DNA from: Knoellia locipacati
Lineage (GTDB): Bacteria; Actinomycetota; Actinomycetes; Actinomycetales; Dermatophilaceae
DNA: 64,000 nucleotides
Direction of reading: 5' to 3'
Assembly: GCF_007992835.1 (NCBI RefSeq)
Contig: NZ_BKBA01000001.1
Location: 1-64,000, forward strand
The translations under genes and the position numbers were made by a program. Under the pieces are notes generated by a model. That model saw only the letters and a program-made list of their open reading frames with translations, was not told the DNA's origin and ran no database searches. Within the stretch, counting starts at the first letter, position 1. Each line of letters starts with the position of its first letter. Positions 1 to 64,000 of this stretch are shown here, in pieces.

Positions 1-220
1 TCCTACGTTAGCAGCCTTTCGGCTGCCTCCCAAACCGGCTCTCACCGTCTTGGTCTTGCAGGGTCAGACCCTGGGACCGGCCTACTTCGCGCTGGGCCTC
101 AAGCCCTGCACCGTGGTGTCCGTTCCTCCCTTTCGGGCTGACATCGAGAACAGTAGAGGACATGTCGCCGAACTTCCAAATCGGCGCATTCGTGCAGGTC
201 AGAGGCCTGCGCAACGACAA
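1..220. other. Unassigned stretch with small hairpins
   Basis: No gene is convincing here. A short stem GCAGCC/GGCTGC lies at 11-26 and a 7-bp stem CAGGGTC/GACCCTG at 59-73. A weak 70-codon minus-strand frame (8-220) has no recognisable domain and no clear ribosome-binding site. The run of small stems could belong to a structured RNA or leader continuing to the left of the window, but I could not match it to a known RNA family. Confidence 0.3.
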
Positions 221-263
221 CGGCCCCGTTCCCCGCGACGACGAGTCGCGAAGAACGGGGCCG
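221..263 (-). terminator. leuS terminator hairpin
   Basis: An 11-bp perfect stem (CGGCCCCGTTC at 221-231, GAACGGGGCCG at 253-263) contains an inner stem CGCGAC/GTCGCG. It lies 18 bp past the leuS stop. There is no strong U-tract, as is common in high-GC actinobacteria. Confidence 0.75.
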
Positions 264-281
264 AAGACCCGCTCAGCAGCG

Positions 282-3197
<2,916 letters not shown>

Positions 3198-3241
3198 CTC
3201 ATCCTTGCCTCATCGGTGTCCTCAGACATGGGCTGCCCACG

Positions 3242-3267
3242 AAAAAACCCCTCGCGCAGGAGGGGTT
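3242..3267 (-). terminator. Rho-independent terminator after DUF4396 gene
   Basis: Read on the minus strand, an 8-bp stem AACCCCTC/GAGGGGTT with a 6-nt loop is followed by TTTTTT. It is one of the few classical U-tract terminators in the window and separates the DUF4396 gene from leuS. Confidence 0.8.
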
Positions 3268-3372
3268 GGCCGCGGTGACGTCCGGGTCGGACGGTCAGCG
3301 CGGCTGCGGAAGAAGCTGCAGCCCTGCCATGCGTGCAGGGTATCGCAGCACCGTCCCTCGTCTGCGGGTCGC

Positions 3373-3861
3373 TCAGTGGTGGTACTGGTGGACGACGGCG
3401 TGCCCCTTGCCCCGGCCGATGAGCCACCGGTTGACCGGCACCGTGACGACGAAGGCCACCGCGAGCGCGAAGGCCAGCGAGCCCCAGAACAGCCAGCTGC
3501 CCAGGCCGGCGTCCATGGCGCCGGGGACGACGAGGACGACGAGGTTGTCGATGACCTCCATGACGGTGATCGAGACCGTGTCGGCGGCGAAGGCGACACC
3601 GAGGGCGGTGGCGAGCGGCACTCCGGCGCGGAGCACCGGGGTGATCGTCACGCCGTAGCCGAAGACGAACGCGAGCACGACGGCCAGGACGATCGTCGTC
3701 AGGGTGGACAGGCCGAGCGCGGTGCCGATCGCCAGCCCCAGGACCTCGCCGATGGCGCACCCCGTGAGGCAGTGCAGCGTGGCGCTCGCTGCCTGGGACC
3801 AGCTGCCCGTCAAGGGCTGCTGGTGGGTGTGCTCGTGCGCATGTGGCGTAGGACTGCTCAT
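3373..3861 (-). CDS. DUF4396 integral membrane protein
   Basis: The 162-residue protein starts at MSSPTPHAHEHTHQQ. The upstream in-frame ATG at 3885 is rejected because it lies inside the operator-like palindrome. The His-rich N terminus (HAHEHTH) is followed by HCLTGCAIGEVLG and four hydrophobic segments, matching my recollection of the DUF4396 family, whose members often sit in copper or other metal loci. The C terminus is His-containing (HAVVHQYHH). The function is unknown. The His-rich end, a conserved Cys and the CsoR-like operator together suggest a role in metal handling, which is inference. It diverges from the methyltransferase-like gene at 3914. Confidence 0.75.
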   Translation of the reverse strand: MSSPTPHAHEHTHQQPLTGSWSQAASATLHCLTGCAIGEVLGLAIGTALGLSTLTTIVLAVVLAFVFGYGVTITPVLRAGVPLATALGVAFAADTVSITVMEVIDNLVVLVVPGAMDAGLGSWLFWGSLAFALAVAFVVTVPVNRWLIGRGKGHAVVHQYHH

Positions 3862-3874
3862 GACGCTCTCAACT

Positions 3875-3891
3875 ATACCCCCCATGGGTAT
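3875..3891. promoter_or_regulatory. CsoR-like metal-responsive operator
   Basis: The inverted repeat ATACCC-CCCAT-GGGTAT lies between the divergent starts at 3861 (minus) and 3914 (plus). C/G-rich runs flanked by AT steps (TACCC...GGGTA) resemble operators of CsoR/RcnR-family repressors. No csoR gene is visible in this window, so the regulator would act from elsewhere. Confidence 0.5.
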
Positions 3892-3913
3892 GTTCCCACT
3901 CTACGCTCGCAGC

Positions 3914-4402
3914 ATGTCGAGTCCGCGGGACGCCGAGCGGGGTGACGGCCGGGTCGTCGGGTTCCGGCTGTGGCCACCGGTCGCCGTCGGCGGCCCGCTG
4001 CTCGTCGGCCTGCTGCTGACGGGCGCGGTGGGTGACCCGGTCGACCTCGGTGGGTGGAGGGTCCCCGCGGGCTGGGCGCTCGTCGTCGCGTTCGTGGTCT
4101 GGAACGGGTGGGCGCTCGCGCTCTTCGGCCGGCACCGGACCGGTCTGCTGCCGGGGCAGCCGACGTCGACGATCCTCGCCGAGGGGCCGTTCGCGGTGTC
4201 CCGCAACCCGCTCTACGTCGGGCTGCTCGCGCTCCACCTCGGCGTCGCCTTGCTGGCCCCGTCGGCGTGGAGCCTGCTGCTGCTCCCGGTCGCCGCGGGC
4301 CTGCTGCACTGGGGCGCGATCGTGCCCGAGGAGCGCTTCCTCACCCGCGAGTTCGGGGACGAGTACACGTCGTATGCCGCGCGGGTGCGCCGCTGGCTCT
4401 GA
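3914..4402 (+). CDS. Isoprenylcysteine/phospholipid methyltransferase-family membrane protein
   Basis: The 162-residue protein has three to four transmembrane segments. It carries the PEMT/ICMT-family C-terminal signature: GPFAVSRNPLYVG, then a hydrophobic pair, then VPEERFLTREFGDEYTSYAARVRRWL. Family members methylate lipids or prenylated cysteine using SAM, but many bacterial ones have no known substrate. The ATG at 3914 follows the divergent operator-like region shared with the DUF4396 gene, so the two may be co-regulated. It converges with nfo, with 7 bp between the stops. The family call is firm and the substrate unknown. Confidence 0.75.
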   Translation: MSSPRDAERGDGRVVGFRLWPPVAVGGPLLVGLLLTGAVGDPVDLGGWRVPAGWALVVAFVVWNGWALALFGRHRTGLLPGQPTSTILAEGPFAVSRNPLYVGLLALHLGVALLAPSAWSLLLLPVAAGLLHWGAIVPEERFLTREFGDEYTSYAARVRRWL

Positions 4403-4409
4403 CCGGGCG

Positions 4410-5204
4410 TCAGAGCCGCTCGCGCAGCCAGGCGAAGTCGGCCTTGTGCTCGTCGGCGCCGCCGGGGGTCTCGCAGACCACCGGCGCACCGGCCGAGCGG
4501 ACGACCCCGGCGAGGAGGTCGGCGTCGATCTCGCCCGCGCCGAAGTTGGCGTGGCGGTCGGCGCCGGAGTCGAAGGCGTCGCGGCTGTCGTTGCAGTGGA
4601 CGAGGTCGATCCGGCCGGTGATCGCGAGGACGTCGTCGACGACGGTGTCGAGCGCGTTGCCGCCCGCGTGCGCGTGACAGGTGTCGAGGCAGAACCCGAC
4701 CTGGTCGGCCTGCGAGGCGGACCCGATGGCGTCCCACACCTTGGCGATGCGGTCGAGGTAGCGGGCCATGGCGTTGTCACCACCGGCGGTGTTCTCGAGG
4801 AGCAGCGGCAGCTTGAGGTCGGTCGCCTCGACGGCCTTGCGCCAGTTGTCGAAGCCGACCTCCGGGTCGTCCCCCTTGCCGACGTGACCACCGTGGACGA
4901 TGAGGCCCTTGGCCCCGATCGAGGCCGCCGCGTCGACGTGCTGCTGGAGCAGCTTGCGCGACGGGATCCGGATGCGGTTGTTGGTCGTCGCCACGTTGAT
5001 GACGTAGGGCGCATGGACGTAGAGGGCGACCCCGGCGGCCTCGGCGTCGGCACGAAGACCGTCGGCTCCCCCGGCATACCGAATCTCCGGGCCCTTGTAG
5101 CCCTGGGGGTCGCCGAGGAAGAACTGGACGAGCGTCGTCCCGCGGGCCGCGGCCTCCGCGAGGGGGTCGGTCTGGTCGACGTGGGCTCCGATGGTCAGCG
5201 ACAT
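4410..5204 (-). CDS. nfo: Endonuclease IV (AP endonuclease)
   Basis: TIM-barrel AP endonuclease that incises DNA at abasic sites in base excision repair, using a trinuclear zinc site. The protein has 264 residues, near the family's usual 260-285. Metal-ligand motifs are clear: KGLIVHGGHVG, LENTAGGDN, CLDTCHAHAGG and VHCNDSRDAFDSGADRH followed by GAGEI. The start MSLTIGAHV is the ATG at 5204; longer readings of this frame are antisense to the oxidase. It lies 10 bp downstream of the monooxygenase gene on the same strand and could be co-transcribed with it. A second base-excision enzyme, tag, lies about 6 kb away on the other strand. Confidence 0.95.
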   Translation of the reverse strand: MSLTIGAHVDQTDPLAEAAARGTTLVQFFLGDPQGYKGPEIRYAGGADGLRADAEAAGVALYVHAPYVINVATTNNRIRIPSRKLLQQHVDAAASIGAKGLIVHGGHVGKGDDPEVGFDNWRKAVEATDLKLPLLLENTAGGDNAMARYLDRIAKVWDAIGSASQADQVGFCLDTCHAHAGGNALDTVVDDVLAITGRIDLVHCNDSRDAFDSGADRHANFGAGEIDADLLAGVVRSAGAPVVCETPGGADEHKADFAWLRERL

Positions 5205-5214
5205 GCCGACCAGT

Positions 5215-6711
5215 CTAGGAAGCCCCACCGTCAGCCGGGGCGAGCGCCGGGGTCCGCACCGGGAGTGCCGCGAACGCCAGCGTGCCGTCGTCGACCCGCC
5301 GCGGCGACATGAGCCGGAGGTCGTGGAAGTAGTTCTGGCGGACGGTCCACGGCGCGCGGACACCCTGCTTGGGCAGGAGGTGGCGGGCGCGCTCGACATA
5401 GCCCGAGGACAGCTCGAAGGGCGGCGTCCCCTCCTCGAGGTCGGTGTCGAGGACAGGGGTGGCCGTCGCCGTCCCCGTGTCGCGGAGGTGCGCGAGCACC
5501 GCACAGACGAACCGCGACGTGAGGTCGGCACGCAGGGTCCACGAGTTGTTCGTGTAGCCCAGGCATACGGCGAGGTTGGGCACCCCGCCGAACATCGCGC
5601 CCTTGTAGAAGAAGCGGTCGCTGGGCGCGAAGGTCTCACCGTCGACGGCGAACCGGATGCCGCCCGCGACCTCGACCCGGAGCCCGGTCGCCGTGACGAC
5701 GGCGTCGGCCTCGAGCTCCTCACCGCCGGTGAGCCGGATCCCGGTCCGGGTGAAGGTGTCGACGGTGTCGGTGACGACCGAGACCTCACCCGAGCGCATC
5801 GCCGAGAAGAAGTCGCCGTCGGGGACGACGCACAGGCGCTGGTCCCAGGGGTCGTAGGTGGGGGTGAAGTGCTGCCGCACGGCGTCGGCGCCGACCAGAG
5901 CGGTGTTGAGCCGGGCGAGCCCCTTGCGGACCGTCCCGGGGAAGCGCTTCGACAGCTCGTAGAGCCCGACGTTCTGGACGACGTTCTTGGCGCGGATGAC
6001 CCGCAGCGCGGCCCGCTCCGGCAGCACCCGGCGCACACCGTCGCCGATCCGGTCGCGGCCGGGCAGCGGGAGGATGTAGGTGGGGCTGCGCTGGAGCATC
6101 GTCACGTGCTCGGCGCCCCGGTCCGCGAGCGCGGGAACGAGCGTCACGGCGGTCGCCCCCGAGCCGATGACGACGATGCGCTTGCCCTCGGGCTCGAACG
6201 CCTCGGGCCAGAACTGCGGGTGGATGATCGGCCCGTCGTAGTCCGCGCGCCCGGGGAAGTCGACGACGTGCCCGGTGTCGTAGGAGAAGTAGCCGGTGCA
6301 GAGGTAGAGGAAGGACGCGGTGTGCTCGACCAGGCCGTGCGCCGTCTCGGCCCTCACCGTCCAGCGGGCCGAGGCGGAGGACCACGAGGCCGAGACGACC
6401 CGCTGGTCGTGGTGGATGCGGTCCAGCACCCCGAACTCGCGGGCCGTGTCGCGGATGTAGGTGCGGATGTTCTCGCCGGAGGCCAGCACGTCTCGACCGG
6501 TCCACGGACGGAACGGGTAGGCGAACGTGGAGACGTCGGAGTCGGAGCGGATCCCGGGGTAGCGGAAGAGGTCCCACGTGCCCCCGCTGGCCTCCCGGGA
6601 CTCGAGGACGGCGAACGATCGGTCGGGGGCCAGCTGGGTCAGGCGGCACGCGGCGCCCACACCCGAGAGTCCCGCTCCGACGATGAGGACGTCGACGTCG
6701 AGGCTGGGCAT
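5215..6711 (-). CDS. FAD-dependent monooxygenase, EthA-like (Baeyer-Villiger type)
   Basis: The 498-residue flavoprotein begins with an FAD Rossmann motif (VLIVGAGLSGVGAA) and has GTWDLFRYPGIRSDSD, typical of EthA-like class B monooxygenases. A Baeyer-Villiger fingerprint-like segment ends in IHPQFWP and is followed by the NADPH-binding VVIGSGATAV. Members use NADPH and O2 to oxygenate ketones or sulfur/nitrogen centres; M. tuberculosis EthA activates ethionamide. The ATG at 6711 has AGGAG 4 nt upstream. No adjacent EthR-like TetR regulator is seen. The physiological substrate cannot be read from the sequence. Confidence 0.88.
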   Translation of the reverse strand: MPSLDVDVLIVGAGLSGVGAACRLTQLAPDRSFAVLESREASGGTWDLFRYPGIRSDSDVSTFAYPFRPWTGRDVLASGENIRTYIRDTAREFGVLDRIHHDQRVVSASWSSASARWTVRAETAHGLVEHTASFLYLCTGYFSYDTGHVVDFPGRADYDGPIIHPQFWPEAFEPEGKRIVVIGSGATAVTLVPALADRGAEHVTMLQRSPTYILPLPGRDRIGDGVRRVLPERAALRVIRAKNVVQNVGLYELSKRFPGTVRKGLARLNTALVGADAVRQHFTPTYDPWDQRLCVVPDGDFFSAMRSGEVSVVTDTVDTFTRTGIRLTGGEELEADAVVTATGLRVEVAGGIRFAVDGETFAPSDRFFYKGAMFGGVPNLAVCLGYTNNSWTLRADLTSRFVCAVLAHLRDTGTATATPVLDTDLEEGTPPFELSSGYVERARHLLPKQGVRAPWTVRQNYFHDLRLMSPRRVDDGTLAFAALPVRTPALAPADGGAS

Positions 6712-6778
6712 CGCGCTCCTCCCGGTCCGGCTCCTGGTCAGCCCACATGCAACCACGCGGGCCCGCCCTCCCTCGACC

Positions 6779-9487
6779 TCAGGCGGTGGTGTCCTCGCGG
6801 GTGAGTGCCGCGGCCCGACCGGCCTCGAGCCGGGCGATGGGGACCCGGAACGGGCTGCACGAGACGTAGTCGAGCCCGGCGTCGTGGAAGAAGTGGATCG
6901 ACTCGGGGTCTCCCCCGTGCTCGCCGCACACCCCCATGTGCAGACCCGGCTTGGTCGCCCGGCCACCGGAGACCGCCGTGGCGACGAGCGCACCGACCCC
7001 GTCGGCGTCGAGGGTCTCGAACGGGGAGATCGTCAGCACGCCGTTCTCGAGGTAGTCGGCGAAGAACGCGCCCTCGACGTCGTCGCGCGAGAAGCCCCAG
7101 GTCGTCTGGGTGAGGTCGTTGGTGCCGAACGAGAAGAAGTCGGCGGCCTCGGCGATGCGACGGGCGGTGAGCGCGGCCCGGGGCAGCTCGATCATGCAGC
7201 CGATGGGCAGGGCGAGCTCGAGCCCGGCCGCGGCACCCACCTCGGCGAGGATCGCCTCCGCCTCGTCGCGCACGAGCTGGAGCTCACGCACCGAGCCGAC
7301 CAGCGGGACCATGATCTCGGGCCGGGGGTCCCGGCCGGCCCGCCGCAGCTCCACGGTCGCCTCGGCGACGGCCCGGATCTGCAGGGCGAACAGCCCGGGG
7401 ATCTTGAGCCCGAGCCGGACACCGCGCAGCCCGAGCATCGGGTTCTGCTCGTGCATCCGCCGCACCGCGGCGAGCAGGGCCACGTCCCGAAGGTCCGCGC
7501 CGCCGTCGGCGTCGGCCAGCGCCACCGAGACGGCCAGCTCGGTGAGGTCCGGGAGGAACTCGTGCAGGGGTGGGTCGAGGAGGCGGATGGTCGTCGGCAG
7601 CCCGTCCATCGCGTCCAGCAGCTCGACGAAGTCATCGCGCTGCAGCGGCAGCAGTGCCTCGATCGCCGCACCGCGCTCGGCCTCCCCCTCCGCGAGCACG
7701 ACGCGCTCGATGCACTCGCGGCGCTCCCCGAGGAACTGGTGCTCGGTCCGGCACAGCCCGATGCCCTCCGCTCCCCTGGCGCGCGCACGCCGCGCATCCT
7801 CGGCGGTGTCGGCGTTGGCCCGCACCCCCATCCGCCGGGTGGCATCGGCGTGGGTCATGACACGGTCGACCGAGCGCAGCAGCTCGACCATGGCCTCGTC
7901 ACCGCACGCCGCCAGTCCTGCCTCGAGCCCGTCGGAGACGTAGCGCATGACCGGCGAGTCGATGACCGGCACGTCGCCGAGGAAGACCTCGCCGGTGCTG
8001 CCGTCGAGCGCGATGACGTCGCCCGGCCGGAGCACCCGACCGTCCACGCGGACCTCACGGGCGTCGAGGTCGACGTCGAGCGCCTCCGCGCCGACGACCG
8101 CGGTCGTCCCCATCCCGCGCGCCACGACCGCCGCGTGGGAGGTCTTGCCACCACGCGCGGTGAGCACGCCGGTGGCGACGATCATCCCCTGCAGGTCGTC
8201 GGGGTTGGTCTCGCGACGGACGAGCACGACGTCGGCCCCCGCACGGGTGCGCTCGAGGGCCTCGGCGTTGTCGAGCACGATCTCGCCGACGGCGGCACCG
8301 GGCGAGGCGGCCAGCCCGGTGGTCACGAGCTCCTTGGGGGCATCGGCGTCGAACTGCGGGAAGAGCAGCTGCGAGAGCTGGGCACCGGTGGTGCGCGAGA
8401 TCGCCTCGTCCATCGTGATGAGGTTCTCGTCGACGAGCTGGGTCGCGACCCGGAACGCCGCCGCGGCCGTGCGCTTGCCCACGCGCGTCTGGAGCATCCA
8501 CAGGGTGCCGCGCTCGATCGTGAACTCGATGTCGCAGAGGTCCCGGTAGTGCGTCTCGAGCCGGCGCATCGCCTGGAGCAGCGCGGCATACGACGTCGGG
8601 TCGATCGTCTCGAGCTGCGCGAGCGGGAGGGTGTTGCGGATGCCGGCCACGACGTCCTCGCCCTGGGCGTTGGCGAGGTAGTCGCCATAGATGCCCGCGT
8701 GCCCGGTCGAGGGGTCGCGGGTGAAGGCGACGCCCGTCCCGGACGTCTCGCCGAGGTTGCCGAACACCATCGTCATGACGTTCACCGCGGTGCCGAGGTC
8801 GTTGGAGATCCGCTCGCGGCGCCGGTAGAGCCGGGCCCGCTCGGTGTCCCACGACCCGAAGACCGCCGCGATCGCCATCTCGAGCTGCTCGCGGGGGTGC
8901 TGCGGGAACTCGCGCCCCGAGGCCTCGAGGACGATCTGCTTGAACGCCGTCACGACCTCGCGCAGGTCGTCGGCGGTGAGGTCGACGTCGCTCGTGGCGC
9001 CCACGGCGCGCTTGCGGGCCTCGAGCGCCCCCGCGAAGAGCTCGCCGTCGATGTCGAGGACGGTCTTGCCGAACATCTGGATGAGCCGGCGGTAGGAGTC
9101 CCACGCGAACCGCTCGTCCCCGGAGAACTCCGCGAGCCCCTTGACCGACGCGTCGTTGAGCCCGACGTTGAGCACCGTCTCCATCATCCCCGGCATCGAG
9201 AACTTCGCCCCCGAGCGCACCGACACGAGCAGCGGGTCGTGGAAGTCACCGAGGCGCCGCCCCAGCGTGTCCTCGATCTCGCGCAGCGCCATCGTCACCT
9301 CGACGCGCAGCTCGGGCGGGACCTGGCCGTCACGCATGAACGCACGGCACGCCTCGGTCGTGATGGTGAAGCCGGGCGGCACGGGCAACCCGATCCGCGC
9401 CATCTCGGCGAGGTTGGCGCCCTTGCCCCCGAGCAGGTCCTTCTGCCCCATGTCGCCCTCGCTGAACCGGTACACGTACTTCGCCAT
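6779..9487 (-). CDS. ppdK: Pyruvate, phosphate dikinase
   Basis: Interconverts pyruvate + ATP + Pi and PEP + AMP + PPi in the cytoplasm, at the glycolysis/gluconeogenesis branch. The protein has 902 residues, close to the usual 870-900. The N-terminal nucleotide-binding domain carries GGKGANLAEM. The central swivelling domain has the phosphohistidine motif GGKTSHAAVVARGMG near residue 450. The C-terminal PEP-binding barrel includes GIGLCRTEHQF, IGCMIELPRAA, SFGTNDLTQ and GVCGEHGGDPES. The start has GGAG upstream. No PPDK regulatory protein (DUF299) gene is adjacent. Confidence 0.97.
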   Translation of the reverse strand: MAKYVYRFSEGDMGQKDLLGGKGANLAEMARIGLPVPPGFTITTEACRAFMRDGQVPPELRVEVTMALREIEDTLGRRLGDFHDPLLVSVRSGAKFSMPGMMETVLNVGLNDASVKGLAEFSGDERFAWDSYRRLIQMFGKTVLDIDGELFAGALEARKRAVGATSDVDLTADDLREVVTAFKQIVLEASGREFPQHPREQLEMAIAAVFGSWDTERARLYRRRERISNDLGTAVNVMTMVFGNLGETSGTGVAFTRDPSTGHAGIYGDYLANAQGEDVVAGIRNTLPLAQLETIDPTSYAALLQAMRRLETHYRDLCDIEFTIERGTLWMLQTRVGKRTAAAAFRVATQLVDENLITMDEAISRTTGAQLSQLLFPQFDADAPKELVTTGLAASPGAAVGEIVLDNAEALERTRAGADVVLVRRETNPDDLQGMIVATGVLTARGGKTSHAAVVARGMGTTAVVGAEALDVDLDAREVRVDGRVLRPGDVIALDGSTGEVFLGDVPVIDSPVMRYVSDGLEAGLAACGDEAMVELLRSVDRVMTHADATRRMGVRANADTAEDARRARARGAEGIGLCRTEHQFLGERRECIERVVLAEGEAERGAAIEALLPLQRDDFVELLDAMDGLPTTIRLLDPPLHEFLPDLTELAVSVALADADGGADLRDVALLAAVRRMHEQNPMLGLRGVRLGLKIPGLFALQIRAVAEATVELRRAGRDPRPEIMVPLVGSVRELQLVRDEAEAILAEVGAAAGLELALPIGCMIELPRAALTARRIAEAADFFSFGTNDLTQTTWGFSRDDVEGAFFADYLENGVLTISPFETLDADGVGALVATAVSGGRATKPGLHMGVCGEHGGDPESIHFFHDAGLDYVSCSPFRVPIARLEAGRAAALTREDTTA

Positions 9488-9659
9488 CGCGTCTCCTCAC
9501 TCGGGTCCTGCCACCACGCTAGGAAGCCGAGCGCCGGCCCCATGAGGACCAAGGGCCCGCCTTCGCCTGCGGACCGAGCCGCTCCCCGGACTCCTGTGGG
9601 CCGCCCCCATCCGTGCGTGCGAGCATGAGGCCCCCTCCACCGACCCCCGGGACCCCTGC

Positions 9660-10796
9660 GTGCTGCCCTTCCTCCTCATCGCCCTGACCCTCGTCGGGCT
9701 CCTCACCTTCTGGCTGCACCGGCGGCTCGTCGTCGCGCCGGGGTGGCAGACGCGGTGGAGGTATGCCGTGACGCTCGTCCTCGTGTCCCTCACGGCTCTC
9801 GCCGTGGTCACGGCCGCGGGCGGCCTGCGCTGGGGCACCGCCGACGACACCAGGCCGGTCGCGGCGGTGGCCCTGTCGTGGCTCGTCGTCGCGCTCTACC
9901 TCTCGCTCGCGCTCGCGGCGACGCAGCTCGGCGCCCTCGCCCTCTGGCTCGTCACCGCGCGCGAGCGCCGGGCCCCGCTGCTGCGCCGGTTCAACCGGGT
10001 CACCGCCCCCCTGGCCGCGGTCGCGGCCCTGGGCGCGACGGCATACGGGGCGGTCGAGGCGAGCGACCCCACGATCACGCGCACGTCGCACACCTCGGCG
10101 CAGCTGCCGCAGGCCTTCGACGGGACGACGGTCGCGCTCGTGACCGACCTGCACGCCGGTGTGGTCCACGGCTCGGACTTCGCGCGCACGGTCGTCGACC
10201 GCGTCAACGCCGCGAAGCCCGACCTCGTCGTGCTCTCCGGCGACGTCGTCGACGCGCCGTTCGAGCGGCACCGCGCCGAGATCACCCCGCTCGCTGACCT
10301 CGAGGCGCCGCTCGGAGTGTTCGCGGTGACCGGAAACCACGAGATGTACACCGGCTCGACCGCCGACTGGGTCGCCGAGTGGAAGCGCCTCGGGATCACC
10401 GTCCTGTCCAACTCCTCCGAGGTCCTGAGCAGGGGCGCGGAGACGATCCGGGTCGCCGGCGTGCACGACCGCGAGGGGACGGGCGACTTCGCCCCCGACC
10501 CCGGCCGGGCACTCGAGGGCACCGCCGACGCGTTCACCCTGTATGTCGCGCACCAGCCGGTCATGGCCGAGGTGTCGAGCGGTCGCGGGGTCGACCTGCA
10601 GCTCTCCGGTCACACGCACGGTGGACAGGTCTGGCCGTTCAACCTGCTCGTGCCGCTCCAGCAGCCCATGGTGGAGGGCTTCGCCGTCGTCGACGGCGTC
10701 CCGGTCATCACGAGCCGGGGCGCGGGGACGTGGGGGCCTCCCGTGCGCATCGCGGCCACACCCGAGATCCCCCTCATCACGCTGAAGAGAGGCTGA
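9660..10796 (+). CDS. Membrane-anchored metallophosphoesterase (YkuE/YaeI-like)
   Basis: The 378-residue protein has about four N-terminal transmembrane helices (residues 1-130) followed by a calcineurin-type phosphoesterase domain. Dimetal ligand motifs are in order: TDLHAG, LSGDVVD, GNHEM, HQP and GHTHGGQ. Related proteins hydrolyse phosphoesters at the membrane, such as lipid-linked substrates. The substrate here is unknown. The reading begins at GTG 9660 with no strong Shine-Dalgarno, so the exact start is uncertain. It is followed after 1 bp by a small membrane protein and then tag, forming a plus-strand operon. Confidence 0.88.
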   Translation: MLPFLLIALTLVGLLTFWLHRRLVVAPGWQTRWRYAVTLVLVSLTALAVVTAAGGLRWGTADDTRPVAAVALSWLVVALYLSLALAATQLGALALWLVTARERRAPLLRRFNRVTAPLAAVAALGATAYGAVEASDPTITRTSHTSAQLPQAFDGTTVALVTDLHAGVVHGSDFARTVVDRVNAAKPDLVVLSGDVVDAPFERHRAEITPLADLEAPLGVFAVTGNHEMYTGSTADWVAEWKRLGITVLSNSSEVLSRGAETIRVAGVHDREGTGDFAPDPGRALEGTADAFTLYVAHQPVMAEVSSGRGVDLQLSGHTHGGQVWPFNLLVPLQQPMVEGFAVVDGVPVITSRGAGTWGPPVRIAATPEIPLITLKRG

Positions 10797-10797
10797 C

Positions 10798-11283
10798 ATG
10801 ACCGACCCCACGGCCCTCAGTGGGCCGCTCTACCGCTCCGTCGTCCGACCGAGCACCCCGCTCGTCGTCGTCGGCGCAGTCGTCGCGGCGGTCGGCGTGC
10901 TCGTGGGGCTGCTCGTCGCGTCGATGGGCGGCTGGTCCCTCGCGCTGGGAGCGCTCGCCCTCGTGGCGCTCGTCGGCCTGGGGTGGCTCATCGCCCGGGG
11001 CCCGGTGACGGTGACCGTGACGCGCGACGAGGTGCGGGTGGGCTACCCGCTGGCCTCACGCACGATCCGGATCGGCGACGTCACCGACGTCGGCGCGGGT
11101 GACCACGTGGGCGGTGTCGGCTACGGCTGGGGCCTGCGCTGGGAGGGCCGTGGCAAGTGGGCCTACCGCGTCGGCGGGCCCATGGCCACGCTCGTGCACC
11201 GCGGTGGCCGGCTCGGCCTGTCGGTGGCCGACCCGCACGAGTTCGTCGAGGCGGTCGTCGACGCGCGCCAGGACATCGCGTGA
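10798..11283 (+). CDS. Small two-helix membrane protein with PH-like tail
   Basis: The 161-residue protein has two adjacent transmembrane helices at about residues 22-66, followed by a soluble beta-rich tail (TVTVTRDEVRVGYPLASRTI..., VRRGGRLGLSVADPHEFV-like). This resembles the bacterial PH-like / DUF3093-type layout, but I cannot assign a named family with certainty. It lies 1 bp after the metallophosphoesterase stop, and its own stop overlaps the tag start in GTGA. It is therefore translationally linked to both. Function unknown. Confidence 0.7.
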   Translation: MTDPTALSGPLYRSVVRPSTPLVVVGAVVAAVGVLVGLLVASMGGWSLALGALALVALVGLGWLIARGPVTVTVTRDEVRVGYPLASRTIRIGDVTDVGAGDHVGGVGYGWGLRWEGRGKWAYRVGGPMATLVHRGGRLGLSVADPHEFVEAVVDARQDIA

Positions 11284-11879
11284 GCGAGGTCGTCGTCGGG
11301 GACGACGGGCTGGCGCGCCCCACCTGGGCGTCGGTCGACCCGATGCTGCGCGACTACTACGACACCGAGTGGGGCATGCCCGTGCGCGACGAGCGCGGGG
11401 TCTTCGAGCGGCTGTCGCTCGAGGCCTTCCAGTCGGGGCTCTCGTGGGCCACGATCCTGCGCAAGCGTCCGGCGTTCCGCGAGGCCTTCGCGGACTTCGC
11501 GCCCGAGGCCGTCGCCGGGTTCGGGGACGCCGACGTCGAGCGCCTCATGGCCGACGCCGGCATCGTCCGCAACCGCGCCAAGGTGCTCGCGACGATCCAG
11601 AACGCCCGGGCCACGCTGGGACTGCGCGAGGACCCCGACGGTGACCTCGCGGCATACGTGTGGTCGTTCCGGCCGGCGCAGACGCCCCGGCCACGCACCC
11701 ACGCGGACGTCCCGACGACGTCCGCCGAGTCCATCGCGCTGTCGAAGGGCCTCAAGCGCAAGGGCTTCACGTTCGTCGGGCCGACGACGATGTTTGCGCT
11801 CATGGAGGCCATCGGCATCGTCGACACGCACCTGCTCGACTCGCACCGCCGCGGCACCTCGGGAATCTGGCCCGGCTGA
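11280..11879 (+). CDS. tag: DNA-3-methyladenine glycosylase I
   Basis: Removes 3-methyladenine from alkylated DNA, the first step of base excision repair. The 199-residue protein matches Tag along its length: YYDTEWGMP, LSLEAFQSGLSWATILRKR (with the conserved Glu), DAGIVRNRAKV, and SKGLKRKGFTFVGPTT near the C terminus. Oddly, compared with E. coli Tag, two zinc-snap ligands seem to be missing: there is no N-terminal Cys, and the His of YHDNEWG is Tyr. The GTG start at 11280 overlaps the preceding stop. The call is firm; the metal state is inferred from memory of E. coli Tag. Confidence 0.93.
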   Translation: MSEVVVGDDGLARPTWASVDPMLRDYYDTEWGMPVRDERGVFERLSLEAFQSGLSWATILRKRPAFREAFADFAPEAVAGFGDADVERLMADAGIVRNRAKVLATIQNARATLGLREDPDGDLAAYVWSFRPAQTPRPRTHADVPTTSAESIALSKGLKRKGFTFVGPTTMFALMEAIGIVDTHLLDSHRRGTSGIWPG

Positions 11880-11905
11880 GCACCGGCCGTGGCAGGCTCC
11901 GGTGG

Positions 11906-12727
11906 GTGAGCGACGACCCGCACGCCGACTTCGCCCGTGAGGACTTCACCCGTCGTGGCGTGACGCACGAGATCCTCCGCTCCGGCAGCGGCCCCGCCGT
12001 CATCGTCATCGCCGAGATCCCGGGTGTCACCCCCAAGGTGCTCGACTTCGCCCGGCGGGTGCGCGACCTCGGGCTGACCGTCGTCCTGCCGGTGCTCTTC
12101 GGCACGGTCGGGCACGACCCGAACCCCGACTCCGCCGGGCGCCTGGGGTCGGCCACGGCCATGGCGCGGGCCGGCGCCCGGATCTGCGTGAGTCGCGAGT
12201 TCACCCTGCTGGCCACCGGTCGCACCTCCCCCGTCGTGCCGTGGCTGCGCGACCTCGCGGCCGCCGAGCACCAGAGGTGCGGCGGGCCCGGCGTCGGCGC
12301 CGTCGGGATGTGCGTCACGGGTGGCTTCGCCCTCGCGATGGCGACCGACGAGCGCGTGCTCGCCCCGGTCCTCGCCCAGCCGTCGCTCCCGCTCGGGCTC
12401 ACGCCGTGGCAGAGGCGGTCGATCGACACCTCACCGGAGGAGCTGGCCGTGGTGGCCGCACGGTGCGCCGCCGGGCTCACGGTGCTCGGCCTGCGGTTCG
12501 AGGGTGACCGCCTCGCGCCGCCGGAGCGGTTCGCCTTCCTGGATCGTGTGCTCGGCGACGGGTTCGTCGCGATCCCGCTGCCGGACGGGTCGGCCAACCC
12601 CGACGGGGTCATGGCGCCCCACTCGACCCTCACCGAGCACCTCGTCGACGTCCCCGGCGAACCCACCCGGGAGGCCCTCGACCGGGTCCTCGACCTCTTC
12701 CGGACGCGGCTGCTGCCCGGGGGCTGA
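11906..12727 (+). CDS. Dienelactone hydrolase family protein
   Basis: The 273-residue alpha/beta hydrolase carries the DLH nucleophile elbow GAVGMCVTGGFALAMA, with Cys as nucleophile as in dienelactone hydrolase. An early VIVIAEIPGVTPKVLDFARRV segment is typical of DLH strand 3 and its following helix. Compared with classical DLH (about 235 residues) it has extra sequence in the middle. The GTG start at 11906 is in frame with the stop, while the nearby GTG at 11902 is not. It lies 26 bp after tag and is probably the last gene of that operon. The substrate is unknown; no chlorocatechol pathway genes are nearby. Confidence 0.85.
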   Translation: MSDDPHADFAREDFTRRGVTHEILRSGSGPAVIVIAEIPGVTPKVLDFARRVRDLGLTVVLPVLFGTVGHDPNPDSAGRLGSATAMARAGARICVSREFTLLATGRTSPVVPWLRDLAAAEHQRCGGPGVGAVGMCVTGGFALAMATDERVLAPVLAQPSLPLGLTPWQRRSIDTSPEELAVVAARCAAGLTVLGLRFEGDRLAPPERFAFLDRVLGDGFVAIPLPDGSANPDGVMAPHSTLTEHLVDVPGEPTREALDRVLDLFRTRLLPGG

Positions 12728-12757
12728 GCGCGGGGCTGAGTGCCCGCTCGTCTGCGC

Positions 12758-13426
12758 TCAGTCCCGGGTCGGGAAGCGGACGTCCGTCATGGGTCGCCCG
12801 AAGAGCCGACGTGAGACCTCCACCTGCACTGCGAACCAGACCAGGCCCGCGAGCACCCCGCTCCCCGCGACGACCCAGCCCGCCGTCGAGGCGAGCGCCC
12901 CGACCAGCGCGCCGAGCGCTCCGGCCACGAGGGCGTTGACGACGATGACGAAGAACGTCGTCGAGCCGACGATGTGCACGAGCATCGGCCGGCGGCTGCC
13001 GAGGGTGTAGGTCGCCATGAGGCCGCTCTGGTCGTCGCGCGTCGACGCGGTGAGGTAGGGCTCGATCTCCGGTGCCAGCTCGACGTAGGCCGCTCGCAGC
13101 CGGTTCATCCCCCGGATGAGCTGGGCGTCCTCCTGGCTCGCCAGACCCACCCGCAGAGCCGTGAGCGAGCCCAGGATGAGCGAGGCGGCGGCGAAGCAGA
13201 CGGCGAGCGGCAGCAGCGACCGGTCGAAGCCCTCGCCCTGGGCGAAGAGCGCGAGGACGACGAGCAGCGCCGACATCACCGTGAGGAGGATCGAGATCCG
13301 GCTCATGATCTCGCTCCACGTCATCGAGCGGGTGCCGAGCAGGCTCCAGTGCTCGGTGGCGAGCATCGTCGCCAGCTCGGGCCGGGGCCGGTGCTTTTCC
13401 AGCGGCCCCTCGTCGTCCGCGGCCAT
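12758..13426 (-). CDS. Four-helix membrane protein, unknown function
   Basis: The 222-residue protein starts at MAADDEGPLEKHRPRPELA. The longer reading from 13522 is rejected because it runs through the tRNA terminator and into the tRNA. Two hydrophobic pairs (about residues 45-95 and 155-200) flank a soluble helical segment (LASQEDAQLIRGMNRLRAAYVELAPEIEPYLTAS). This layout is common in uncharacterised actinobacterial membrane proteins. It converges with the dienelactone hydrolase gene (30 bp gap). I do not recognise the family. Confidence 0.7.
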   Translation of the reverse strand: MAADDEGPLEKHRPRPELATMLATEHWSLLGTRSMTWSEIMSRISILLTVMSALLVVLALFAQGEGFDRSLLPLAVCFAAASLILGSLTALRVGLASQEDAQLIRGMNRLRAAYVELAPEIEPYLTASTRDDQSGLMATYTLGSRRPMLVHIVGSTTFFVIVVNALVAGALGALVGALASTAGWVVAGSGVLAGLVWFAVQVEVSRRLFGRPMTDVRFPTRD

Positions 13427-13467
13427 GGGTCGAGTGTCCTCTCGCACGGGCCTGCGGGCAGGCAGAA

Positions 13468-13510
13468 ACGACGAAGGGCCGGACACGGTGCGTGTCCGGC
13501 CCTTCGTCGT
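13468..13510 (-). terminator. tRNA-Ala terminator
   Basis: A perfect stem of about 19 bp with a 5-nt loop (core GAAGGGCCGGACAC / GTGTCCGGCCCTTC) lies directly downstream of the tRNA on the minus strand. It also falls upstream of the start of the membrane protein gene, so that gene needs its own promoter or readthrough. Confidence 0.85.
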
Positions 13511-13514
13511 GCGG

Positions 13515-13587
13515 TGGAGCATAGGAGATTCGAACTCCTGACCTCTTCCATGCCATGGAAGCGCGCTACCAACTGCGCCAATGCCCC
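13515..13587 (-). tRNA. tRNA-Ala (anticodon GGC)
   Basis: The 73-nt tRNA runs from GGGGCAT to ATGCTCCA. The acceptor stem contains the G3:U70 wobble pair, the alanine identity element. The anticodon stem CTTCC/GGAAG holds the 7-nt loop ATGGCAT with anticodon GGC, and the T-arm has GTTCGAATC. The 3' CCA is not fully encoded (CC then G), so CCA must be added or completed post-transcriptionally. It reads GCC, among the commonest Ala codons here. Confidence 0.97.
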
Positions 13588-13627
13588 GAGTTGCCCCGGT
13601 GGGACGCCCCCTTGCGGGGACTGCGGA

Positions 13628-13657
13628 AGTCTAAACCGGTCGCTGCCGTGCCACCAA
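13628..13657 (-). promoter_or_regulatory. Probable tRNA-Ala promoter
   Basis: On the minus strand, TTGGTG (13652-13657) is separated by 18 nt from TAGACT (13628-13633), which fits the actinobacterial -10 TAnnnT. The -10 lies about 40 nt before the mature tRNA 5' end, implying a short leader trimmed by RNase P. It sits just past the stop of the phosphatase gene. Confidence 0.5.
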
Positions 13658-13664
13658 ATCGGGG

Positions 13665-14345
13665 TCAGGCGAGCCCGTCGCCGCGGGCCACAGCCGTTGC
13701 CGCGGACTGGTTCCACGTCTGGATCCGCCACCCTGCGCGGCCCTCGACGAGCTCGGCCCAGTGGCAGTTGCCCAGCCCACCGAGCGCCAGCCACGAGGTG
13801 CGCTGGTCGATCCCGACGAGGTCGGCCGCGAGGGCCCTCCCGGCGACACCGTGCGTCGCGACGACCGCGCACTCCCCCGGCTCGAGCTCGTCGAGCAGCG
13901 CGTCGACACCGGCGCGACACCGCTCGGCGACGTCGGCCACCGACTCGCCGGTGCCCCCGCGCCGGAAGTCGTCGCCGCGCAGCATCCGGTCCATGTCCTC
14001 GGGGTAGCCCGCACGGACCTCGTCGCCCGTGAGCCCCTGCCAGGCGCCCGCGTGGATCTCGCGGAAGCGCTCGTCGGTCGAGAAGGGTATGCCGTCGACC
14101 CGCGCGACCGTCTCGCCCGTCACGGCCGCTCGGGACAGGTCCGAGGCGACGACGCGAACGGGCCCGAAGGCCGCGAGGGCGCGGGCGGCAGCCTCGGCCT
14201 GGCCCACCCCGCGCTCGGACAGCGGCGCGTCGATCTGCCCCTGCCAGATGCCGGCGGCGTTGTGGGTCGTCTCGCCGTGGCGGAGCACGATGAGGCGGCG
14301 CGGGGCGTCGCCCCTCATCTGGCGTTCGTTGGGACCGGTGGTCAC
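13665..14345 (-). CDS. Histidine phosphatase family protein (GpgP/phosphoglycerate-mutase-like)
   Basis: The 226-residue protein has the RHG signature LRHGETTHN near residue 21 and a distal catalytic His in VVATHGVAGRA. The order nadD-rsfS-phosphatase matches mycobacteria, where the gene in this place encodes glucosyl-3-phosphoglycerate phosphatase. By synteny the same activity is plausible but unproven here. The GTG start at 14345 overlaps the rsfS stop in GTGA, so the two are translationally coupled. It is the last gene of the minus-strand nadD operon. Confidence 0.85.
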   Translation of the reverse strand: MTTGPNERQMRGDAPRRLIVLRHGETTHNAAGIWQGQIDAPLSERGVGQAEAAARALAAFGPVRVVASDLSRAAVTGETVARVDGIPFSTDERFREIHAGAWQGLTGDEVRAGYPEDMDRMLRGDDFRRGGTGESVADVAERCRAGVDALLDELEPGECAVVATHGVAGRALAADLVGIDQRTSWLALGGLGNCHWAELVEGRAGWRIQTWNQSAATAVARGDGLA

Positions 14346-14722
14346 CGGCCGCCCTGCTCGGTGCCCACGGCGCCCAGGTCGACCTCGGGGCAGTCCTTCC
14401 AGAGGCGCTCGAGCTCGTAGAACTCGCGCTCCTCGTCGTGCTGGACGTGGACGACGATGTCACCGAAGTCGATGAGCACCCAGCGTCCGTCGCGCTGGCC
14501 CTCGCGGCGCACCGGCTTGGACCCCATCTCTCGCAGCGAGTCCTCGACCTCGTCGACGATGGCGCCGACCTGGCGCTCGGTCTCGGCCGAGGCGATGACG
14601 AAGACGTCGGTGATCGCGAGCTGCTCGCTCACGTCGATGCCGACGATGGTGGTGGCGAGCTTCTCGGCGGCCGCGTGGGCGGCGGCGCGAGCGAGCTCGA
14701 GGGAACGGTCAGTGGCTGGCAC
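14342..14722 (-). CDS. rsfS: Ribosomal silencing factor RsfS
   Basis: RsfS/Iojap binds ribosomal protein L14 (uL14) and blocks subunit joining, which lowers translation in stationary phase or starvation. The 126-residue protein contains the hallmarks [26 protein letters not shown] and [15 protein letters not shown], followed by [10 protein letters not shown]. The GTG start at 14722 has AGGAG upstream and overlaps the nadD 3' end by 14 bp. Its stop overlaps the phosphatase start. The gene order with nadD is the usual bacterial one. Confidence 0.96.
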
Positions 14723-15362
14723 GGGACTCCTCGTCCAAGGGGGACGGTGAGCCGGACGCGGAGCCCGGCCCACCGGCATACAGGTGGTGTTTGTTGATGT
14801 ACTGGACGACACCGTCCGGCACGAGGTACCAGACCGGCTCGCCGTCGGAGACGCGGTCGCGGCAGTCGGTGGAGCTGATCGCCATGGCCGGCACCTCCTG
14901 GAGGGTGACGCGGTCCTCGGGCAGGCCGTACTCGGACAGCTCGTAGCCGGGCCGGGTGACGCCGATGAAGTGCGCGAGCTCCCAGAGCTCGTCGACGTCC
15001 TTCCACGACAGGATCTGGGCGAGCGCGTCGGCACCGGTGATGAAGAAGAGCTCGTCGTCGGGGTGCTGGGCGCGCAGGTCGCGCAGGGTGTCGATGGTGT
15101 AGGTAGGGCCCTCACGGTCGACGTCGACGCGACTCACGAGGAAGTGGGGGTTGGACGCCGTCGCGACCACGGTCATGAGGTAGCGGTGCTCGGCCTCGCT
15201 GACGACCTTGTCGGCCTTCTGCCAGGGCTCGCCGGTCGGCACGAAGATGACCTCGTCGAGGTCGAAGAGCGACTGGACCTCCGAGGCAGCGACGAGGTGG
15301 CCGTGGTGGATCGGGTCGAAGGTCCCACCCATCACGCCCAGACGACGTCGGGCAGTGCTCAG
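14709..15362 (-). CDS. nadD: Nicotinate-nucleotide adenylyltransferase
   Basis: Transfers AMP from ATP to nicotinate mononucleotide in NAD synthesis. The nucleotidyltransferase motif [12 protein letters not shown] and the [10 protein letters not shown] motif are intact. Start choice is unusual: the conserved first beta strand (RRRLGV) requires initiation upstream of the first ATG (15332). The only plausible codon is CTG at 15362, which overlaps the upstream stop as CTGA and gives [13 protein letters not shown], 217 residues. A GTG one codon before the ATG would remove the strand. The gene is coupled to the small membrane protein upstream and to rsfS downstream. Confidence 0.93.
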
Positions 15363-15595
15363 TGGTGACCCTGGTCGTGCATCGTGCCGCCGTGCGCGTG
15401 CGCGAGCTCGGTCGAGTGGTGGTCGTTGTGCTCGTCCGGCGGCGTGTGCTTCTGGGCCGTGCCGCGGAAGGACCACGTCACGAGGAGCAGCAGGGCGAAG
15501 ATCACGAGGGCAGTGACACCGAAGGCCCAGGGCGGACCCGGGAGCTCGTGGGCGGCGGCTTCCTCGGCGAGGACACGGGCGGCGTGCGACGTCAT
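15359..15595 (-). CDS. Small His-rich membrane protein upstream of nadD
   Basis: The 78-residue protein starts at [20 protein letters not shown]. It has one transmembrane helix ([21 protein letters not shown]) and a C-terminal tail rich in His, Asp and Glu ([17 protein letters not shown], ending HDQGHH). Its stop overlaps the inferred nadD CTG start. The tail could bind metal ions, but nothing else points to a function. Similar small membrane proteins next to nadD are common in actinobacteria, by recollection. Confidence 0.75.
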
Positions 15596-16021
15596 GGGAT
15601 GCAGCCTACCGCCACCGTTGTCCACCGGCGCCGTCCACAGGCCTGTGCATGGGAGCGTGGGCGCGGGCCCGAACCTGTGGACGACACGCGCGAGACTCCC
15701 CGCTCACCGAGAAAGTCGCGGATCGTCTTGCGCCGCAAGCACATTCGGCGATAGACAGTCCCCCACGAACAACTGCTCGGGCACTCGCGGCCAGGGCAGA
15801 AGTCGGGTCGAAGGAGAACGGCTGTGCCACCGAACCCGGTCACCGGGGCGGATGGGGGCTTGCACCCCCAGTCGCGAGCGACATCGCGGGGCACACCGCG
15901 GCCGACGGCCAGAGTCGAAGTTCATCCCGGTCCAGCCGGGACGACGCCACTGTCGCGTGGCCCCCTCGACGGGCTCGCCCGTCGGGAACGACCGGCTCAA
16001 CTGACGGGCTAGCCCCACGCT
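15596..16021. other. Long non-coding stretch with hairpins and a possible promoter; candidate ncRNA
   Basis: About 500 bp between the nadD operon and the glycosyltransferase gene holds no credible ORF. It contains TTGCGC (15728-15733), 17 nt, then ATAGAC (15751-15756), a possible plus-strand promoter. Several stems follow: GGGGG/CCCCC near 15855-15870, CCCGG/CCGGG near 15937, and CGACGGG/CCCGTCG near 15968-15985. The stretch ends at the strong terminator at 16022-16054. Together these could make a plus-strand RNA of about 290 nt. I could not match it to tmRNA, RNase P RNA, SRP RNA or 6S RNA. Confidence 0.3.
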
Positions 16022-16054
16022 GAAGGCCCCCGATCTCATACGTCGGGGGCCTTC
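16022..16054. terminator. Strong terminator hairpin before the GT2 gene
   Basis: A 12-bp perfect stem GAAGGCCCCCGA/TCGGGGGCCTTC with a 9-nt loop. It lies 50 bp upstream of the glycosyltransferase start, so it must end a transcript coming from the left on the plus strand, consistent with a non-coding RNA in 15.7-16.0 kb. Confidence 0.75.
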
Positions 16055-16104
16055 GGTGGTGTCCGGACCTCGTGGCGGCACGTGCGCCGCCTACGCTGAT
16101 CCCC

Positions 16105-17067
16105 ATGCCCACGCCCGCCCCCACCGTCACGCTGAGCATCGTCATCCCGATGTTCAACGAGGAGGCCGTCCTCCCCCTGCTCGTCGAGCGGCTGCGCCCG
16201 CTCGCGGACGGGCTGGACACGGCATACGAGGTCGTCGCCGTCGACGACGGGAGCAGCGACGCGACCCCGGTCATCCTCGAGCGCCTGCGGCGCGAGTGGG
16301 CGCAGCTGCGGATCGTCAGGCTGCGGGCCAACGCCGGCCACCAGGCCGCCATCTCGGCGGGGCTGCACCGGGCGCGTGGCGACTACGTCGTCACCCTCGA
16401 CGCCGACCTGCAGGACCCGCCCGAGGTCATCGCCGAGATGCTGCGGATCGCCCGTGAGGACCACGTCGACGTCGTCTACGGCGTGCGCGAGGACCGCTCG
16501 ACCGACACGGCGTTCAAGCGCTGGAGCGCCGGGCTCTTCTACCGCTCGATCCGCAGACTCGGTGCCATCGACGCCCCCGTCGACGCCGGCGACTACCGCC
16601 TCATGTCGCGCGCGACCGTCGACGCCATCAACTCGCTCCCCGAGCACAACCGGGTGCTGCGCTTCGTCGTGCCGGGTCTGGGGTTCCCGTCGGGCTCGGT
16701 CGGCTACACCCGCGAGGTCCGCGCGGCGGGCACGTCGAAGTACCCCCTCGCCAAGATGATCCGGCTCTCGGTCGACTCGGTCACCGGCTTCTCGCACGCC
16801 CCGCTGCGGTTCGCGACGTGGCTGGGTCTGCTCGGCGGTCTCGCCGCGCTCGGTGTCCTCGTGTATGCCGTGATCGCCCGCCTCATCGGGCACGCCCTGC
16901 CCGGTTGGACCTCGACCGTCGTCATCGTCTCGGCCGTCGGCGCCGTCCAGCTGCTCGCGCTCGGCATCCTCGGCGAGTACGTCGGCAGGATGTATGCCGT
17001 GATGCAGGCCCGCCCGACCTACTTCATCGCCCACGACTCGCTCGACCAGCTCGACTCGCACCGGTGA
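16105..17067 (+). CDS. Family 2 glycosyltransferase with C-terminal membrane helices (GtrB/DPM-like)
   Basis: The 320-residue polyprenol-phosphate glycosyltransferase type transfers a sugar from a nucleotide sugar to undecaprenyl or decaprenyl phosphate at the inner membrane face. The GT-A nucleotide-binding motifs are IVIPMFNEEAVLP, VVAVDDGSSD and TLDADLQDPPEVI (DXD). Two transmembrane segments lie near residues 230-290, as in GtrB/YfdH. The ATG at 16105 is chosen over one 33 nt upstream because of its distance from the terminator. The GTG of the next gene overlaps its stop, so the two are co-translated. The acceptor and sugar are unknown. Confidence 0.9.
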   Translation: MPTPAPTVTLSIVIPMFNEEAVLPLLVERLRPLADGLDTAYEVVAVDDGSSDATPVILERLRREWAQLRIVRLRANAGHQAAISAGLHRARGDYVVTLDADLQDPPEVIAEMLRIAREDHVDVVYGVREDRSTDTAFKRWSAGLFYRSIRRLGAIDAPVDAGDYRLMSRATVDAINSLPEHNRVLRFVVPGLGFPSGSVGYTREVRAAGTSKYPLAKMIRLSVDSVTGFSHAPLRFATWLGLLGGLAALGVLVYAVIARLIGHALPGWTSTVVIVSAVGAVQLLALGILGEYVGRMYAVMQARPTYFIAHDSLDQLDSHR

Positions 17068-17585
17068 GGCGACGCCTGGTGCTCGGCGTCGTGGCGGTGC
17101 TCACGGTCGTCGCGCTCGCGCTCGGCGCCTGGCTCGTCCTCGGGCGGGACGGCGGACCGTCGTCGTCCCAGGTGGCCGCCGCGACGCCGGAGGGGTCACT
17201 GACCTTCTCGATCCCGCAGGGCTGGCGGACACTGCCGTGCGAGTCCGACGAGGGCGACTGCGTGCGCGTCACGAGCCCGGGCATGGCCGCCGAGGAGGCC
17301 GCGACGGTGTCCTTCCTCCCGCCCAACCCGATCGAGGGCACCCCGGTCGACCTGCTCGCCAACCCCGACGTCACCGTGCCCGGCGCCGTGCGGGTCACCG
17401 TCGACGGTCTGCCCGCGGCCCGGATCGACCCCACGAGCGACGGTCAGGACACGACCCTCGTCGCCGGGAGGGCCAGGGTCGAGGCCGGCCACCTCTTCAT
17501 GGTGGTGTGCCCCGTCGGGGCCGACGCCGGCCGCTCCCGCACGGTGTGCGAGCAGGTCCTGCGCACCCTGAGGGTCACCCGCTGA
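17064..17585 (+). CDS. Membrane-anchored exported protein, unknown function
   Basis: The 173-residue protein has an N-terminal signal-anchor (VRRRLVLGVVAVLTVVALALGAWLVLG). A single extracellular domain follows, with Cys pairs (LPCESDEGDC; CPVGADAGRSRTVC) likely to form disulfides. The domain resembles small actinobacterial lipoprotein-like folds (TFSIPQGWRTLPC...), but I recognise no named family. The GTG start overlaps the glycosyltransferase stop. It may act with the glycosyltransferase at the cell envelope, which is inference from coupling only. It converges with proA, with a 9-bp gap. Confidence 0.72.
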   Translation: MRRRLVLGVVAVLTVVALALGAWLVLGRDGGPSSSQVAAATPEGSLTFSIPQGWRTLPCESDEGDCVRVTSPGMAAEEAATVSFLPPNPIEGTPVDLLANPDVTVPGAVRVTVDGLPAARIDPTSDGQDTTLVAGRARVEAGHLFMVVCPVGADAGRSRTVCEQVLRTLRVTR

Positions 17586-17594
17586 GCTGATCGG

Positions 17595-18887
17595 TCAGCG
17601 GATCTGGCCGTCGCCCTCGACGATCCACTTGGTCGTCGTGAGCTCGGGCAGGGCCATCGGCCCGCGGGCGTGGAGCTTCTGCGTGGAGATGCCGATCTCG
17701 GCCCCGAAGCCGAACTCGCCGCCGTCGGTGAAGCGGGTGGACGCGTTGACCATGACGGCGGCCGCGTCGACCTCGGTCGTGAACCGTCGCGCCGCGGACC
17801 GGTCCTCGGTGACGATCGCCTCGGTGTGACCGCTCGTGTGCGCCCGGATGTGGGCGAGCGCGGCGTCGAGGTCGGCGACGACGCCGACGGCCATCTCGAG
17901 GGCGAGGTACTCGGTGTCCCAGTCCTCGTCGGTCGCGGCGACGTGCGGTATGCCGGCCGCCTCGGCCGCGCTCCCGGCCGCCGGGTCGGTGTGAAGAGTG
18001 ACGCCGGCACCGGAGAGCTCGGCGAGGACCTTGGGCAGGAACTCCCCGGTCAGCGACTCGTGGACGAGGAGGGTCTCGGCGGCGTTGCACACGCTCGGCC
18101 GGTGGGTCTTGGCGTTGACCGCGATCGCGAGCGCCTTGTCGAGGTCGGCGGCGGAGTCGACGTAGACGTGGCAGTTGCCGACCCCGGTCTCGATGACCGG
18201 CACGGTCGACTCGGTGACGACCGTCTGGATGAGGCCGGCGCCACCGCGCGGGATGATGAGGTCGACCTGGCCGCGGGCCGTGAGGAGCGCGCGCACGGCG
18301 TCACGGCCACCCTCGAGGAGCCCGATCGCGTCGGCGGGCAGGCCCTGCGCCTCGAGCGCGCCACGCATGACGGAGACGAGGGCCCGGTTGGTCGACTGCG
18401 CCGCCGAGCCACCGCGCAGGATGACGGCGTTGCCGGACTTGAGCCCGAGACCGGCCGCGTCGACGGTGACGTTGGGCCGGGCCTCGTAGATCATCCCGAC
18501 GACGCCCATCGGCACGCGGACCTGGCGAATCTGGAGCCCGTTGGCGAGCGTCGAGCCACGCACCACCTCATCCACGGGGTCGGGCAGGGCGGCGATGTCC
18601 CGCAGGGCCGTGGCGACGGCCGCGACCCGCTCGGGCGTGAGCGTGAGCCGGTCGACGAGCCCCTCGGCCATGCCACTCGCGCGGCCACGCTCGACGTCCT
18701 CGGTGTTGGCGGCGACGACGTCGGCGCTCGCCGCGTCGAGGGCGTCGGCCATCGCGTGCAGCGCGTCGTCCTTGTCGGCCCGGCTGAGCAGGACGAGCCG
18801 GCGGGAGGCCTCGCGCGCCCGGGTCGCGAGGTCGGTGACGCGCTCGATGTCGGCCGGGTCGAGCGAGGAGAGCGGTGCGGCGGCCAT
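17595..18887 (-). CDS. proA: Glutamate-5-semialdehyde dehydrogenase (gamma-glutamyl phosphate reductase)
   Basis: Second step of proline synthesis: NADPH reduction of glutamyl-5-phosphate. The 430-residue protein has the usual length. [32 protein letters not shown] and the catalytic Cys in [11 protein letters not shown] (near residue 265) are all present. The C terminus carries [20 protein letters not shown] and [15 protein letters not shown]. The ATG at 18887 gives [10 protein letters not shown]. In most actinobacteria proA follows proB directly. Here two opposite-strand genes (pdxY and an EamA exporter) lie between them. Confidence 0.97.
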
Positions 18888-18965
18888 GGCACAAGCGTAG
18901 GTCGAGGGAGGCGGACGGCACACGGGCATCTCAGGGAGCGCCGCGGGAGTGGGAGGATGGCGGGC

Positions 18966-19820
18966 GTGACGACGATCCTCTCCATCCAGTCCTCGGTCGC
19001 CTACGGCCACGTCGGCAACAGCGCCGCCGTCTTCCCGCTGCAGCGCCTCGGCGTCGAGGTCTGGCCCGTGCACACGGTGCACTTCAGCAACCACACCGGC
19101 TACGGCGCCTGGCGCGGCCCGCTCCTGCCCGCCGACGACGTGCGGGAGGTCATCACCGGCATCGAGGAGCGCGAGGCCATGCCCGCGATCGACGCGGTGC
19201 TCTCGGGCTACCAGGGCGGCGAGGAGATCGGCGACGTCATCCTCGACGCCGTCGCGCGGGTCAAGGCCGCGAACCCCTCGGCGATCTATGCCTGCGACCC
19301 GGTCATGGGCAACGCCAAGTCCGGATGCTTCGTCCACCCGGCCATCCCCGTCCTGCTGCGCGAGCGGGTCGTGCCCCAGGCCGACCTCATCACGCCCAAC
19401 CAGTTCGAGCTCGGCTTCCTCACCGAGACCGAGCCGGAGAGCCTCGAGGACACCCTCGCCTCAGTCGAGCTCGCCCGGGCCATGGGCCCCTCGACGGTCC
19501 TCGTGACGTCGGTGCTGCGACCCGACCGCCCCGAGGGCACGATCGAGATGCTCGCCGTCGACGGCGACTCCGCCTGGATCGTCCAGACGCCGCAGCTGCC
19601 GATGAAGGCCAACGGGTCGGGCGACGTCACCGCCGCCCTCTTCACCGCGCACCTGCTCGACACCGGCGACGCGGGCGTCGCGCTCGGACGCACGGTGTCG
19701 AGCGTCTTCGACCTGCTCCAGCGCACGCTCGACTCGGGTGCCCGCGAGCTCCAGCTCGTGCAGTCGCAGCAGGAGATCGCCGAGCCGCGGATGCAGTTCG
19801 AGGTCCAGCAGCTGCGCTGA
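18966..19820 (+). CDS. pdxY: Pyridoxal kinase
   Basis: Phosphorylates pyridoxal in vitamin B6 salvage (ribokinase superfamily). The 284-residue protein matches PdxY/Pdx[66 protein letters not shown] and the C-terminal anion hole [13 protein letters not shown]. The GTG at 18966 is preferred over the in-frame ATG at 18957 because GGGAGG ends directly against that ATG but stands about 9 nt from the GTG. It diverges from proA with 78 bp between starts. Confidence 0.96.
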
Positions 19821-19940
19821 GCCGCTCGCTCCCGTGGCCGGGCCGGGCGACACGCACCTCTCTCACGTGGCAGGTATTCGACGAAGGTCGGCATCCTGCC
19901 GCCTGTCGGGTGGCGCGAGCTGCTCCCTAGGCTTCCCCGC

Positions 19941-20858
19941 ATGCACCCCACCGAACGCCGGCTCGCCCTCGGCGCCGTCGCCGTCACCCTCCTCCTGTGG
20001 GCCTCGGCCTTCGTCGCGATCCGCCACCTCGGTGGCAGCGTCTCCCCCGGGGCCCTCTCGCTCGGGCGCCTGCTCGTCGCCGCCCTCGTCCTCGGTCTCA
20101 TGGTGCTGCGCCGCCCGCGGCGGTGGCCGACGCGCCGCGACCTGCCACTGCTGCTCTCGTGCGGCGTGCTCTGGTTCGGGGTCTACAACGTGGCGCTCAA
20201 CGCCGCCGAGCAGCGGATCGACGCCGGCACCGCGGCGATGCTCGTCCAGGTCGGGCCGATCATCGTCGCCCTGCTGGCAGCGGTGTTCCTCGGCGAGCCG
20301 CTGACCCGCTGGCTCGTGGTCGGTGCGGCGATCGGTTTCGCGGGGGTCGCGGTTATCGGGCTCGGCGGCTCCGGCCGGGCGTCGGTCGACGTCGGCGGGG
20401 TGCTCCTGGCGGCGCTGGCCGCCGTGACCTACGGCGCCGGCGTGATCACCCAGAAGCCCCTGCTGTCGCGGCTGCCGTCCCTCGAGGTCACCTTCCTCGC
20501 GTGCGTCATCGGCGCCGTCGTCTGCCTCCCGTGGGCCGGCGACCTCGTGACGACGGCCCGCACCGCCACACCGGGGACGCTGGCGCTCATCGCCTACCTC
20601 GGCATCTTCCCGACGGCCATCGCCTTCTCGACCTGGGGCTGGGCGCTCTCCCGCAACGACGCGGGCAAGCTGGCGCTCACGACCTTCCTCGTGCCCGTCA
20701 TCGCCACGGCTCTGGGATGGGCGTTCCTCGGCGAGCTGCCGGCGAGCACGGCCTATGTGGGCGGGGCCCTCTGCGTCCTCGGCGTGCTGCTCACCCGTTG
20801 GCGGGGACCGGCGTCCAGGGCGCGCACCGCGGCCGCCACCGAGCAGGTGCCGGCCTGA
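19941..20858 (+). CDS. EamA/DMT-superfamily transporter
   Basis: The 305-residue inner-membrane protein has ten predicted transmembrane helices in two EamA repeats (WASAFVAIRHLGG...; TYGAGVITQKPLL...). The conserved repeat ends are MLVQVGPIIVALLAAVFLGEPLT and KLALTTFLVPVIATALGWAFLGE. DMT family members export amino acids, metabolites or drugs. The substrate cannot be inferred. A position beside pdxY and between proA and proB is suggestive only. It converges with proB (41-bp gap). Confidence 0.92.
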   Translation: MHPTERRLALGAVAVTLLLWASAFVAIRHLGGSVSPGALSLGRLLVAALVLGLMVLRRPRRWPTRRDLPLLLSCGVLWFGVYNVALNAAEQRIDAGTAAMLVQVGPIIVALLAAVFLGEPLTRWLVVGAAIGFAGVAVIGLGGSGRASVDVGGVLLAALAAVTYGAGVITQKPLLSRLPSLEVTFLACVIGAVVCLPWAGDLVTTARTATPGTLALIAYLGIFPTAIAFSTWGWALSRNDAGKLALTTFLVPVIATALGWAFLGELPASTAYVGGALCVLGVLLTRWRGPASRARTAAATEQVPA

Positions 20859-20899
20859 CGCCAGAGGGACGGCACTCCGCCGGGCGAGTCCCTGTGGGG

Positions 20900-22027
20900 T
20901 CAGAGGAGGACGAGGTCGTCGCGGTGGATGACCTCGCGCTCGTAGGCCGCGCCGAGGTCTCTGGCCAGGTCGTGGGTCGTGCGCCCGAGCATCGGGGGCA
21001 GCTCCCCCGAGCTGTAGTTGACGAGTCCGCGTGCCACCGCGCGGCCGTCGGGAGCGCACACGTCGACCGGGTCGCCTCCGACGAACGTCCCGCGCACCTC
21101 GACGATGCCGGCGGGCAGCAGCGACGTCCGCCGCTTCGTCAGCGCCGTGACGGCCCCCTCGTCGACGATGAGCCGTCCGCGAGGCGTCGTGGCGTGCGCG
21201 ATCCACAGCTGGCGTGAGGCCCGCGAGCGGGACTGGGGAGCGAAGACCGTGCCGACGTCCTCACCTCCCAGCGCTCGTCCCGCGTCCGCGAGGCGCGACA
21301 GGACGGTCGGTATGCCGGCCGCCCCCGCGATGCCGGCCGACTCCACCTTGGTGGACATGCCGCCGCTGCCGACCGACGAGCCGGTGCCGCCGATCTCGAC
21401 GCCGTCGAGGTCCTCGGGGCGCAGGACCGCGGAGATCCGCGACGAGCCGGGGCGCGACGGCGGACCGTCGTAGAGCGCGTCGACGTCGGTGAGGAGCACG
21501 AGGGCGTCGGCGCCGACGAGGTGCGAGACGAGCGCGGCGAGGCGGTCGTTGTCACCGAAGCGGATCTCGTGGGTCGCGACCGTGTCGTTCTCGTTGACGA
21601 CCGGGACGATGCCGAGGTCGAGCAGACGGGTCAGCGTGCGCCGGGCGTTGGTGTAGTGGGTGCGCCGGGTGACGTCGTCGGCGGTGAGGAGCACCTGCCC
21701 GACGGTGAGCTGGTGACGGGCGAACGCGCGCGCATAGGCCGCGACGAGCGCACCCTGGCCCACGGACGCCGCCGCCTGCTGGGTCGCGAGGTCGCGCGGA
21801 CGGGCTCCCAGCCCGAGCGGGCCGAGACCTGCGGCGATGGCACCCGACGAGACGAGGACGACCTCTCCCCCGCGCGCCCGCACCGAGGCGAGATGGTCGA
21901 CAAGCGCCACGAGCCGGGCCTCGTCGATGCCCCCGCCACCGGGACCGGTGAGCGAGGACGAGCCGACCTTGACGACGACCCGGCGTGCGTCGCCGACGGC
22001 GGCGCGCAGCACCGCCTCAGTGCCCAC
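20900..22027 (-). CDS. proB: Glutamate 5-kinase
   Basis: First step of proline synthesis, normally feedback-inhibited by proline. The 375-residue protein has an N-terminal amino-acid kinase domain (VVVKVGSSSLTGPGG, VSSGAIAAGLGPLG, NENDTVATHEIRFGDND, TDVDALY). A C-terminal PUA domain lies at about residues 280-365 (GRLIVDEGAVTAL...GLVNYSS). The GTG start is 9 bp after the obgE stop, with GAGGG as ribosome-binding site, so it is co-transcribed with obgE. Its usual partner proA is displaced by about 2 kb. Confidence 0.97.
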   Translation of the reverse strand: MGTEAVLRAAVGDARRVVVKVGSSSLTGPGGGGIDEARLVALVDHLASVRARGGEVVLVSSGAIAAGLGPLGLGARPRDLATQQAAASVGQGALVAAYARAFARHQLTVGQVLLTADDVTRRTHYTNARRTLTRLLDLGIVPVVNENDTVATHEIRFGDNDRLAALVSHLVGADALVLLTDVDALYDGPPSRPGSSRISAVLRPEDLDGVEIGGTGSSVGSGGMSTKVESAGIAGAAGIPTVLSRLADAGRALGGEDVGTVFAPQSRSRASRQLWIAHATTPRGRLIVDEGAVTALTKRRTSLLPAGIVEVRGTFVGGDPVDVCAPDGRAVARGLVNYSSGELPPMLGRTTHDLARDLGAAYEREVIHRDDLVLL

Positions 22028-22036
22028 CGGCGACCC

Positions 22037-23572
22037 TCACTCGTCGTCGGCGTCGTCGCGGACGGTCGCCCAGTGGCCGGCCTTGCGCTCGGCCGCGAGG
22101 TTCTCGCGAGCAGCGGTCTGGGCGTCCTTGCGCCCGTGGAACTCCTCGCGCTTCTCGCCACGGGTCTTGCGGCCCGACTCCTCGAGCCGGAGGTCGGTGC
22201 CTCGCGGACCGACGAGGAGCTCGGCGCCCGCCGCCATCGTGGGCTCCCAGTCGAAGACCACGGAGTTGTTCTCGGGACCGATGACGACGGTCGAGCCGGA
22301 CACGGCCCCGGCCTTGAAGAGCTGCTCCTCGACGCCGAGACGGCTGAGCCGGTCGGCGAGGTAGCCCACGGCCTCGTCGTTGGAGAAGTCGGTCTGGTGG
22401 ATCCAGCGGGTGGGCCGATCGCCCAGGACGCGGAAGACCTCGCCGTCCGGGGTGTTCTCCTTGCGGACGGTGAAGCCGGTGTCGTCGACCGCCTTGGGAC
22501 GCACGATCGCGCGGGGGCGCTCGACGACGAGTGCCTCTATCTCGGCGCGCGCCGCGGCGACGTGCTTGGCCAAGGAGAAGGTCAGCTCCTTGAGGCCGAT
22601 GTGGGCCACGGCGCTGACGATGTGCACCTCGAGACCGCGGGCCTCGAGGTCGGGCTTGACCATCTCGGCGAGGTCGCGGGCGTCGGGGACGTCGGCCTTG
22701 TTGAGCACGACGATGCGCGTGCGCTCGGACAGCGGGCGACCGCCGAGGCTGTCGTCGGGGACGTAGGCAGCGAGCTCGGCCTCGATGACGTCGAGGTCGC
22801 TCATCGGGTCGCGGTTGGGCTCCAGCGTCGCGCAGTCGACGACGTGCACGAGGACCGAGCAGCGCTCGACGTGGCGGAGGAACTCCAGTCCGAGCCCCTT
22901 GCCCTCGCTCGCACCGGGGATGAGGCCGGGGACGTCGGCGATCGTGTAGCGGGAGCTGCCGGCCGTCACGACACCGAGGTTGGGGATGAGCGTCGTGAAG
23001 GGGTAGTCGGCGATCTTGGGCTTGGCCGCGCTGACGACCGAGACGAGCGAGGACTTGCCGGCGCTCGGGAAGCCGATGAGGGCGACGTCGGCGAGCGACT
23101 TGAGCTCGAGCACGATCTCGAGGGCCTCACCGGGCTCGCCGAGGAGGGCGAACCCCGGAGCCACGCGCCGTGCGGACGCGAGCGACTTGTTGCCCAGCCC
23201 ACCGCGACCTCCCGCGGCGACGACGAACTCGGCGTCGTGACCCACGAGGTCGGACAGGATGTCGCCGGCGGCGTTCTTGACGACCGTGCCCTCGGGCACC
23301 GGCAGCACGAGGTCGGCGCCGTCGCCACCGTTGCGCTCGTCGCCGGCACCGGGCTTGCCGTTGGGCGCGCGGCGGTGGGGGGTGTGGTGGTAGTCGAGCA
23401 GGGTCGTCGACTGCGGGTCGACCCGCAGGATGACCGAGCCGCCCTTGCCGCCGTTGCCGCCGTCGGGTCCACCGAGCGGCTTGAACTTCTCACGCTTGAC
23501 CGAGGCCACGCCGTGTCCGCCGTCACCGGCCGCGACGTGCAGGACGACGCGGTCCACGAAGTTGACGGCCAT
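22037..23572 (-). CDS. obgE: Obg family GTPase
   Basis: Ribosome-associated GTPase that checks 50S maturation and links it to stress and growth. The 511-residue protein has the Gly-rich Obg fold ([20 protein letters not shown]..., GGNGGKGGS) and a G domain with GFPSAGKSS near residue 165, [14 protein letters not shown] and NKADVPD. An actinobacterial OCT domain and basic tail ([17 protein letters not shown]) follow. The ATG at 23572 is chosen; upstream sequence in the frame is not Obg-like. The neighbours rpmA/rplU upstream and proB downstream are standard. Confidence 0.97.
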
Positions 23573-23720
23573 AGGGTGCTGCCTGCTCTCTGGGTCGTGA
23601 CGGGGGGAAGCCCCAAGTCTACGGCCGGTGCGGCACCGGGCCCGCATCGGCGGCGGCCGGTGGCCTCCGCCCCACGCACGGACGCGGACGATCCCGCTGG
23701 CGCCTGTCGCCGGACGCCGG

Positions 23721-24452
23721 TCAGGCCTTCGTCGACACCCGCGCCCTGGCCATCAACGTCCAGCCGTAGCCACGACGCTCCAGCGTGCGCCTCAGGCGGT
23801 CGAGGGCGCCCCGGTCGAAGGCTCGCACCACACGGTCGACCCGGACCGAGGTCAGGGCGCGGATCGGGTGCCGTCGACGGCTCTTGAGCGTGACGCTGAA
23901 CAGCTCGTCGACGACGAACCGCGGGGTGAGCAGTGCACGCAGCTCGTGCGCATCGACCCAGCGACGCAGCTGCCCGGCCCGCGGCGGGGGCACGTCGTTG
24001 AGGCGTTCGAGCACGGGCCGGTTCTGGGTGGCGAGCATGAGCGTGCCACCGGGACGCAGCAGGTCCGCGCACTTCGCGAGGAAGGCGGGCTGGTCGGCCA
24101 CGTGCGAGAGCACCTCGAGCGAGACGACGACGTCGAAGGACCCCTCGGGCAGGGGCAGCGTGAGGAAGTCCCCGGCGACGAAGGTCACCTCGGGGCTGCG
24201 CAGCCGCGCCCGCTCCAGCACCTCGTCGGCGAGGTCGGTCGCCGTGACCTGCCCGTAGCGCGAGATCGACTGCTCGAGCCAGCCCGCTCCGCAGCCCACG
24301 TCGAGGATGTCGAGGTCCGTGCGGCCGAGGTCGTCGAGCCAGCCGCAGACGATCGCGGCCTGGCGCAGCGGCACCTCGTCCTGCTGCTCCTCGCGCACGC
24401 GGTTCCACGCGTTCCACATGGAGCGCTGCGCGGTGATGTCTGGCTCGGACAC
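23721..24452 (-). CDS. Class I SAM-dependent methyltransferase
   Basis: The 243-residue protein has motif [17 protein letters not shown], an acidic motif II ([10 protein letters not shown]), [28 protein letters not shown] and [16 protein letters not shown]. This is a UbiG/type-11 fold. The C-terminal half is arginine-rich. It sits between rpmA and obgE, which are normally adjacent, and so looks like an insertion into the conserved operon. The substrate is unknown. Confidence 0.85.
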
Positions 24453-24533
24453 GGCTGTTCCTCCGGCTCGCTCAGGGGGCGACGAGTGGCGGCGACGCTA
24501 CAGGCCGGGGGCCGTCCCGGGGCAGGAACGCAC

Positions 24534-24569
24534 GAAGCCCGTATGCCGTGGTCACGGCATACGGGCTTC
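24534..24569. terminator. GTATGCCG-based palindromic terminator after rpmA
   Basis: A perfect 17-bp stem (GAAGCCCGTATGCCGTG and its complement) with a 2-nt centre lies 12 bp past the rpmA stop. Both arms contain the genome-enriched octamer in opposite orientation, as in Neisseria and Haemophilus terminators made from paired uptake sequences. Confidence 0.8.
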
Positions 24570-24580
24570 AGAGCGTGGGG

Positions 24581-24850
24581 TCACTCCGCGGAAACGGTCT
24601 CCAGCGGAACGATGTTGACCACCTTGCGGCGGCGCTTGGTGCCGAACTCGACGTTGCCCGCGACGAGCGCGAACAGCGTGTCGTCGCCACCGCGACCGAC
24701 ACCCTCACCGGGGTGGAAGTGCGTGCCGCGCTGACGGACGATGATCTCGCCCGCGTTGACGAGCTGGCCGCCGAAGCGCTTCACGCCGAGTCGCTGGGAG
24801 TTGCTGTCGCGACCGTTACGGGTCGAGGACGCACCCTTCTTGTGTGCCAT
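24581..24850 (-). CDS. rpmA: Large ribosomal subunit protein bL27
   Basis: 50S protein near the peptidyl transferase centre. The 89-residue protein [19 protein letters not shown] is a full-length L27 with the conserved [34 protein letters not shown] and [11 protein letters not shown] elements. It follows rplU by 34 bp and is co-transcribed with it. A palindromic terminator follows the stop. Confidence 0.98.
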
Positions 24851-24884
24851 GTCTGCCTACCTTCGTGAGTCTGTGAACGGACGC

Positions 24885-25190
24885 TCAGGCGTCGATCGAG
24901 GTGATCTTGACCTGGGTCAGCGGCTGGCGGTGGCCCTGGCGCTTGCGGTACCCGGTCTTGTTCTTGTACTTCATGATCGTGATCTTCGGGCCCTTGGCGG
25001 CCTTGACGACCTCAGCCTTCACGGACACCTTGGCCAGCTTGTCGGCGTCGGAGGTGACGGACGAGCCGTCGACGACGAGAAGCGGGATCAGGTCGATGCT
25101 GTCGCCGGCCTGGCCGACCTTGTCGATCAGAAGGACGTCTCCGACGGAGACCTTCTCCTGCCGACCGCCTGCGCGAACAATCGCGTACAC
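24885..25190 (-). CDS. rplU: Large ribosomal subunit protein bL21
   Basis: 50S protein binding 23S rRNA domain I. The 101-residue protein starts at the GTG giving [18 protein letters not shown]. Longer readings add an unrelated N terminus. The C-terminal hallmark [17 protein letters not shown](Q)VKI is intact. It lies 104 bp downstream of rne; the intervening sequence probably holds its promoter and leader, but I could not fix a -10/-35 pair. Confidence 0.97.
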
Positions 25191-25294
25191 AGTGGACTCA
25201 CTTTCGGTTTCGGGATGCGCGCCTTGGATTGACCGGCTGACAGCTACCCCAGTGACACAGGACATCGGCTCGGTGGGCGCACCGACTGTCTAGG

Positions 25295-28200
25295 TTAGCG
25301 GTCGCCCTCGGCCTGCTCCAAATCCGCGGGGGCGGACTCGGCTGCGGGGTCGGCCTCGGACAGGGACTCGGCGTCGGCGCCACGCGGCGGACCCGCCGGG
25401 GCGACGACCCGGCCACGCTTGCGGCGCGGTCGGACGACGGGCTCGGCGATGGACGCCGGCTGGGCGACGGCCTGGACGGGCTCGTCCGCGGCGTCGCTGG
25501 TGCCGACCTCGACGATGACCGACGGTGCGCGGTCCGCACGGTCGGCCTGGTCCGCGCGAGCCGTGTCGGCGACGGGCGCGGCCTCGGGCGTCGGCTCGGA
25601 CGCAGCGGTCGGAGCCACGTCGGCCTCGACGGCGGTCTCGGGCTCGGTGTCCGGGGCAGAGGACGGGGAGGCCTGTGACGCCTGCGTGGCGGCGTCGAGG
25701 CCGGTGCCGGTGAGGTCGGCGACGTCGTCGTCGGGGTGCTCGCCCGACATCGACTTGATCGCGGCTGCGTGGGCCGCCGCGGCGATCTGCGCGGCGGTCG
25801 GGCCGCTCGGCGTCGAGGGTGCCTGCTCGTCGGCCTCCGGGCGGGAGGGCGCCTGACCGGAGTCGCCGCCCTTGCCGCGGCGGCGGCCACGGGTCGAGCC
25901 GCTGCTCTTGTCGGAGCCGGCCGGTGCACCGCTGCCGTGCGAGTGACCGTGGTCGCCGCCCTGGCCGGAACGGTCGATGGGCTCGCCCTGGACGATGATG
26001 CCGCGGCCCGCGCAGTGCTCGCACTGCTCGGAGAAGACCTCGATGAGCCCGGACCCGACGCGCTTGCGCGTCATCTGGACGAGTCCGAGGGAGGTGACCT
26101 CGGCGACCTGGTGCTTGGTGCGGTCGCGGCCGAGGCACTCGAGGAGGCGGCGGACGACGAGGTCGCGGTTGGACTCGAGCACCATGTCGATGAAGTCGAT
26201 GACGATGATGCCGCCGATGTCGCGCAGCCGGAGCTGGCGGACGATCTCCTCGGCAGCCTCGATGTTGTTCTTGGTGACCGTCTCCTCGAGGTTGCCACCC
26301 GAGCCGACGAACTTGCCGGTGTTGACGTCGACGACGGTCATCGCCTCGGTGCGGTCGATGACGAGCGAGCCACCCGAGGGCAGCCAGACCTTGCGGTCCA
26401 TGGCCTTGGCGATCTGCTCGTCGACGCGGTAGTGCGTGAAGATGTCCTTGTCGGACGTCCAGTGCGTGAGGCGCTTGGCGAGGTCGGGGGCGACGTCCTC
26501 GACGTAGCCGCTCACCTCGGCCCAGGCCTGGTCGCCCGAGACGACGAGCTCGCTGAAGTCCTCGGTGAAGACGTCGCGGATGACGCGGACCGTGAGGTCG
26601 GCCTCGCCGTGCAGCAGGACGGGGGCACCGCCGTTGCTGGCCTTCTTGGAGGCCGCGGCCTTGGCCTTCTTCTGGATGTTGTCCCAGGCCTTGGTGAGCC
26701 GCTCGACGTCGGCGCGCAGCTCCTCCTCGGAGGCACCCTCGGCAGCGGTGCGCACGATGACACCGGCGGAGTCCGGGACGACCTCCTTGAGGATGGCCTT
26801 GAGGCGGGCCCGCTCGGTGTCGGGCAGCTTGCGCGAGATCCCGGTCATCGAGCCCTCGGGCACGTAGACGAGGTAGCGGCCGGGCAGCGAGATCTGGCTC
26901 GTGAGCCGGGCGCCCTTGTGGCCGATCGGGTCCTTAGTCACCTGGACGAGGACGGTGTCGCCCGAGCCCATGGCGTTCTCGATGCGCTTGGCCTGGTTCT
27001 GCTCGAGGCCGGCGGCGTCCCAGTTGACCTCACCGGCGTAGAGCACGGCGTTGCGGCCCTTGCCGATGTCGACGAAGGCGGCCTCCATCGAGGGCAGGAC
27101 GTTCTGGACGCGACCGAGGTAGACGTTGCCGGCCATCGACGCGTTGGACTCGCGCGAGACGTAGTGCTCGACGAGGACGCCGTCCTCGAGGACACCGATC
27201 TGGGTCTTGTCGCCCTTGCCGCGAACGGCCATGACGCGCTCGACGGACTCACGACGGGCCAGGAACTCGGCCTCGGTGATGATCGTGCGGCGGCGACCGG
27301 CCTCGCGGCCCTCGCGGCGACGCTGCTTCTTGGCCTCGAGCCGGGTCGAGCCCTTGACGGCGGTGGGCTCGTCGCGGTCCTTGCGAGGCTCGCGCACCTT
27401 GGTCACGGTGCCGGGCGGGTCGTCGCTGTCGCCCGACCCACCGGAGCGGCGGCGACGACGGCGGCGACGGCTCGAGCCGCCCTCGCCCTGCTCGGAGTCG
27501 GCGGAGTCGTCGGCGGGCCCGTGGGAGCCGTCCTGGCCGTCGGCGTCATCGGAGGCGTCGGCGCTGCCGTCGCGCTGCTCGTCCGACTGCTCGGTCCGGT
27601 CGGAGGAGCCACGGCCACGGCGTCCGCGTCCGCCGCGACGACGGCGGCGGCCACCGTCCTGGGCCTCCTCGGCCGACTCGTCGGTCGTCTCCTCGCGCTC
27701 GTCGCGCTCGTCCTGCTCCTCGGCCTGGTCGGCGGGCTCGGCGGCAGCCTTGCCGCCACGTCGCCGGGAGGTCGCGGTCCTCGCGCTGCGGCCCTTGGTG
27801 CTCGGGGCCGTCTCGTCCTCGGCGCTGTCGTCACGGTCGGCACGCTCCGCCACGGGCTCTGGTGCCTCGACGCGCTCGGCGGGGGCCTGGGCGGGTGAGG
27901 TCGCTCGACGACGACGCGGTGCGGCACTCGCGTCCGGCGCCTGGAAGAGCAGGCCGAACGACGGGACGACGGGCGCCGCGGCGACCTCGTCGGCGGTGGC
28001 CGCGTCTGCCACGGTCTCGTCCTCGGTCTCCTCCGGGTCGACCTCTGCCTCGGAGTCGATGACCGCCAGGGGCTCCGGGATGACCTCGGCCTCGACCGCC
28101 GCGGCGGCCTTCCTGGACCTGGTGGCCTTCTTCGCGGTCTTGGCCGGAGCCTTGTCCGCGGCCGTCCCAGCAGCCGTGTCGGCCTTGTCAGCCTTGTCGG

Positions 28201-28480
28201 CCTTGCCGGCGGACCTGCCAGCGGCCTTCTTGGCCGACGTGCGCGCGGCCTTCTTGGGCGCGGTCTCGGCGGGAGCCTGCTCGGCGGCGCCTGCGTCCGC
28301 CGGCTCGTCGGCCGGCGTCGCGTCCGCACCGGGAGCGGCGGCGGGGGCCGTGGCCTTCTTCGCGGCCCGGCGTCGCTTGGGCGCTGCCTTGGGGGCCGCC
28401 TGCGCGTCCTGCTCGCCGGTGAGGTCGAGCGTGGGGTTCTCGCCCTCGGTCGTGCCGGTGGGTTCGTCGTGGGTTGCCAT
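25295..28480 (-). CDS. rne: Ribonuclease E/G
   Basis: Endoribonuclease that starts mRNA decay and processes stable RNA. The 1061-residue protein has a large N-terminal disordered region (about residues 1-390) made of Ala/Lys-rich then Arg/Gly/Asp-rich blocks. The S1 domain follows (NVYLGRVQNVLPSMEAAFVDIG, near 450-480). The catalytic site has VVDVNTGKFVGSGG near 720 and IDFIDM near 762, with the Zn-link CEHC near 822. A disordered acidic/RG tail ends with KRGRVVAPAG. The disordered arms on both sides of the core are the actinobacterial arrangement. A leader of about 170 bp without a gene precedes the ATG. Confidence 0.95.
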   Translation of the reverse strand: MATHDEPTGTTEGENPTLDLTGEQDAQAAPKAAPKRRRAAKKATAPAAAPGADATPADEPADAGAAEQAPAETAPKKAARTSAKKAAGRSAGKADKADKADTAAGTAADKAPAKTAKKATRSRKAAAAVEAEVIPEPLAVIDSEAEVDPEETEDETVADAATADEVAAAPVVPSFGLLFQAPDASAAPRRRRATSPAQAPAERVEAPEPVAERADRDDSAEDETAPSTKGRSARTATSRRRGGKAAAEPADQAEEQDERDEREETTDESAEEAQDGGRRRRRGGRGRRGRGSSDRTEQSDEQRDGSADASDDADGQDGSHGPADDSADSEQGEGGSSRRRRRRRRSGGSGDSDDPPGTVTKVREPRKDRDEPTAVKGSTRLEAKKQRRREGREAGRRRTIITEAEFLARRESVERVMAVRGKGDKTQIGVLEDGVLVEHYVSRESNASMAGNVYLGRVQNVLPSMEAAFVDIGKGRNAVLYAGEVNWDAAGLEQNQAKRIENAMGSGDTVLVQVTKDPIGHKGARLTSQISLPGRYLVYVPEGSMTGISRKLPDTERARLKAILKEVVPDSAGVIVRTAAEGASEEELRADVERLTKAWDNIQKKAKAAASKKASNGGAPVLLHGEADLTVRVIRDVFTEDFSELVVSGDQAWAEVSGYVEDVAPDLAKRLTHWTSDKDIFTHYRVDEQIAKAMDRKVWLPSGGSLVIDRTEAMTVVDVNTGKFVGSGGNLEETVTKNNIEAAEEIVRQLRLRDIGGIIVIDFIDMVLESNRDLVVRRLLECLGRDRTKHQVAEVTSLGLVQMTRKRVGSGLIEVFSEQCEHCAGRGIIVQGEPIDRSGQGGDHGHSHGSGAPAGSDKSSGSTRGRRRGKGGDSGQAPSRPEADEQAPSTPSGPTAAQIAAAAHAAAIKSMSGEHPDDDVADLTGTGLDAATQASQASPSSAPDTEPETAVEADVAPTAASEPTPEAAPVADTARADQADRADRAPSVIVEVGTSDAADEPVQAVAQPASIAEPVVRPRRKRGRVVAPAGPPRGADAESLSEADPAAESAPADLEQAEGDR

Positions 28481-28655
28481 GGAGGTGGCCCTTCTGGCTC
28501 CACGTAGCCGTCAGCCACACCGTCTGGGTGGAACCCGGACCTGCCGGCCCCGTGGGGCTCGGAGTAGCGATCGTGTGCGGGTGAGTGCCCGACACGGAAG
28601 TCGTGTGCTTGCCCCTGGCAGTTCGCGCGGCGAGTGAACTCCGCTGCGGCACCGA

Positions 28656-29405
28656 TCAGGGACCGTTGGCGTCCTTGTCGGCGGCCAGTGGATCGGCCAC
28701 CCCGGCAGCTGCGGCGAGCAGCGGGCCCTGAGCCAGTCGTGTCACCAGAGGTGGCACCGGCGGCTCCAGCTCGGAGACTGCGTGCAGTGCGGTCAGGATG
28801 TCATCGGGGCGAACGGACGGTGTGGTGTGCCGAACGACCATCTGCAGTATCGCACACGACGGGTCCTCACCCCCGGTGGCGACCATGGACACGACGGCCG
28901 ATCTCACGTCGAAGGTCTTGGGGCCGGTCTTGAACGTCCGGGTCACCTCGGCGAGGTCGGTCGCGAGGAAGCGCTCGACGGCATACGAGAGGGTCTCGAG
29001 GTCGACGCCACGCATCTCGAGGTGCCAGACACTGGCCTCGAGCCGCTCGGCGAGGCTCCCCGGTCCGGCCTCGACGACCTCGAGCACGTCGAGGTCCGGA
29101 GGGAGTGCGCCGTCGAGGGCGACGCGCACCGCCTCGGCGTCGACGCGCTCGGTCACCGAGATCTCGAAGTACTCCGCCTCGGACGCTGTGCCGGTCGGGG
29201 CGGCGTTGGCGTAGCTGATCTTGGGGTGCGGGTGGAAGCCGGCGGAGAACGCCATCGGCACGCCCGAGCGGCGCAGCGCCCGCTCGAGGGCGCGCGAGAA
29301 GTCGCGGGTCGACGAGAAGCGCAGCCGGCCGCGCTTGGCGTAGCGGATGCGCAGCTTCTGGACCGCGGGCGGCGGAGGAGGACCTTCGGGGGTGCGACGT
29401 GCCAT
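28656..29405 (-). CDS. TIGR03936-family (DUF2344) radical-SAM-associated protein
   Basis: The 249-residue protein has LRIRYAKRGRLRFSSTRDFSRALERALRR and FSAGFHPHPKISYANAAPTGTASEAEYFEI, the conserved DUF2344 segments. This family is usually encoded next to, or fused to, a TIGR03960 B12-binding-type radical SAM protein. Here that partner is 5.5 kb away at 34962. The function is unknown, though neighbouring rne and ribosomal genes in many genomes suggest RNA or ribosome modification. Its stop is 175 bp before the rne start. Confidence 0.88.
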   Translation of the reverse strand: MARRTPEGPPPPPAVQKLRIRYAKRGRLRFSSTRDFSRALERALRRSGVPMAFSAGFHPHPKISYANAAPTGTASEAEYFEISVTERVDAEAVRVALDGALPPDLDVLEVVEAGPGSLAERLEASVWHLEMRGVDLETLSYAVERFLATDLAEVTRTFKTGPKTFDVRSAVVSMVATGGEDPSCAILQMVVRHTTPSVRPDDILTALHAVSELEPPVPPLVTRLAQGPLLAAAAGVADPLAADKDANGP

Positions 29406-29550
29406 GGTCGGGCCAGCCTATTTCAGGCGAAGGACGACGCCGTATGCCGCTCGCTCCCCTTCCGCTCGTCGCTCCCCCAACCGCGGCGCCCCGGACGCAG
29501 AACACCCGGGGCTGGTTTGGTCCGGCGGTCTCCCGTTCCGTACACTTCCC

Positions 29551-29653
29551 ACCACGAGGGGAGTACTTCCCAAGCTCGTGCCGGTCAGTTCGGTCGCCCA
29601 GATGGTGGCTTCGGTACGACACCCGCGGCCCGCCGCAGGTGAAGGAGACCTCA
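29551..29653 (+). promoter_or_regulatory. yybP-ykoY (manganese) riboswitch before terC
   Basis: The 5' element GAGGGGAGTACTTCCC (about 29556-29571) and the 3' element GCAGGTGAAGGAGACCTC (about 29635-29652) match the conserved ends of the yybP-ykoY aptamer as I recall it from actinobacteria, with paired segments between. It lies 26 bp before terC, a gene type very often controlled by this Mn2+-sensing RNA. The following TCATGACG/CGTCGTGA imperfect stem could act as the expression platform. Confidence 0.8.
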
Positions 29654-29679
29654 TGACGTCAACGTCGTGAGGCCTTGTC

Positions 29680-30705
29680 ATGATCTCGCTCGTCCCTGCT
29701 GCCTCGACCCCCGTGGTCGGCACCCCCACCCTCTGGTTCCTCACCATCGGTGCGGTCCTCGCCCTCTTCGCCGTGGACTTCCTCGTCACGAGGCGTCCGC
29801 ACGAGGTGTCGATGCGCGAAGCCGTCGCCTGGTCGGCGTTCTACGTCGCCATTCCCGTCGCCTTCGGTGTCTGGCTGTGGAACGCCCACGGCAGCCAGAC
29901 CGGTGTGGAGTACTACACCGGCTACCTCGTCGAGAAGTCGTTGTCGGTCGACAACCTCTTCGTCTTCATGCTCCTGCTCACCGCGTTCGCGGTGCCGAAG
30001 AAGTACCAGCAGCGCGTCCTGCTCATCGGCGTCGCCGGCGCCCTCGTGCTCCGCGGCATCTTCATCGCGCTCGGGGCCCAGCTCATCTCGTCCTTCTCGT
30101 GGGCCTTCCTCCTCTTCGGCGCGATCCTGCTCGTCACCGCGGTCAAGGTGCTGCGTGACGCGCTCTCGCACTCGGACCAGGCCGTCGACATCTCGTCGCT
30201 GCGCACGGTCAAGCTCGTGCGCCGGTTCTGGCCGGTCACCGAGGAGTACCGCGGCACTCGGATGTCGGTCAAGGAGAACGGCCGACGCATCCTCACCCCG
30301 ATGGCGCTCGTCGTCATCGCGATCCTCGGGACCGACATCGTCTTCGCGATCGACTCCGTGCCGGCCGTCTACGGGATCACCGAGGACCCCTACCTCGTCT
30401 TCGCGACCAACGCCTTCGCCCTGCTCGGCCTGCGCGCGCTCTACTTCGTCCTCCAGGGCGCGCTGGGCTCGCTCGTCCACCTCGGGCACGGGCTCGCCGC
30501 GATCCTCGCGTTCATCGGCGTCAAGCTCGTCCTGCACTGGGCGCACGACGTCTGGGCCTGGGTCCCGACCGTCCCGACGCTCGCCTCGCTCGGCGTCATC
30601 GTCGCCATCCTCGCGACTGCCGTGACGACGAGCCTCATCGCCTCGCGTCGTCAGGAGGAACGCGACCGGACCGAGCGCGACGAGGACCGCACCCCGGTGG
30701 CGTGA
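29680..30705 (+). CDS. TerC/Alx-family integral membrane protein (probable Mn exporter)
   Basis: The 341-residue protein has about eight transmembrane helices and the TerC signatures EKSLSVDNLFVFMLLLTAF and GTDIVFAIDSVPAVYGIT, each with acidic residues inside helices. E. coli Alx and Bacillus MeeF/MeeY are linked to manganese export, and the yybP-ykoY riboswitch upstream supports that role here. The C-terminal tail is charged. TerC names derive from tellurite resistance, for which there is no evidence in this locus. A strong hairpin follows the stop. Confidence 0.92.
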   Translation: MISLVPAASTPVVGTPTLWFLTIGAVLALFAVDFLVTRRPHEVSMREAVAWSAFYVAIPVAFGVWLWNAHGSQTGVEYYTGYLVEKSLSVDNLFVFMLLLTAFAVPKKYQQRVLLIGVAGALVLRGIFIALGAQLISSFSWAFLLFGAILLVTAVKVLRDALSHSDQAVDISSLRTVKLVRRFWPVTEEYRGTRMSVKENGRRILTPMALVVIAILGTDIVFAIDSVPAVYGITEDPYLVFATNAFALLGLRALYFVLQGALGSLVHLGHGLAAILAFIGVKLVLHWAHDVWAWVPTVPTLASLGVIVAILATAVTTSLIASRRQEERDRTERDEDRTPVA

Positions 30706-30722
30706 CGTCCTCCTGACCGGCT

Positions 30723-30752
30723 GGGGCGGACCCGTGGACACGGGTCCGCCCC
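30723..30752. terminator. Bidirectional terminator between terC and WXG-like genes
   Basis: A perfect 14-bp stem GGGGCGGACCCGTG/CACGGGTCCGCCCC with a 2-nt centre lies in the 73-bp gap between two convergent genes. Confidence 0.85.
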
Positions 30753-30778
30753 CACGGTGTCCTGAGAGGACTCCTCGA

Positions 30779-31585
30779 TCAGGAGGCGCCGGGTGCGGCC
30801 GGCCACACGTCGGTGAAGTACTCGGGCACCGAAACGAACCCCGCCGCCGGTCCGCCGGCCCCGGTGATGCGCAGCGCCCGGTCGACCTCGGTGTCGAGGG
30901 TCGTGAGGGCGCCCTCGCAGGCGGTCATCGCGGTCCAGGGGTGGTTGCCCGCGTCGTCGGTGTCGTGGAGCAGACCGCAGCTCCAGCTGCCCTGCGCGCT
31001 CACCGACGGCGGGTCGCCCTCCTGACGGGGCGGGGGCGCCGGGGTGTAGTGGGTCAGGCTCGACGCGAGCGTCGAGAGCGCGGAGGCGACCTGCGAGAAG
31101 AACGTCTCGCCGGCGGTCGAGATCGAGGCCGACGCGGTCTTCATGTGGAGGGTGCCGTACTCCGCATACGAGGCACCGCTGCGCATCTGCGGGACGACCT
31201 CCCGGTACGCGCGGCCCGCCGGGCCCTTCCAGCTGTCGACCGCCGGGAGCTTCTTGGTGTCGACGTCGTCGGAGGCGTCCGAGGCGTGGCCGGAAGCCGT
31301 CTGCCACTTCGTGGACCGCCTGTCGAGGGCGTCGACCCACGCCGAGTCGTCGACGTAGTTCTCGGCCCAGGTGACGACCGCGGCCACCTGGTCGCGGTAC
31401 TCGCCCCACGAGTGGCCCGAGCCTGGGCGGAACCCGTCGATGTAGTGCACGCCCTGCGGGCCGCACGTGTGCAGGTTGTGGCTGTTGACGTAGGCCATGT
31501 ACTCGCCGTCGATCGTCGTGCCGTAGGTGCGCAACGTCCCGAGGGCGGTGTTCATCGAGCTCACCGACGCGCTGACCGTGCTCAT
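30779..31585 (-). CDS. WXG-like helical protein, distal gene of pair
   Basis: The 268-residue protein is mostly alpha-helical by composition, with no signal peptide. A W-x-G turn occurs in VDSWKGPAGRAYREVVPQM (about residue 118), the motif of ESX/type VII secreted WXG100-type hairpins. Surrounding Ala/Ser/Thr-rich amphipathic stretches (SASVSSMNTALGTLRTYG; ASALSTLASSLTHY) support this. Its ATG overlaps the upstream stop (ATGA). No EccC ATPase or EccD gene is near. It could be a secreted effector or chaperone partner of a distant type VII system. Family assignment is tentative. Confidence 0.6.
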   Translation of the reverse strand: MSTVSASVSSMNTALGTLRTYGTTIDGEYMAYVNSHNLHTCGPQGVHYIDGFRPGSGHSWGEYRDQVAAVVTWAENYVDDSAWVDALDRRSTKWQTASGHASDASDDVDTKKLPAVDSWKGPAGRAYREVVPQMRSGASYAEYGTLHMKTASASISTAGETFFSQVASALSTLASSLTHYTPAPPPRQEGDPPSVSAQGSWSCGLLHDTDDAGNHPWTAMTACEGALTTLDTEVDRALRITGAGGPAAGFVSVPEYFTDVWPAAPGAS

Positions 31586-32544
31586 CGCGACACCCCGTTC
31601 ACCTCGGCCCGGACCCGCCCCGAGGGCAGGCGGTCGTCGGACACCTCGGTGACCTCGCTGCCCTCGACGTCGAGGAAGACGAGGTGCGGCTCTCCGTCGC
31701 GGACCTCGACCACGGCGTAGTCGGCACCCTCCGGAAGCGCCTGGCTCCACTCGGTGCGCGCCGGCTCGGCCGTCGGCTCGACCGCGCCGCTGCCGGCGAC
31801 GACCCGCTCCTGCGAGGGGGCACCGGGCTCGACGAGCTGGGCGCTCGCGACCGGCCGCCCACCCTCGGACTGCCACTGCACTCCGGGGCCCCCGGTGTCG
31901 GCGTCCTCGTCGACGTAGGTGATCCGGGGCTCGCCGTCGACCATCGTCACGACGATCCGGTCGGCGCGGGCGGGGATGCGCTCGACATCGCGGCCGTCGA
32001 CCGCCCTGCCCTCGCCCGGCTCCATGTCGCGCGGCGTCCAGGTCACGTCGCCCGTCTCGGGGTCGACGGTGCGGTCGAAGGTGATGTCGGGGTCCTTGGG
32101 GTCGGTCGGCATCGGGTGGCCGGCGCCGGTGCCCGTGCCCATGAGCTCGGCGTAGTGGTTGCTGCCCTTGCCCCCGTGGTCGCCACCGGAGGCGCCGCCG
32201 TCGCCTCCCGCACCGGTGCCACCACCTCCGCCGCCCCCGCCACCGCCCCCGGCGGTGCGGACGCGCGTGTCGGCGTCCTTGTCGCTGTCCTTGGTCCGGG
32301 TGGTGTTGCTGGTGACGTTGGTCGACGTCGCCCGGAGCCGCGACTCCCCCACCTCGAGCATGTTCCGCACGGCGAGGTCCGCCGCGGAGTATCTCGCCCC
32401 GACGACCGACTGGAAGCCGCCGAAGCTCACGCCGAGCGCCGGCACCGCCTGGTGCGCGCGGCCCAGCGCCTCCGACGCCGCACCCCACTGCGTCGCGTCC
32501 GCGTCCATGTCGGCCGGGACCACCTGGAACTTCACGTCACCCAT
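31582..32544 (-). CDS. ESX/EspC-like protein with poly-Gly linker, proximal gene of pair
   Basis: The 320-residue protein starts at MGDVKFQVVPADMDADATQWG. Residues 1-95 look like a four-helix WXG/EspC-type domain (QWGAASEALGRAHQAVPAL... ARYSAADLAVRNMLEVGE). A linker with 11 consecutive Gly follows (near residues 98-110), then an acidic, Pro/Asp-rich beta domain with repeated patterns of the form ADRIVVTMVDGEPRITYVDED and ADYAVVEVRDGEPHLVFLDVE. These two similar units suggest an internal duplication. A purine-rich GAGAGG precedes the ATG. Co-translated with the downstream WXG-like gene. The function is not known. Confidence 0.6.
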   Translation of the reverse strand: MGDVKFQVVPADMDADATQWGAASEALGRAHQAVPALGVSFGGFQSVVGARYSAADLAVRNMLEVGESRLRATSTNVTSNTTRTKDSDKDADTRVRTAGGGGGGGGGGGTGAGGDGGASGGDHGGKGSNHYAELMGTGTGAGHPMPTDPKDPDITFDRTVDPETGDVTWTPRDMEPGEGRAVDGRDVERIPARADRIVVTMVDGEPRITYVDEDADTGGPGVQWQSEGGRPVASAQLVEPGAPSQERVVAGSGAVEPTAEPARTEWSQALPEGADYAVVEVRDGEPHLVFLDVEGSEVTEVSDDRLPSGRVRAEVNGVSR

Positions 32545-32663
32545 GGCGTCGCCTCTCTGACTCCTGTGGTCGACGTCCCCCGCCGAACCCTCCGGCCCCG
32601 ACGCTAGGGCACCCCACGCCCCCCGGCCATGGGGAGCACTCCCCCGAACCGCCCACGGACATG

Positions 32664-32700
32664 GGTATGCCGTGGCACCGGTCGGGTGCCACGGCATACC
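32664..32700. terminator. GTATGCCG-based terminator after the EEP gene
   Basis: A perfect 16-bp stem GGTATGCCGTGGCACC/GGTGCCACGGCATACC with a 5-nt loop. Each arm contains one copy of the enriched octamer. It ends the minus-strand EEP gene 22 bp after its stop and lies upstream of the WXG-like operon. Confidence 0.85.
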
Positions 32701-32722
32701 TGTCGTGCGTCGTCGCGGAGGG

Positions 32723-33919
32723 TCAGCGCAGGGTGACGTCCGCCCACACGAGCCGGTGGTCGCTCGTCGGGAACGGGAAGACGCCGGTGAGGCGCGAGAG
32801 CGGGTCGGCCTGGACCGGCCAGAAGACGCCGGCGTCGCGCACCGAGAAGTGCTTGGACAGCAGGGTGTAGTCGACGCGAAGGTTGCCGGGCGCGCTGTCG
32901 GAGAAGTCGGCGGTGTCGTACTTCGGGTCGCCGCGGTGGGTGAGGTTGGCGCCGCCCTGGAGATGTGCGGCCTCGACGGCCCCCGCGGAGGTGGCCTGCG
33001 GGTCGACGATCCGCTTGCTGTCGAGCAGCTGGTTGATGGCGTTGTCGTAGGAGTCGCCGTCGAGCGGGTCGGCGTTGTAGTCGCCGAGGATGACGAAGCG
33101 CTCGCTCGGGTTGAGGCCGCCGCGCCCGCCACGGTCGTCGTAGATGTAGCGGCCCTGGCCGGGCGTGACGTAGTCGGCCCAGAAGCGGATCTCGTCGTGG
33201 TTGCGGCGGCCGTTGCGGTCCTCGGGCCCGTCGAAGCTCGGCGGGGTCGGGTGTGCGGCGAGGACGTGGACGGTGCGCTTGCCGACCGTCACGGGGACGT
33301 CCCAGTGCGACTTGCTCGACAGGCGGAAGATGTCCTGCTCGGCCGGCGAGTACCAGTCGGTGGGCAGGACGTTGCCGGGCATGTCCTTCCAGAGGAAGTG
33401 CTGGAAGGTGCGCACCTCGTCGGTCCTGATCGGGTACTTGGACAGGACGACCATGCCGTACTGGCCCGGGAAGAGACCGAAGCCGAACGCGTCGTCACCA
33501 CCGCCGACCGTGCCGTCGTTGTTGAGGTCGAAGCCGCTCGGCACACCGGTGTTGACGGGTGCGGTGAAGGCATAGGGGTAGTCGACGGGGGCAGCCCCGT
33601 TGTGACCGACCTCGAGGTAGTTGTCGCGGAACAGGTCCACGGCCCGGCCACCGTCGACGTAGTCGAACTCGTTGAGCAGGACGACGTCGGGGTTGGCGCG
33701 CTGGATGACCTCGGCGACCGCCTTGGCCTGGGCGTTGTCGGGGGTCGACAGATCGGTGACGAGCTGGCCGGCGGTGTTGCGGTTGAGCGAGAGGTTGTAG
33801 GTCGCGACCCGCAGCGACTGCGTCGAGTCGGGCTGGGCGGAGGCGCTGGACGCGGCAGCCAGCGGTCCGACGGCGAGCAGGGCTGCGGCCCCGATCAGGG
33901 CGGCTCGGGCGAGGTTCAT
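32723..33919 (-). CDS. Secreted endonuclease/exonuclease/phosphatase-family protein
   Basis: The 398-residue protein has a Sec signal peptide (MNLARAALIGAAALLAVGPLAAASSASA). An EEP fold follows: RVATYNLSLNR, DVVLLNEFDYVD (metal Glu), VHVLAAHPTPP, FVILGDYNADPLDGDS and the terminal SDHRLVWADV catalytic Asp/His. An EF-hand-like calcium loop DLNNDGTVGGGDD interrupts the domain near residue 135, as in dockerins. It is probably an extracellular phosphoesterase or nuclease. Related actinobacterial proteins are of unknown substrate. It may scavenge phosphate from DNA or lipids, which is inference. Confidence 0.88.
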   Translation of the reverse strand: MNLARAALIGAAALLAVGPLAAASSASAQPDSTQSLRVATYNLSLNRNTAGQLVTDLSTPDNAQAKAVAEVIQRANPDVVLLNEFDYVDGGRAVDLFRDNYLEVGHNGAAPVDYPYAFTAPVNTGVPSGFDLNNDGTVGGGDDAFGFGLFPGQYGMVVLSKYPIRTDEVRTFQHFLWKDMPGNVLPTDWYSPAEQDIFRLSSKSHWDVPVTVGKRTVHVLAAHPTPPSFDGPEDRNGRRNHDEIRFWADYVTPGQGRYIYDDRGGRGGLNPSERFVILGDYNADPLDGDSYDNAINQLLDSKRIVDPQATSAGAVEAAHLQGGANLTHRGDPKYDTADFSDSAPGNLRVDYTLLSKHFSVRDAGVFWPVQADPLSRLTGVFPFPTSDHRLVWADVTLR

Positions 33920-33959
33920 CGGGTTCCTCCATGAGGGGTCGGCGGTGTCCCCAACCTAG

Positions 33960-34352
33960 TCAGGACCGGGGACCGACGCCTGTCCGCGCGGCGAACGGCT
34001 CATGAACCCGTATGCCGTCCGCCCCTGATCGCGCGCGAGTGCGCGCCCGGGCGCGGGCCTGGTCGCCACGCAGCGCGATGTCCGAGGAGACGAGGTTGAC
34101 CGCCAGGGCCAGCCACGTGGCATAGGGGGTGGCGGCCTCGATGGCGGTCGCCGCGGTCGCACCGTCGGTCGACACGAGCTGCACGAGGACGAGCACCGCT
34201 CCCAGGGCGAGCGCGGTGACCGGGACGAGGGTCACGGCACACAGGCGGGTCCCCCAGCGGCGGGCGAGCCGTCTCGCGCCGCGGCGGCGCGCCTGCAGCG
34301 TGAGGGCCGCGACGACGAGCCACGTGAGCACGAGGACGACGAACCAGGTCAT
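33960..34352 (-). CDS. Small membrane protein, unknown function
   Basis: The 130-residue frame starts at [34 protein letters not shown]. It has three hydrophobic segments (residues 1-19, 38-62 and about 72-92) and a basic Arg/Ala tail (RARARTRARSGADG). There is no family match that I know. It lies between the VOC gene (71 bp upstream) and the EEP gene (40 bp downstream), all on the minus strand. The alternating hydrophobic/basic pattern supports a real product, but the gene is weakly supported. Confidence 0.5.
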   Translation of the reverse strand: MTWFVVLVLTWLVVAALTLQARRRGARRLARRWGTRLCAVTLVPVTALALGAVLVLVQLVSTDGATAATAIEAATPYATWLALAVNLVSSDIALRGDQARARARTRARSGADGIRVHEPFAARTGVGPRS

Positions 34353-34423
34353 GACGACCAGACTCGCGGCGGTGACGCACGACCGACATCGGGTGCGTCC
34401 CCGAACGACCCCTGAGCGGCCCC

Positions 34424-34885
34424 TCAGTCGAGGCAGAACTCGTTGTCCTCGGGGTCGGCCATGACGATGAAGCCGGCCTCCATCGGAGGAGCCGGCTCGA
34501 CGCGGCGCAGCCGCCGGGCTCCGAGTCCCACGAGCCTCTCGCACTCGGCCTCGAGCGCCGCCATCCGCTCGTCACCGTCGAGCCCGGGCGCTGCCCGCAC
34601 GTCGAGGTGCACTCGGTTCTTGGCGACCTTGCCCTCGGGCACCTGTTGGAAGAACACCCTCGGCCCCGCGCCGTCCGGGTCCTCGATCGCCGATCGCGAG
34701 CTGTGCTGCTCCTCGGGCACACCGATGCGGGTGAGGAAGGCACCCCACGCCTGGAACGGGTCGGCGCCCTCGGACAGCTCGACGCCCGGCGGGCCCGGGA
34801 TGCGGTAGCCGAGGGCCTGCGCCCAGAAGCGCGACTGCGCAGCGGGGTCATGGGCGTCGAACGTCACCTGGATCGTGCGGCTCAT
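34424..34885 (-). CDS. VOC-family (glyoxalase-like) protein
   Basis: The 153-residue protein has a two-module VOC fold typical of Glyoxalase_6 proteins: TIQVTFDAHDPAAQSRFWAQALGYR, DPDGAGPRVFFQQVPEGKVAKNRVHLDVRA and FIVMADPEDNEFCLD with the terminal metal Glu. Members are metal-dependent lyases, dioxygenases or resistance binding proteins. The specific activity is not evident. It is followed on the same strand by the small membrane protein. Confidence 0.9.
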   Translation of the reverse strand: MSRTIQVTFDAHDPAAQSRFWAQALGYRIPGPPGVELSEGADPFQAWGAFLTRIGVPEEQHSSRSAIEDPDGAGPRVFFQQVPEGKVAKNRVHLDVRAAPGLDGDERMAALEAECERLVGLGARRLRRVEPAPPMEAGFIVMADPEDNEFCLD

Positions 34886-34935
34886 GCCACCCAGCGTGGC
34901 ACTGGGCGCCGACAGCCGCCGAGCGTGACGTGACC

Positions 34936-34951
34936 CCCCGACGGGTCGGGG
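34936..34951 (-). terminator. Short terminator stem after TIGR03960 gene
   Basis: A 7-bp stem CCCCGAC/GTCGGGG with a 2-nt centre lies 10 bp past the radical SAM gene stop on the minus strand. It has no U-tract. Confidence 0.5.
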
Positions 34952-34961
34952 CTACGGGAGG

Positions 34962-36956
34962 TCAGGCGTGGGTGTGCGCCTGCTCGGCCATCGTGGCCCT
35001 GCCGGCGCCGAGCACGGTGAGCGGCAGCAGCACCTTGCCGGTGGGCCCGATCTCGATCTCGGTGTTCATCTGCGGGCACACACCACAGTCGAAGCACGGC
35101 GTCCAGCGGCAGTCGTCGACCTCGGTCTCGTCGAGGGCGTCGAGCCAGTCCTGCCAGAGCCACTCCTTGTCGAGGCCGGAGTCCACGACGTCCCAGGGGA
35201 GGAACTCGGACTCCTCGCGCTCGCGCGTGGTGTACCAGTCGACGTCGATCGGCCACTCGCTCGCGGCGAACGCCGTCTGCGCCGAGGCCATCCACAGGTC
35301 GTAGGAGAAGTGCTCGCTCCAGCCGTCGAACCGGCCACCGTCGCGCCACACCTGCTCGATGACGGCGCCGACGCGACGGTCGCCGCGGGACAGCAGTCCC
35401 TCGACGATGCCGGGCTTGCCGTCGTGGTAGCGGAAGCCGATGGAGGACCCGAGCCGCCGGTCGGAGCGGATGGCGTCGCGCAGCTTGGTGAGGCGCGCGT
35501 CGGTCTCGTCGGCGGAGAGCTGGCCGACCCACTGGAACGGCGTGTGCGGCTTGGGCACGAACCCGCCGATGGAGACGGTGCAGCGGATGTCCTTGCGACC
35601 GCTGACCTGACGCCCGGTCTCGATGACCCGCTTGGCCAGCTCGGCGATCTGGAGGACGTCCTCGTCGGTCTCGGTGGGCAGCCCGCACATGAAGTAGAGC
35701 TTGACGTTGCGCCAGCCGGCGCCGTAGGCCGCGGAGACGGTTGTGATGAGGTCGTCCTCGGTGACCATCTTGTTGATGACCTTGCGGATCCGCTCGCTGC
35801 CGCCCTCGGGCGCGAACGTCAGGCCGGAGCGTCGCCCGTTGCGGGTGAGCTCGTTGGCGAGGTCGATGTTGAAGGCGTCGACACGCGTCGACGGCAGCGA
35901 CAGACCGGTGTTGGTGCCCTCGTAGCGGTCGGCGAGCCCCTTGGTGATGTCGGCGATCTCGGAGTGGTCGGCGCTGCTCAGCGACAGGAGCCCGACCTCC
36001 TCGAACCCGGTCGCGGCCAGGCCCTTCTCGACCATCTCGCCGATCCCCGTGATCGAGCGCTCGCGCACCGGGCGGGTGATCATGCCGGCCTGGCAGAAGC
36101 GGCAGCCACGCGTGCAGCCGCGGAAGATCTCGACCGACATGCGCTCGTGCACCGACTCGGCGAGCGGGACGAGCGGCTGCTTCGGGTAGGGCCACGCGTC
36201 GAGGTCCATGACGGTGTGCTTCGAGACGCGCCACGGCACACCGTGCTCGGTCGGCGCGATCCGCTGGATGCGCCCGTCCGGCAGGTAGGAGACGTCGTAG
36301 AACGCGGGCACGTAGACCCCGCCGGTGCGCGCGAGGCGCAGCAGCAGCTCGCGGCGGCCACCCGGCATACCCTCGCTCTTCCAGGCACGGATGAGCGCGG
36401 TGACCATGAGGACCGCCTCCTCGCCGTCACCGATGATCGCGGCGTCGACGAAGTCGGCCAGCGTCTCGGGGTTGAACGCGGCGTGGCCACCGGCGATGAC
36501 GATGGTGTCGCCGTCGACCCGGTCGCGCGCGTGCAGCGGGATGCCGGCGAGGTCGAGGGCGGTGAGGAGGTTGGTGTAGCCGAGCTCGGTCGAGAAAGAA
36601 ACGCCGAGGACGTCGAAGTCGCCGACGGCGCGGTGCCCGTCGACGGTGAACTGCGAGACGCCCGCGGAGCGCATGAGGGCCTCCATGTCGGGCCACACGG
36701 CATACGTGCGCTCGGCCAGGGCGTCGGGGCACTCGTTGAGGACCTCGTAGAGGATCATCGAGCCCTGGTTGGGGACACCGACCTCGTAGGCGTCGGGGTA
36801 CATGAGCGCCCACCGGACGGTGTGCTCACCGCCGACGTTCCAGTCCTTGACGGTGGAGTTGAGCTCGCCACCGACGTACTGGATCGGCTTGCTGACCTGC
36901 TCGAGCAGGGGCTCGAGGTCAGCGAAGAGTGAGGCGCCGGCGGTACGGGTGTGCAT
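34962..36956 (-). CDS. TIGR03960-family radical SAM protein
   Basis: The 664-residue protein has an N-terminal B12-binding-like region (YPDAYEVGVPNQGSMILYEVLN; ITAGGHAAFNPETL-type segment). The radical SAM cluster motif RGCTRGCRFCQAG (CxxxCxxC) falls near residue 282, followed by GLLSLSSADHSEI and TFAPEGGSERIRKVINK. A C-terminal extra Cys motif CFDCGVCPQ lies near residue 630. The family is typically adjacent to TIGR03936; here the pair is split by a cargo segment. It may carry a second FeS cluster. Substrate unknown. It diverges from the ECF sigma gene (80 bp). Confidence 0.92.
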   Translation of the reverse strand: MHTRTAGASLFADLEPLLEQVSKPIQYVGGELNSTVKDWNVGGEHTVRWALMYPDAYEVGVPNQGSMILYEVLNECPDALAERTYAVWPDMEALMRSAGVSQFTVDGHRAVGDFDVLGVSFSTELGYTNLLTALDLAGIPLHARDRVDGDTIVIAGGHAAFNPETLADFVDAAIIGDGEEAVLMVTALIRAWKSEGMPGGRRELLLRLARTGGVYVPAFYDVSYLPDGRIQRIAPTEHGVPWRVSKHTVMDLDAWPYPKQPLVPLAESVHERMSVEIFRGCTRGCRFCQAGMITRPVRERSITGIGEMVEKGLAATGFEEVGLLSLSSADHSEIADITKGLADRYEGTNTGLSLPSTRVDAFNIDLANELTRNGRRSGLTFAPEGGSERIRKVINKMVTEDDLITTVSAAYGAGWRNVKLYFMCGLPTETDEDVLQIAELAKRVIETGRQVSGRKDIRCTVSIGGFVPKPHTPFQWVGQLSADETDARLTKLRDAIRSDRRLGSSIGFRYHDGKPGIVEGLLSRGDRRVGAVIEQVWRDGGRFDGWSEHFSYDLWMASAQTAFAASEWPIDVDWYTTREREESEFLPWDVVDSGLDKEWLWQDWLDALDETEVDDCRWTPCFDCGVCPQMNTEIEIGPTGKVLLPLTVLGAGRATMAEQAHTHA

Positions 36957-37035
36957 CCGTCAAGGGTACGTTCGCGGCACCGCGAGCCCCAAAGTCGCGT
37001 GACACACTCCCCCGTCCCGGAGACATGTACTGGTC

Positions 37036-37638
37036 ATGAGCCTGTCCGACCCGGGACCTCCCGACGCCGCGAGCGCCGCTGCACGCCTGCGCTTCGAGAC
37101 GGTCTACGACGCGACGTATGCCGCGGTGCTGCGTTTCGCGCAGCGGCGCGTCCACCCGTCGCACGCCGAGGACGTGGCCGCCGACGTGTTCGTCGTCGCG
37201 TGGCGGCGGATCGCCGACGTGCCGCGCGAGCCCGACGAGGCGCGGGCGTGGCTGTTCGGGGTGGCCCGACGGCTGCTCCTGGCCAGCCAGCGTGCGGACC
37301 AGCGCCGGCACGCCCTCACCCTGCGGATCGCGGACGACCAGGTCACCGGGCGGCTCGGCTCCGGCGTCGACGCCGACCTCGTGCTCCACCACGTCGACCT
37401 CGCCCGGGCCTGGCGGCTGCTCAGCCCCGTGCACCAGGAGAGCCTCGCTCTTGTCGTCTGGGACGACCTCACCTCGCCCCAGGCGGCGGAGGTGCTCGGC
37501 ATCTCGGCGGTGGCCTTCCGGCTCAGGCTGAGCCGGGCCCGGCGGGCGCTGCGACGCCACCTCGAGCCCGGCACCTCACCCACCACCACCACCACCACCA
37601 CCACCACGGACCGCGCCCAGCAGAGGAGCACCCGATGA
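37036..37638 (+). CDS. ECF-type RNA polymerase sigma factor
   Basis: The 200-residue sigma-70 family member contains region 2 (YDATYAAVLRFAQRRVHPSHAEDVAADVFVVAWRRIADVP) and region 4 (LSPVHQESLALVVWDDLTSPQAAEVLGISAVAFRLRLSRARRALRRHL). It activates an unknown regulon. Its C terminus is a poly-Thr run encoded by nine CAC/ACC repeats. The stop overlaps the next gene (ATGA), which encodes a membrane-anchored protein in the place normally held by an anti-sigma factor. AGAGGAG lies in its 3' end and serves the next gene. Confidence 0.92.
   Translation: MSLSDPGPPDAASAAARLRFETVYDATYAAVLRFAQRRVHPSHAEDVAADVFVVAWRRIADVPREPDEARAWLFGVARRLLLASQRADQRRHALTLRIADDQVTGRLGSGVDADLVLHHVDLARAWRLLSPVHQESLALVVWDDLTSPQAAEVLGISAVAFRLRLSRARRALRRHLEPGTSPTTTTTTTTTDRAQQRSTR
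37581..37607 (+). repeat. (CAC)9 trinucleotide microsatellite
   Basis: Nine perfect CAC units inside the 3' end of the sigma factor gene, read as consecutive Thr. The run is 28 bp before the start of the coupled membrane protein gene. Unit gain or loss would keep the frame but alter the tail length and the distance to the next start. Confidence 0.9.
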
Positions 37639-38537
37639 CGACCCTCGACACCCGTGGCAGCGCGCAGCTCGACGCCGCGGTCCGGCGCCTCGACCCGGCG
37701 TCCCCCACCCTCACCGACGCGCAGCAGCGGCGCGCCCTCGACCTGCGGGAGCGGATCCTCGCGAGCGGTCCTGACGCCAACGTCCTCGGCCGACCGCCCC
37801 AGCAGCCGCTCCCCCCGGCGGGCGGCTCCCGGCGCCGTCGCCGCCGGCTCGTCGTCGCCGGCGGTCTCGTGGGCGCCGCCACGGCCGGGGTGCTCGTCGC
37901 GCCGCTGCTCGGCGACGAGCCGCGAGAGGCGGCGTGGTCCGCCACCCCCACGGCGATGTCGGCGGACGACGCTCGCGAGCTCGGCGAGTCCTGCCTCGAC
38001 ACGGCCCAGCGCGCGATCGAGCGCCCCGGGAGCCCCCCAGCGCAGGGGTCGTTCGCACCCGAGCAGCGGCGCGCCATGCGGGTCGTCCTCGGCGAGCGGC
38101 GCGGACCCTACGAGGCCGTGGTGCTCGGCAACGCCGCCGGCTACGACCTCGACTGCCTGTCGGTGGGGTCGGGCGTGCCGGTCGTCTCGGGTGGCCGCTA
38201 CCCGATGGCGAACCCGGCGGTGGACGGCATCTCCCTGAGTGGTTCGGCGCAGTCGGTGGAGGGGGCCGATGGCGCAGGAGCTCCCGGGGAGATGGCGTCC
38301 ACCGCCTTCGGGCGGGTCGGGTCGCAGGTCACCGGGGTGCGCCTGTCGACCCCCGCCGGGCCCGTCACCGCCAGCGTCGCGAACGGCTGGTTCGCCGCCG
38401 TCTGGCCCGGGACCGACACGATCGCGAAGCGGGACCCCTTCGCGGACGTGTCCGTGACCCTCACCCTCGCGGACGGGCGCACGACCGGACCCACGGCATA
38501 CGCCTCCTTCCCGCAGCGCGAGGTCCCGGGCGGCTGA
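37635..38537 (+). CDS. Single-pass membrane protein coupled to ECF sigma factor
   Basis: The 300-residue protein has a cytoplasmic N terminus of about 70 residues (MTTLDTRGSAQLDAAVRRLDPAS...TLTDAQQRRALDLRERIL), then RRRRRR and one transmembrane helix (LVVAGGLVGAATAGVLVAPLL, near 75-95). A Ser/Gly-rich outer domain with conserved Cys follows (GESCLDT; YDLDCLSVG). The position directly after an ECF sigma gene with overlapping codons, plus the topology, suggest an anti-sigma-like regulator or a sensor. No zinc HxxxCxxC anti-sigma motif is present. AGAGGAG lies 8 nt before the ATG. Function is inferred only from context. Confidence 0.7.
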   Translation: MTTLDTRGSAQLDAAVRRLDPASPTLTDAQQRRALDLRERILASGPDANVLGRPPQQPLPPAGGSRRRRRRLVVAGGLVGAATAGVLVAPLLGDEPREAAWSATPTAMSADDARELGESCLDTAQRAIERPGSPPAQGSFAPEQRRAMRVVLGERRGPYEAVVLGNAAGYDLDCLSVGSGVPVVSGGRYPMANPAVDGISLSGSAQSVEGADGAGAPGEMASTAFGRVGSQVTGVRLSTPAGPVTASVANGWFAAVWPGTDTIAKRDPFADVSVTLTLADGRTTGPTAYASFPQREVPGG

Positions 38538-38556
38538 GGCGGCGCACACTGGTGGG

Positions 38557-39156
38557 GTGGATGCCGCGCAGCGGGTGGCGGAGGCGATGGCGGCGTGGCC
38601 GCGGGCGGACTTCCTGCCCCGGCGCGAGCGCCGTCATGCCGGGCGCGACGGGCCGCTCCCCATCGGTCACGGACAGACGAACTCCCAGCCCCGCACCGTC
38701 GCGGCGATGCTCGAGCTGCTCGACGTCCGCCCCGGTGACCGGGTCCTCGACGTCGGCGCGGGCTCGGCGTGGACGACGGCGCTCCTGGCCCACCTCACCG
38801 GGCCTGCCGGCTGGGTGGTGGGCGTCGAGCGGATCCCGGAGATCGTCGCGGTGGGCGCCGCGAACCTCGCCCGGACCGGTATACCGTGGGCCCGGCTCGC
38901 GCTCGCGACGCCGGGTGTCCTGGGGTCACCGTCCCACGGGCCGTTCGACCGGATCCTCGTCTCCGCGGATGCGCAGGCCCTCCCGCGCTCGCTCGTCGAC
39001 CAGCTCGTGCCGGGCGGGGTGCTCGTCATCCCGGTGCGTGAGTGGATGCACCGCGTGGTGCGCGACCCGGGGTTCGACCGGGACGGCGTGGCCACCGGCG
39101 ACGGGCAGGTGGAGATCCACGGCGCCTACCGGTTCGTCCCCCTCGTCGAGGACTGA
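38557..39156 (+). CDS. PCMT-like (protein-L-isoaspartate O-methyltransferase family) protein
   Basis: The 199-residue protein has the isoaspartyl methyltransferase core: a GPLPIGHGQTNSQPRTVAAMLELL segment followed by DRVLDVGAGSAWTTALLAHLTGPAGWVVGVE (SAM motif). It also has FDRILVSADAQALPRSLVDQLVPGGVLVIPV. Pcm repairs isoaspartyl damage in aged proteins. The typical Thr/Ser of the IS(Q)P segment is changed to NSQP, which is acceptable. The GTG start at 38557 is 19 bp after the previous stop. A short repeat (39159-39180) follows its stop. Confidence 0.88.
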   Translation: MDAAQRVAEAMAAWPRADFLPRRERRHAGRDGPLPIGHGQTNSQPRTVAAMLELLDVRPGDRVLDVGAGSAWTTALLAHLTGPAGWVVGVERIPEIVAVGAANLARTGIPWARLALATPGVLGSPSHGPFDRILVSADAQALPRSLVDQLVPGGVLVIPVREWMHRVVRDPGFDRDGVATGDGQVEIHGAYRFVPLVED

Positions 39157-39158
39157 GG

Positions 39159-39180
39159 CAACTGATTGCCGTGGGGTGCC
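39159..39180. repeat. CAACTGATTGCC/GTGGGGTGCC repeat, left copy
   Basis: The decamer ACTGATTGCC (39161-39170) recurs at 45431-45440 and inverted at 45480-45489. The adjacent GTGGGGTGCC recurs at 45413-45422. The copies flank the regulator/kinase/DctP module at a distance of about 6.3 kb. Confidence 0.65.
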
Positions 39181-39301
39181 GACCTCCCCGTCGCGAGGGT
39201 CGGTCGCAGCGACGCGACCCGCGACAATCTGCGGTGTCAACCTCCGGGTGTGTGTGGCTGACCCCGATGCGCCGGGCGACGGATGCGGACATGATGACCT
39301 C

Positions 39302-39667
39302 ATGGTTCATCGCGTGCTCGTGGTGGACGACCACGACGAGGTCCGGTCAGCGATCGCGAGCATGCTGACCACCCAGGGCTTCGCCGTCATCGGCGAGGCC
39401 GCGAACGGTGCCGACGCCATGACGATGGTCCTCGAGGAGCGCCCCGACCTCGTGCTGCTCGACATCCGACTGCCCGGTCCCGACGGGTTCGAGGTGGCCC
39501 ACCAGCTCGCCCGCCTCACACCAGCGCCGGCCGTCGTGCTCATCTCCAGCCACGAGGCACGCGTCTACGACCAACAGGTCCTCGGATCGCCGGCGGTCGC
39601 GTTCATCACGAAGAGTGACCTGAGCGGGGACACGCTGCGTCGGGCTCTCGGCGAGGTGACGCCATGA
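39302..39667 (+). CDS. Receiver-only response regulator
   Basis: The 121-residue protein is a single CheY-like receiver. It has the acidic pair in VLVVDDHDEV, the phosphoacceptor Asp in LVLLDIRLPGPDGF (near residue 53), LISSH and the conserved Lys in AFITKSDL. No output domain follows. The stop overlaps the kinase start (ATGA), so they are translationally coupled. Without an output domain it may act as a phosphate sink, a phosphorelay intermediate or a protein-protein switch for the neighbouring module. Confidence 0.88.
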   Translation: MVHRVLVVDDHDEVRSAIASMLTTQGFAVIGEAANGADAMTMVLEERPDLVLLDIRLPGPDGFEVAHQLARLTPAPAVVLISSHEARVYDQQVLGSPAVAFITKSDLSGDTLRRALGEVTP

Positions 39668-41229
39668 GGTGGCGTGTCGCGGTGGTCGGGGTGGTCTCCG
39701 TGGCCCTGGGTGTCCTGTCGGAGGGGGTGGGGTACGGCTGGGGGGACCCGCTGTTGTGGGCCCCCGACCTCGTCATCGGGCTCGTGTGGGCCGCAGCGGG
39801 GCTGCGCCTGTGGACCTCCCGCCCGCGCGCCGCGGCGCTGGCGTGGGGGGTCAGCGCGACCTGGTACCTGGGGAGCCTGCTGCCGATCGGCGTGTTCTGG
39901 CACCGGGCGCTGCTCATCCATGTGCTCGTGCTGCTGGCTGCCCCGCGCCCGAACCGGTGGGCACGGGTCGTGGTGCTGGGTGGCTACCTCGCATCGCTGT
40001 CCCCGGTGGTGTGGCGCGCCGAGGAGTCGACGATGCTCGTCGCCGCAGTGCTCCTCGTCCTCGTCCTCGGCGTCGCGCCGCGCGGCCGCGGTGCGGGGTC
40101 GCCGCTGACCCGCACGTACCAGACCTGCCTCGTCGTGACGCTCCTCGTGCTGCTCGTCAGCGCCGTGGTGAGGAGTGTGGCCACGGACCCGGGGCGGGGT
40201 GCCCTGCCCACCCTGCTTGCCTACGAGGCCGCACTCGCCGTCGTCGCCCTGGTTCTCCTCGCGACAGGAGACGCGGCTGACTCGGACTCCGTGGTGGACC
40301 GGGTGCTCGAGCTCAACGACGGCCCGGGGTCCTCGCTGCGTGACGCGCTGGCCGACGTGCTGGAGGACCCTGGGCTGGAGGTGGGCTACTGGCGCGACCA
40401 CGACTGCCTCTACAGCGATCTCGAGGGGCGTGCGGTGGTGCCACCACCGGCCGGGCATCGGGTGGCTCTGCCCATCGACCGCGACGGCCGGCCGGTCGCC
40501 CTCGTCGTGCATGCCGCCTCGCTGCAGGGTGACCCCAGACTCAAGGCGGCCGTCGCCGTGGCCACGCGGCTGGTCACCGCCAACGCCGAGCTCAGCGCGC
40601 GGGTCGACGAGCGCCGCGCCGACCTCGCGGCATCGCGGCTGCGCCTGGTCCAGTCCGCCGACGGGGAACGTGCGCAGCTGGCCGCACAGCTGCGTCGCGG
40701 ACCACTGGCCCGCCTCACGGCCCTGGGCACGATGCTCGATGCGGGTTCGGAGCCTCAGCCGCTCCTGGCCGAGGCGTTCGCCCGGGTCCAGGACGCGCTC
40801 GAGGACCTCGGTCGCTGGGAGCGCGGTCTGCACCCGCGCGAGCTGGACAACGGGTTGGGGCCGGCACTCACCAGCCTGGCCGGGCTCGGAAGCGTCCCGG
40901 TGACCGTCTCCGTCTCCCCCGGCCGTTTCCCCCGCGAGCTCGAGGCGGCCGTCTACTACGTCTGCGCCGAAGCGCTGTCCAATGTCGCGAAGCACGCGGC
41001 GGCCCGGCACGTCACCGTGGACGTCGCCCTGGGCGAGGACCGGTTGTGCTTCACCGTCGTCGATGACGGCTCGGGAGGCGCGGTCCCGACCGGCACCGGC
41101 CTGCAGGGAGCCCGTGACCGGTTGGAAGCCTTCGGTGGGACGTTCACGGTGACGTCGGTTCCGGGAGCCGGCACCACCCTCAGCGGCACGGTGCCGATGT
41201 CGCCGGAGGACGGGCCGGCCCCACCGTGA
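39664..41229 (+). CDS. Sensor kinase lacking the phosphoacceptor His (ATPase domain intact)
   Basis: The 521-residue protein has about six N-terminal transmembrane helices, then a small soluble domain (DPGLEVGYWRDHDCLY), then a NarL-type HisKA_3/HATPase_c region. In the DHp helix the usual ERxRIxRDLHDGAQQ appears as ERAQLAAQLRRGPLARL, so the expected His is Arg344 (codon CGT at 40693). The ATP-binding boxes are complete: EALSNVAKHA, VVDDGSGG and GTGLQGARDRLEAFGG. By the canonical mechanism it cannot autophosphorylate but could phosphorylate a partner. It converges with the DctP gene (38 bp). Confidence 0.88.
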   Translation: MRWRVAVVGVVSVALGVLSEGVGYGWGDPLLWAPDLVIGLVWAAAGLRLWTSRPRAAALAWGVSATWYLGSLLPIGVFWHRALLIHVLVLLAAPRPNRWARVVVLGGYLASLSPVVWRAEESTMLVAAVLLVLVLGVAPRGRGAGSPLTRTYQTCLVVTLLVLLVSAVVRSVATDPGRGALPTLLAYEAALAVVALVLLATGDAADSDSVVDRVLELNDGPGSSLRDALADVLEDPGLEVGYWRDHDCLYSDLEGRAVVPPPAGHRVALPIDRDGRPVALVVHAASLQGDPRLKAAVAVATRLVTANAELSARVDERRADLAASRLRLVQSADGERAQLAAQLRRGPLARLTALGTMLDAGSEPQPLLAEAFARVQDALEDLGRWERGLHPRELDNGLGPALTSLAGLGSVPVTVSVSPGRFPRELEAAVYYVCAEALSNVAKHAAARHVTVDVALGEDRLCFTVVDDGSGGAVPTGTGLQGARDRLEAFGGTFTVTSVPGAGTTLSGTVPMSPEDGPAPP

Positions 41230-41267
41230 ACGACGGGCCGGACCCAGGGCGAACCGGTCTCGCGGCG

Positions 41268-42752
41268 TTACCCGATCTTCGTGAACGGGCGCCCGGACCC
41301 GAAGATGGCCTCCACGAAGGTCGACTGACGCGGGTTGGTCGCGTCCTCGAGGTCCGAGAGGAGCAGACCCTCCGGTGTCCCCACCCAGGCAGCCGCGAGG
41401 GCTCCGGAGCAGTTGGTCTCGAAGCGCAGCTCCAGGCGCGTCGCCGTCGAGGAGTAGCTCCCCACACATGGCGGGAACGTGGCCCCCGGAGGCGGGGTCT
41501 CGGTGTAGACGCCTCCGTCCAGGGTGAAGGTCAGTGCCCCGACGTACTCCTTCGCGGACGCCTCGGGGATACCCGCGGCGACGAGCGACGCGAGCGTGTT
41601 GTCACGTCGGTAGGTGCCGTCGGGGATGAGGTTGGCACCAGCCGCAGGCGCCGACGTCGACGGCTGGGCCACTGCGCTCCCACACGCTGCGGGACGATCG
41701 CCCTCGGGCACGGCGACGGACTGCTTCAACCTGCCGATCGTGTCGATCATCGTCGCCGTCGCCGCGTCCTTCCTGAGCTGGACGTAGACAGGTGATGCCT
41801 TGGCCTTCCAGCTGGCCACGGCGGCCTGGGGCGCCAGCAGGGTCCTCCCGCCGGCCTTGCAGAAGTCGCTCGCAGCCTTGGCGTCGGTGGGCATCCCGGT
41901 GGCCGCCCAGGTGCGCGTCGCCACCGCGGCCTTCTTCAGCGCCTCCCGCTGCTCGATGCTGAGGCCCGCGAGCACGCCAGCGTTGGCAACGAGGGTCTCC
42001 ACCTTCGGGTAGAGGGTGACGTTCGCGGTGCCGACGGCAGGGCGCGGCAGGTGGAGGGCGGCATCGTACGACGACTCGGCCGCGCTGATCGTCCCGTCGG
42101 CGACCGATGCACCGAAGTCCTTCCCGGGCCCACCCATGTCGGTGGGCCGCGCTCCGAAGGCCTCGAACGTCGCGTAGCCGACGTCCGACCTCGGCGTCCG
42201 CACGGTGCTCCCTTCGAGGTCAGCCGGGTGCAACAGAGGGTCCCCGAACGAGAACGGGTGCCGCATGGACTCAGGGACGAGGGCCAGACCGGTCAGCCCG
42301 AGCGGCTCCAGGCCGGCCAGCATCTCGCCGGCCACGTGGTCCGTCACAACGGCACGGACGAGGGCGTCCGAGTCGACGAGGAAGGGGGCATGGAGTGCCC
42401 TGAAGGTCGAGACGCCCTCGGTGTCCCAGGCCCTCGCCGGGATCATGCCGAGGTCGAGCGTGCCGGCGCGCACCATCCGGGCCACCTTCTGGTCCCAGTC
42501 CGCCTGGTCGGGCCCAGCGGCGCGCCACCTCGGCTTGATGACGATGGCTCCGTCGGAGAGGGCCGTCACCTGTCGGGTGAACTCGGCGACCACTCCCGCT
42601 GAGAGGCGGTCATCGGTGTCGTCCGTCCCGAGGGTGAGCATGACGGGTGGTGTGGACCCTCCAGCCTTGCTGGGGCCGGCACCGGAACATCCGGCGAGTG
42701 CAGCGGCGGAGGCGAGCAGGACCGTCGGCGCGATGATCGAGAGTCTGGACAT
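41268..42752 (-). CDS. TRAP-type (DctP) substrate-binding lipoprotein
   Basis: The 494-residue lipoprotein starts at MSRLSIIAPTVLLASAAALAGC (lipobox LAGC). The main domain resembles DctP periplasmic binding proteins: EFTRQVTALSDGAIVIKPRWR, KVARMVRAGTLDLGMIPARAW, GLTGLALVPESMRHPF and FEAFGARPTDMGG. A C-terminal extra domain of about 130 residues follows (IPDGTYRRDNTLASLVAAGIP... FTLDGGVYTETPPPGATF ... CVGSYSS). No DctQ or DctM permease genes are present, so transport is unlikely to be its sole role. It lies between two kinases and diverges from the second (143 bp), fitting a ligand receptor. Confidence 0.82.
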   Translation of the reverse strand: MSRLSIIAPTVLLASAAALAGCSGAGPSKAGGSTPPVMLTLGTDDTDDRLSAGVVAEFTRQVTALSDGAIVIKPRWRAAGPDQADWDQKVARMVRAGTLDLGMIPARAWDTEGVSTFRALHAPFLVDSDALVRAVVTDHVAGEMLAGLEPLGLTGLALVPESMRHPFSFGDPLLHPADLEGSTVRTPRSDVGYATFEAFGARPTDMGGPGKDFGASVADGTISAAESSYDAALHLPRPAVGTANVTLYPKVETLVANAGVLAGLSIEQREALKKAAVATRTWAATGMPTDAKAASDFCKAGGRTLLAPQAAVASWKAKASPVYVQLRKDAATATMIDTIGRLKQSVAVPEGDRPAACGSAVAQPSTSAPAAGANLIPDGTYRRDNTLASLVAAGIPEASAKEYVGALTFTLDGGVYTETPPPGATFPPCVGSYSSTATRLELRFETNCSGALAAAWVGTPEGLLLSDLEDATNPRQSTFVEAIFGSGRPFTKIG

Positions 42753-42895
42753 GTTCCGGACCTTTCCTGGTGGGTCCCACGACCGTAGGGCGGGCGAACC
42801 ACGGCGCACATCGCGGAAGACCCGACATCGATCAGCCGGGGATGTGTGGCTGTCCACTATGGCCCCGGGTGGCAGGGCGGACCGATACTTCAGCC

Positions 42896-44644
42896 ATGAG
42901 TGATGCCGGCGGTCCTGCTGGCAGGGCGTTGGGCACTGCCGCTGCCGTGTTGGCGGGTGTCGCCACGGCCACGGTCCAGCTGTCCACCGACAGTGACCTC
43001 CTCACGACCCACGCGGCCGTGGGTCCCGCCGCGGGCGCGGTGCAGGTGGTCGCCTCCCTGGCCCTCGTGGGGGCGGGGCTCGTGGTCTGGTTCGGTGGGG
43101 GCCGGGGATCACCCGGGGTCGCTGTCCTGGGAGCCGCGGTGGCCTTCATGGCCCCCGTCTGGATCGGCTGGCAGGACGCGCCCCCGTGGGTGCAGAGCCT
43201 TGGGGCGCTCATCGCTCCGCTGCTTCTTCCCTGCCTCATCGACGTCGCCACGAGCTTCTCGACCGGAGCCGATGGGGGTGACCGACCCCACCGGCGCTCG
43301 GGACTGGTGCGGGTCGCATACGTCGTCACCGTGGTCCATGTCGTCCTGAGGGCGACACTGCACGATCCGTTCCTCGACCCGAACTGCTGGGCGGACTGCC
43401 GGGCCGACACCCTGCTCGTCCATCCGGCGCCCGACGCCGTTGCCGTGCTTGACCTCCTGTGGTCAGCCGCCGCCCTGCTGCTCGGAGCAGGACTGGTCCT
43501 CTCCTCGACGGTCACCGTGGCGAGGCGATCTTCGGCTGCGGTCCTCGACGTGGGGGTCGTCGTCACGGCGACCGCTGCCGTGTCGGTTCAGGTCGCTCGC
43601 GCCATGCTGTCCCCCGGCGCCGAGGACCCACGCCGTGAGGTCCTCCAGCTCCTGTTCGTCGTGGAGGGAGTGACACTCGTCCTCCTCGCCTGCGCCCTCG
43701 CCCGCTTCACCTGGTGTCGCGAGCAACACCGCGCATCCCTGCGCCGCCTCGCCGACGTGGCGAGCGAGGCTGCCGGCATCGAGTCGCTGGCGACCGCTCT
43801 GTCCAGGGCCACCGGGCTCTCCGACCTGGAGCTCGGCTACTGGGTGCCTGCGGCCGCTGGGCACGTCGACGCCGCCGGCCGGCCGATGCCGCCCGACCCG
43901 CACGGGCGTGACGTGTCGGTGCTACGAGGAGACGCCCCCGTCGCGGTGATCCGCAGCCATGAGGACCACGCGTCCATGGCTCTCATCGGCGAGGCACTCG
44001 GACCCGCGGCACGGCTGGCGCTCGACAACGAGCGTCTCCGGGTGGAGGAGGTCTACCACGTCCAGCAGCTCGCCGACTCGCGCGCCCGCATCGTCAGCGC
44101 GTCCGACCGAGCCCGTCGAGAGCTGGAGCGTGACCTCCACGACGGGGCCCAGCAGAGTCTGCTGGCGGTCCTGTATTCGCTCCAGGTGGCGGCCGCGGCC
44201 TCGCGCAACCGCGGTGACGACGCGCAGACGCGGGCCCTCGAGGGCTCCGTCGACGCTTGCCGCGCGGTCCTCGCGGAGTTGCGAGAGATCGCGCACGGGC
44301 TGTTCCCGGTCATCCTCGACACGGGCGGGCTGGCCGCCGCGCTCGAGAACCTCGGCGACCGGTCCGGCCTCGTGGTGACGGTCCAGGACAGGACTGTCGC
44401 GCCGCTGCCGAAGCCCGTCGCGCATGCGGGCTACCTGGCGGCCGCAGCGGCCGTCGCGGCCGCAACCGACTGCGGCCACAGCCGGGTCGACATCCGCCTC
44501 CATCACACCGCCGGCGAGCTCGTCGTCGAGGTCTACGGCGCGCCTGCCGGAGCGTACGTGCAGACACACGACCGTGTCGGTGCGCTCGGCGGACACCTGG
44601 TGCGCGACGACGAGAACCTCCGGGTGGTGATCCCGTGCGAGTAG
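42896..44644 (+). CDS. Sensor kinase with phosphoacceptor His but degenerate ATPase domain
   Basis: The 582-residue protein shares the layout of the kinase at 39664: multiple N-terminal transmembrane helices, a soluble domain with LSDLELGYWVP, then HisKA_3. The DHp motif is intact, ELERDLHDGAQQSLLAV with His415 (codon at 44138), as is ELREIAHGLFPVILDTGGLAAAL. The following HATPase_c region has lost its boxes: the N-box is Ala-rich with no Asn (LAAAAAVAAATDCGHSRV), the G1 position reads VEVYGAPAGAY, and the G2 position reads HDRVGALGGHL. It probably cannot bind ATP. It is co-translated with the LuxR-type regulator. Confidence 0.88.
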   Translation: MSDAGGPAGRALGTAAAVLAGVATATVQLSTDSDLLTTHAAVGPAAGAVQVVASLALVGAGLVVWFGGGRGSPGVAVLGAAVAFMAPVWIGWQDAPPWVQSLGALIAPLLLPCLIDVATSFSTGADGGDRPHRRSGLVRVAYVVTVVHVVLRATLHDPFLDPNCWADCRADTLLVHPAPDAVAVLDLLWSAAALLLGAGLVLSSTVTVARRSSAAVLDVGVVVTATAAVSVQVARAMLSPGAEDPRREVLQLLFVVEGVTLVLLACALARFTWCREQHRASLRRLADVASEAAGIESLATALSRATGLSDLELGYWVPAAAGHVDAAGRPMPPDPHGRDVSVLRGDAPVAVIRSHEDHASMALIGEALGPAARLALDNERLRVEEVYHVQQLADSRARIVSASDRARRELERDLHDGAQQSLLAVLYSLQVAAAASRNRGDDAQTRALEGSVDACRAVLAELREIAHGLFPVILDTGGLAAALENLGDRSGLVVTVQDRTVAPLPKPVAHAGYLAAAAAVAAATDCGHSRVDIRLHHTAGELVVEVYGAPAGAYVQTHDRVGALGGHLVRDDENLRVVIPCE

Positions 44645-45342
44645 TCGTCGCCGAGGACACCATGCTCACCCGCGCTGGCATCGTCCGGCTGCTCACCGAA
44701 GCCGGGCACGAGGTGGTGGGTGAGGCCGGCGACGCCACGGAGCTTCTCCGGCACGTCGCGCAGCAGGGCCCGGACGCCGTCATCGTCGACATCCGCATGC
44801 CGCCCACGCACACCGACGAGGGGCTGGTGGCGGCGCAGCAGATCGTCGATCGGCACCCGTCGGTCGCTGTCCTCGTGCTGTCACAGTACGTCGACCCCGC
44901 CTATGCCCTGCGGCTTCTGGAGGAGCGGCCGGAGCGGGTCGGCTACCTCCTCAAGGAGAGAGTCTTCGACGTCGTCGTCCTCGTCGACGCCCTGCGCCGG
45001 CTCCACGACGGGGAAAGCGTGGTGGACCCCAGCATCGTCAGCCGGCTGATGAGGCGGCCCCGCGCAGACGACCCGGTGGACCGGCTCAGCGCCCGCGAGC
45101 AGGAGATCCTCGCGTGCGTGGCCGAGGGACTGTCCAACCACGGCATCGCGGCGCGGCTCTACATCGCGGAGCGCACCGTCGAGGCGCACATCACCCGGGC
45201 CTTTCAGAAGCTCGGCCTCGTCGACGCTGCCGACGCGCACCGGCGGGTGCTGGCGACACTGCTCTACCTGCGTTCGGACAGCGAGCCGACGTCACCGACC
45301 CCGGCGACTGACTCGCTCCGCAGCCCACCGCCGGACGACTGA
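44635..45342 (+). CDS. NarL/LuxR-type response regulator
   Basis: The 235-residue protein starts at the GTG giving VRVVVAEDTMLTRAG, overlapping the kinase stop by 10 bp. The receiver is complete (acidic pair, phosphoacceptor in AVIVDIRMPP, LVLSQY, GYLLKERV). A linker is followed by a GerE-type helix-turn-helix (LSAREQEILACVAEGLSNHGIAARLYIAERTVEAHITRAF). It is the only DNA-binding output of the module and probably receives phosphate from His415 of its neighbour. Its stop codon lies at the start of a palindromic repeat. Targets are unknown; the divergent dctP/kinase promoter is a candidate. Confidence 0.93.
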   Translation: MRVVVAEDTMLTRAGIVRLLTEAGHEVVGEAGDATELLRHVAQQGPDAVIVDIRMPPTHTDEGLVAAQQIVDRHPSVAVLVLSQYVDPAYALRLLEERPERVGYLLKERVFDVVVLVDALRRLHDGESVVDPSIVSRLMRRPRADDPVDRLSAREQEILACVAEGLSNHGIAARLYIAERTVEAHITRAFQKLGLVDAADAHRRVLATLLYLRSDSEPTSPTPATDSLRSPPPDD

Positions 45343-45408
45343 ATTGCCCCTGGACGAGGCTGCCGATCCGGCAGCGCCGGATCCTCGCCTCGTCCAGGGG
45401 CCATCAGT
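45338..45408. repeat. Palindromic unit 1 (large hairpin) at the module end
   Basis: A 14-bp perfect stem CCCCTGGACGAGGC (45347-45360) / GCCTCGTCCAGGGG (45387-45400) has an inner stem GATCCGGC/GCCGGATC. The outer ends ACTGAATTGCC and GGCCATCAGT are variants of the ACTGATTGCC repeat. It begins at the response regulator stop and may act as a terminator. Confidence 0.75.
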
Positions 45409-45429
45409 TGCGGTGGGGTGCCACGGACC

Positions 45430-45490
45430 GACTGATTGCCCTTCCGGGACAACCTCGCTGGCGCTCGGCGTCCCGGAAGGGCAATCAGTC
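45430..45490. repeat. Palindromic unit 2, perfect 21-bp inverted repeat
   Basis: The 21-bp arms (45430-45450 and 45470-45490) begin GACTGATTGCCC and are perfectly complementary around a 19-nt loop. The unit lies between the convergent response regulator and fadD. It is the right-hand counterpart of the ACTGATTGCC copy at 39161. It may be a bidirectional terminator or a dispersed REP-type element. Confidence 0.8.
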
Positions 45491-45496
45491 GGGGCT

Positions 45497-47377
45497 TCAG
45501 GCTCCGGCGTAGTGGGCGTCGAGCGCGTCCTTGTAGCGCTCCGACACGACCTTGCGCTTGAGCTTGAGGCTCGGGGTGAGCTCTCCACTGTCGACGGTGA
45601 GGTCGGAGTCGAGGATCGTGAACTTCTTGATCTGCTCCCACCGGTTGAGGCCGGAGTTGAGCTCGTCGACGTAGCCCTGGACCATCTCGTGCGCCTTGTC
45701 GGAGGTGACGATCTCGGCGTAGGTCCGGTCACCGAGGCCGTTGGCGACGGCCCAGCCCTGGATCGCGTCCGGGTCGAGCGTCACGAGGGCCGACACGAAG
45801 TTGCGGTCGGCGCCGTGGACGACGAACTGGCTGACGAACGGGCACATGCCCTTGAACTGCGACTCGATCATCGACGGGGCGACGTACTTGCCGCCGGACG
45901 TCTTGAAGAGGTCCTTCTTGCGGTCGGTGATCCGCAGGAAACCGCGGTCGTCGAGCTCACCGATGTCGCCGGTGCGGAACCATCCGTCGGCGTCGAGCAC
46001 CTCGGCCGTCGCCTCGGGGTTGTTGTGGTAGCCGTCCATGATGCCGTCGCCGCGCAGCAGGACCTCGCCGTCCTCGGCGATCCGGACCTCGGTGCCGGGC
46101 AGCGGCCAGCCGACGGTGCCGTAGCGGTAGGCCGACGTGCGGTTGACCGTCGTCGCCGCACATGACTCGGTGAGCCCGTAGCCCTCGCCGACGAGCATCC
46201 CCATCGAGTCGAACCAGCGGCCGACGTCCTGGTTGAGCGCCGCCGAGCCGGAGATGAAGAGCCGGACCCGCCCACCGAACCGCTCGCGCACCTTGCTCAG
46301 GACGAGCTTGTCGGCGAGCGAGTACTTGGTCGCGAGCAGGCCGCTCGGGTCCTTGCCCTCGGCGCGCAGGTCGCTCACCTCACGCCCGACACCCTCGGCC
46401 CAGCGGAAGAGCTTGAGCTTCACGCCGCCGTCCTCCTCCATCATCATCTGGACCCGGTTGTAGGCCTTCTCGAAGATGCGGGGGGCGGCGCCCATGAAGG
46501 TCGGCTTCACGACGGCGAGGTTGTCGACGATCTTGTCGATGCGCCCGTCGATCGCCGTGCAGAAGCCGATCTGGAGCGGGAGCGTGAGGAGCAGCTTGCC
46601 GAAGACGTGGGCCAGCGGCAGCCAGAGGTACTGCAGGTCGTCCTCGCGCAGGATGCCGATCGAGTCGGTGGCGGCGGCCTCGTAGGTCCACGCCCGGTGG
46701 AGCAGCCGCACGCCCTTGGGCCGGCCCGTCGTGCCGGAGGTGTAGATGATCGTCGCGAGGCGGTCGGGGGTGAGGGCGTCGATCCGCTCGTCGATGAGCC
46801 CGGGGGTCCGCTCGAGGCCGGAGCGCCCGAGGGCGGCCAGGGCGTCGAGGCTGATGACCCAGTCGTCCTCACCGGAGGCGGCCTCGGGGTCGAAGGTCAC
46901 GACCTTGGTCACACCCGGCACGGACCCGGCGATCCGGCGCAGCTTGGCGACCTGCTCCGCGTCCTCGGCGAACACGACCTTGCTCTGCGAGTCGGCGAGG
47001 ATGAAGGCGACGTCGTCGTCGATCGTCGTCGGGTAGATCGTCGTCGTGACGCCACCGGCGACCATGACGGCGAGGTCGGCCAGGGCCCACTCGTAGCGGG
47101 TGGCCGAGGCCAGCGCCACGCGGTCCTCGGGGCCGATGCCGAGGGCGACGAGTCCCGCACCGATCGCGTCGACAGTGGACTTGGCCTCCGCCCAGGTCAC
47201 GGTGAGCCACTCGTCACCGCTCGCGGAGACCTTGGCGTACATGAACGCGGGTGAGTCGGGTGTCCTGGCGACGCGCTGGCGGAAGAGGTGGCCGACGCTG
47301 GCGGCGCGCTCCTCGATCAGGCGGTGGTCGACGGCCTCGTCGGCCGGGCTGTGGGTCTGCGGGGTCGCTGAAGGCAT
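45497..47377 (-). CDS. Long-chain-fatty-acid--CoA ligase (FadD15-type)
   Basis: The 626-residue AMP-dependent synthetase activates fatty acids to acyl-CoA through an acyl-AMP. The P-loop is IIYTSGTTGRPKGV near residue 211. Other motifs are MGAAPRIFEKAYNRV, GYGLTESCAATTVNR, WFRTGDIGELDDRGFLRITDRKKDLFKTSGGKYVAP and the C-terminal LTPSLKLKRKVVSERY with the catalytic Lys. Length and motifs match the FadD15/long-chain AMP-ligase branch. It stands alone, with no other beta-oxidation gene nearby. It ends against palindromic unit 2. Confidence 0.95.
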   Translation of the reverse strand: MPSATPQTHSPADEAVDHRLIEERAASVGHLFRQRVARTPDSPAFMYAKVSASGDEWLTVTWAEAKSTVDAIGAGLVALGIGPEDRVALASATRYEWALADLAVMVAGGVTTTIYPTTIDDDVAFILADSQSKVVFAEDAEQVAKLRRIAGSVPGVTKVVTFDPEAASGEDDWVISLDALAALGRSGLERTPGLIDERIDALTPDRLATIIYTSGTTGRPKGVRLLHRAWTYEAAATDSIGILREDDLQYLWLPLAHVFGKLLLTLPLQIGFCTAIDGRIDKIVDNLAVVKPTFMGAAPRIFEKAYNRVQMMMEEDGGVKLKLFRWAEGVGREVSDLRAEGKDPSGLLATKYSLADKLVLSKVRERFGGRVRLFISGSAALNQDVGRWFDSMGMLVGEGYGLTESCAATTVNRTSAYRYGTVGWPLPGTEVRIAEDGEVLLRGDGIMDGYHNNPEATAEVLDADGWFRTGDIGELDDRGFLRITDRKKDLFKTSGGKYVAPSMIESQFKGMCPFVSQFVVHGADRNFVSALVTLDPDAIQGWAVANGLGDRTYAEIVTSDKAHEMVQGYVDELNSGLNRWEQIKKFTILDSDLTVDSGELTPSLKLKRKVVSERYKDALDAHYAGA

Positions 47378-47484
47378 CGGGGTTCCTCGTCATTGGGGAG
47401 CTCGTGGCGCGAATGCTGCCACAGCGGACGGCGTCCCGAGGCCGCCTCGGGCCAAACGTGACCGACGAGTAATAGGAGGCGGCG

Positions 47485-48588
47485 TCAGACGCGGTCCCGG
47501 TGCGCCGCGGCATACGCCGCATTGACGACACCGACGGCGAGCCAGGACGCGAACATCGAGGACCCGCCGTAGGACACGAACGGCAGCGGCAGGCCGGTGA
47601 CGGGCATGACGCCGAGGTTCATGCCGACGTTCTGGAAGACCTGGAACGCGAGCCAGGTCCCCACGCCCGCGCCGAGGAAGCGGCCGAAGGCGTCACCCGA
47701 CCGCCCCGCCACGACGAAGATCCGGATGACGATGAACCCGAGCAGCACGAGCAGGCCCGCGGCGCCGATGTAGCCGAGCTCCTCCCCCGCGACCGAGAAG
47801 ATGAAGTCGTTGAGCTGGTAGGGCACGAACCCGCCCTGCGTCTGGCGCCCCTCCATGAAGCCCTGGCCGCCCCACCCGCCGGAGCCGATGGCGAGCCGCA
47901 CCTGGCGGGTCTGGTAGCCGATGCCCTGCGGGTCCGCGCTCGGGTCGGCGAACGCCAGCAGCCGGTCGCGCTGGTAGTCGCTGAGCAGCGGTGTCGTGAG
48001 CGCGGCGACGACGAGGCCGACGGCCGCGACCCCGATGCCGACGACCCAGCGCCGGGGAGCGCCGGCGACCGCGATGACGACGAAGGCCAGGGCGCCGAGG
48101 ACGACGGCCGAGCCGAGGTCGGGCTGGAGCATGATGAGCGCGACCGGGACGGCGGCGAGGAGCCACCCGAGGGCGACGTCACGGTTGCTCGGCGCCACCC
48201 GCCGCTCCCACCGGTCGGCGAGGACGAACGCGAGCACGAGGGCCAGTCCCAGCTTGGCGAACTCCGAGGGCTGCACGGTGAACCCCGCGACCACCGGGAT
48301 CCACGAGCGGGAGCCGTTGATCGTCGTCCCGAGCGGGGTGAGCACGGCGACGAGGCCGACGAGCGAGAGCCCGTAGATCCACGGTGCGACGAGCCGCAGC
48401 CCGTGGTGGCCGAGGCGGGCGACACCGAGGGCGAGCGTGATGCCGATCGCGGTGTTGAGGAGGTGACGGACGAGGTATGCCGTGCCGGCCGTCTCGTGCG
48501 TCGCGGACCACACGAGGAGCGCGCCGACGACCGAGGTCCCGGCGGCCCCCACGAGGAGGCCGAGGTCCTGGCGGAGCCAGCGGCTCAG
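47485..48588 (-). CDS. rodA: Rod-shape/cell-division SEDS protein (RodA/FtsW family)
   Basis: The 367-residue peptidoglycan glycosyltransferase of the SEDS family has ten transmembrane helices. It carries ARLGHHGLRLVAPWIYGLSLVGL, SRSWIPVVAGFTVQPSEFAKLGL, QPDLGSAVVLGAL and the long loop GQGFMEGRQTQGGFVPYQLNDFIFSVAGEELGYIG. The C-terminal GLPLPFVSYGGSSM motif is intact. No ATG or GTG lies at the start: the conserved beginning SRWLRQDLGLLVGA needs a CTG at 48588 overlapping the ribF stop as CTGA. The next candidate is a GTG about 33 nt later. RodA branch assignment is by length and is less certain than SEDS membership. It is the last gene of the rimP-ribF operon. Confidence 0.88.
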   Translation of the reverse strand: MSRWLRQDLGLLVGAAGTSVVGALLVWSATHETAGTAYLVRHLLNTAIGITLALGVARLGHHGLRLVAPWIYGLSLVGLVAVLTPLGTTINGSRSWIPVVAGFTVQPSEFAKLGLALVLAFVLADRWERRVAPSNRDVALGWLLAAVPVALIMLQPDLGSAVVLGALAFVVIAVAGAPRRWVVGIGVAAVGLVVAALTTPLLSDYQRDRLLAFADPSADPQGIGYQTRQVRLAIGSGGWGGQGFMEGRQTQGGFVPYQLNDFIFSVAGEELGYIGAAGLLVLLGFIVIRIFVVAGRSGDAFGRFLGAGVGTWLAFQVFQNVGMNLGVMPVTGLPLPFVSYGGSSMFASWLAVGVVNAAYAAAHRDRV

Positions 48589-49556
48589 GAGTGGACGATC
48601 TGGGTGAGCACCGTGCGGCACTGCTCGACGTCCTTGGCCATCGCGACGAGGAGGTCGTCGATGCTCTCGAAGCGCAGGGTCGGGCGGATGTGCTCGACGA
48701 ACTCGACCATGACCCGCTCGTCGTAGAGGTCGAGGTCGTCGCGGTCGAGGACGTAGGCCTCGACGGTGCGCCGGTCCTCGGTGTCGAAGGTCGGGTTGGT
48801 GCCGATCGAGATCGCCGCCGGCATGGTGCGGTCCGGCTCCCCGGCCTCGATGCCGAGCCGGGTCAGCCACCCGGCGTAGACGCCCTCGGCGGGCACGAGC
48901 CCCAGCGAGTCCGGCGACAGGTTGGCCGTCGGGTAGCCGAGCTCGCGGCCGCGGTGGTGCCCGTGGACGACGGTGCCGACGACGCGGTGCGGGCGGCCGA
49001 GGGTGCGCGCGGCCGCCGCGACGTCACCGGCGTCGAGCGCCTGGCGCACGGAGGTGGAGGACCAGCGGTGGCCCTCACCGACGTCCTCGATGGCGACGAC
49101 CTCGAAGCCGTGGGTCGCCCCCAGCTCGCGCAGGGTGTCGACGTCACCGGAGTTGCGGCAGCCGAACTTCGTGTCGACACCGACGACGACAGCCTTGGCG
49201 TGCAGGCCCTCGACGAAGGTCGTGCGCACGAACTCCTCCGGGGACTGCTGCGCGAACTCCTTGGTGAACGGCAGGACGAGCAGGCCGTCGATGCCGGTCG
49301 TCTCGAGCAGGTCGTCACGGATCGAGCCGGGCGAGATGAGCTGGGGCGCGCGCTCGGGGTGGAGCACGGCGAGCGGGTGCGGGTCGAAGGTCACCGCCAC
49401 GGCGGGCAGACCGAGGTCGTGGCCGGTCTCGACGAGCTGGGTGAGCACCGCCTTGTGGCCGCGGTGGACGCCGTCGAAGTTCCCGAGGGTCACGACGCAG
49501 GGTCGCAGCTCGTCGGGCGTCGAGGCGGGGTCGGTGAAGCGGTGCACGGTGGACAC
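48585..49556 (-). CDS. ribF: Bifunctional riboflavin kinase/FAD synthetase
   Basis: Makes FMN from riboflavin and FAD from FMN. The 323-residue protein has an N-terminal nucleotidyltransferase domain (VVTLGNFDGVHRGHKAVL, VTFDPHPLAVL, CRNSGDVDTLREL, STSVRQALDAGD) and a C-terminal flavokinase domain (GRELGYPTANL, YAGWLTRL, AISIGTNPTFD, VEAYVLDRD). The GTG at 49556 is one base after the truB stop. Its own stop overlaps the inferred rodA start. The truB-ribF order is standard in actinobacteria. Confidence 0.97.
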   Translation of the reverse strand: MSTVHRFTDPASTPDELRPCVVTLGNFDGVHRGHKAVLTQLVETGHDLGLPAVAVTFDPHPLAVLHPERAPQLISPGSIRDDLLETTGIDGLLVLPFTKEFAQQSPEEFVRTTFVEGLHAKAVVVGVDTKFGCRNSGDVDTLRELGATHGFEVVAIEDVGEGHRWSSTSVRQALDAGDVAAAARTLGRPHRVVGTVVHGHHRGRELGYPTANLSPDSLGLVPAEGVYAGWLTRLGIEAGEPDRTMPAAISIGTNPTFDTEDRRTVEAYVLDRDDLDLYDERVMVEFVEHIRPTLRFESIDDLLVAMAKDVEQCRTVLTQIVHS

Positions 49557-49557
49557 T

Positions 49558-50472
49558 CTACGAACTCGCCGGGGCGAACACGACGTGGCTCCGTGCTGTG
49601 TCCTTGCTCTCGTCGAGCATCGCGACGAGGGCACCGTCCGGGCCGAACGCCGCGACCGGGTCCACGCGACCGGGCTGCGCCGACGCGAGGCGCTGGCCGT
49701 AGCCGAGGGTGCGCGCCTCGTCGGCGGTGAGCTCGCGTGCCGCGAAGCCCGCGCGGGCGGCGTCGGCCAGCGGGATCACCGGCATCGGCTCCCCCTGACG
49801 GGCCTCGAGGTCGGCCAGCGGGTGTGCCGTGTCGAGGCCGAAGCCGCCGACCCGGGTCCGGCGGAGCGCGGTGAGGTGGCCGGCAGAGCCGACGGCACTG
49901 CCGAGGTCGCGCGCCAGGGCACGCACGTAGGTGCCCGAGGACACCGTGACCGTGACGTCGAGGTCGAGGACGTCGACACCCTCGACGACGAGGCGGCGCA
50001 GGTCGTGGACGACGAACCGGGACACCGTCACCGGACGCGCGGGCAGGTCGACCGACTCCCCCGCGCGGGCCCGGTGGTAGGACCGCTCGCCCTTGACCTT
50101 GATGGCGCTCACCGAGCTGGGCACCTGCTCGATGTCACCGGTGAGCGTCGCGACGGCGGCGTGCACGGCATCGTCCGTGACATCCGTCGCGCCGGGAGCG
50201 CTCGTGACCTCACCCTCGGCGTCGTCGGAGAGCGTGCCCTGGCCGACCCGGATCGTCGCGCCGTAGTCCTTGTCGCACCCCACGAGGAAGGTCAGCAGCT
50301 TGGTGGCGCGCCCGACCCCAAGCACGAGCACGCCGGTCGCCATCGGGTCGAGGGTGCCCGCGTGCCCGACCTTGCGGGTGTTGCACAGACGCCGCGCCCG
50401 GGCGACCACGTCGTGGCTCGTCCAGTCCTGCGGCTTGTCGACGACGAGGAGTCCGTCGACGGTCGCACTCAC
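49558..50472 (-). CDS. truB: tRNA pseudouridine(55) synthase
   Basis: Forms pseudouridine 55 in the T-loop of tRNAs. The 304-residue protein has the Lys-Pro start LLVVDKPQDWTSHDVVARAR, KVGHAGTLDPMATGVLVLG with the catalytic Asp, and KGERSYHRARAG. A C-terminal region with PLADLEARQGEPMPVIPLADA includes PUA-like sequence. It lies between rbfA and ribF with a 4-bp overlap at the rbfA stop. Confidence 0.97.
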   Translation of the reverse strand: MSATVDGLLVVDKPQDWTSHDVVARARRLCNTRKVGHAGTLDPMATGVLVLGVGRATKLLTFLVGCDKDYGATIRVGQGTLSDDAEGEVTSAPGATDVTDDAVHAAVATLTGDIEQVPSSVSAIKVKGERSYHRARAGESVDLPARPVTVSRFVVHDLRRLVVEGVDVLDLDVTVTVSSGTYVRALARDLGSAVGSAGHLTALRRTRVGGFGLDTAHPLADLEARQGEPMPVIPLADAARAGFAARELTADEARTLGYGQRLASAQPGRVDPVAAFGPDGALVAMLDESKDTARSHVVFAPASS

Positions 50473-51020
50473 GCGCGGTCGGTGTCGTCGGTGTCGTCGG
50501 TGGCGTCGTCGGCGCGCTCGGCCGTCGTCGCACCGGCAGCGGCGTCGTCGGTGGCCGGGGGCGCCTCGGGGGCGGCCTCGTCGTCCTCGTCCTCGTCCTC
50601 GTCGTCGTCGTGACGGTAGGGGTCGGCGTCGCCGGCGTAGGAGGCGCCCGTCGCGGCGGCGGCGACCTGCGCGTCACGCTCGCGGGCCTCGGCGAGGAGG
50701 ACCTCGAGGTGGGCCGCGGTCTCGGGGATCGCGTCGGCGATGAACTCGAGCGACGGCGTGAGCCGGATCCCGAGGTTGCGGCCGACGTGGCTGCGGAGCT
50801 TGCCCTTGTTGGTGGCGAGCAGGTAGGCCGTCTTCGCGCGCTGGTCCTCGTCGCCGAAGACGGTGTAGAAGACCGACGCGTGCTGGAGGTCGTTGGTCAC
50901 CCGCACGTCGGTGACCGTCACGAAGCCCAGGTCGGGGTCCTTGACGATCGGGTCCAGCCCTGCGGCGATGAGGGTCTTGATGCGGTCGGCGACCTTGCGG
51001 GCGCGTGCGGCGTCAGCCAC
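50469..51020 (-). CDS. rbfA: Ribosome-binding factor A with acidic tail
   Basis: RbfA aids 16S 5'-end processing and 30S maturation, in particular in cold. The 183-residue protein has the KH core (KVADRIKTLIAAGL, PDLGFVTVTDVRVTNDLQHASVFYTVFG, LGIRLTPSLEFIADAIPE). A C-terminal extension of about 60 residues is rich in Asp/Glu/Ala/Thr (DDDEDEDEDDEAAPEA). The GTG at 51020 has AAGGAG upstream. The acidic tail is typical of actinobacteria. The strong palindrome at 51137-51175 precedes it. Confidence 0.95.
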   Translation of the reverse strand: MADAARARKVADRIKTLIAAGLDPIVKDPDLGFVTVTDVRVTNDLQHASVFYTVFGDEDQRAKTAYLLATNKGKLRSHVGRNLGIRLTPSLEFIADAIPETAAHLEVLLAEARERDAQVAAAATGASYAGDADPYRHDDDEDEDEDDEAAPEAPPATDDAAAGATTAERADDATDDTDDTDRA

Positions 51021-51136
51021 GACAACTCCTTCTCGGATGACAAGTGGTGCCCGCACACACTATGCGCCGGCGGGGGCCCCGGTGTCAGCGCCCGGTGGTC
51101 GGGCCCTGCGAGGGGGTGAGGTGGTCCCCGGAACGG

Positions 51137-51175
51137 GAGCGGCCGGCATACCGGACGTCGGTATGCCGGCCGCTC
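51137..51175. terminator. GTATGCCG-based palindrome between infB and rbfA
   Basis: A perfect 17-bp stem GAGCGGCCGGCATACCG and its complement with a 5-nt loop lies 69 bp past the infB stop and 117 bp before the rbfA start. Each arm carries the octamer in opposite orientation. It may terminate or attenuate the nusA-infB transcript before rbfA-truB-ribF-rodA. Confidence 0.75.
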
Positions 51176-51244
51176 ACCTTCGGCGAGATGCCCCGCGGAC
51201 TCAGGCCCGCGGCTTCGCCCACGCTGCGCGTGGGACCCGTCGCA

Positions 51245-54127
51245 TCACGCGCGAGGCTTCTCGCGCATCTCGTAGGTGCTGATGAGGTCGCCGAGCTGAA
51301 GGTCGTTGTAGGACCCCAGGTTGATGCCGCACTCGAAGCCCTCACGGACCTCGGTGACGTCATCCTTGAACCGGCGCAGGCCGGCGATCTCGACGTTCTC
51401 GGAGACGACGACACCCTCACGCGTGATGCGTGCCTTGGTGCCGCGCTTGATCTCGCCGCTGCGGACGATCGAGCCGGCGATGTTGCCGAACTTGCTCGAG
51501 CGGAAGATCTCGCGGATCTCGGCGGTGCCGAGCTCGACCTCTTCGTACTCGGGCTTGAGCATGCCCTTGAGCGACTGCTCGATCTCCTCGATGGCCTGGT
51601 AGATCACCGAGTAGTAGCGGATCTCGACGCCCTCGCGCTCGGCGTAGTCAGCGTTCTGGCCCTCGGCCCGGACGTTGAAGCCGATGATGATCGCGTTGGA
51701 CGCGACCGCGAGGTTGATGTTGTTCATCGTGATCGCACCGACGCCGCGGTCGATGATGCGCAGGTCCACGTCGTCGCCGACGTCGATCTGGAGCAGCGCG
51801 TCCTCGAGGGCTTCGACGGAACCCGACACGTCACCCTTGAGGATGAGGTTGAGGGTGTCGACCTTGCCCTGCGCGATGGCCTCGTTGAGGTCCTCGAGCG
51901 AGATGCGCTTGCGCGACTTGGCCAGGCTGGCCTGGCGGTCGGCGGACTCGCGACGCTCCGCGATCTGGCGTGCGGTGCGGTCGTCCGGTGCGACGACGAA
52001 CGTGTCGCCGGCGCGCGGGACGGACGAGAGACCGAGCACCTGGACCGGACGCGACGGGGTCGCCTCGCTGACGTTCTCGCCGTGCTCGTCGAGCATGGCG
52101 CGGACGCGGCCGTAGGAGCTGCCGGTGACGATGGCGTCGCCGACGTGGAGCGTTCCGGACTGGATGAGCACCGTCGCGGTCGCGCCACGACCCTTGTCGA
52201 GGTTGGCCTCGATCGCGACACCACGGGCGTCACGGTCGGGGTTGGCCCGCAGGTCGAGCGCGGCGTCGGCGGTGAGCAGCACGGCCTCGAGCAGGGAGTC
52301 GATGTTCTGACCCTGCTTCGCGGACACGTCGACGAACATCGTCTCGCCGCCGTACTCCTCGGCGACGAGGTTGTACTCGGTGAGCTGCTGACGGATCTTG
52401 GACGGGTTGGCGCCCTCGACGTCGATCTTGTTGACCGCGACGACGATCGGGACGTCCGCCGCCTGGGCGTGGTTGAGCGCCTCGATGGTCTGCGGCATGA
52501 CGCCGTCGTCGGCGGCGACGACGAGGATCGCGATGTCGGTCACCTTGGCACCACGGGCACGCATGGCGGTGAACGCCTCGTGACCCGGGGTGTCGATGAA
52601 GGTGATCGGACGGTCGACGCCCTCGTGCTCCTTGTGGATCTGGTAGGCACCGATGTGCTGGGTGATGCCACCGGACTCACCACCAGCGACGTTCTCGTTG
52701 CGGATCGCGTCGAGGAGGCGGGTCTTGCCGTGGTCGACGTGACCCATGACGGTGACGACCGGCGGGCGGGCCGCGAGGTCGTCCTCGTCCTCGGCGTCGA
52801 CACCGATCTCGAGGTTGATGTCGAAGGCGTCGAACAGCTCCTTCTCCTCCTCCTCGGGCGAGACCATGCGGATGTCGTAGCCGAGCTCGGCACCGAGCAG
52901 GCGGAAGGTGTCCTCGTCGAGGCTCTGGGTCGCGGTCGCCATCTCACCGAGGTGGAACATGACCGTGACGAGCGAGCCCGGGTTGGCGTTGATCTTGTCG
53001 GCGAAGTCCGTGAGGGACGCACCCTGACGCACCTGGATGACGGTGGAACCGTCACCACGGGGCACGTTCACGCCACCGATCGACGGCGCCTGCATCTCCT
53101 CGAACTCGGCGCGCTTCGCACGCTTGGACTTGCGGGCGCGACCGGGTCGGCCACCACCGCGGCCGAAGGCACCGGCGGTCGAGCCGCGACCGGCTCCACC
53201 GCGGAAGCCACCGCCACCGGGACGACCGGCGAAGCCGCCGCCACCGGGGCCACCGCCGCCGGGACGACCGGGTCCACCGGCGCCGGGACGGCCACCACGG
53301 CCACCGGCACCACCGGGACGCTCGCCCGGACGGGCGACCGCGCTCGAGCTCGGCATCATGCCGGGGCTCGGGCGGGCACCACCGGGACGCGGGCCGGCAG
53401 CACCGGCCGCGGCACCCCCGGGACGGGGAGCGCTGCGCGGACGCGGCATGCCCTGGCTGGACGCGAACGGGTTGTTGCCGGGACGGGCGGCGCCGCCACC
53501 CTCACGACCGGCCTCGCGGCCACCCTCACGACCGGCGTCACGACCGCCGTCGCGGCCCTGGCGCATGCCCTGGCTCGGGGCGAACGGGTTGTTGCCGGGG
53601 CGGGGGCTGCCCGCACCGGGGCGCGGGGCGCCGGGGCGTGCGCCACCGGACTCGGGTGCGGACGGTGCCGTCTTGGCTGCGGGAGCAGCCGGTGTGGGAG
53701 CCGACGGGGTCGCCTTGGCGGCCGGGGCAGGTGCTGCCGGGGCCGGTGCCGACGGAGCCGGGGCTGCGGGGGCCGGAGCCGCCTTGGCCGCGGGAGCCGG
53801 GGCTGCGGGGGCCTCGGCGGCGGGTGCCGCCGGAGCTGCCGGTGCGGCGGGCGCAGCCGGAGCCTTGGGGCCGGGGGTCGCCGGGGCGGCGGGTGCCGCT
53901 GCCGCGGGGCCACCGGGCTTGGCGGGGGCCTTGGCGGCCGGCTTGGCCGCCTCGGCGGGGGCCGCCTTCTCGACGGGGAACTTTTCCTGGTACCGGCGCA
54001 CGACCGGTGCCTCGACGGTGGATGACGCCGACTTGACGTACTCACCCATGTCGTTGAGGCGCTCGAGGAGGACCTTGCTGGTCACTCCGACTTCCTTGGC
54101 GAGTGCGCTGACGCGAACCTTGGCCAC
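51245..54127 (-). CDS. infB: Translation initiation factor IF-2
   Basis: GTPase that places fMet-tRNA in the ribosomal P site. The 960-residue protein has an N-terminal IF2N segment ([28 protein letters not shown]) and a low-complexity Ala/Pro then Arg/Gly-rich region to about residue 350. The G domain carries [16 protein letters not shown] near 464 with DTPGHEAF and NKID. Domains II-IV end in [15 protein letters not shown]. The GTG start has AAGGAG upstream. The long disordered N-terminal region is usual for actinobacteria. Confidence 0.98.
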
Positions 54128-54197
54128 GTTTCTCCTTCATCTGGTCCGTGACCTGACGAAGGTGCAGGCGCGGACCGCTAGTACTGGGGGGAGCTCA

Positions 54198-54599
54198 TTA
54201 CTGAGTGCTCATCGGGTGCTCATCAGCGTCAAACCCGCTTTCGGTTCCCTGGTTGCTTACGGATGTCTGCTCGTGTGCGGCGATCTGCTCCGCCACGGCG
54301 CTGGTGTCCAGGGGCGCGCTGACTCGCAGCGCACGCCCGAACGCCCGTCGTCGGACGGCGAGGTCGAAACATTCTCCGGTGGGGTGCAGCCATGCGCCAC
54401 GCCCCGGGAGACATCGTCGGAGGTCGGGAACCAGGTCCCCGTGGCCTCCGGCGACCACTCGCAGGAGTGCCGACCGGCTATCCGTCACACGGCATCCCAC
54501 ACAGGTGCGCAACGGCTCCGTCAGTGACGATGTATGCCGTGTGCCCGCCTTGGCGTGCGATGTCCGAGTCCGGAGTCCAGCCCGGTCGGTCCCACCCAT
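54198..54599 (-). CDS. ylxR: YlxR-family (DUF448) RNA-binding protein
   Basis: The 133-residue protein with the YlxR core RTCVGCRVTDSRSALLRVV..., RRCLPGRGAWLHPTGECFDLAVRRRAFGRAL. YlxR family members bind RNA or act as nucleoid-associated regulators and sit between nusA and infB across bacteria. The ATG at 54599 leaves an N-terminal extension of about 30 residues before the core; an alternative internal start is possible. The C terminus is not conserved. It starts 8 bp after the nusA stop. Confidence 0.9.
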   Translation of the reverse strand: MGGTDRAGLRTRTSHAKAGTRHTSSLTEPLRTCVGCRVTDSRSALLRVVAGGHGDLVPDLRRCLPGRGAWLHPTGECFDLAVRRRAFGRALRVSAPLDTSAVAEQIAAHEQTSVSNQGTESGFDADEHPMSTQ

Positions 54600-54607
54600 G
54601 TTAGCGC

Positions 54608-55861
54608 CTAGCGGGGGTCCGGCGCGTCACCGGACGCCTCGGAAGCCGCTGCGGACCCCTCGCGCGGCGGCGTGGAGCCCGGGTTGTCGGACCGGATGTC
54701 GATGCGCCAGCCGGTGAGCTTGGCGGCGAGGCGGGCGTTCTGCCCCTCCCGGCCGATGGCGAGCGAGAGCTGGTAGTCGGGGACGACGACCCGGGCGGCC
54801 CGCAGCGTGCGGTCCACGATCTCGACCGACTGCACGCGCGACGGGCTGAGGGCGGCGGCGATGAACGTCGCCGGGTCCTCGCTGAAGTCGACGATGTCGA
54901 TCTTCTCGCCGTGCAGCTCGGCCATGACGGCGCGCACGCGCGCCCCCATCGGGCCGATGCACGCGCCCTTGGCGTTGAGCCCGGCCACCTTGGTGTGGAC
55001 GGCGATCTTGGTGCGGTGCCCGGCCTCGCGGGCCAGGGCGGCGATCTCGACGCTGCCGTCGGCGATCTCGGGGACCTCGAGGGCGAAGAGCTTGCGCACG
55101 AGGTTGGGGTGCGTGCGCGAGAGCCCGATCTGGGGGCCGCGCATGCCGCGCTTGACGCTCACGACGTAGGTCCGCAGGCGCTGGCCGTGGACGTACTTCT
55201 CGCCCGGCACCTGCTCGGCCAGCGGCAGGATCCCCTCGACGGTGCCGAAGTCGACCGTGACGTGCCGCGGGTCCGGGCTCTGCTGGATGATGCCGGCGAC
55301 GATGTCGCCCTCGCGGCCCTTGAAGTCGCCCATGATCGCGTCGTCCTCGATGTCGCGGAGGCGCTGGACGATGACCTGGCGCGCGGTCGCGGCGGCGACC
55401 CGGCCGAAGTCGCCGGGGGTGTCGTCGAACTCGGGGCCGTACTCGCGGCGGGTGCGCGGGCGGGCCGGCTCCTCGCTGCTTGCGTCTGCGCTTCCGGTGG
55501 CTAGAGCAGCCGAATCCGCAGACGCTGCGTTGGAGTCGCCGTCGGGGGCGGCGTCGGGGGCGCCCTCACCCTCTGCGTCTGCGCTTTCGGTCGCTAGAGC
55601 AGCCGAATCCGCAGACGCTGGGGCGGGGGCGTCGGTGGGGCCCGTGGTGGGCTCGTCCTCGACCGGAACCTCGAACTCCTCGCGGGCCCAGATCGTCACG
55701 TGACCGGTCTTGCGGTCGAGCTCGGCGCGTGCGCTGCGGTAGGCGCCGTCGGTCCGCTGGTAGGCCAGCAGGAGGGCCTGCTCGATGGCGGGGATGAGCA
55801 CGTCGAGCGAGATGTCGCGCTCGCGCTCGACACCCCTGAGGACGGCGAGGTCGATGTCCAT
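54608..55861 (-). CDS. nusA: Transcription termination/antitermination factor NusA with repeat insert
   Basis: NusA binds RNA polymerase and RNA to control pausing and termination. The 417-residue protein has the N-terminal domain ([35 protein letters not shown]), S1 ([18 protein letters not shown]), KH1 and KH2 ([59 protein letters not shown]). An unusual insert of about 55 residues between the N-terminal domain and S1 carries two copies of the peptide SADSAALAT(E/G)SADA, encoded by 44-bp palindromic DNA repeats. This insert is not part of normal NusA. The ATG is 2 bp after the rimP stop. Confidence 0.96.
55482..55525. repeat. Palindromic repeat A inside nusA
   Basis: A 44-bp unit bounded by GCGTCTGCG and CGCAGACGC, in frame in nusA (about residues 113-127). 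It differs from unit B at two positions (42/44 identical). The inverted ends make it a hairpin-forming, REP-like element. Confidence 0.8.
55575..55618. repeat. Palindromic repeat B inside nusA
   Basis: Second 44-bp copy of the element, 49 bp from unit A and in the same orientation and frame (about residues 82-96). The leading TCACCCTCTGCGTCTGCG (55566-55583) recurs at 57154-57171 inside the lipoprotein gene, so the element may be dispersed in the genome. Confidence 0.8.
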
Positions 55862-55863
55862 GG

Positions 55864-56433
55864 TCAGTTCTCCTTGTCGCCCGACGCGTCGGCGTCGTCG
55901 TGGTGGCCGGCGGCAGCCGAGGGGGTCTCGTCCTTGCGCGCGAACTCGACCTGCACCTCGGCACGGTCGAGGACGGCATACGGGAAGGTCTCGTCGCGAC
56001 CGGGCGTCTTCTTGAGCGCCGGGATCGCGAGGGTGAGGTCGTCGGCACCGGCCCGGATGATCCGGCCGGTGACGGGGGCGCCGTCGCGCACGTCGAGCGT
56101 GACGAGCCGACCGACGTTGCGCTGGAAGTGGCGCGCAGTGGTGAGCGGGCGCGAGACCCCGGGTGAGGTGACCTCGAGGGTGTAGGGCTGCTCGCCCAGC
56201 ACGTCGGAGTCGTCGAGCACCTCGCTCACGGCGCGGGTGGTGCCGGCGATCTCGTCGAGGGAGAGGGAGTCGACCGTCTCGGTGACGTCCCCGTCGGTCT
56301 CGAGCGCGCGGTCGACGACGACGCGCACGACGCGGCGCCGACCCGCGGGGGTGACGACGACTTCCTCGAGGACGACTCCTGAGCCCTCCAACGCGCTGGC
56401 GAGCAGCTCGTGCACTGCGGTGTCCCGGGTCAT
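55864..56433 (-). CDS. rimP: Ribosome maturation factor RimP
   Basis: Assists 30S subunit assembly. The 189-residue protein has the two-domain RimP pattern: [68 protein letters not shown] and the C-terminal SH3-like barrel ([20 protein letters not shown]). The C-terminal tail is Asp/Glu/Ala/His-rich. It is first in the operon, with GGGAG before the ATG, and diverges from the lipoprotein gene with 102 bp between starts. Confidence 0.96.
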
Positions 56434-56535
56434 CGGTCTCCCTCTCTGTAGTTCTCGGACCGCGTCCTGCTGCTGCGGCGTCGCCCACTCTAGCCGTGAG
56501 CGGTGGGTGCCCTCCACGCGTGCGAGGATGCCCGC

Positions 56536-57597
56536 ATGCGTGAGGTGACACCGTCGGCCGCGGCTCCGACCCGGCGCCTCGTCACCGTGGGGGCCCTGGG
56601 TGCGGTCGTGGTGGCCCTCGCCGGGTGCGGCATCCGGCTCGAGGACGATGCGCCCCGCGTGCCCCTCGTCCCGACCCGCGAACCGATCGCGGCCGAGGAC
56701 GCCCTCGTGCGCCTGCTCGGCGCGGTGCAGGCTGCCTCCGTCGCGTCCTTCGTGACGACCGACCGGCTCGCCCCGCTCCTGCCTCCCCTGCACGCCCGTC
56801 AGGCGACGGTGCTCCACGACGCACTGCGCCAGCGCGGCGTCCCGGAGTCCGCCCTGCCGACCGCCACGCCGTCACCGACGGCGTCCGCCGCACCGGCGGG
56901 CACACCCGCGACCGCGACCCCCGGTGGCACATCCGCACCGAGCGCGTCGGCAGGGGCGGCGCTCCCCCGGCGCACGGTCACCGAGGTGGAGTCGGCGGTG
57001 CTCGCCGCGAGCACCGGCCTGCAGGACGCCGAGCCCGAGCTGCGCCCCGTGCTCGTCGCCCTGCTCGGCCAGGCCGAGGCCGCGGTCCTGCTCTCCGGGG
57101 GCGCCGGTGGGGCAGCGACACCGACGCCGTCGCCGACCGCTCCGCCGACCCCGTCACCCTCTGCGTCTGCGTCCGTGGCGACGGCGTGGTCCTCCCCCTC
57201 GGCGCTCGCCCCCCTCATCACGGCCGTCCGGCGCGCGACGTTCCTCCTCGAGGTGGCGGCGGCCCGGTCCCCCAGGGCGATCCGGACCGCGTGGCTGCGC
57301 GACATCACCGCCCTCCAGGCGCTCACCGCCGACCTCGTCACCGCGGCCGGCGACGCCGCGCCCCTGCCCGACCTGGCCCAGACCCTGCCGCGCCCCGTGA
57401 CCACGCCGGCCGAGGCCGCGACCCTCGCGACCGAGGCGATGTCGACGCTGCTCGCCGCGACCGGCGGCTCGCTGCGCACCCTCACCGACGCCGACCCCGA
57501 GGCTGCACTCGCGGCCGCGCCCGGCTGGGTCGGGACCGTGGCGGCCGCGGCGCACCGGCACGGCACCCGGCTCACGGCCTTCCCGGGACTCGCGTGA
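56536..57597 (+). CDS. Lipoprotein, DUF4439-type ferritin-like protein
   Basis: The 353-residue lipoprotein has an N-terminal signal [19 protein letters not shown] (lipobox LAGC). Long helical Ala-rich stretches ([18 protein letters not shown]..., [53 protein letters not shown]) are separated by Pro/Thr/Ser linkers. A protein of this type, DUF4439 with a ferritin-like helical bundle, sits upstream of rimP in many actinobacteria. Its stop overlaps the start of the kinase-like gene. It is oriented away from the rimP operon. Family assignment is from recollection and is moderate. Confidence 0.65.
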
Positions 57598-58526
57598 CCG
57601 AGGCGCCGGGGCCGGACCCGCTCGACCCGCGTGCACCCTCGGAGTGGCTCACCTGGATGAGCCGGCTCCCGGCCGAGGGCGGGCCCACCGGTGCCGACTG
57701 GGTCGCCACGGTCGACCGGCTCACCCGCGAGTGCCTCGACGCGTGGGACCTCGAGGTCACCGGCCCGCCGATGACCGGCTGGACCGCCGTCGTGCACCCG
57801 GTCGTGCGCCGTGACGGGACCGGAGTACCGCTCGTCCTCAAGGTCGGCTGGCCCCACGTCGAGTCGGCGCAGGAGCACCTGGCCCTGCGCGCGTGGGACG
57901 GGCACGGCGCCGTGCGCCTCGTCGCGGCCGACCCGTCCCGCGGCGCCCTGCTCCTCGAGCGGCTCGACGCGGGCCACGACCTCGACGCGGTCGACATCGA
58001 CGAGGCGTGCACCGTGGTGGGCGGTCTCTACCGCGAGCTCCACGTGCCGGCGCCACCGACGATCCGGACGCTCACGGCATACCTCGATCCGTACCTCACC
58101 CAGCTGAGGCAGCGCACGGACCTGCCCCGACGGGTCATCACCCGGGTGACCGGACTGGCGCGCGAGCTGCTCGCCGAGCCCGGCCCCCGGGTGCTCCTCC
58201 ACACCGACCTGCACTTCCAGAACGTCCTCGCCGCCGAGCGCGCGCCGTGGCTGGCGATCGACCCCAAGCCGCTCGCCGGACCCGCGGCCTACGAGCTGCA
58301 CCCGTTGCTGCGCAACAGGATCGAGGAGATGGGTACAGGTTCGTCACTGCGCTGGTCGGTCCGCCGACGTCTCGAGGTGACGTGCGACGCCGCCGGTCTC
58401 GACGAGGAGCTCGGTCGGCTGTGGTGCATGGTGCGCTGCGGCGTCGAGATCCTCTGGGCCGCGGTCGACGGCGACGACGCGGAGCTGTCCAAGAACCTCA
58501 CCCTCCTCAAGGCGCTCGAGGACTGA
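57594..58526 (+). CDS. APH(6)-like aminoglycoside/hydroxyurea kinase-family protein
   Basis: The 310-residue protein has a protein-kinase-like fold of the APH(6) type. It carries VPLVLKVGWPHVESAQEHLALRAW, LLLERLDAGHDL, the catalytic loop VLLHTDLHFQNVLAAERAPWLAIDPKPLAG (HxDxxxxN then DPK) and YELHPLLRNRIEEM. Streptomycin and hydroxyurea kinases share this layout, but intrinsic homologues often have unknown natural substrates. Resistance is therefore not proven. It is co-translated with the DUF4439-type lipoprotein (GTGA) and converges with dcuR (39 bp). Confidence 0.85.
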   Translation: MTEAPGPDPLDPRAPSEWLTWMSRLPAEGGPTGADWVATVDRLTRECLDAWDLEVTGPPMTGWTAVVHPVVRRDGTGVPLVLKVGWPHVESAQEHLALRAWDGHGAVRLVAADPSRGALLLERLDAGHDLDAVDIDEACTVVGGLYRELHVPAPPTIRTLTAYLDPYLTQLRQRTDLPRRVITRVTGLARELLAEPGPRVLLHTDLHFQNVLAAERAPWLAIDPKPLAGPAAYELHPLLRNRIEEMGTGSSLRWSVRRRLEVTCDAAGLDEELGRLWCMVRCGVEILWAAVDGDDAELSKNLTLLKALED

Positions 58527-58565
58527 GCCCCGCCCTCGGGCGTCCGGCGTGGGTCGGTCGCTCGG

Positions 58566-59246
58566 TCAGCTGCGCCAGCCGTACTCGACCTCGGGACGCC
58601 CGGCCCCGGCGTAGCGCGACCGGCGGGTGGCCACACCGCTCTCGTGCAGGTGCTCGAGGAAGCGCCGGGCGGTGACCCGGCTGACGCCGAGCTCGGCGGC
58701 GAGCTCGCTGGCCGACATCGCCTGTGAGGCACGCAGTGCCGCCACGACGCGCCCCATGAGCTCCTCGGACATGCCCTTGGGCAGGTTGGCGGCGCGGGCC
58801 GGACGCGCGGCCGCGAACACGGCGTCGACCTCGGCCTGGCTGCCGACCTCCGCCGTCGCGCGGTGCGTCTCGCGGTAGTCGAGGTAGGCCCTCAGCCGGT
58901 CACGCAGCGTGGCGAAGGCGAAGGGCTTGAGGACGTACTGGACGACACCGAGCGAGACGGCCGACCGCATGATGTCGAGGTCGCGGGCCGAGCTCACCGC
59001 GATGACGTCGGCCCCGTGACCGGCGGCCCGCATGGCCCGGACGACGTCGAGCCCGTGCCGGTCGGGGAGGTTCATGTCGAGCAGCACGACGTCGATGGCA
59101 TCGGCCTGCAACGCCCTGAGCGCCTCCTGACCGGTCGTCGCGACGGCCGCGACGACGAACCCCGGCACCCTCCCCACATAGGTGGCGTGCGCCTCGGCGG
59201 CGACCGGCTCGTCCTCGACGACGAGGACCCGCAGCGGCTCAGCCAT
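58566..59246 (-). CDS. dcuR: Response regulator of CitB/DcuR type
   Basis: The 226-residue protein has a receiver (VLVVEDEPVAAEAHATYV; VLLDMNLPDRHGLDVV; VISSARD-type Ser; YVLKPF) and a C-terminal helix-turn-helix of the CitB type (SASELAAELGVSRVTARRFLEHLHESGVATRR). Its partner is the adjacent DcuS-like kinase, whose stop overlaps the dcuR start by 8 bp. The target is almost certainly dctA, which diverges from the kinase gene. The symbol is by family. Confidence 0.9.
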   Translation of the reverse strand: MAEPLRVLVVEDEPVAAEAHATYVGRVPGFVVAAVATTGQEALRALQADAIDVVLLDMNLPDRHGLDVVRAMRAAGHGADVIAVSSARDLDIMRSAVSLGVVQYVLKPFAFATLRDRLRAYLDYRETHRATAEVGSQAEVDAVFAAARPARAANLPKGMSEELMGRVVAALRASQAMSASELAAELGVSRVTARRFLEHLHESGVATRRSRYAGAGRPEVEYGWRS

Positions 59247-60876
59247 CGCTGGTCCCCGACCGAACCGCCAGCGGGAGGCTGACGACGAAGCGGGCCCCGG
59301 GCGGTCCCGTGACCTCGAGCGAGCCGCCGAGCCGGTCGATCGTCTGGGCCACGAGCGCGAGCCCGATGCCGCGACGACCCGCCCGCCCCTCGCCCTTGGT
59401 GCTGAAGCCCCGACGGAAGACCGAGTCCACGGTGTCCTCGGGCAGCCCGGGTCCCGAGTCGGCGACCTCGAGCACGAGGGCCCCGCCGCCCTCGTCGACC
59501 CGGGCGTCCACGTCGACCCGCCGCTCGGTGCCGGGCCCACCGGTGGTCACGGCGTCGAAGGCGTTGTCGATGAGGTTGCCGACGATGGTGACGACGTCCC
59601 GCACCGGGACGGCACCGGTCGGCCACTGGGCTCCAGGTGCGATCCGCAGGTCGATGCCCTGCTCGCTGGCCTGGGCGCTCTTGCCGACGAGCAGGGCCGC
59701 GAGCGCCGGCTCCGCATCGGCGGCCACGACGTCGTCGGTGAGCTGCTGCGTGACCGCCAGCTCGTCCGTGGCGAACTCGAGGGCGCGGTCGACGTGGCCG
59801 AGCTCGATGAGCGAGACGATCGTGTGGATCCGGTTGGCCGACTCGTGGGCCTGCGAGCGCAGCGCCTCGGTGACACCGCGGGCCGAGTCGAGCTCGCCGG
59901 TGAGGTGCTCGAGGTCGGTGCGGTCGCGCAGGGTCGCCACGGTCCCGAGACGGCGGCCCTCCCACATCGCGGGGGCGGTGCCGAGGACGAGGACCCGTGC
60001 CTCGGTGACGTGCAGCTCGTCCTCGCGCCGCTCACCGTCGGAGAGGGCTGCGGTGAGCCCGGCGCTGAGGCCGAGCTCGTGCAGGGGCCGACCGCTCGAC
60101 CCCTCGGGCAGGCCGAGGAGCCGGACCGCCTCGTCGTTGGCGAGCTGGAGGCGACCGTCCTGGTCGACGAGCAGGAGTCCCTCAGTGACGGCGTGGAGGA
60201 CGGCGTCGTAGTACTCGTACATCTCGCGCAGCTGCTCCTCACCCAGGCCCAGCGTCTGGCGTCGGGTGCGGCGGGACACCAGCCCGGTGCCGAGACCGGA
60301 GAGGAGCGCGGCCGCTGCCCCCGCGACGAGCAGGCCCGGGAGCTGTTCACTGACCGCCCTCGACAGCGCGGTGCGTCGGATCCCCACGGAGACGAGCCCG
60401 ACGACGTCACCCGCGTCCGCCCGCACCGGCACGACGACGCGGCGCGAGGGCCCGAGGGTGCCCGTGTAGTCCTCGACGACCACTCCCCCGCGGACGGCGG
60501 CCCGGATGTGCCCGAGGAACGTCTGGCCGACCTGCGCCGGGTCGGGGTGCGAGTAGCGAACCCCCTGCGGCGTCATGACGACGACGAAGTCGGTCCCGGT
60601 ACTGCGCCGCACGTCCTCCGCATAGTCCTGGACCGCGGCGTTCGGGGTCGCGGAGACCAAGGCGTCGATGACCGACGGGGTCGAGGCGACCGTGCGCGCC
60701 ACCGACATCGCCCGGCTCGTGGCCTCCTGGGTCTGGGCGCGCCGGGCCTGGACGTAGGCCGCGACGAGCCCGACGGAGACCACGAGGAGGGCCACCCCGA
60801 CCTGGAGCACGAAGGTCTGCGTCGCGACGCTCCACCGCGTCGGTGACCGTCGCGCGCTCACGGGGCCACCCGGCAT
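59239..60876 (-). CDS. dcuS: Sensor histidine kinase of CitA/DcuS type
   Basis: The 545-residue kinase has a transmembrane helix, an extracytoplasmic PDC-like sensor domain (about residues 40-165, YSHPDPAQVGQTFLGHI), a second transmembrane helix and a PAS domain (YYDAVLHAVTEGLLLVDQDGRLQLANDEA). It ends in the CitA DHp (EALRSQAHESANRIHTIVSLIELGH, His near residue 342) and HATPase boxes (GNLIDNAFDA, LEVADSGPGLP, GIGLALVAQ). All are intact. ATG 60876 (MPGGPVSARRSPTRW) is chosen; GTG 60861 and ATG 60891 are alternatives. It probably senses C4-dicarboxylates or citrate. Confidence 0.92.
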   Translation of the reverse strand: MPGGPVSARRSPTRWSVATQTFVLQVGVALLVVSVGLVAAYVQARRAQTQEATSRAMSVARTVASTPSVIDALVSATPNAAVQDYAEDVRRSTGTDFVVVMTPQGVRYSHPDPAQVGQTFLGHIRAAVRGGVVVEDYTGTLGPSRRVVVPVRADAGDVVGLVSVGIRRTALSRAVSEQLPGLLVAGAAAALLSGLGTGLVSRRTRRQTLGLGEEQLREMYEYYDAVLHAVTEGLLLVDQDGRLQLANDEAVRLLGLPEGSSGRPLHELGLSAGLTAALSDGERREDELHVTEARVLVLGTAPAMWEGRRLGTVATLRDRTDLEHLTGELDSARGVTEALRSQAHESANRIHTIVSLIELGHVDRALEFATDELAVTQQLTDDVVAADAEPALAALLVGKSAQASEQGIDLRIAPGAQWPTGAVPVRDVVTIVGNLIDNAFDAVTTGGPGTERRVDVDARVDEGGGALVLEVADSGPGLPEDTVDSVFRRGFSTKGEGRAGRRGIGLALVAQTIDRLGGSLEVTGPPGARFVVSLPLAVRSGTSDG

Positions 60877-61019
60877 ACCTGCGCGGTGCACCGGCGGGGC
60901 ACGGCGCCAGCACGGGCGGAGAACTCAATGAACACAATCGTGACCCTAGCCACCGGATGGGTCCAGAATCGGGGTCGCCCAGACCCGGGACCACCGGGCC
61001 GCAACCTCTGGAGACTCCC

Positions 61020-62381
61020 GTGACCGACACCGTCGTCGATCGGCCCGTACGCCGGGACCGCACCCACTGGCTCTACATCGCCGTCATCATCGCCATGGTC
61101 CTCGGCATCGCCGTGGGCATCATCGCGCCGGAGTTCGGCGTCAAGCTCAAGTGGCTCGGCACCGCCTTCGTCAACCTCATCAAGATGATGATCAGCCCGA
61201 TCATCTTCTGCACGATCGTGCTGGGCATCGGCTCGGTCCGCAAGGCCGCCCAGGTCGGCAAGGTCGGCGGGCTCGCGCTCGGCTACTTCCTCACGATGTC
61301 GACCGTGGCGCTGGCCATCGGCCTCCTCGTCGGCAACATCGTCAAGCCCGGAGCGGGCCTCAACCTCACCGATGAGCTCGCCTCGAGCGGCCAGAAGGCG
61401 GTCGGCGAGGAGCACACCTCGACCGTCGACTTCATCCTCTCGCTCATCCCGGACACCCTCGTCTCGGCGCTCACCGCCGGATCCGTGCTCCAGGCCCTGC
61501 TCGTCGCGCTCCTCGTCGGCTTCGCGCTGCAGAAGATGGGCCGTGCCGGCGAGCCGATCCTCGGCGGCATCCGTCACCTCGAGCGGCTCGTCTTCCGTCT
61601 CATGGCGATGATCATGTATGCCGCACCCATCGGTGCGTTCGGAGCCATGGCTGCCGTCGTGGGCGCCACCGGCTGGGAGGCGCTCAAGTCCCTCGCGCTC
61701 ATCATGGTCGCCTTCTACGTGACGTGCTTCCTCTTCGTCTTCGTCGTCCTCGGCTCGATCCTCAAGGCCGTCACCGGCGTCAACGTCTTCTCGCTGCTCA
61801 AGTACCTGTCGCGCGAGTTCCTGCTCATCCTGTCGACGTCGTCCTCCGAGTCGGCCCTGCCCCGCCTCATCGCCAAGATGGAGCACGCCGGCGTCTCGCG
61901 TCCGGTCGTGGGCATCACCGTGCCGACGGGCTACTCGTTCAACCTCGACGGGACCGCGATCTACCTGACCATGGCCTCGCTGTTCATCGCCGAGGCCCTC
62001 GACAAGCCCTTCTCGATCAGCCAGCAGCTCTCGCTGCTCGTCTTCATGATCATCGCGTCGAAGGGTGCTGCCGGTGTCACGGGCGCCGGCCTGGCCACGC
62101 TCGCCGGAGGCCTGCAGTCGCACCGTCCCGACCTCGTCGACGGCGTCGGCTTCATCGTCGGCATCGACCGCATGATGAGCGAGGCACGCGCCCTGACGAA
62201 CTTCGCGGGCAACTCGATCGCGACCGTCCTCATCGGCCACTGGGTCGGCGAGCTCGACCGGCCCAAGCTCGACCGGGTGCTCGCCGGCGAGGACCCCTTC
62301 GACGAGTCGTCGATGCTCGACGACCACGACGACGAGCCCGACCTCGTCGGCGACCCGCAGTCGCAGACCGTCGGTCACTGA
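61020..62381 (+). CDS. dctA: C4-dicarboxylate:cation symporter (DctA family)
   Basis: The 453-residue DAACS-family carrier imports succinate, fumarate, malate or related acids with Na+ or H+. Signatures are FVNLIKMMISPIIFCTIVLGI, LLLILSTSSSESALPRLI (the Ser-rich hairpin appears as STSSSESALPRL), VGITVPTGYSFNLDGTAIYL and GIDRMMSEARALTNFAGNSIATV. The C terminus is Asp-rich. The GTG at 61020 has GGAG upstream. It diverges from dcuS across 143 bp, the likely dcuR binding region. A strong hairpin follows the stop. Confidence 0.95.
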   Translation: MTDTVVDRPVRRDRTHWLYIAVIIAMVLGIAVGIIAPEFGVKLKWLGTAFVNLIKMMISPIIFCTIVLGIGSVRKAAQVGKVGGLALGYFLTMSTVALAIGLLVGNIVKPGAGLNLTDELASSGQKAVGEEHTSTVDFILSLIPDTLVSALTAGSVLQALLVALLVGFALQKMGRAGEPILGGIRHLERLVFRLMAMIMYAAPIGAFGAMAAVVGATGWEALKSLALIMVAFYVTCFLFVFVVLGSILKAVTGVNVFSLLKYLSREFLLILSTSSSESALPRLIAKMEHAGVSRPVVGITVPTGYSFNLDGTAIYLTMASLFIAEALDKPFSISQQLSLLVFMIIASKGAAGVTGAGLATLAGGLQSHRPDLVDGVGFIVGIDRMMSEARALTNFAGNSIATVLIGHWVGELDRPKLDRVLAGEDPFDESSMLDDHDDEPDLVGDPQSQTVGH

Positions 62382-62398
62382 CCGACTCCGCACCACCG

Positions 62399-62435
62399 GC
62401 CGGGGCCGGCGTCAGCACCTGACGCCGGCCCCGGC
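62399..62435 (+). terminator. dctA terminator
   Basis: A perfect 17-bp stem (GCCGGGGCCGGCGTCAG / CTGACGCCGGCCCCGGC) with a 3-nt loop lies 17 bp after the dctA stop and 30 bp before the next start. Confidence 0.9.
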
Positions 62436-62465
62436 TGTGCTGTGGCTCGTGACAGGGTGGGTGCC

Positions 62466-64000
62466 ATGGTCAACCGGCTCGCCGCGTCCACCTCCCCCTA
62501 CCTCCTCCAGCACGCCGACAACCCTGTCCACTGGCAGGAGTGGGGTGTCGAGGCCTTCGAGGAGGCCCGCCGGCGCGACGTCCCGGTCCTGCTGTCCGTC
62601 GGGTACGCCGCGTGCCACTGGTGCCACGTCATGGCCCACGAGTCGTTCGAGGACGAGCGGGTCGCCGAGGTCCTCAACGCGGGCTTCGTCGCGGTGAAGG
62701 TGGACCGGGAGGAGCGTCCCGACGTCGACGCCGTCTACATGAACGCCACGACCGCGCTCACCGGGCACGGGGGCTGGCCCATGACGTGCGTCCTCACGCC
62801 CGAGGGCGACCCGTTCTTCGCCGGCACCTACTTCCCGCGCGAGCAGTTCCTCTCGTTGCTCGCCAACGTCGCACGGGTGTGGTCCGAGCAGCGGGAGGAC
62901 GTCCTCGCGTCGGGTGCCCACATCGCTGCCCAGCTCCGCGAGATGACGGCGGTCGGCGCTCCCCTGGCCGTCACCGACGAGGCGACGGCAACGGCGGTGG
63001 GACTGCTGTGCCGGCACCACGACGACGCCCGCGGCGGCTTCGGGGGCGCCCCCAAGTTCCCGCCGTCGATGGTCCTCGAGTTCCTCCTGCGCCACCACGC
63101 CCGGACCGGTGACGCCGACGCCCTCGCGATGGCCCGCGGCACCTGCGAGGCGATGGCCCGCGGCGGCATCCACGACCAGCTCGCCGGCGGCTTCGCCCGG
63201 TATGCCGTGGACGCGGACTGGGTCGTCCCGCACTTCGAGAAGATGCTCTACGACAACGCCCAGCTCCTGCGCGTCTACACCCACCTGTGGCGCGCCACGT
63301 CGGAGCCGCTGTGGCGCCGGATCGCCTGTGGGACGGCCGACTTCATCGTGCGGGACCTCGGCACGGAGCAGGGCGGGTTCGCCTCGGCACTCGACGCGGA
63401 CACGCTCGTCGACGGCGTCGGGGTCGAGGGCGCGACCTACGCCTGGACCCCCGACCAGCTCGTGGAGGTGCTCGGCGAGGACGACGGTCGCACCGCCGCC
63501 ACGCTGCTCTCGGTCACTCCCGAAGGCACGTTCGAGCACGGCGCCTCGACCCTCCAGCTGCGCACCGACCCCGAGGACGCGCAGTGGTGGGCCGACGTCC
63601 GGTCTCGCCTGCTCACCGCCCGCGGCGAGCGCCCCCAGCCCGCCCGGGACGACAAGGTCGTCACCTCGTGGAACGGCCTCGCCATCGCCGGCCTCGCCGA
63701 CGCGGGCGTCCTGCTCGACCGACCCGACCTCGTCGAGGCCGCCGTCCGCTGCGCCGAGTTCGTCGTGGCGACGCACGTCGTCGACGGACGTCTGCGACGG
63801 GCCTCGCGCGACGGGACGGTGGGTGACGCCGCCGGTGTGGCCGACGACCACGGCAACCTCGCCGAGGGGCTGCTCGCCCTCCACCAGGCCACGGGTGACG
63901 CTCGCTGGCTGTCGGCCGCCGGGGAGGTCCTCGACACCGCGCTGGCCCACTTCCGCGACGACGACGGCGCCGTCCACGACACCGCCGACGACGCCGAACG
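62466..64000 (+). CDS. Thioredoxin-domain DUF255 (YyaL-like) protein, partial at window end
   Basis: The frame is open from ATG 62466 to the window edge (511 residues visible, truncated). It begins with the DUF255 thioredoxin-like segment: [70 protein letters not shown] six-hairpin glycosidase-like domain follows ([66 protein letters not shown]). The family (YyaL/spermatogenesis-associated protein 20) has no settled function. The CxxC (CHWC) thiol pair is present. The full-length protein would be about 650-680 residues. Confidence 0.93.

Follow-up and report, generated by a model that had tools for sequence, protein, structure and literature searches.

Sensor kinases are usually regarded as homodimers in which each chain has both activities. 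Two kinase genes of Knoellia locipacati, K1 (39664..41229, forward strand) and K2 (42896..44644, forward strand), raise the question whether two chains, each without what the other keeps, may work only together. They lie in a window of 64,000 nucleotides, the whole stretch of DNA that was analysed, and their coordinates agree with those of a preliminary description, which had proposed the two as an obligate heterodimer. Judging from the sequences, we consider it quite probable that K1 and K2 form an obligate split kinase of the HisKA_3 (DesK/NarX) class, in which the ATPase of K1 would phosphorylate His415 of K2 and the phosphate would pass on to a response regulator, RR2.

The kinase genes stand between two response regulator genes. 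RR1 (39302..39667, forward), a receiver-only regulator (Pfam Response_reg, 86 bits), overlaps the start of K1 with its 3' end, and RR2 (44635..45342, forward), a receiver-LuxR regulator (Pfam Response_reg and GerE), overlaps the end of K2 with its start. The gap of 1.7 kb between K1 and K2 contains a divergent gene absent from the preliminary description, SBP (41268..42752, reverse strand), which encodes a DctP-type substrate-binding lipoprotein (Pfam DctP, 78.6 bits) with an extra C-terminal stretch.

Both kinases are membrane sensor kinases, and the motif loss is reciprocal. In Pfam searches K1 matched HATPase_c (38.3 bits, cut-off 26.4) and gave no hit to HisKA_3 even at E 1, and K2 matched HisKA_3 (35.0 bits, cut-off 24) and not HATPase_c; these were the only domains above cut-off, and no CheA domain architecture was seen. 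Alignment to intact relatives bore out the motif assignments of the preliminary description: K1 has LRRG for LHDG, with Arg344 (codon 40693..40695, forward) at the position of the phospho-acceptor, and an unbroken N-box EALSNVAKHA, D/G1 box VVDDGSGG and G2 box GTGL, within GTGLQG (40969..41103, forward), while K2 has LHDG with His415 (44138-44140) and lacks the N-box Asn, DDGxGG and G2 in its degenerate CA domain (44372..44635, forward). The K2 segment HDGAQQ (44138..44155, forward) also contains a DxxxQ phosphatase motif (D416...Q420). The combination that defines a HisKA_3 (DesK/NarX) kinase, His and HATPase_c boxes in one chain, was thus found in neither protein singly and only in the pair. 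Structure models of the two kinases, built on 5 and 6 sequences, had a mean pLDDT of 64.6 and 70.4; the K1 model runs from 8-9 N-terminal helices, where confidence is low, through a soluble domain to DHp and CA. The CA domain of K2 was modelled with a pLDDT of about 72-87 and resembled the ATP-binding domain of DesK (3ehg; Foldseek E 0.005, TMt 0.65, 12% identity), and it is predicted to keep its fold despite the lost boxes.

With SBP as the query we found 23 clusters with both kinases in 18 actinobacterial genomes, a search that SBP-less pairs would have escaped. Loci taken to be duplicates from the length of their contig and their place on it were dropped before counting (L190 of G200, L192 of G198, L186 of G1146 and L184/L185 of G1173), and SBP relatives without a nearby kinase pair (L102, L103, L172-L177, L182, L183, L185, L188, L191) were left uncounted. 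Gene order differs among the clusters. Both losses occur together, with the ATPase and phospho-His motifs on separate proteins, in 20 of the 23 pairs: in all 14 clusters of the same family and in 6 of the 9 outside it, the other three having a K1 with His. Within the family, every one of the 14 SBP loci at E <= 1e-40 (186 genomes) carries both kinases. RR1 is present in 17 of the 23 clusters and RR2 in 21, always with the phospho-Asp (17/17 and 21/21), and the two loci without RR2 stop at contig ends.

When contigs with a single partner were included (24 K1, 25 K2), the N-box Asn, the Asp and both G1 Gly were present in 24/24 K1 and the first G2 Gly in 22/24, and the His was missing in 21/24, with seven different replacements. 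K2 had the His and the following Asp in 25/25, the Gln in 24/25 and the N-box Asn in 0/25, so that the K2 with an N-box that the preliminary description had named as evidence against its reading was not found among these proteins. A complete DxxxQ occurred in 0/24 K1 and 24/25 K2. Such recurrence also bears on the suspicion that Arg344 is a sequencing error at 40693, or that the locus is in ordinary pseudogene decay. One cluster does look decayed: in G940b (L178) K2 and SBP are each broken into two reading frames (only the first piece of this K2 was counted, and the second also lacks the N-box Asn). For the cluster as a whole, decay or error is hardly credible and is refuted by the recurrence of the split in many genera with differing replacements, which rules out an error at 40693; the mean dN/dS below 1 and the predicted fold of the K2 CA domain also argue against it.

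The two losses do not strictly co-occur, which is the check that the preliminary description had proposed. Three of the 23 paired K1 have a His (G940a LHDG, G940b LHEG, Asanoa LHDG) beside an ATPase-less K2, and these are, to the letter, the K1 homologues with His that the preliminary description had held would speak against its reading. They fit a loss in stages, and K1 autophosphorylation is conceivable in those clusters. Since the K2 beside them are already without ATPase motifs, K2 probably decayed first, its ATP binding being lost before the repeated loss of a K1 His that may have become dispensable. The His was lost five times on the K1 tree if it was never regained (3-6 times in bootstraps, 200 of 1000 trees used). 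On an 80-row kinase tree K1 and K2 do not form two clean clades (2 and 3 changes), and the starred branches of this tree require at least two changes for K1; in an AU test on a 76-row tree a single clade was not rejected for K1 or for K2 (p 0.50 each). With free trees that lack clean clades and changes forced for K1, the split may have had a single origin or more than one.

As a control we used 35 distinct non-cluster kinases, taken only from loci L002-L059, which had been retrieved for their resemblance to K1 or to K2, after two cluster kinases of G027 had been removed from 37. His and N-box Asn were both present in 32 of the 35; among the exceptions L022 is apparently frame-broken, L026 has a locally altered N-box and L029 lacks both, and the motif combination of K1 was found in none of the 35 (0/35). 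A kinase such as L029 (1/35) tells us that solitary degenerate kinases exist, and K1 and K2 might then be two unrelated degenerate kinases with other partners, neighbours by chance. We regard this as very improbable, because their decay is reciprocal and not random, both partners are found at all 14 SBP loci of the family, and their trees are mirrored (r=0.93 for 23 pairs, with 0 of 5000 permutations as high). Simple co-inheritance would equally produce mirrored trees and a shared location.

Conservation is reciprocal as well. In the 23 matched pairs the mean column identity of the His helix was 0.36 in K1 vs 0.66 in K2, and that of the ATP domain 0.51 vs 0.32; after five near-copies were removed (18 pairs) the values were 0.33 vs 0.61 and 0.50 vs 0.29, respectively. 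Mean dN/dS was below 1 in every domain in six close clusters (K1 DHp 0.25, K2 DHp 0.21), which supports purifying selection on both kinases. A comparison in which the part that K1 or K2 retains is better conserved than in normal kinases was dropped, since the canonical kinases vary much more over their whole length to begin with (cytoplasmic domain 0.17 in the canonical set vs 0.36 and 0.31). The obligate pair proposed in the preliminary description therefore gains from recurring reciprocal loss, mirrored trees, reciprocal conservation and purifying selection, all read from sequence, and loses the strict co-occurrence.

Because reciprocal loss recurs in related actinobacterial gene clusters, the mixed pair is most likely the sole working form. 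K1 and K2 would dimerise through their DHp helices, the ATP-binding domain of K1 would act in trans to phosphorylate K2 at His415, and from there the phosphate would go to the LuxR-type RR2; RR1 may also receive phosphate, as a sink or second output. As DxxxQ is kept by K2 alone, K2 probably serves RR2 in two ways, as phospho-donor and as its sole phosphatase. The same motif (24/25 K2) would also suit a different arrangement, in which K1 binds ATP but influences K2 only allosterically, and K2 acts chiefly as a phosphatase for RR2 or as a relay that takes its phosphate from some ordinary kinase encoded at another locus: the genome has six K1-like kinase matches, K1 included, and in Corynebacterium the CA-less ChrS is described as acting with HrrS, its own His being dispensable (PMC9491836). 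This arrangement seems unlikely to us, for the ATP motifs show little or no variation across the 24 K1, a strictness unexpected for binding without a substrate, and the His is present in 25/25 K2, though a pure phosphatase could dispense with it.

In Mycobacterium tuberculosis the three-protein system Rv0600c/Rv0601c/TcrA has ATPase and His separate, with whole domains parted. The preliminary description had held a natural split pair to be undescribed, which is wrong: CheA3/CheA4 (PMC3591291), Hik36/Hik43 (PMC7656254) and FasB/FasC (PMC12675982) share the logic. In Rhodobacter sphaeroides neither CheA3 nor CheA4 is described as autophosphorylating alone, and, like K1/K2, they have ATP binding and the phospho-His on separate proteins, with a phosphatase on the His protein (PMC3591291; that of K2 is suggested by its motif); they differ in belonging to the CheA class and in missing whole domains (CheA4 without P1, CheA3 without P3 and P4; PMC3591291), whereas K1/K2 are membrane HisKA_3-type kinases that retain all domains and lost motifs through substitution. 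Synechocystis Hik36/Hik43, which likewise goes by the name of split histidine kinase and has a single regulator, Rre6, differs as a cheA homologue divided into two genes (PMC7656254). FasB/FasC of group A Streptococcus are two adjoining sensor-kinase-like membrane proteins with one regulator, FasA, and a proposed heterodimer in which the kinase domain comes from one protein and the key His from its partner; they differ in that candidate His residues are still present in FasB, and a HATPase domain is predicted in FasC, and the available part of that report mentions neither a conserved mutual loss nor a substrate-binding protein (PMC12675982). No HisKA_3-class pair with conserved reciprocal decay was described among the matches listed from the open-access PMC literature. 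DesK/DesR (PMC5231405) and NarX (PMC3510030) share the DHp class of K1/K2 but are homodimers with both functions in a single chain; DesK is asymmetric, the CA of one protomer touching the DHp helix of its neighbour (PMC5231405), which is in keeping with the proposed reading of K1/K2, and the role of DxxxQ as a phosphatase motif in NarX is recounted in PMC3510030.

The bifunctional split design, if true, could by analogy yield a switch-like or bistable output, following the CheA3/CheA4 model (PMC3591291). A dissection repeated in evolution, with surviving intermediates (a full K1 with an ATPase-less K2), would make the order of losses, the HisKA_3 trans geometry and the switch-like response directly testable on a natural family. 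Annotation would hide such pairs behind two ordinary 'sensor kinase' labels, and a simple sequence rule, a His-less ATPase kinase adjoining an ATPase-less His kinase, may uncover more.

The lipoprotein adjoins the kinase pair in 23/23 clusters, being itself the search query, and its lipobox Cys22 is invariant in the 14 aligned SBPs. A TRAP transport operon (DctP with DctM) was considered and rejected, as the DctM permease is missing from most cluster genomes, namely 13 of the 16 searched (18 in total), and in G000, G150 and G200 it sits on contigs other than that of the cluster. SBP is most likely the ligand-binding input to the kinases, without a DctM permease in most genomes, and would sense a ligand and signal to K1/K2. 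We lean towards the broader view that these clusters are a distinct, phylum-wide actinobacterial system in which an orphan TRAP-type lipoprotein feeds a hard-wired, asymmetric HisKA_3 heterodimer, K1 as ATP donor only and K2 as phospho-carrier and sole phosphatase, which arose by a ratchet: once one paralogue had lost its ATPase, the other would no longer have needed its own His, which would then have been lost several times independently. At L162, SBP adjoins one intact kinase, and L165 and L169/L184 are short contigs with SBP and RR2 only.

Two membrane sensor kinases of the window, K1 (39664-41229) and K2 (42896-44644), each lack the catalytic half that the other retains. The genome is 3.59 Mb in 19 contigs, and the window, with a GC content of about 72%, is the opening 64 kb of its 80-kb contig C1. 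A receiver-only regulator (RR1, 39302-39667) and a receiver-LuxR regulator (RR2, 44635-45342) flank the kinases, with few-base overlaps between the end of RR1 and the start of K1 and between the end of K2 and the start of RR2, and a divergent gene for a DctP-type substrate-binding lipoprotein (SBP, 41268-42752, minus strand), unmentioned in the preliminary description, lies between K1 and K2. In Pfam, K1 had HATPase_c and no HisKA_3, and K2 had HisKA_3 and no HATPase_c. Aligned to intact relatives, K1 had Arg344 at the acceptor-His site and all ATP boxes kept, and K2 had His415 within LHDGAQQ and all ATP boxes gone; six intact kinases adjoining RR2-like regulators (loci L053-L058) kept both halves in the same comparison. 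The complementary motif losses reported in the preliminary description were thus confirmed by Pfam and by this alignment. The window also holds a sigma-factor-like ORF (37036-37638, plus strand; named by reading only) in which nine successive Thr codons lie close to the C-terminus.

We searched 186 genomes of the window's family with the SBP as a single protein, and then overlapping family (186), order (396), class (394) and phylum (396) sets with an SBP profile (A2). Two orders to which other members belong (3 and 27 genomes) were searched for the SBP as well, and a set of named genomes was scanned once (10 loci). K1 and K2 occurred together at 23 loci (clusters). Within the family, 11 genomes carried 14 of these; beyond it, 7 genomes carried the other 9, among them Asanoa hainanensis (L187), Streptomyces olivochromogenes (L189), and G940 and G999, two genomes of the same phylum and a different class. 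SBP was present in 23/23 clusters because it was the search query, RR2 in 21/23 (the remaining two loci stop at contig ends) and RR1 in 17/23. Gene order and orientation varied: RR1-K1, reversed SBP, K2-RR2 (window); unidirectional K1-SBP-K2-RR2; RR1-K1-K2-RR2-SBP; and others. At E <= 1e-40, all 14 SBP loci within the family were clusters. Outside it the SBP was not always beside a kinase pair at this cut-off: in the order set, G338 had a cluster and G537 a locus with a lone intact kinase, the class set had clusters in G649 and G711 and one short contig (G627), and the phylum set had four clusters in G940 and G999, cut-off contigs in G1146 and G1173, and no kinase seen in G914, G1033, G1104, G1111 and G1201. 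Three cluster copies were found in G087 (L093, L095, L098) and two each in G197 (L094, L100), G999 (L167, L168) and G940 (L170, L178), and a single cell may thus contain more than one insulated split pair.

Both losses (K1 His, K2 ATP motifs), whose constant co-occurrence the preliminary description proposed to test, were present in 20/23 pairs. Against a strict reading, in three pairs, the two G940 clusters (G940a, LHDG; G940b, LHEG) and Asanoa (LHDG), K1 keeps His and the partner K2 is ATPase-less nonetheless. Adding contig-end singles (one K1, L179; two K2, L166 and L171) gave 24 K1 and 25 K2 for motif counts. K1 had N-box Asn, Asp and G1 Gly in 24/24 and the first G2 Gly in 22, and His was replaced in 21/24 (by Ala, Arg, Gln, Gly, Thr, Asp or Ser); K2 had His in 25/25 and N-box Asn in 0/25. 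In G940b (L178), the genes for SBP (2202-3763, minus) and K2 (5167-6843, plus) are both frame-broken, each into two pieces; only the first K2 piece was counted, and N-box Asn was likewise absent from the second. The HisKA_3-class phosphatase motif DxxxQ (PMC3510030) was complete in 0/24 K1 and 24/25 K2, and its Gln was present in 21/31 canonical kinases of the same alignment. An Arg at the phosphatase-Gln position (D+4), near the lost His, was observed in 14/24 K1, six being near-copies, and may contact the partner's phospho-site. Background kinases kept both His and N-box in 32/35, and none of the 35 had K1's combination of motifs. One family relative (L029:125-1696, minus) lacks both His and N-box, a double pseudokinase with an intact kinase on the same fetched locus, and another kinase (L026:1345-2967, minus) has a locally altered N-box (SVPLTKVSSEA), which may be a local frame disturbance, with D and G boxes intact.

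Because three His-bearing K1 sit beside ATPase-less K2, and K2 of G940a, G999b (one of the two G999 clusters) and G1146 retains a remnant DDG, its N-box position being occupied by Asp, the sequences point to K2 ATP binding having been lost first and K1 His afterwards. In a tree built from the 24 K1 with acceptor-site columns omitted, rooted most favourably and with no regain of His allowed, 5 His losses were counted (5 in 156, 4 in 23, 6 in 17 and 3 in 4 of 200 out of 1000 bootstrap trees), a rough number since 10/21 inner branches score under 80 and count as open.

Distances in the K1 tree and the K2 tree were correlated (r=0.93, 23 pairs; equalled by 0/5000 permutations), and such mirrored trees show co-inheritance and not contact. 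Mean column identity over the 23 matched pairs was 0.36 (K1) and 0.66 (K2) in the His helix, and 0.51 and 0.32 in the ATP domain; with one of six near-copies retained (18 pairs), the values were 0.33 and 0.61, and 0.50 and 0.29. The 31 canonical kinases had 0.49 and 0.41 for His helix and ATP domain but were more diverse overall (cytoplasmic domain 0.17 vs 0.36 and 0.31), therefore a conservation looser than normal can be safely asserted only for the K1 His helix and the K2 ATP domain. Mean dN/dS (Nei-Gojobori, six close clusters, 15 comparisons) was 0.25 for the DHp (acceptor-His domain) and 0.33 for the CA (ATP-binding domain) of K1, and 0.21 for the DHp and 0.41 for the CA remnant of K2; the short K1 N-box-to-G2 stretch (48 codons) averaged 0.57, with 1.15 in one comparison. 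The K1 DHp is thus still under constraint without its His, as should be the case if it serves as a dimerisation surface.

AlphaFold2 models from shallow alignments had mean pLDDT of 64.6 (K1) and 70.4 (K2). The final 90 residues of K2 were still modelled as an alpha/beta domain, with pLDDT about 72-87. Foldseek matched this domain to 3ehg, the ATP-binding domain of DesK (E 0.005, TMt 0.65, 12% identity), and K2 thus looks like a folded pseudo-ATPase. K1 matched the VraS CA domain 4gt8 (E 3.9e-6, TMt 0.75, 25% identity). In a PDB sequence search at E <= 0.01, K1 had ten relatives, all over the CA region (DevS, VraS, DosT, DesK and others), and K2 had none.

We consider an obligate trans-acting pair, as proposed in the preliminary description, probable. 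In the simplest model, K1 and K2 would dimerise via DHp, the K1 CA would phosphorylate His415 of K2, phospho-K2 would charge RR2, and RR1 may act as a sink or second output; the phospho-Asp was intact in 21/21 RR2 and 17/17 RR1. DesK offers a precedent for the geometry of this trans contact, one protomer's CA touching the other's DHp helix in its phosphotransfer complex (PMC5231405). Since only K2 keeps the phosphatase motif, it would be both donor and phosphatase, like the His protein of CheA3/CheA4, a kind of bifunctional split kinase argued to be capable of ultrasensitivity or bistability (PMC3591291).

The accompanying claim that no natural split pair with mutual loss had been described has to be reduced, as split kinases are already known, Rv0600c/Rv0601c of M. 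tuberculosis being a further case. Published examples are CheA3/CheA4 (PMC3591291, whose tally gives 11 split CheAs and 1556 HisKA proteins without HATPase), Hik36/Hik43 (PMC7656254) and FasB/FasC, the closest in logic to K1/K2, for which PMC12675982 reports two-hybrid heterodimers but not homodimers, a dispensable FasC kinase domain and a required FasC H246. Among the matches listed in the open-access literature, judged by titles and abstract openings, none showed reciprocal motif loss recurring in a HisKA_3 pair. What is new therefore lies in the reciprocal decay, in the intermediates of this decay and in the orphan SBP.

The lipobox Cys was invariant in 14 aligned SBPs, and the DctM permease was absent from 13 of the 16 cluster genomes searched (of 18), the three others having it always on contigs other than the cluster's. 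From this we infer a sensory role for the SBP. In L169 (1-8302), L171 (6285-11761), L182/L185 and L183, two to five SBP paralogues stand in tandem, sharing a contig with K2 and RR2 in L171 and with RR2 in L169; it may be through the binding protein that the input of the system diversifies.
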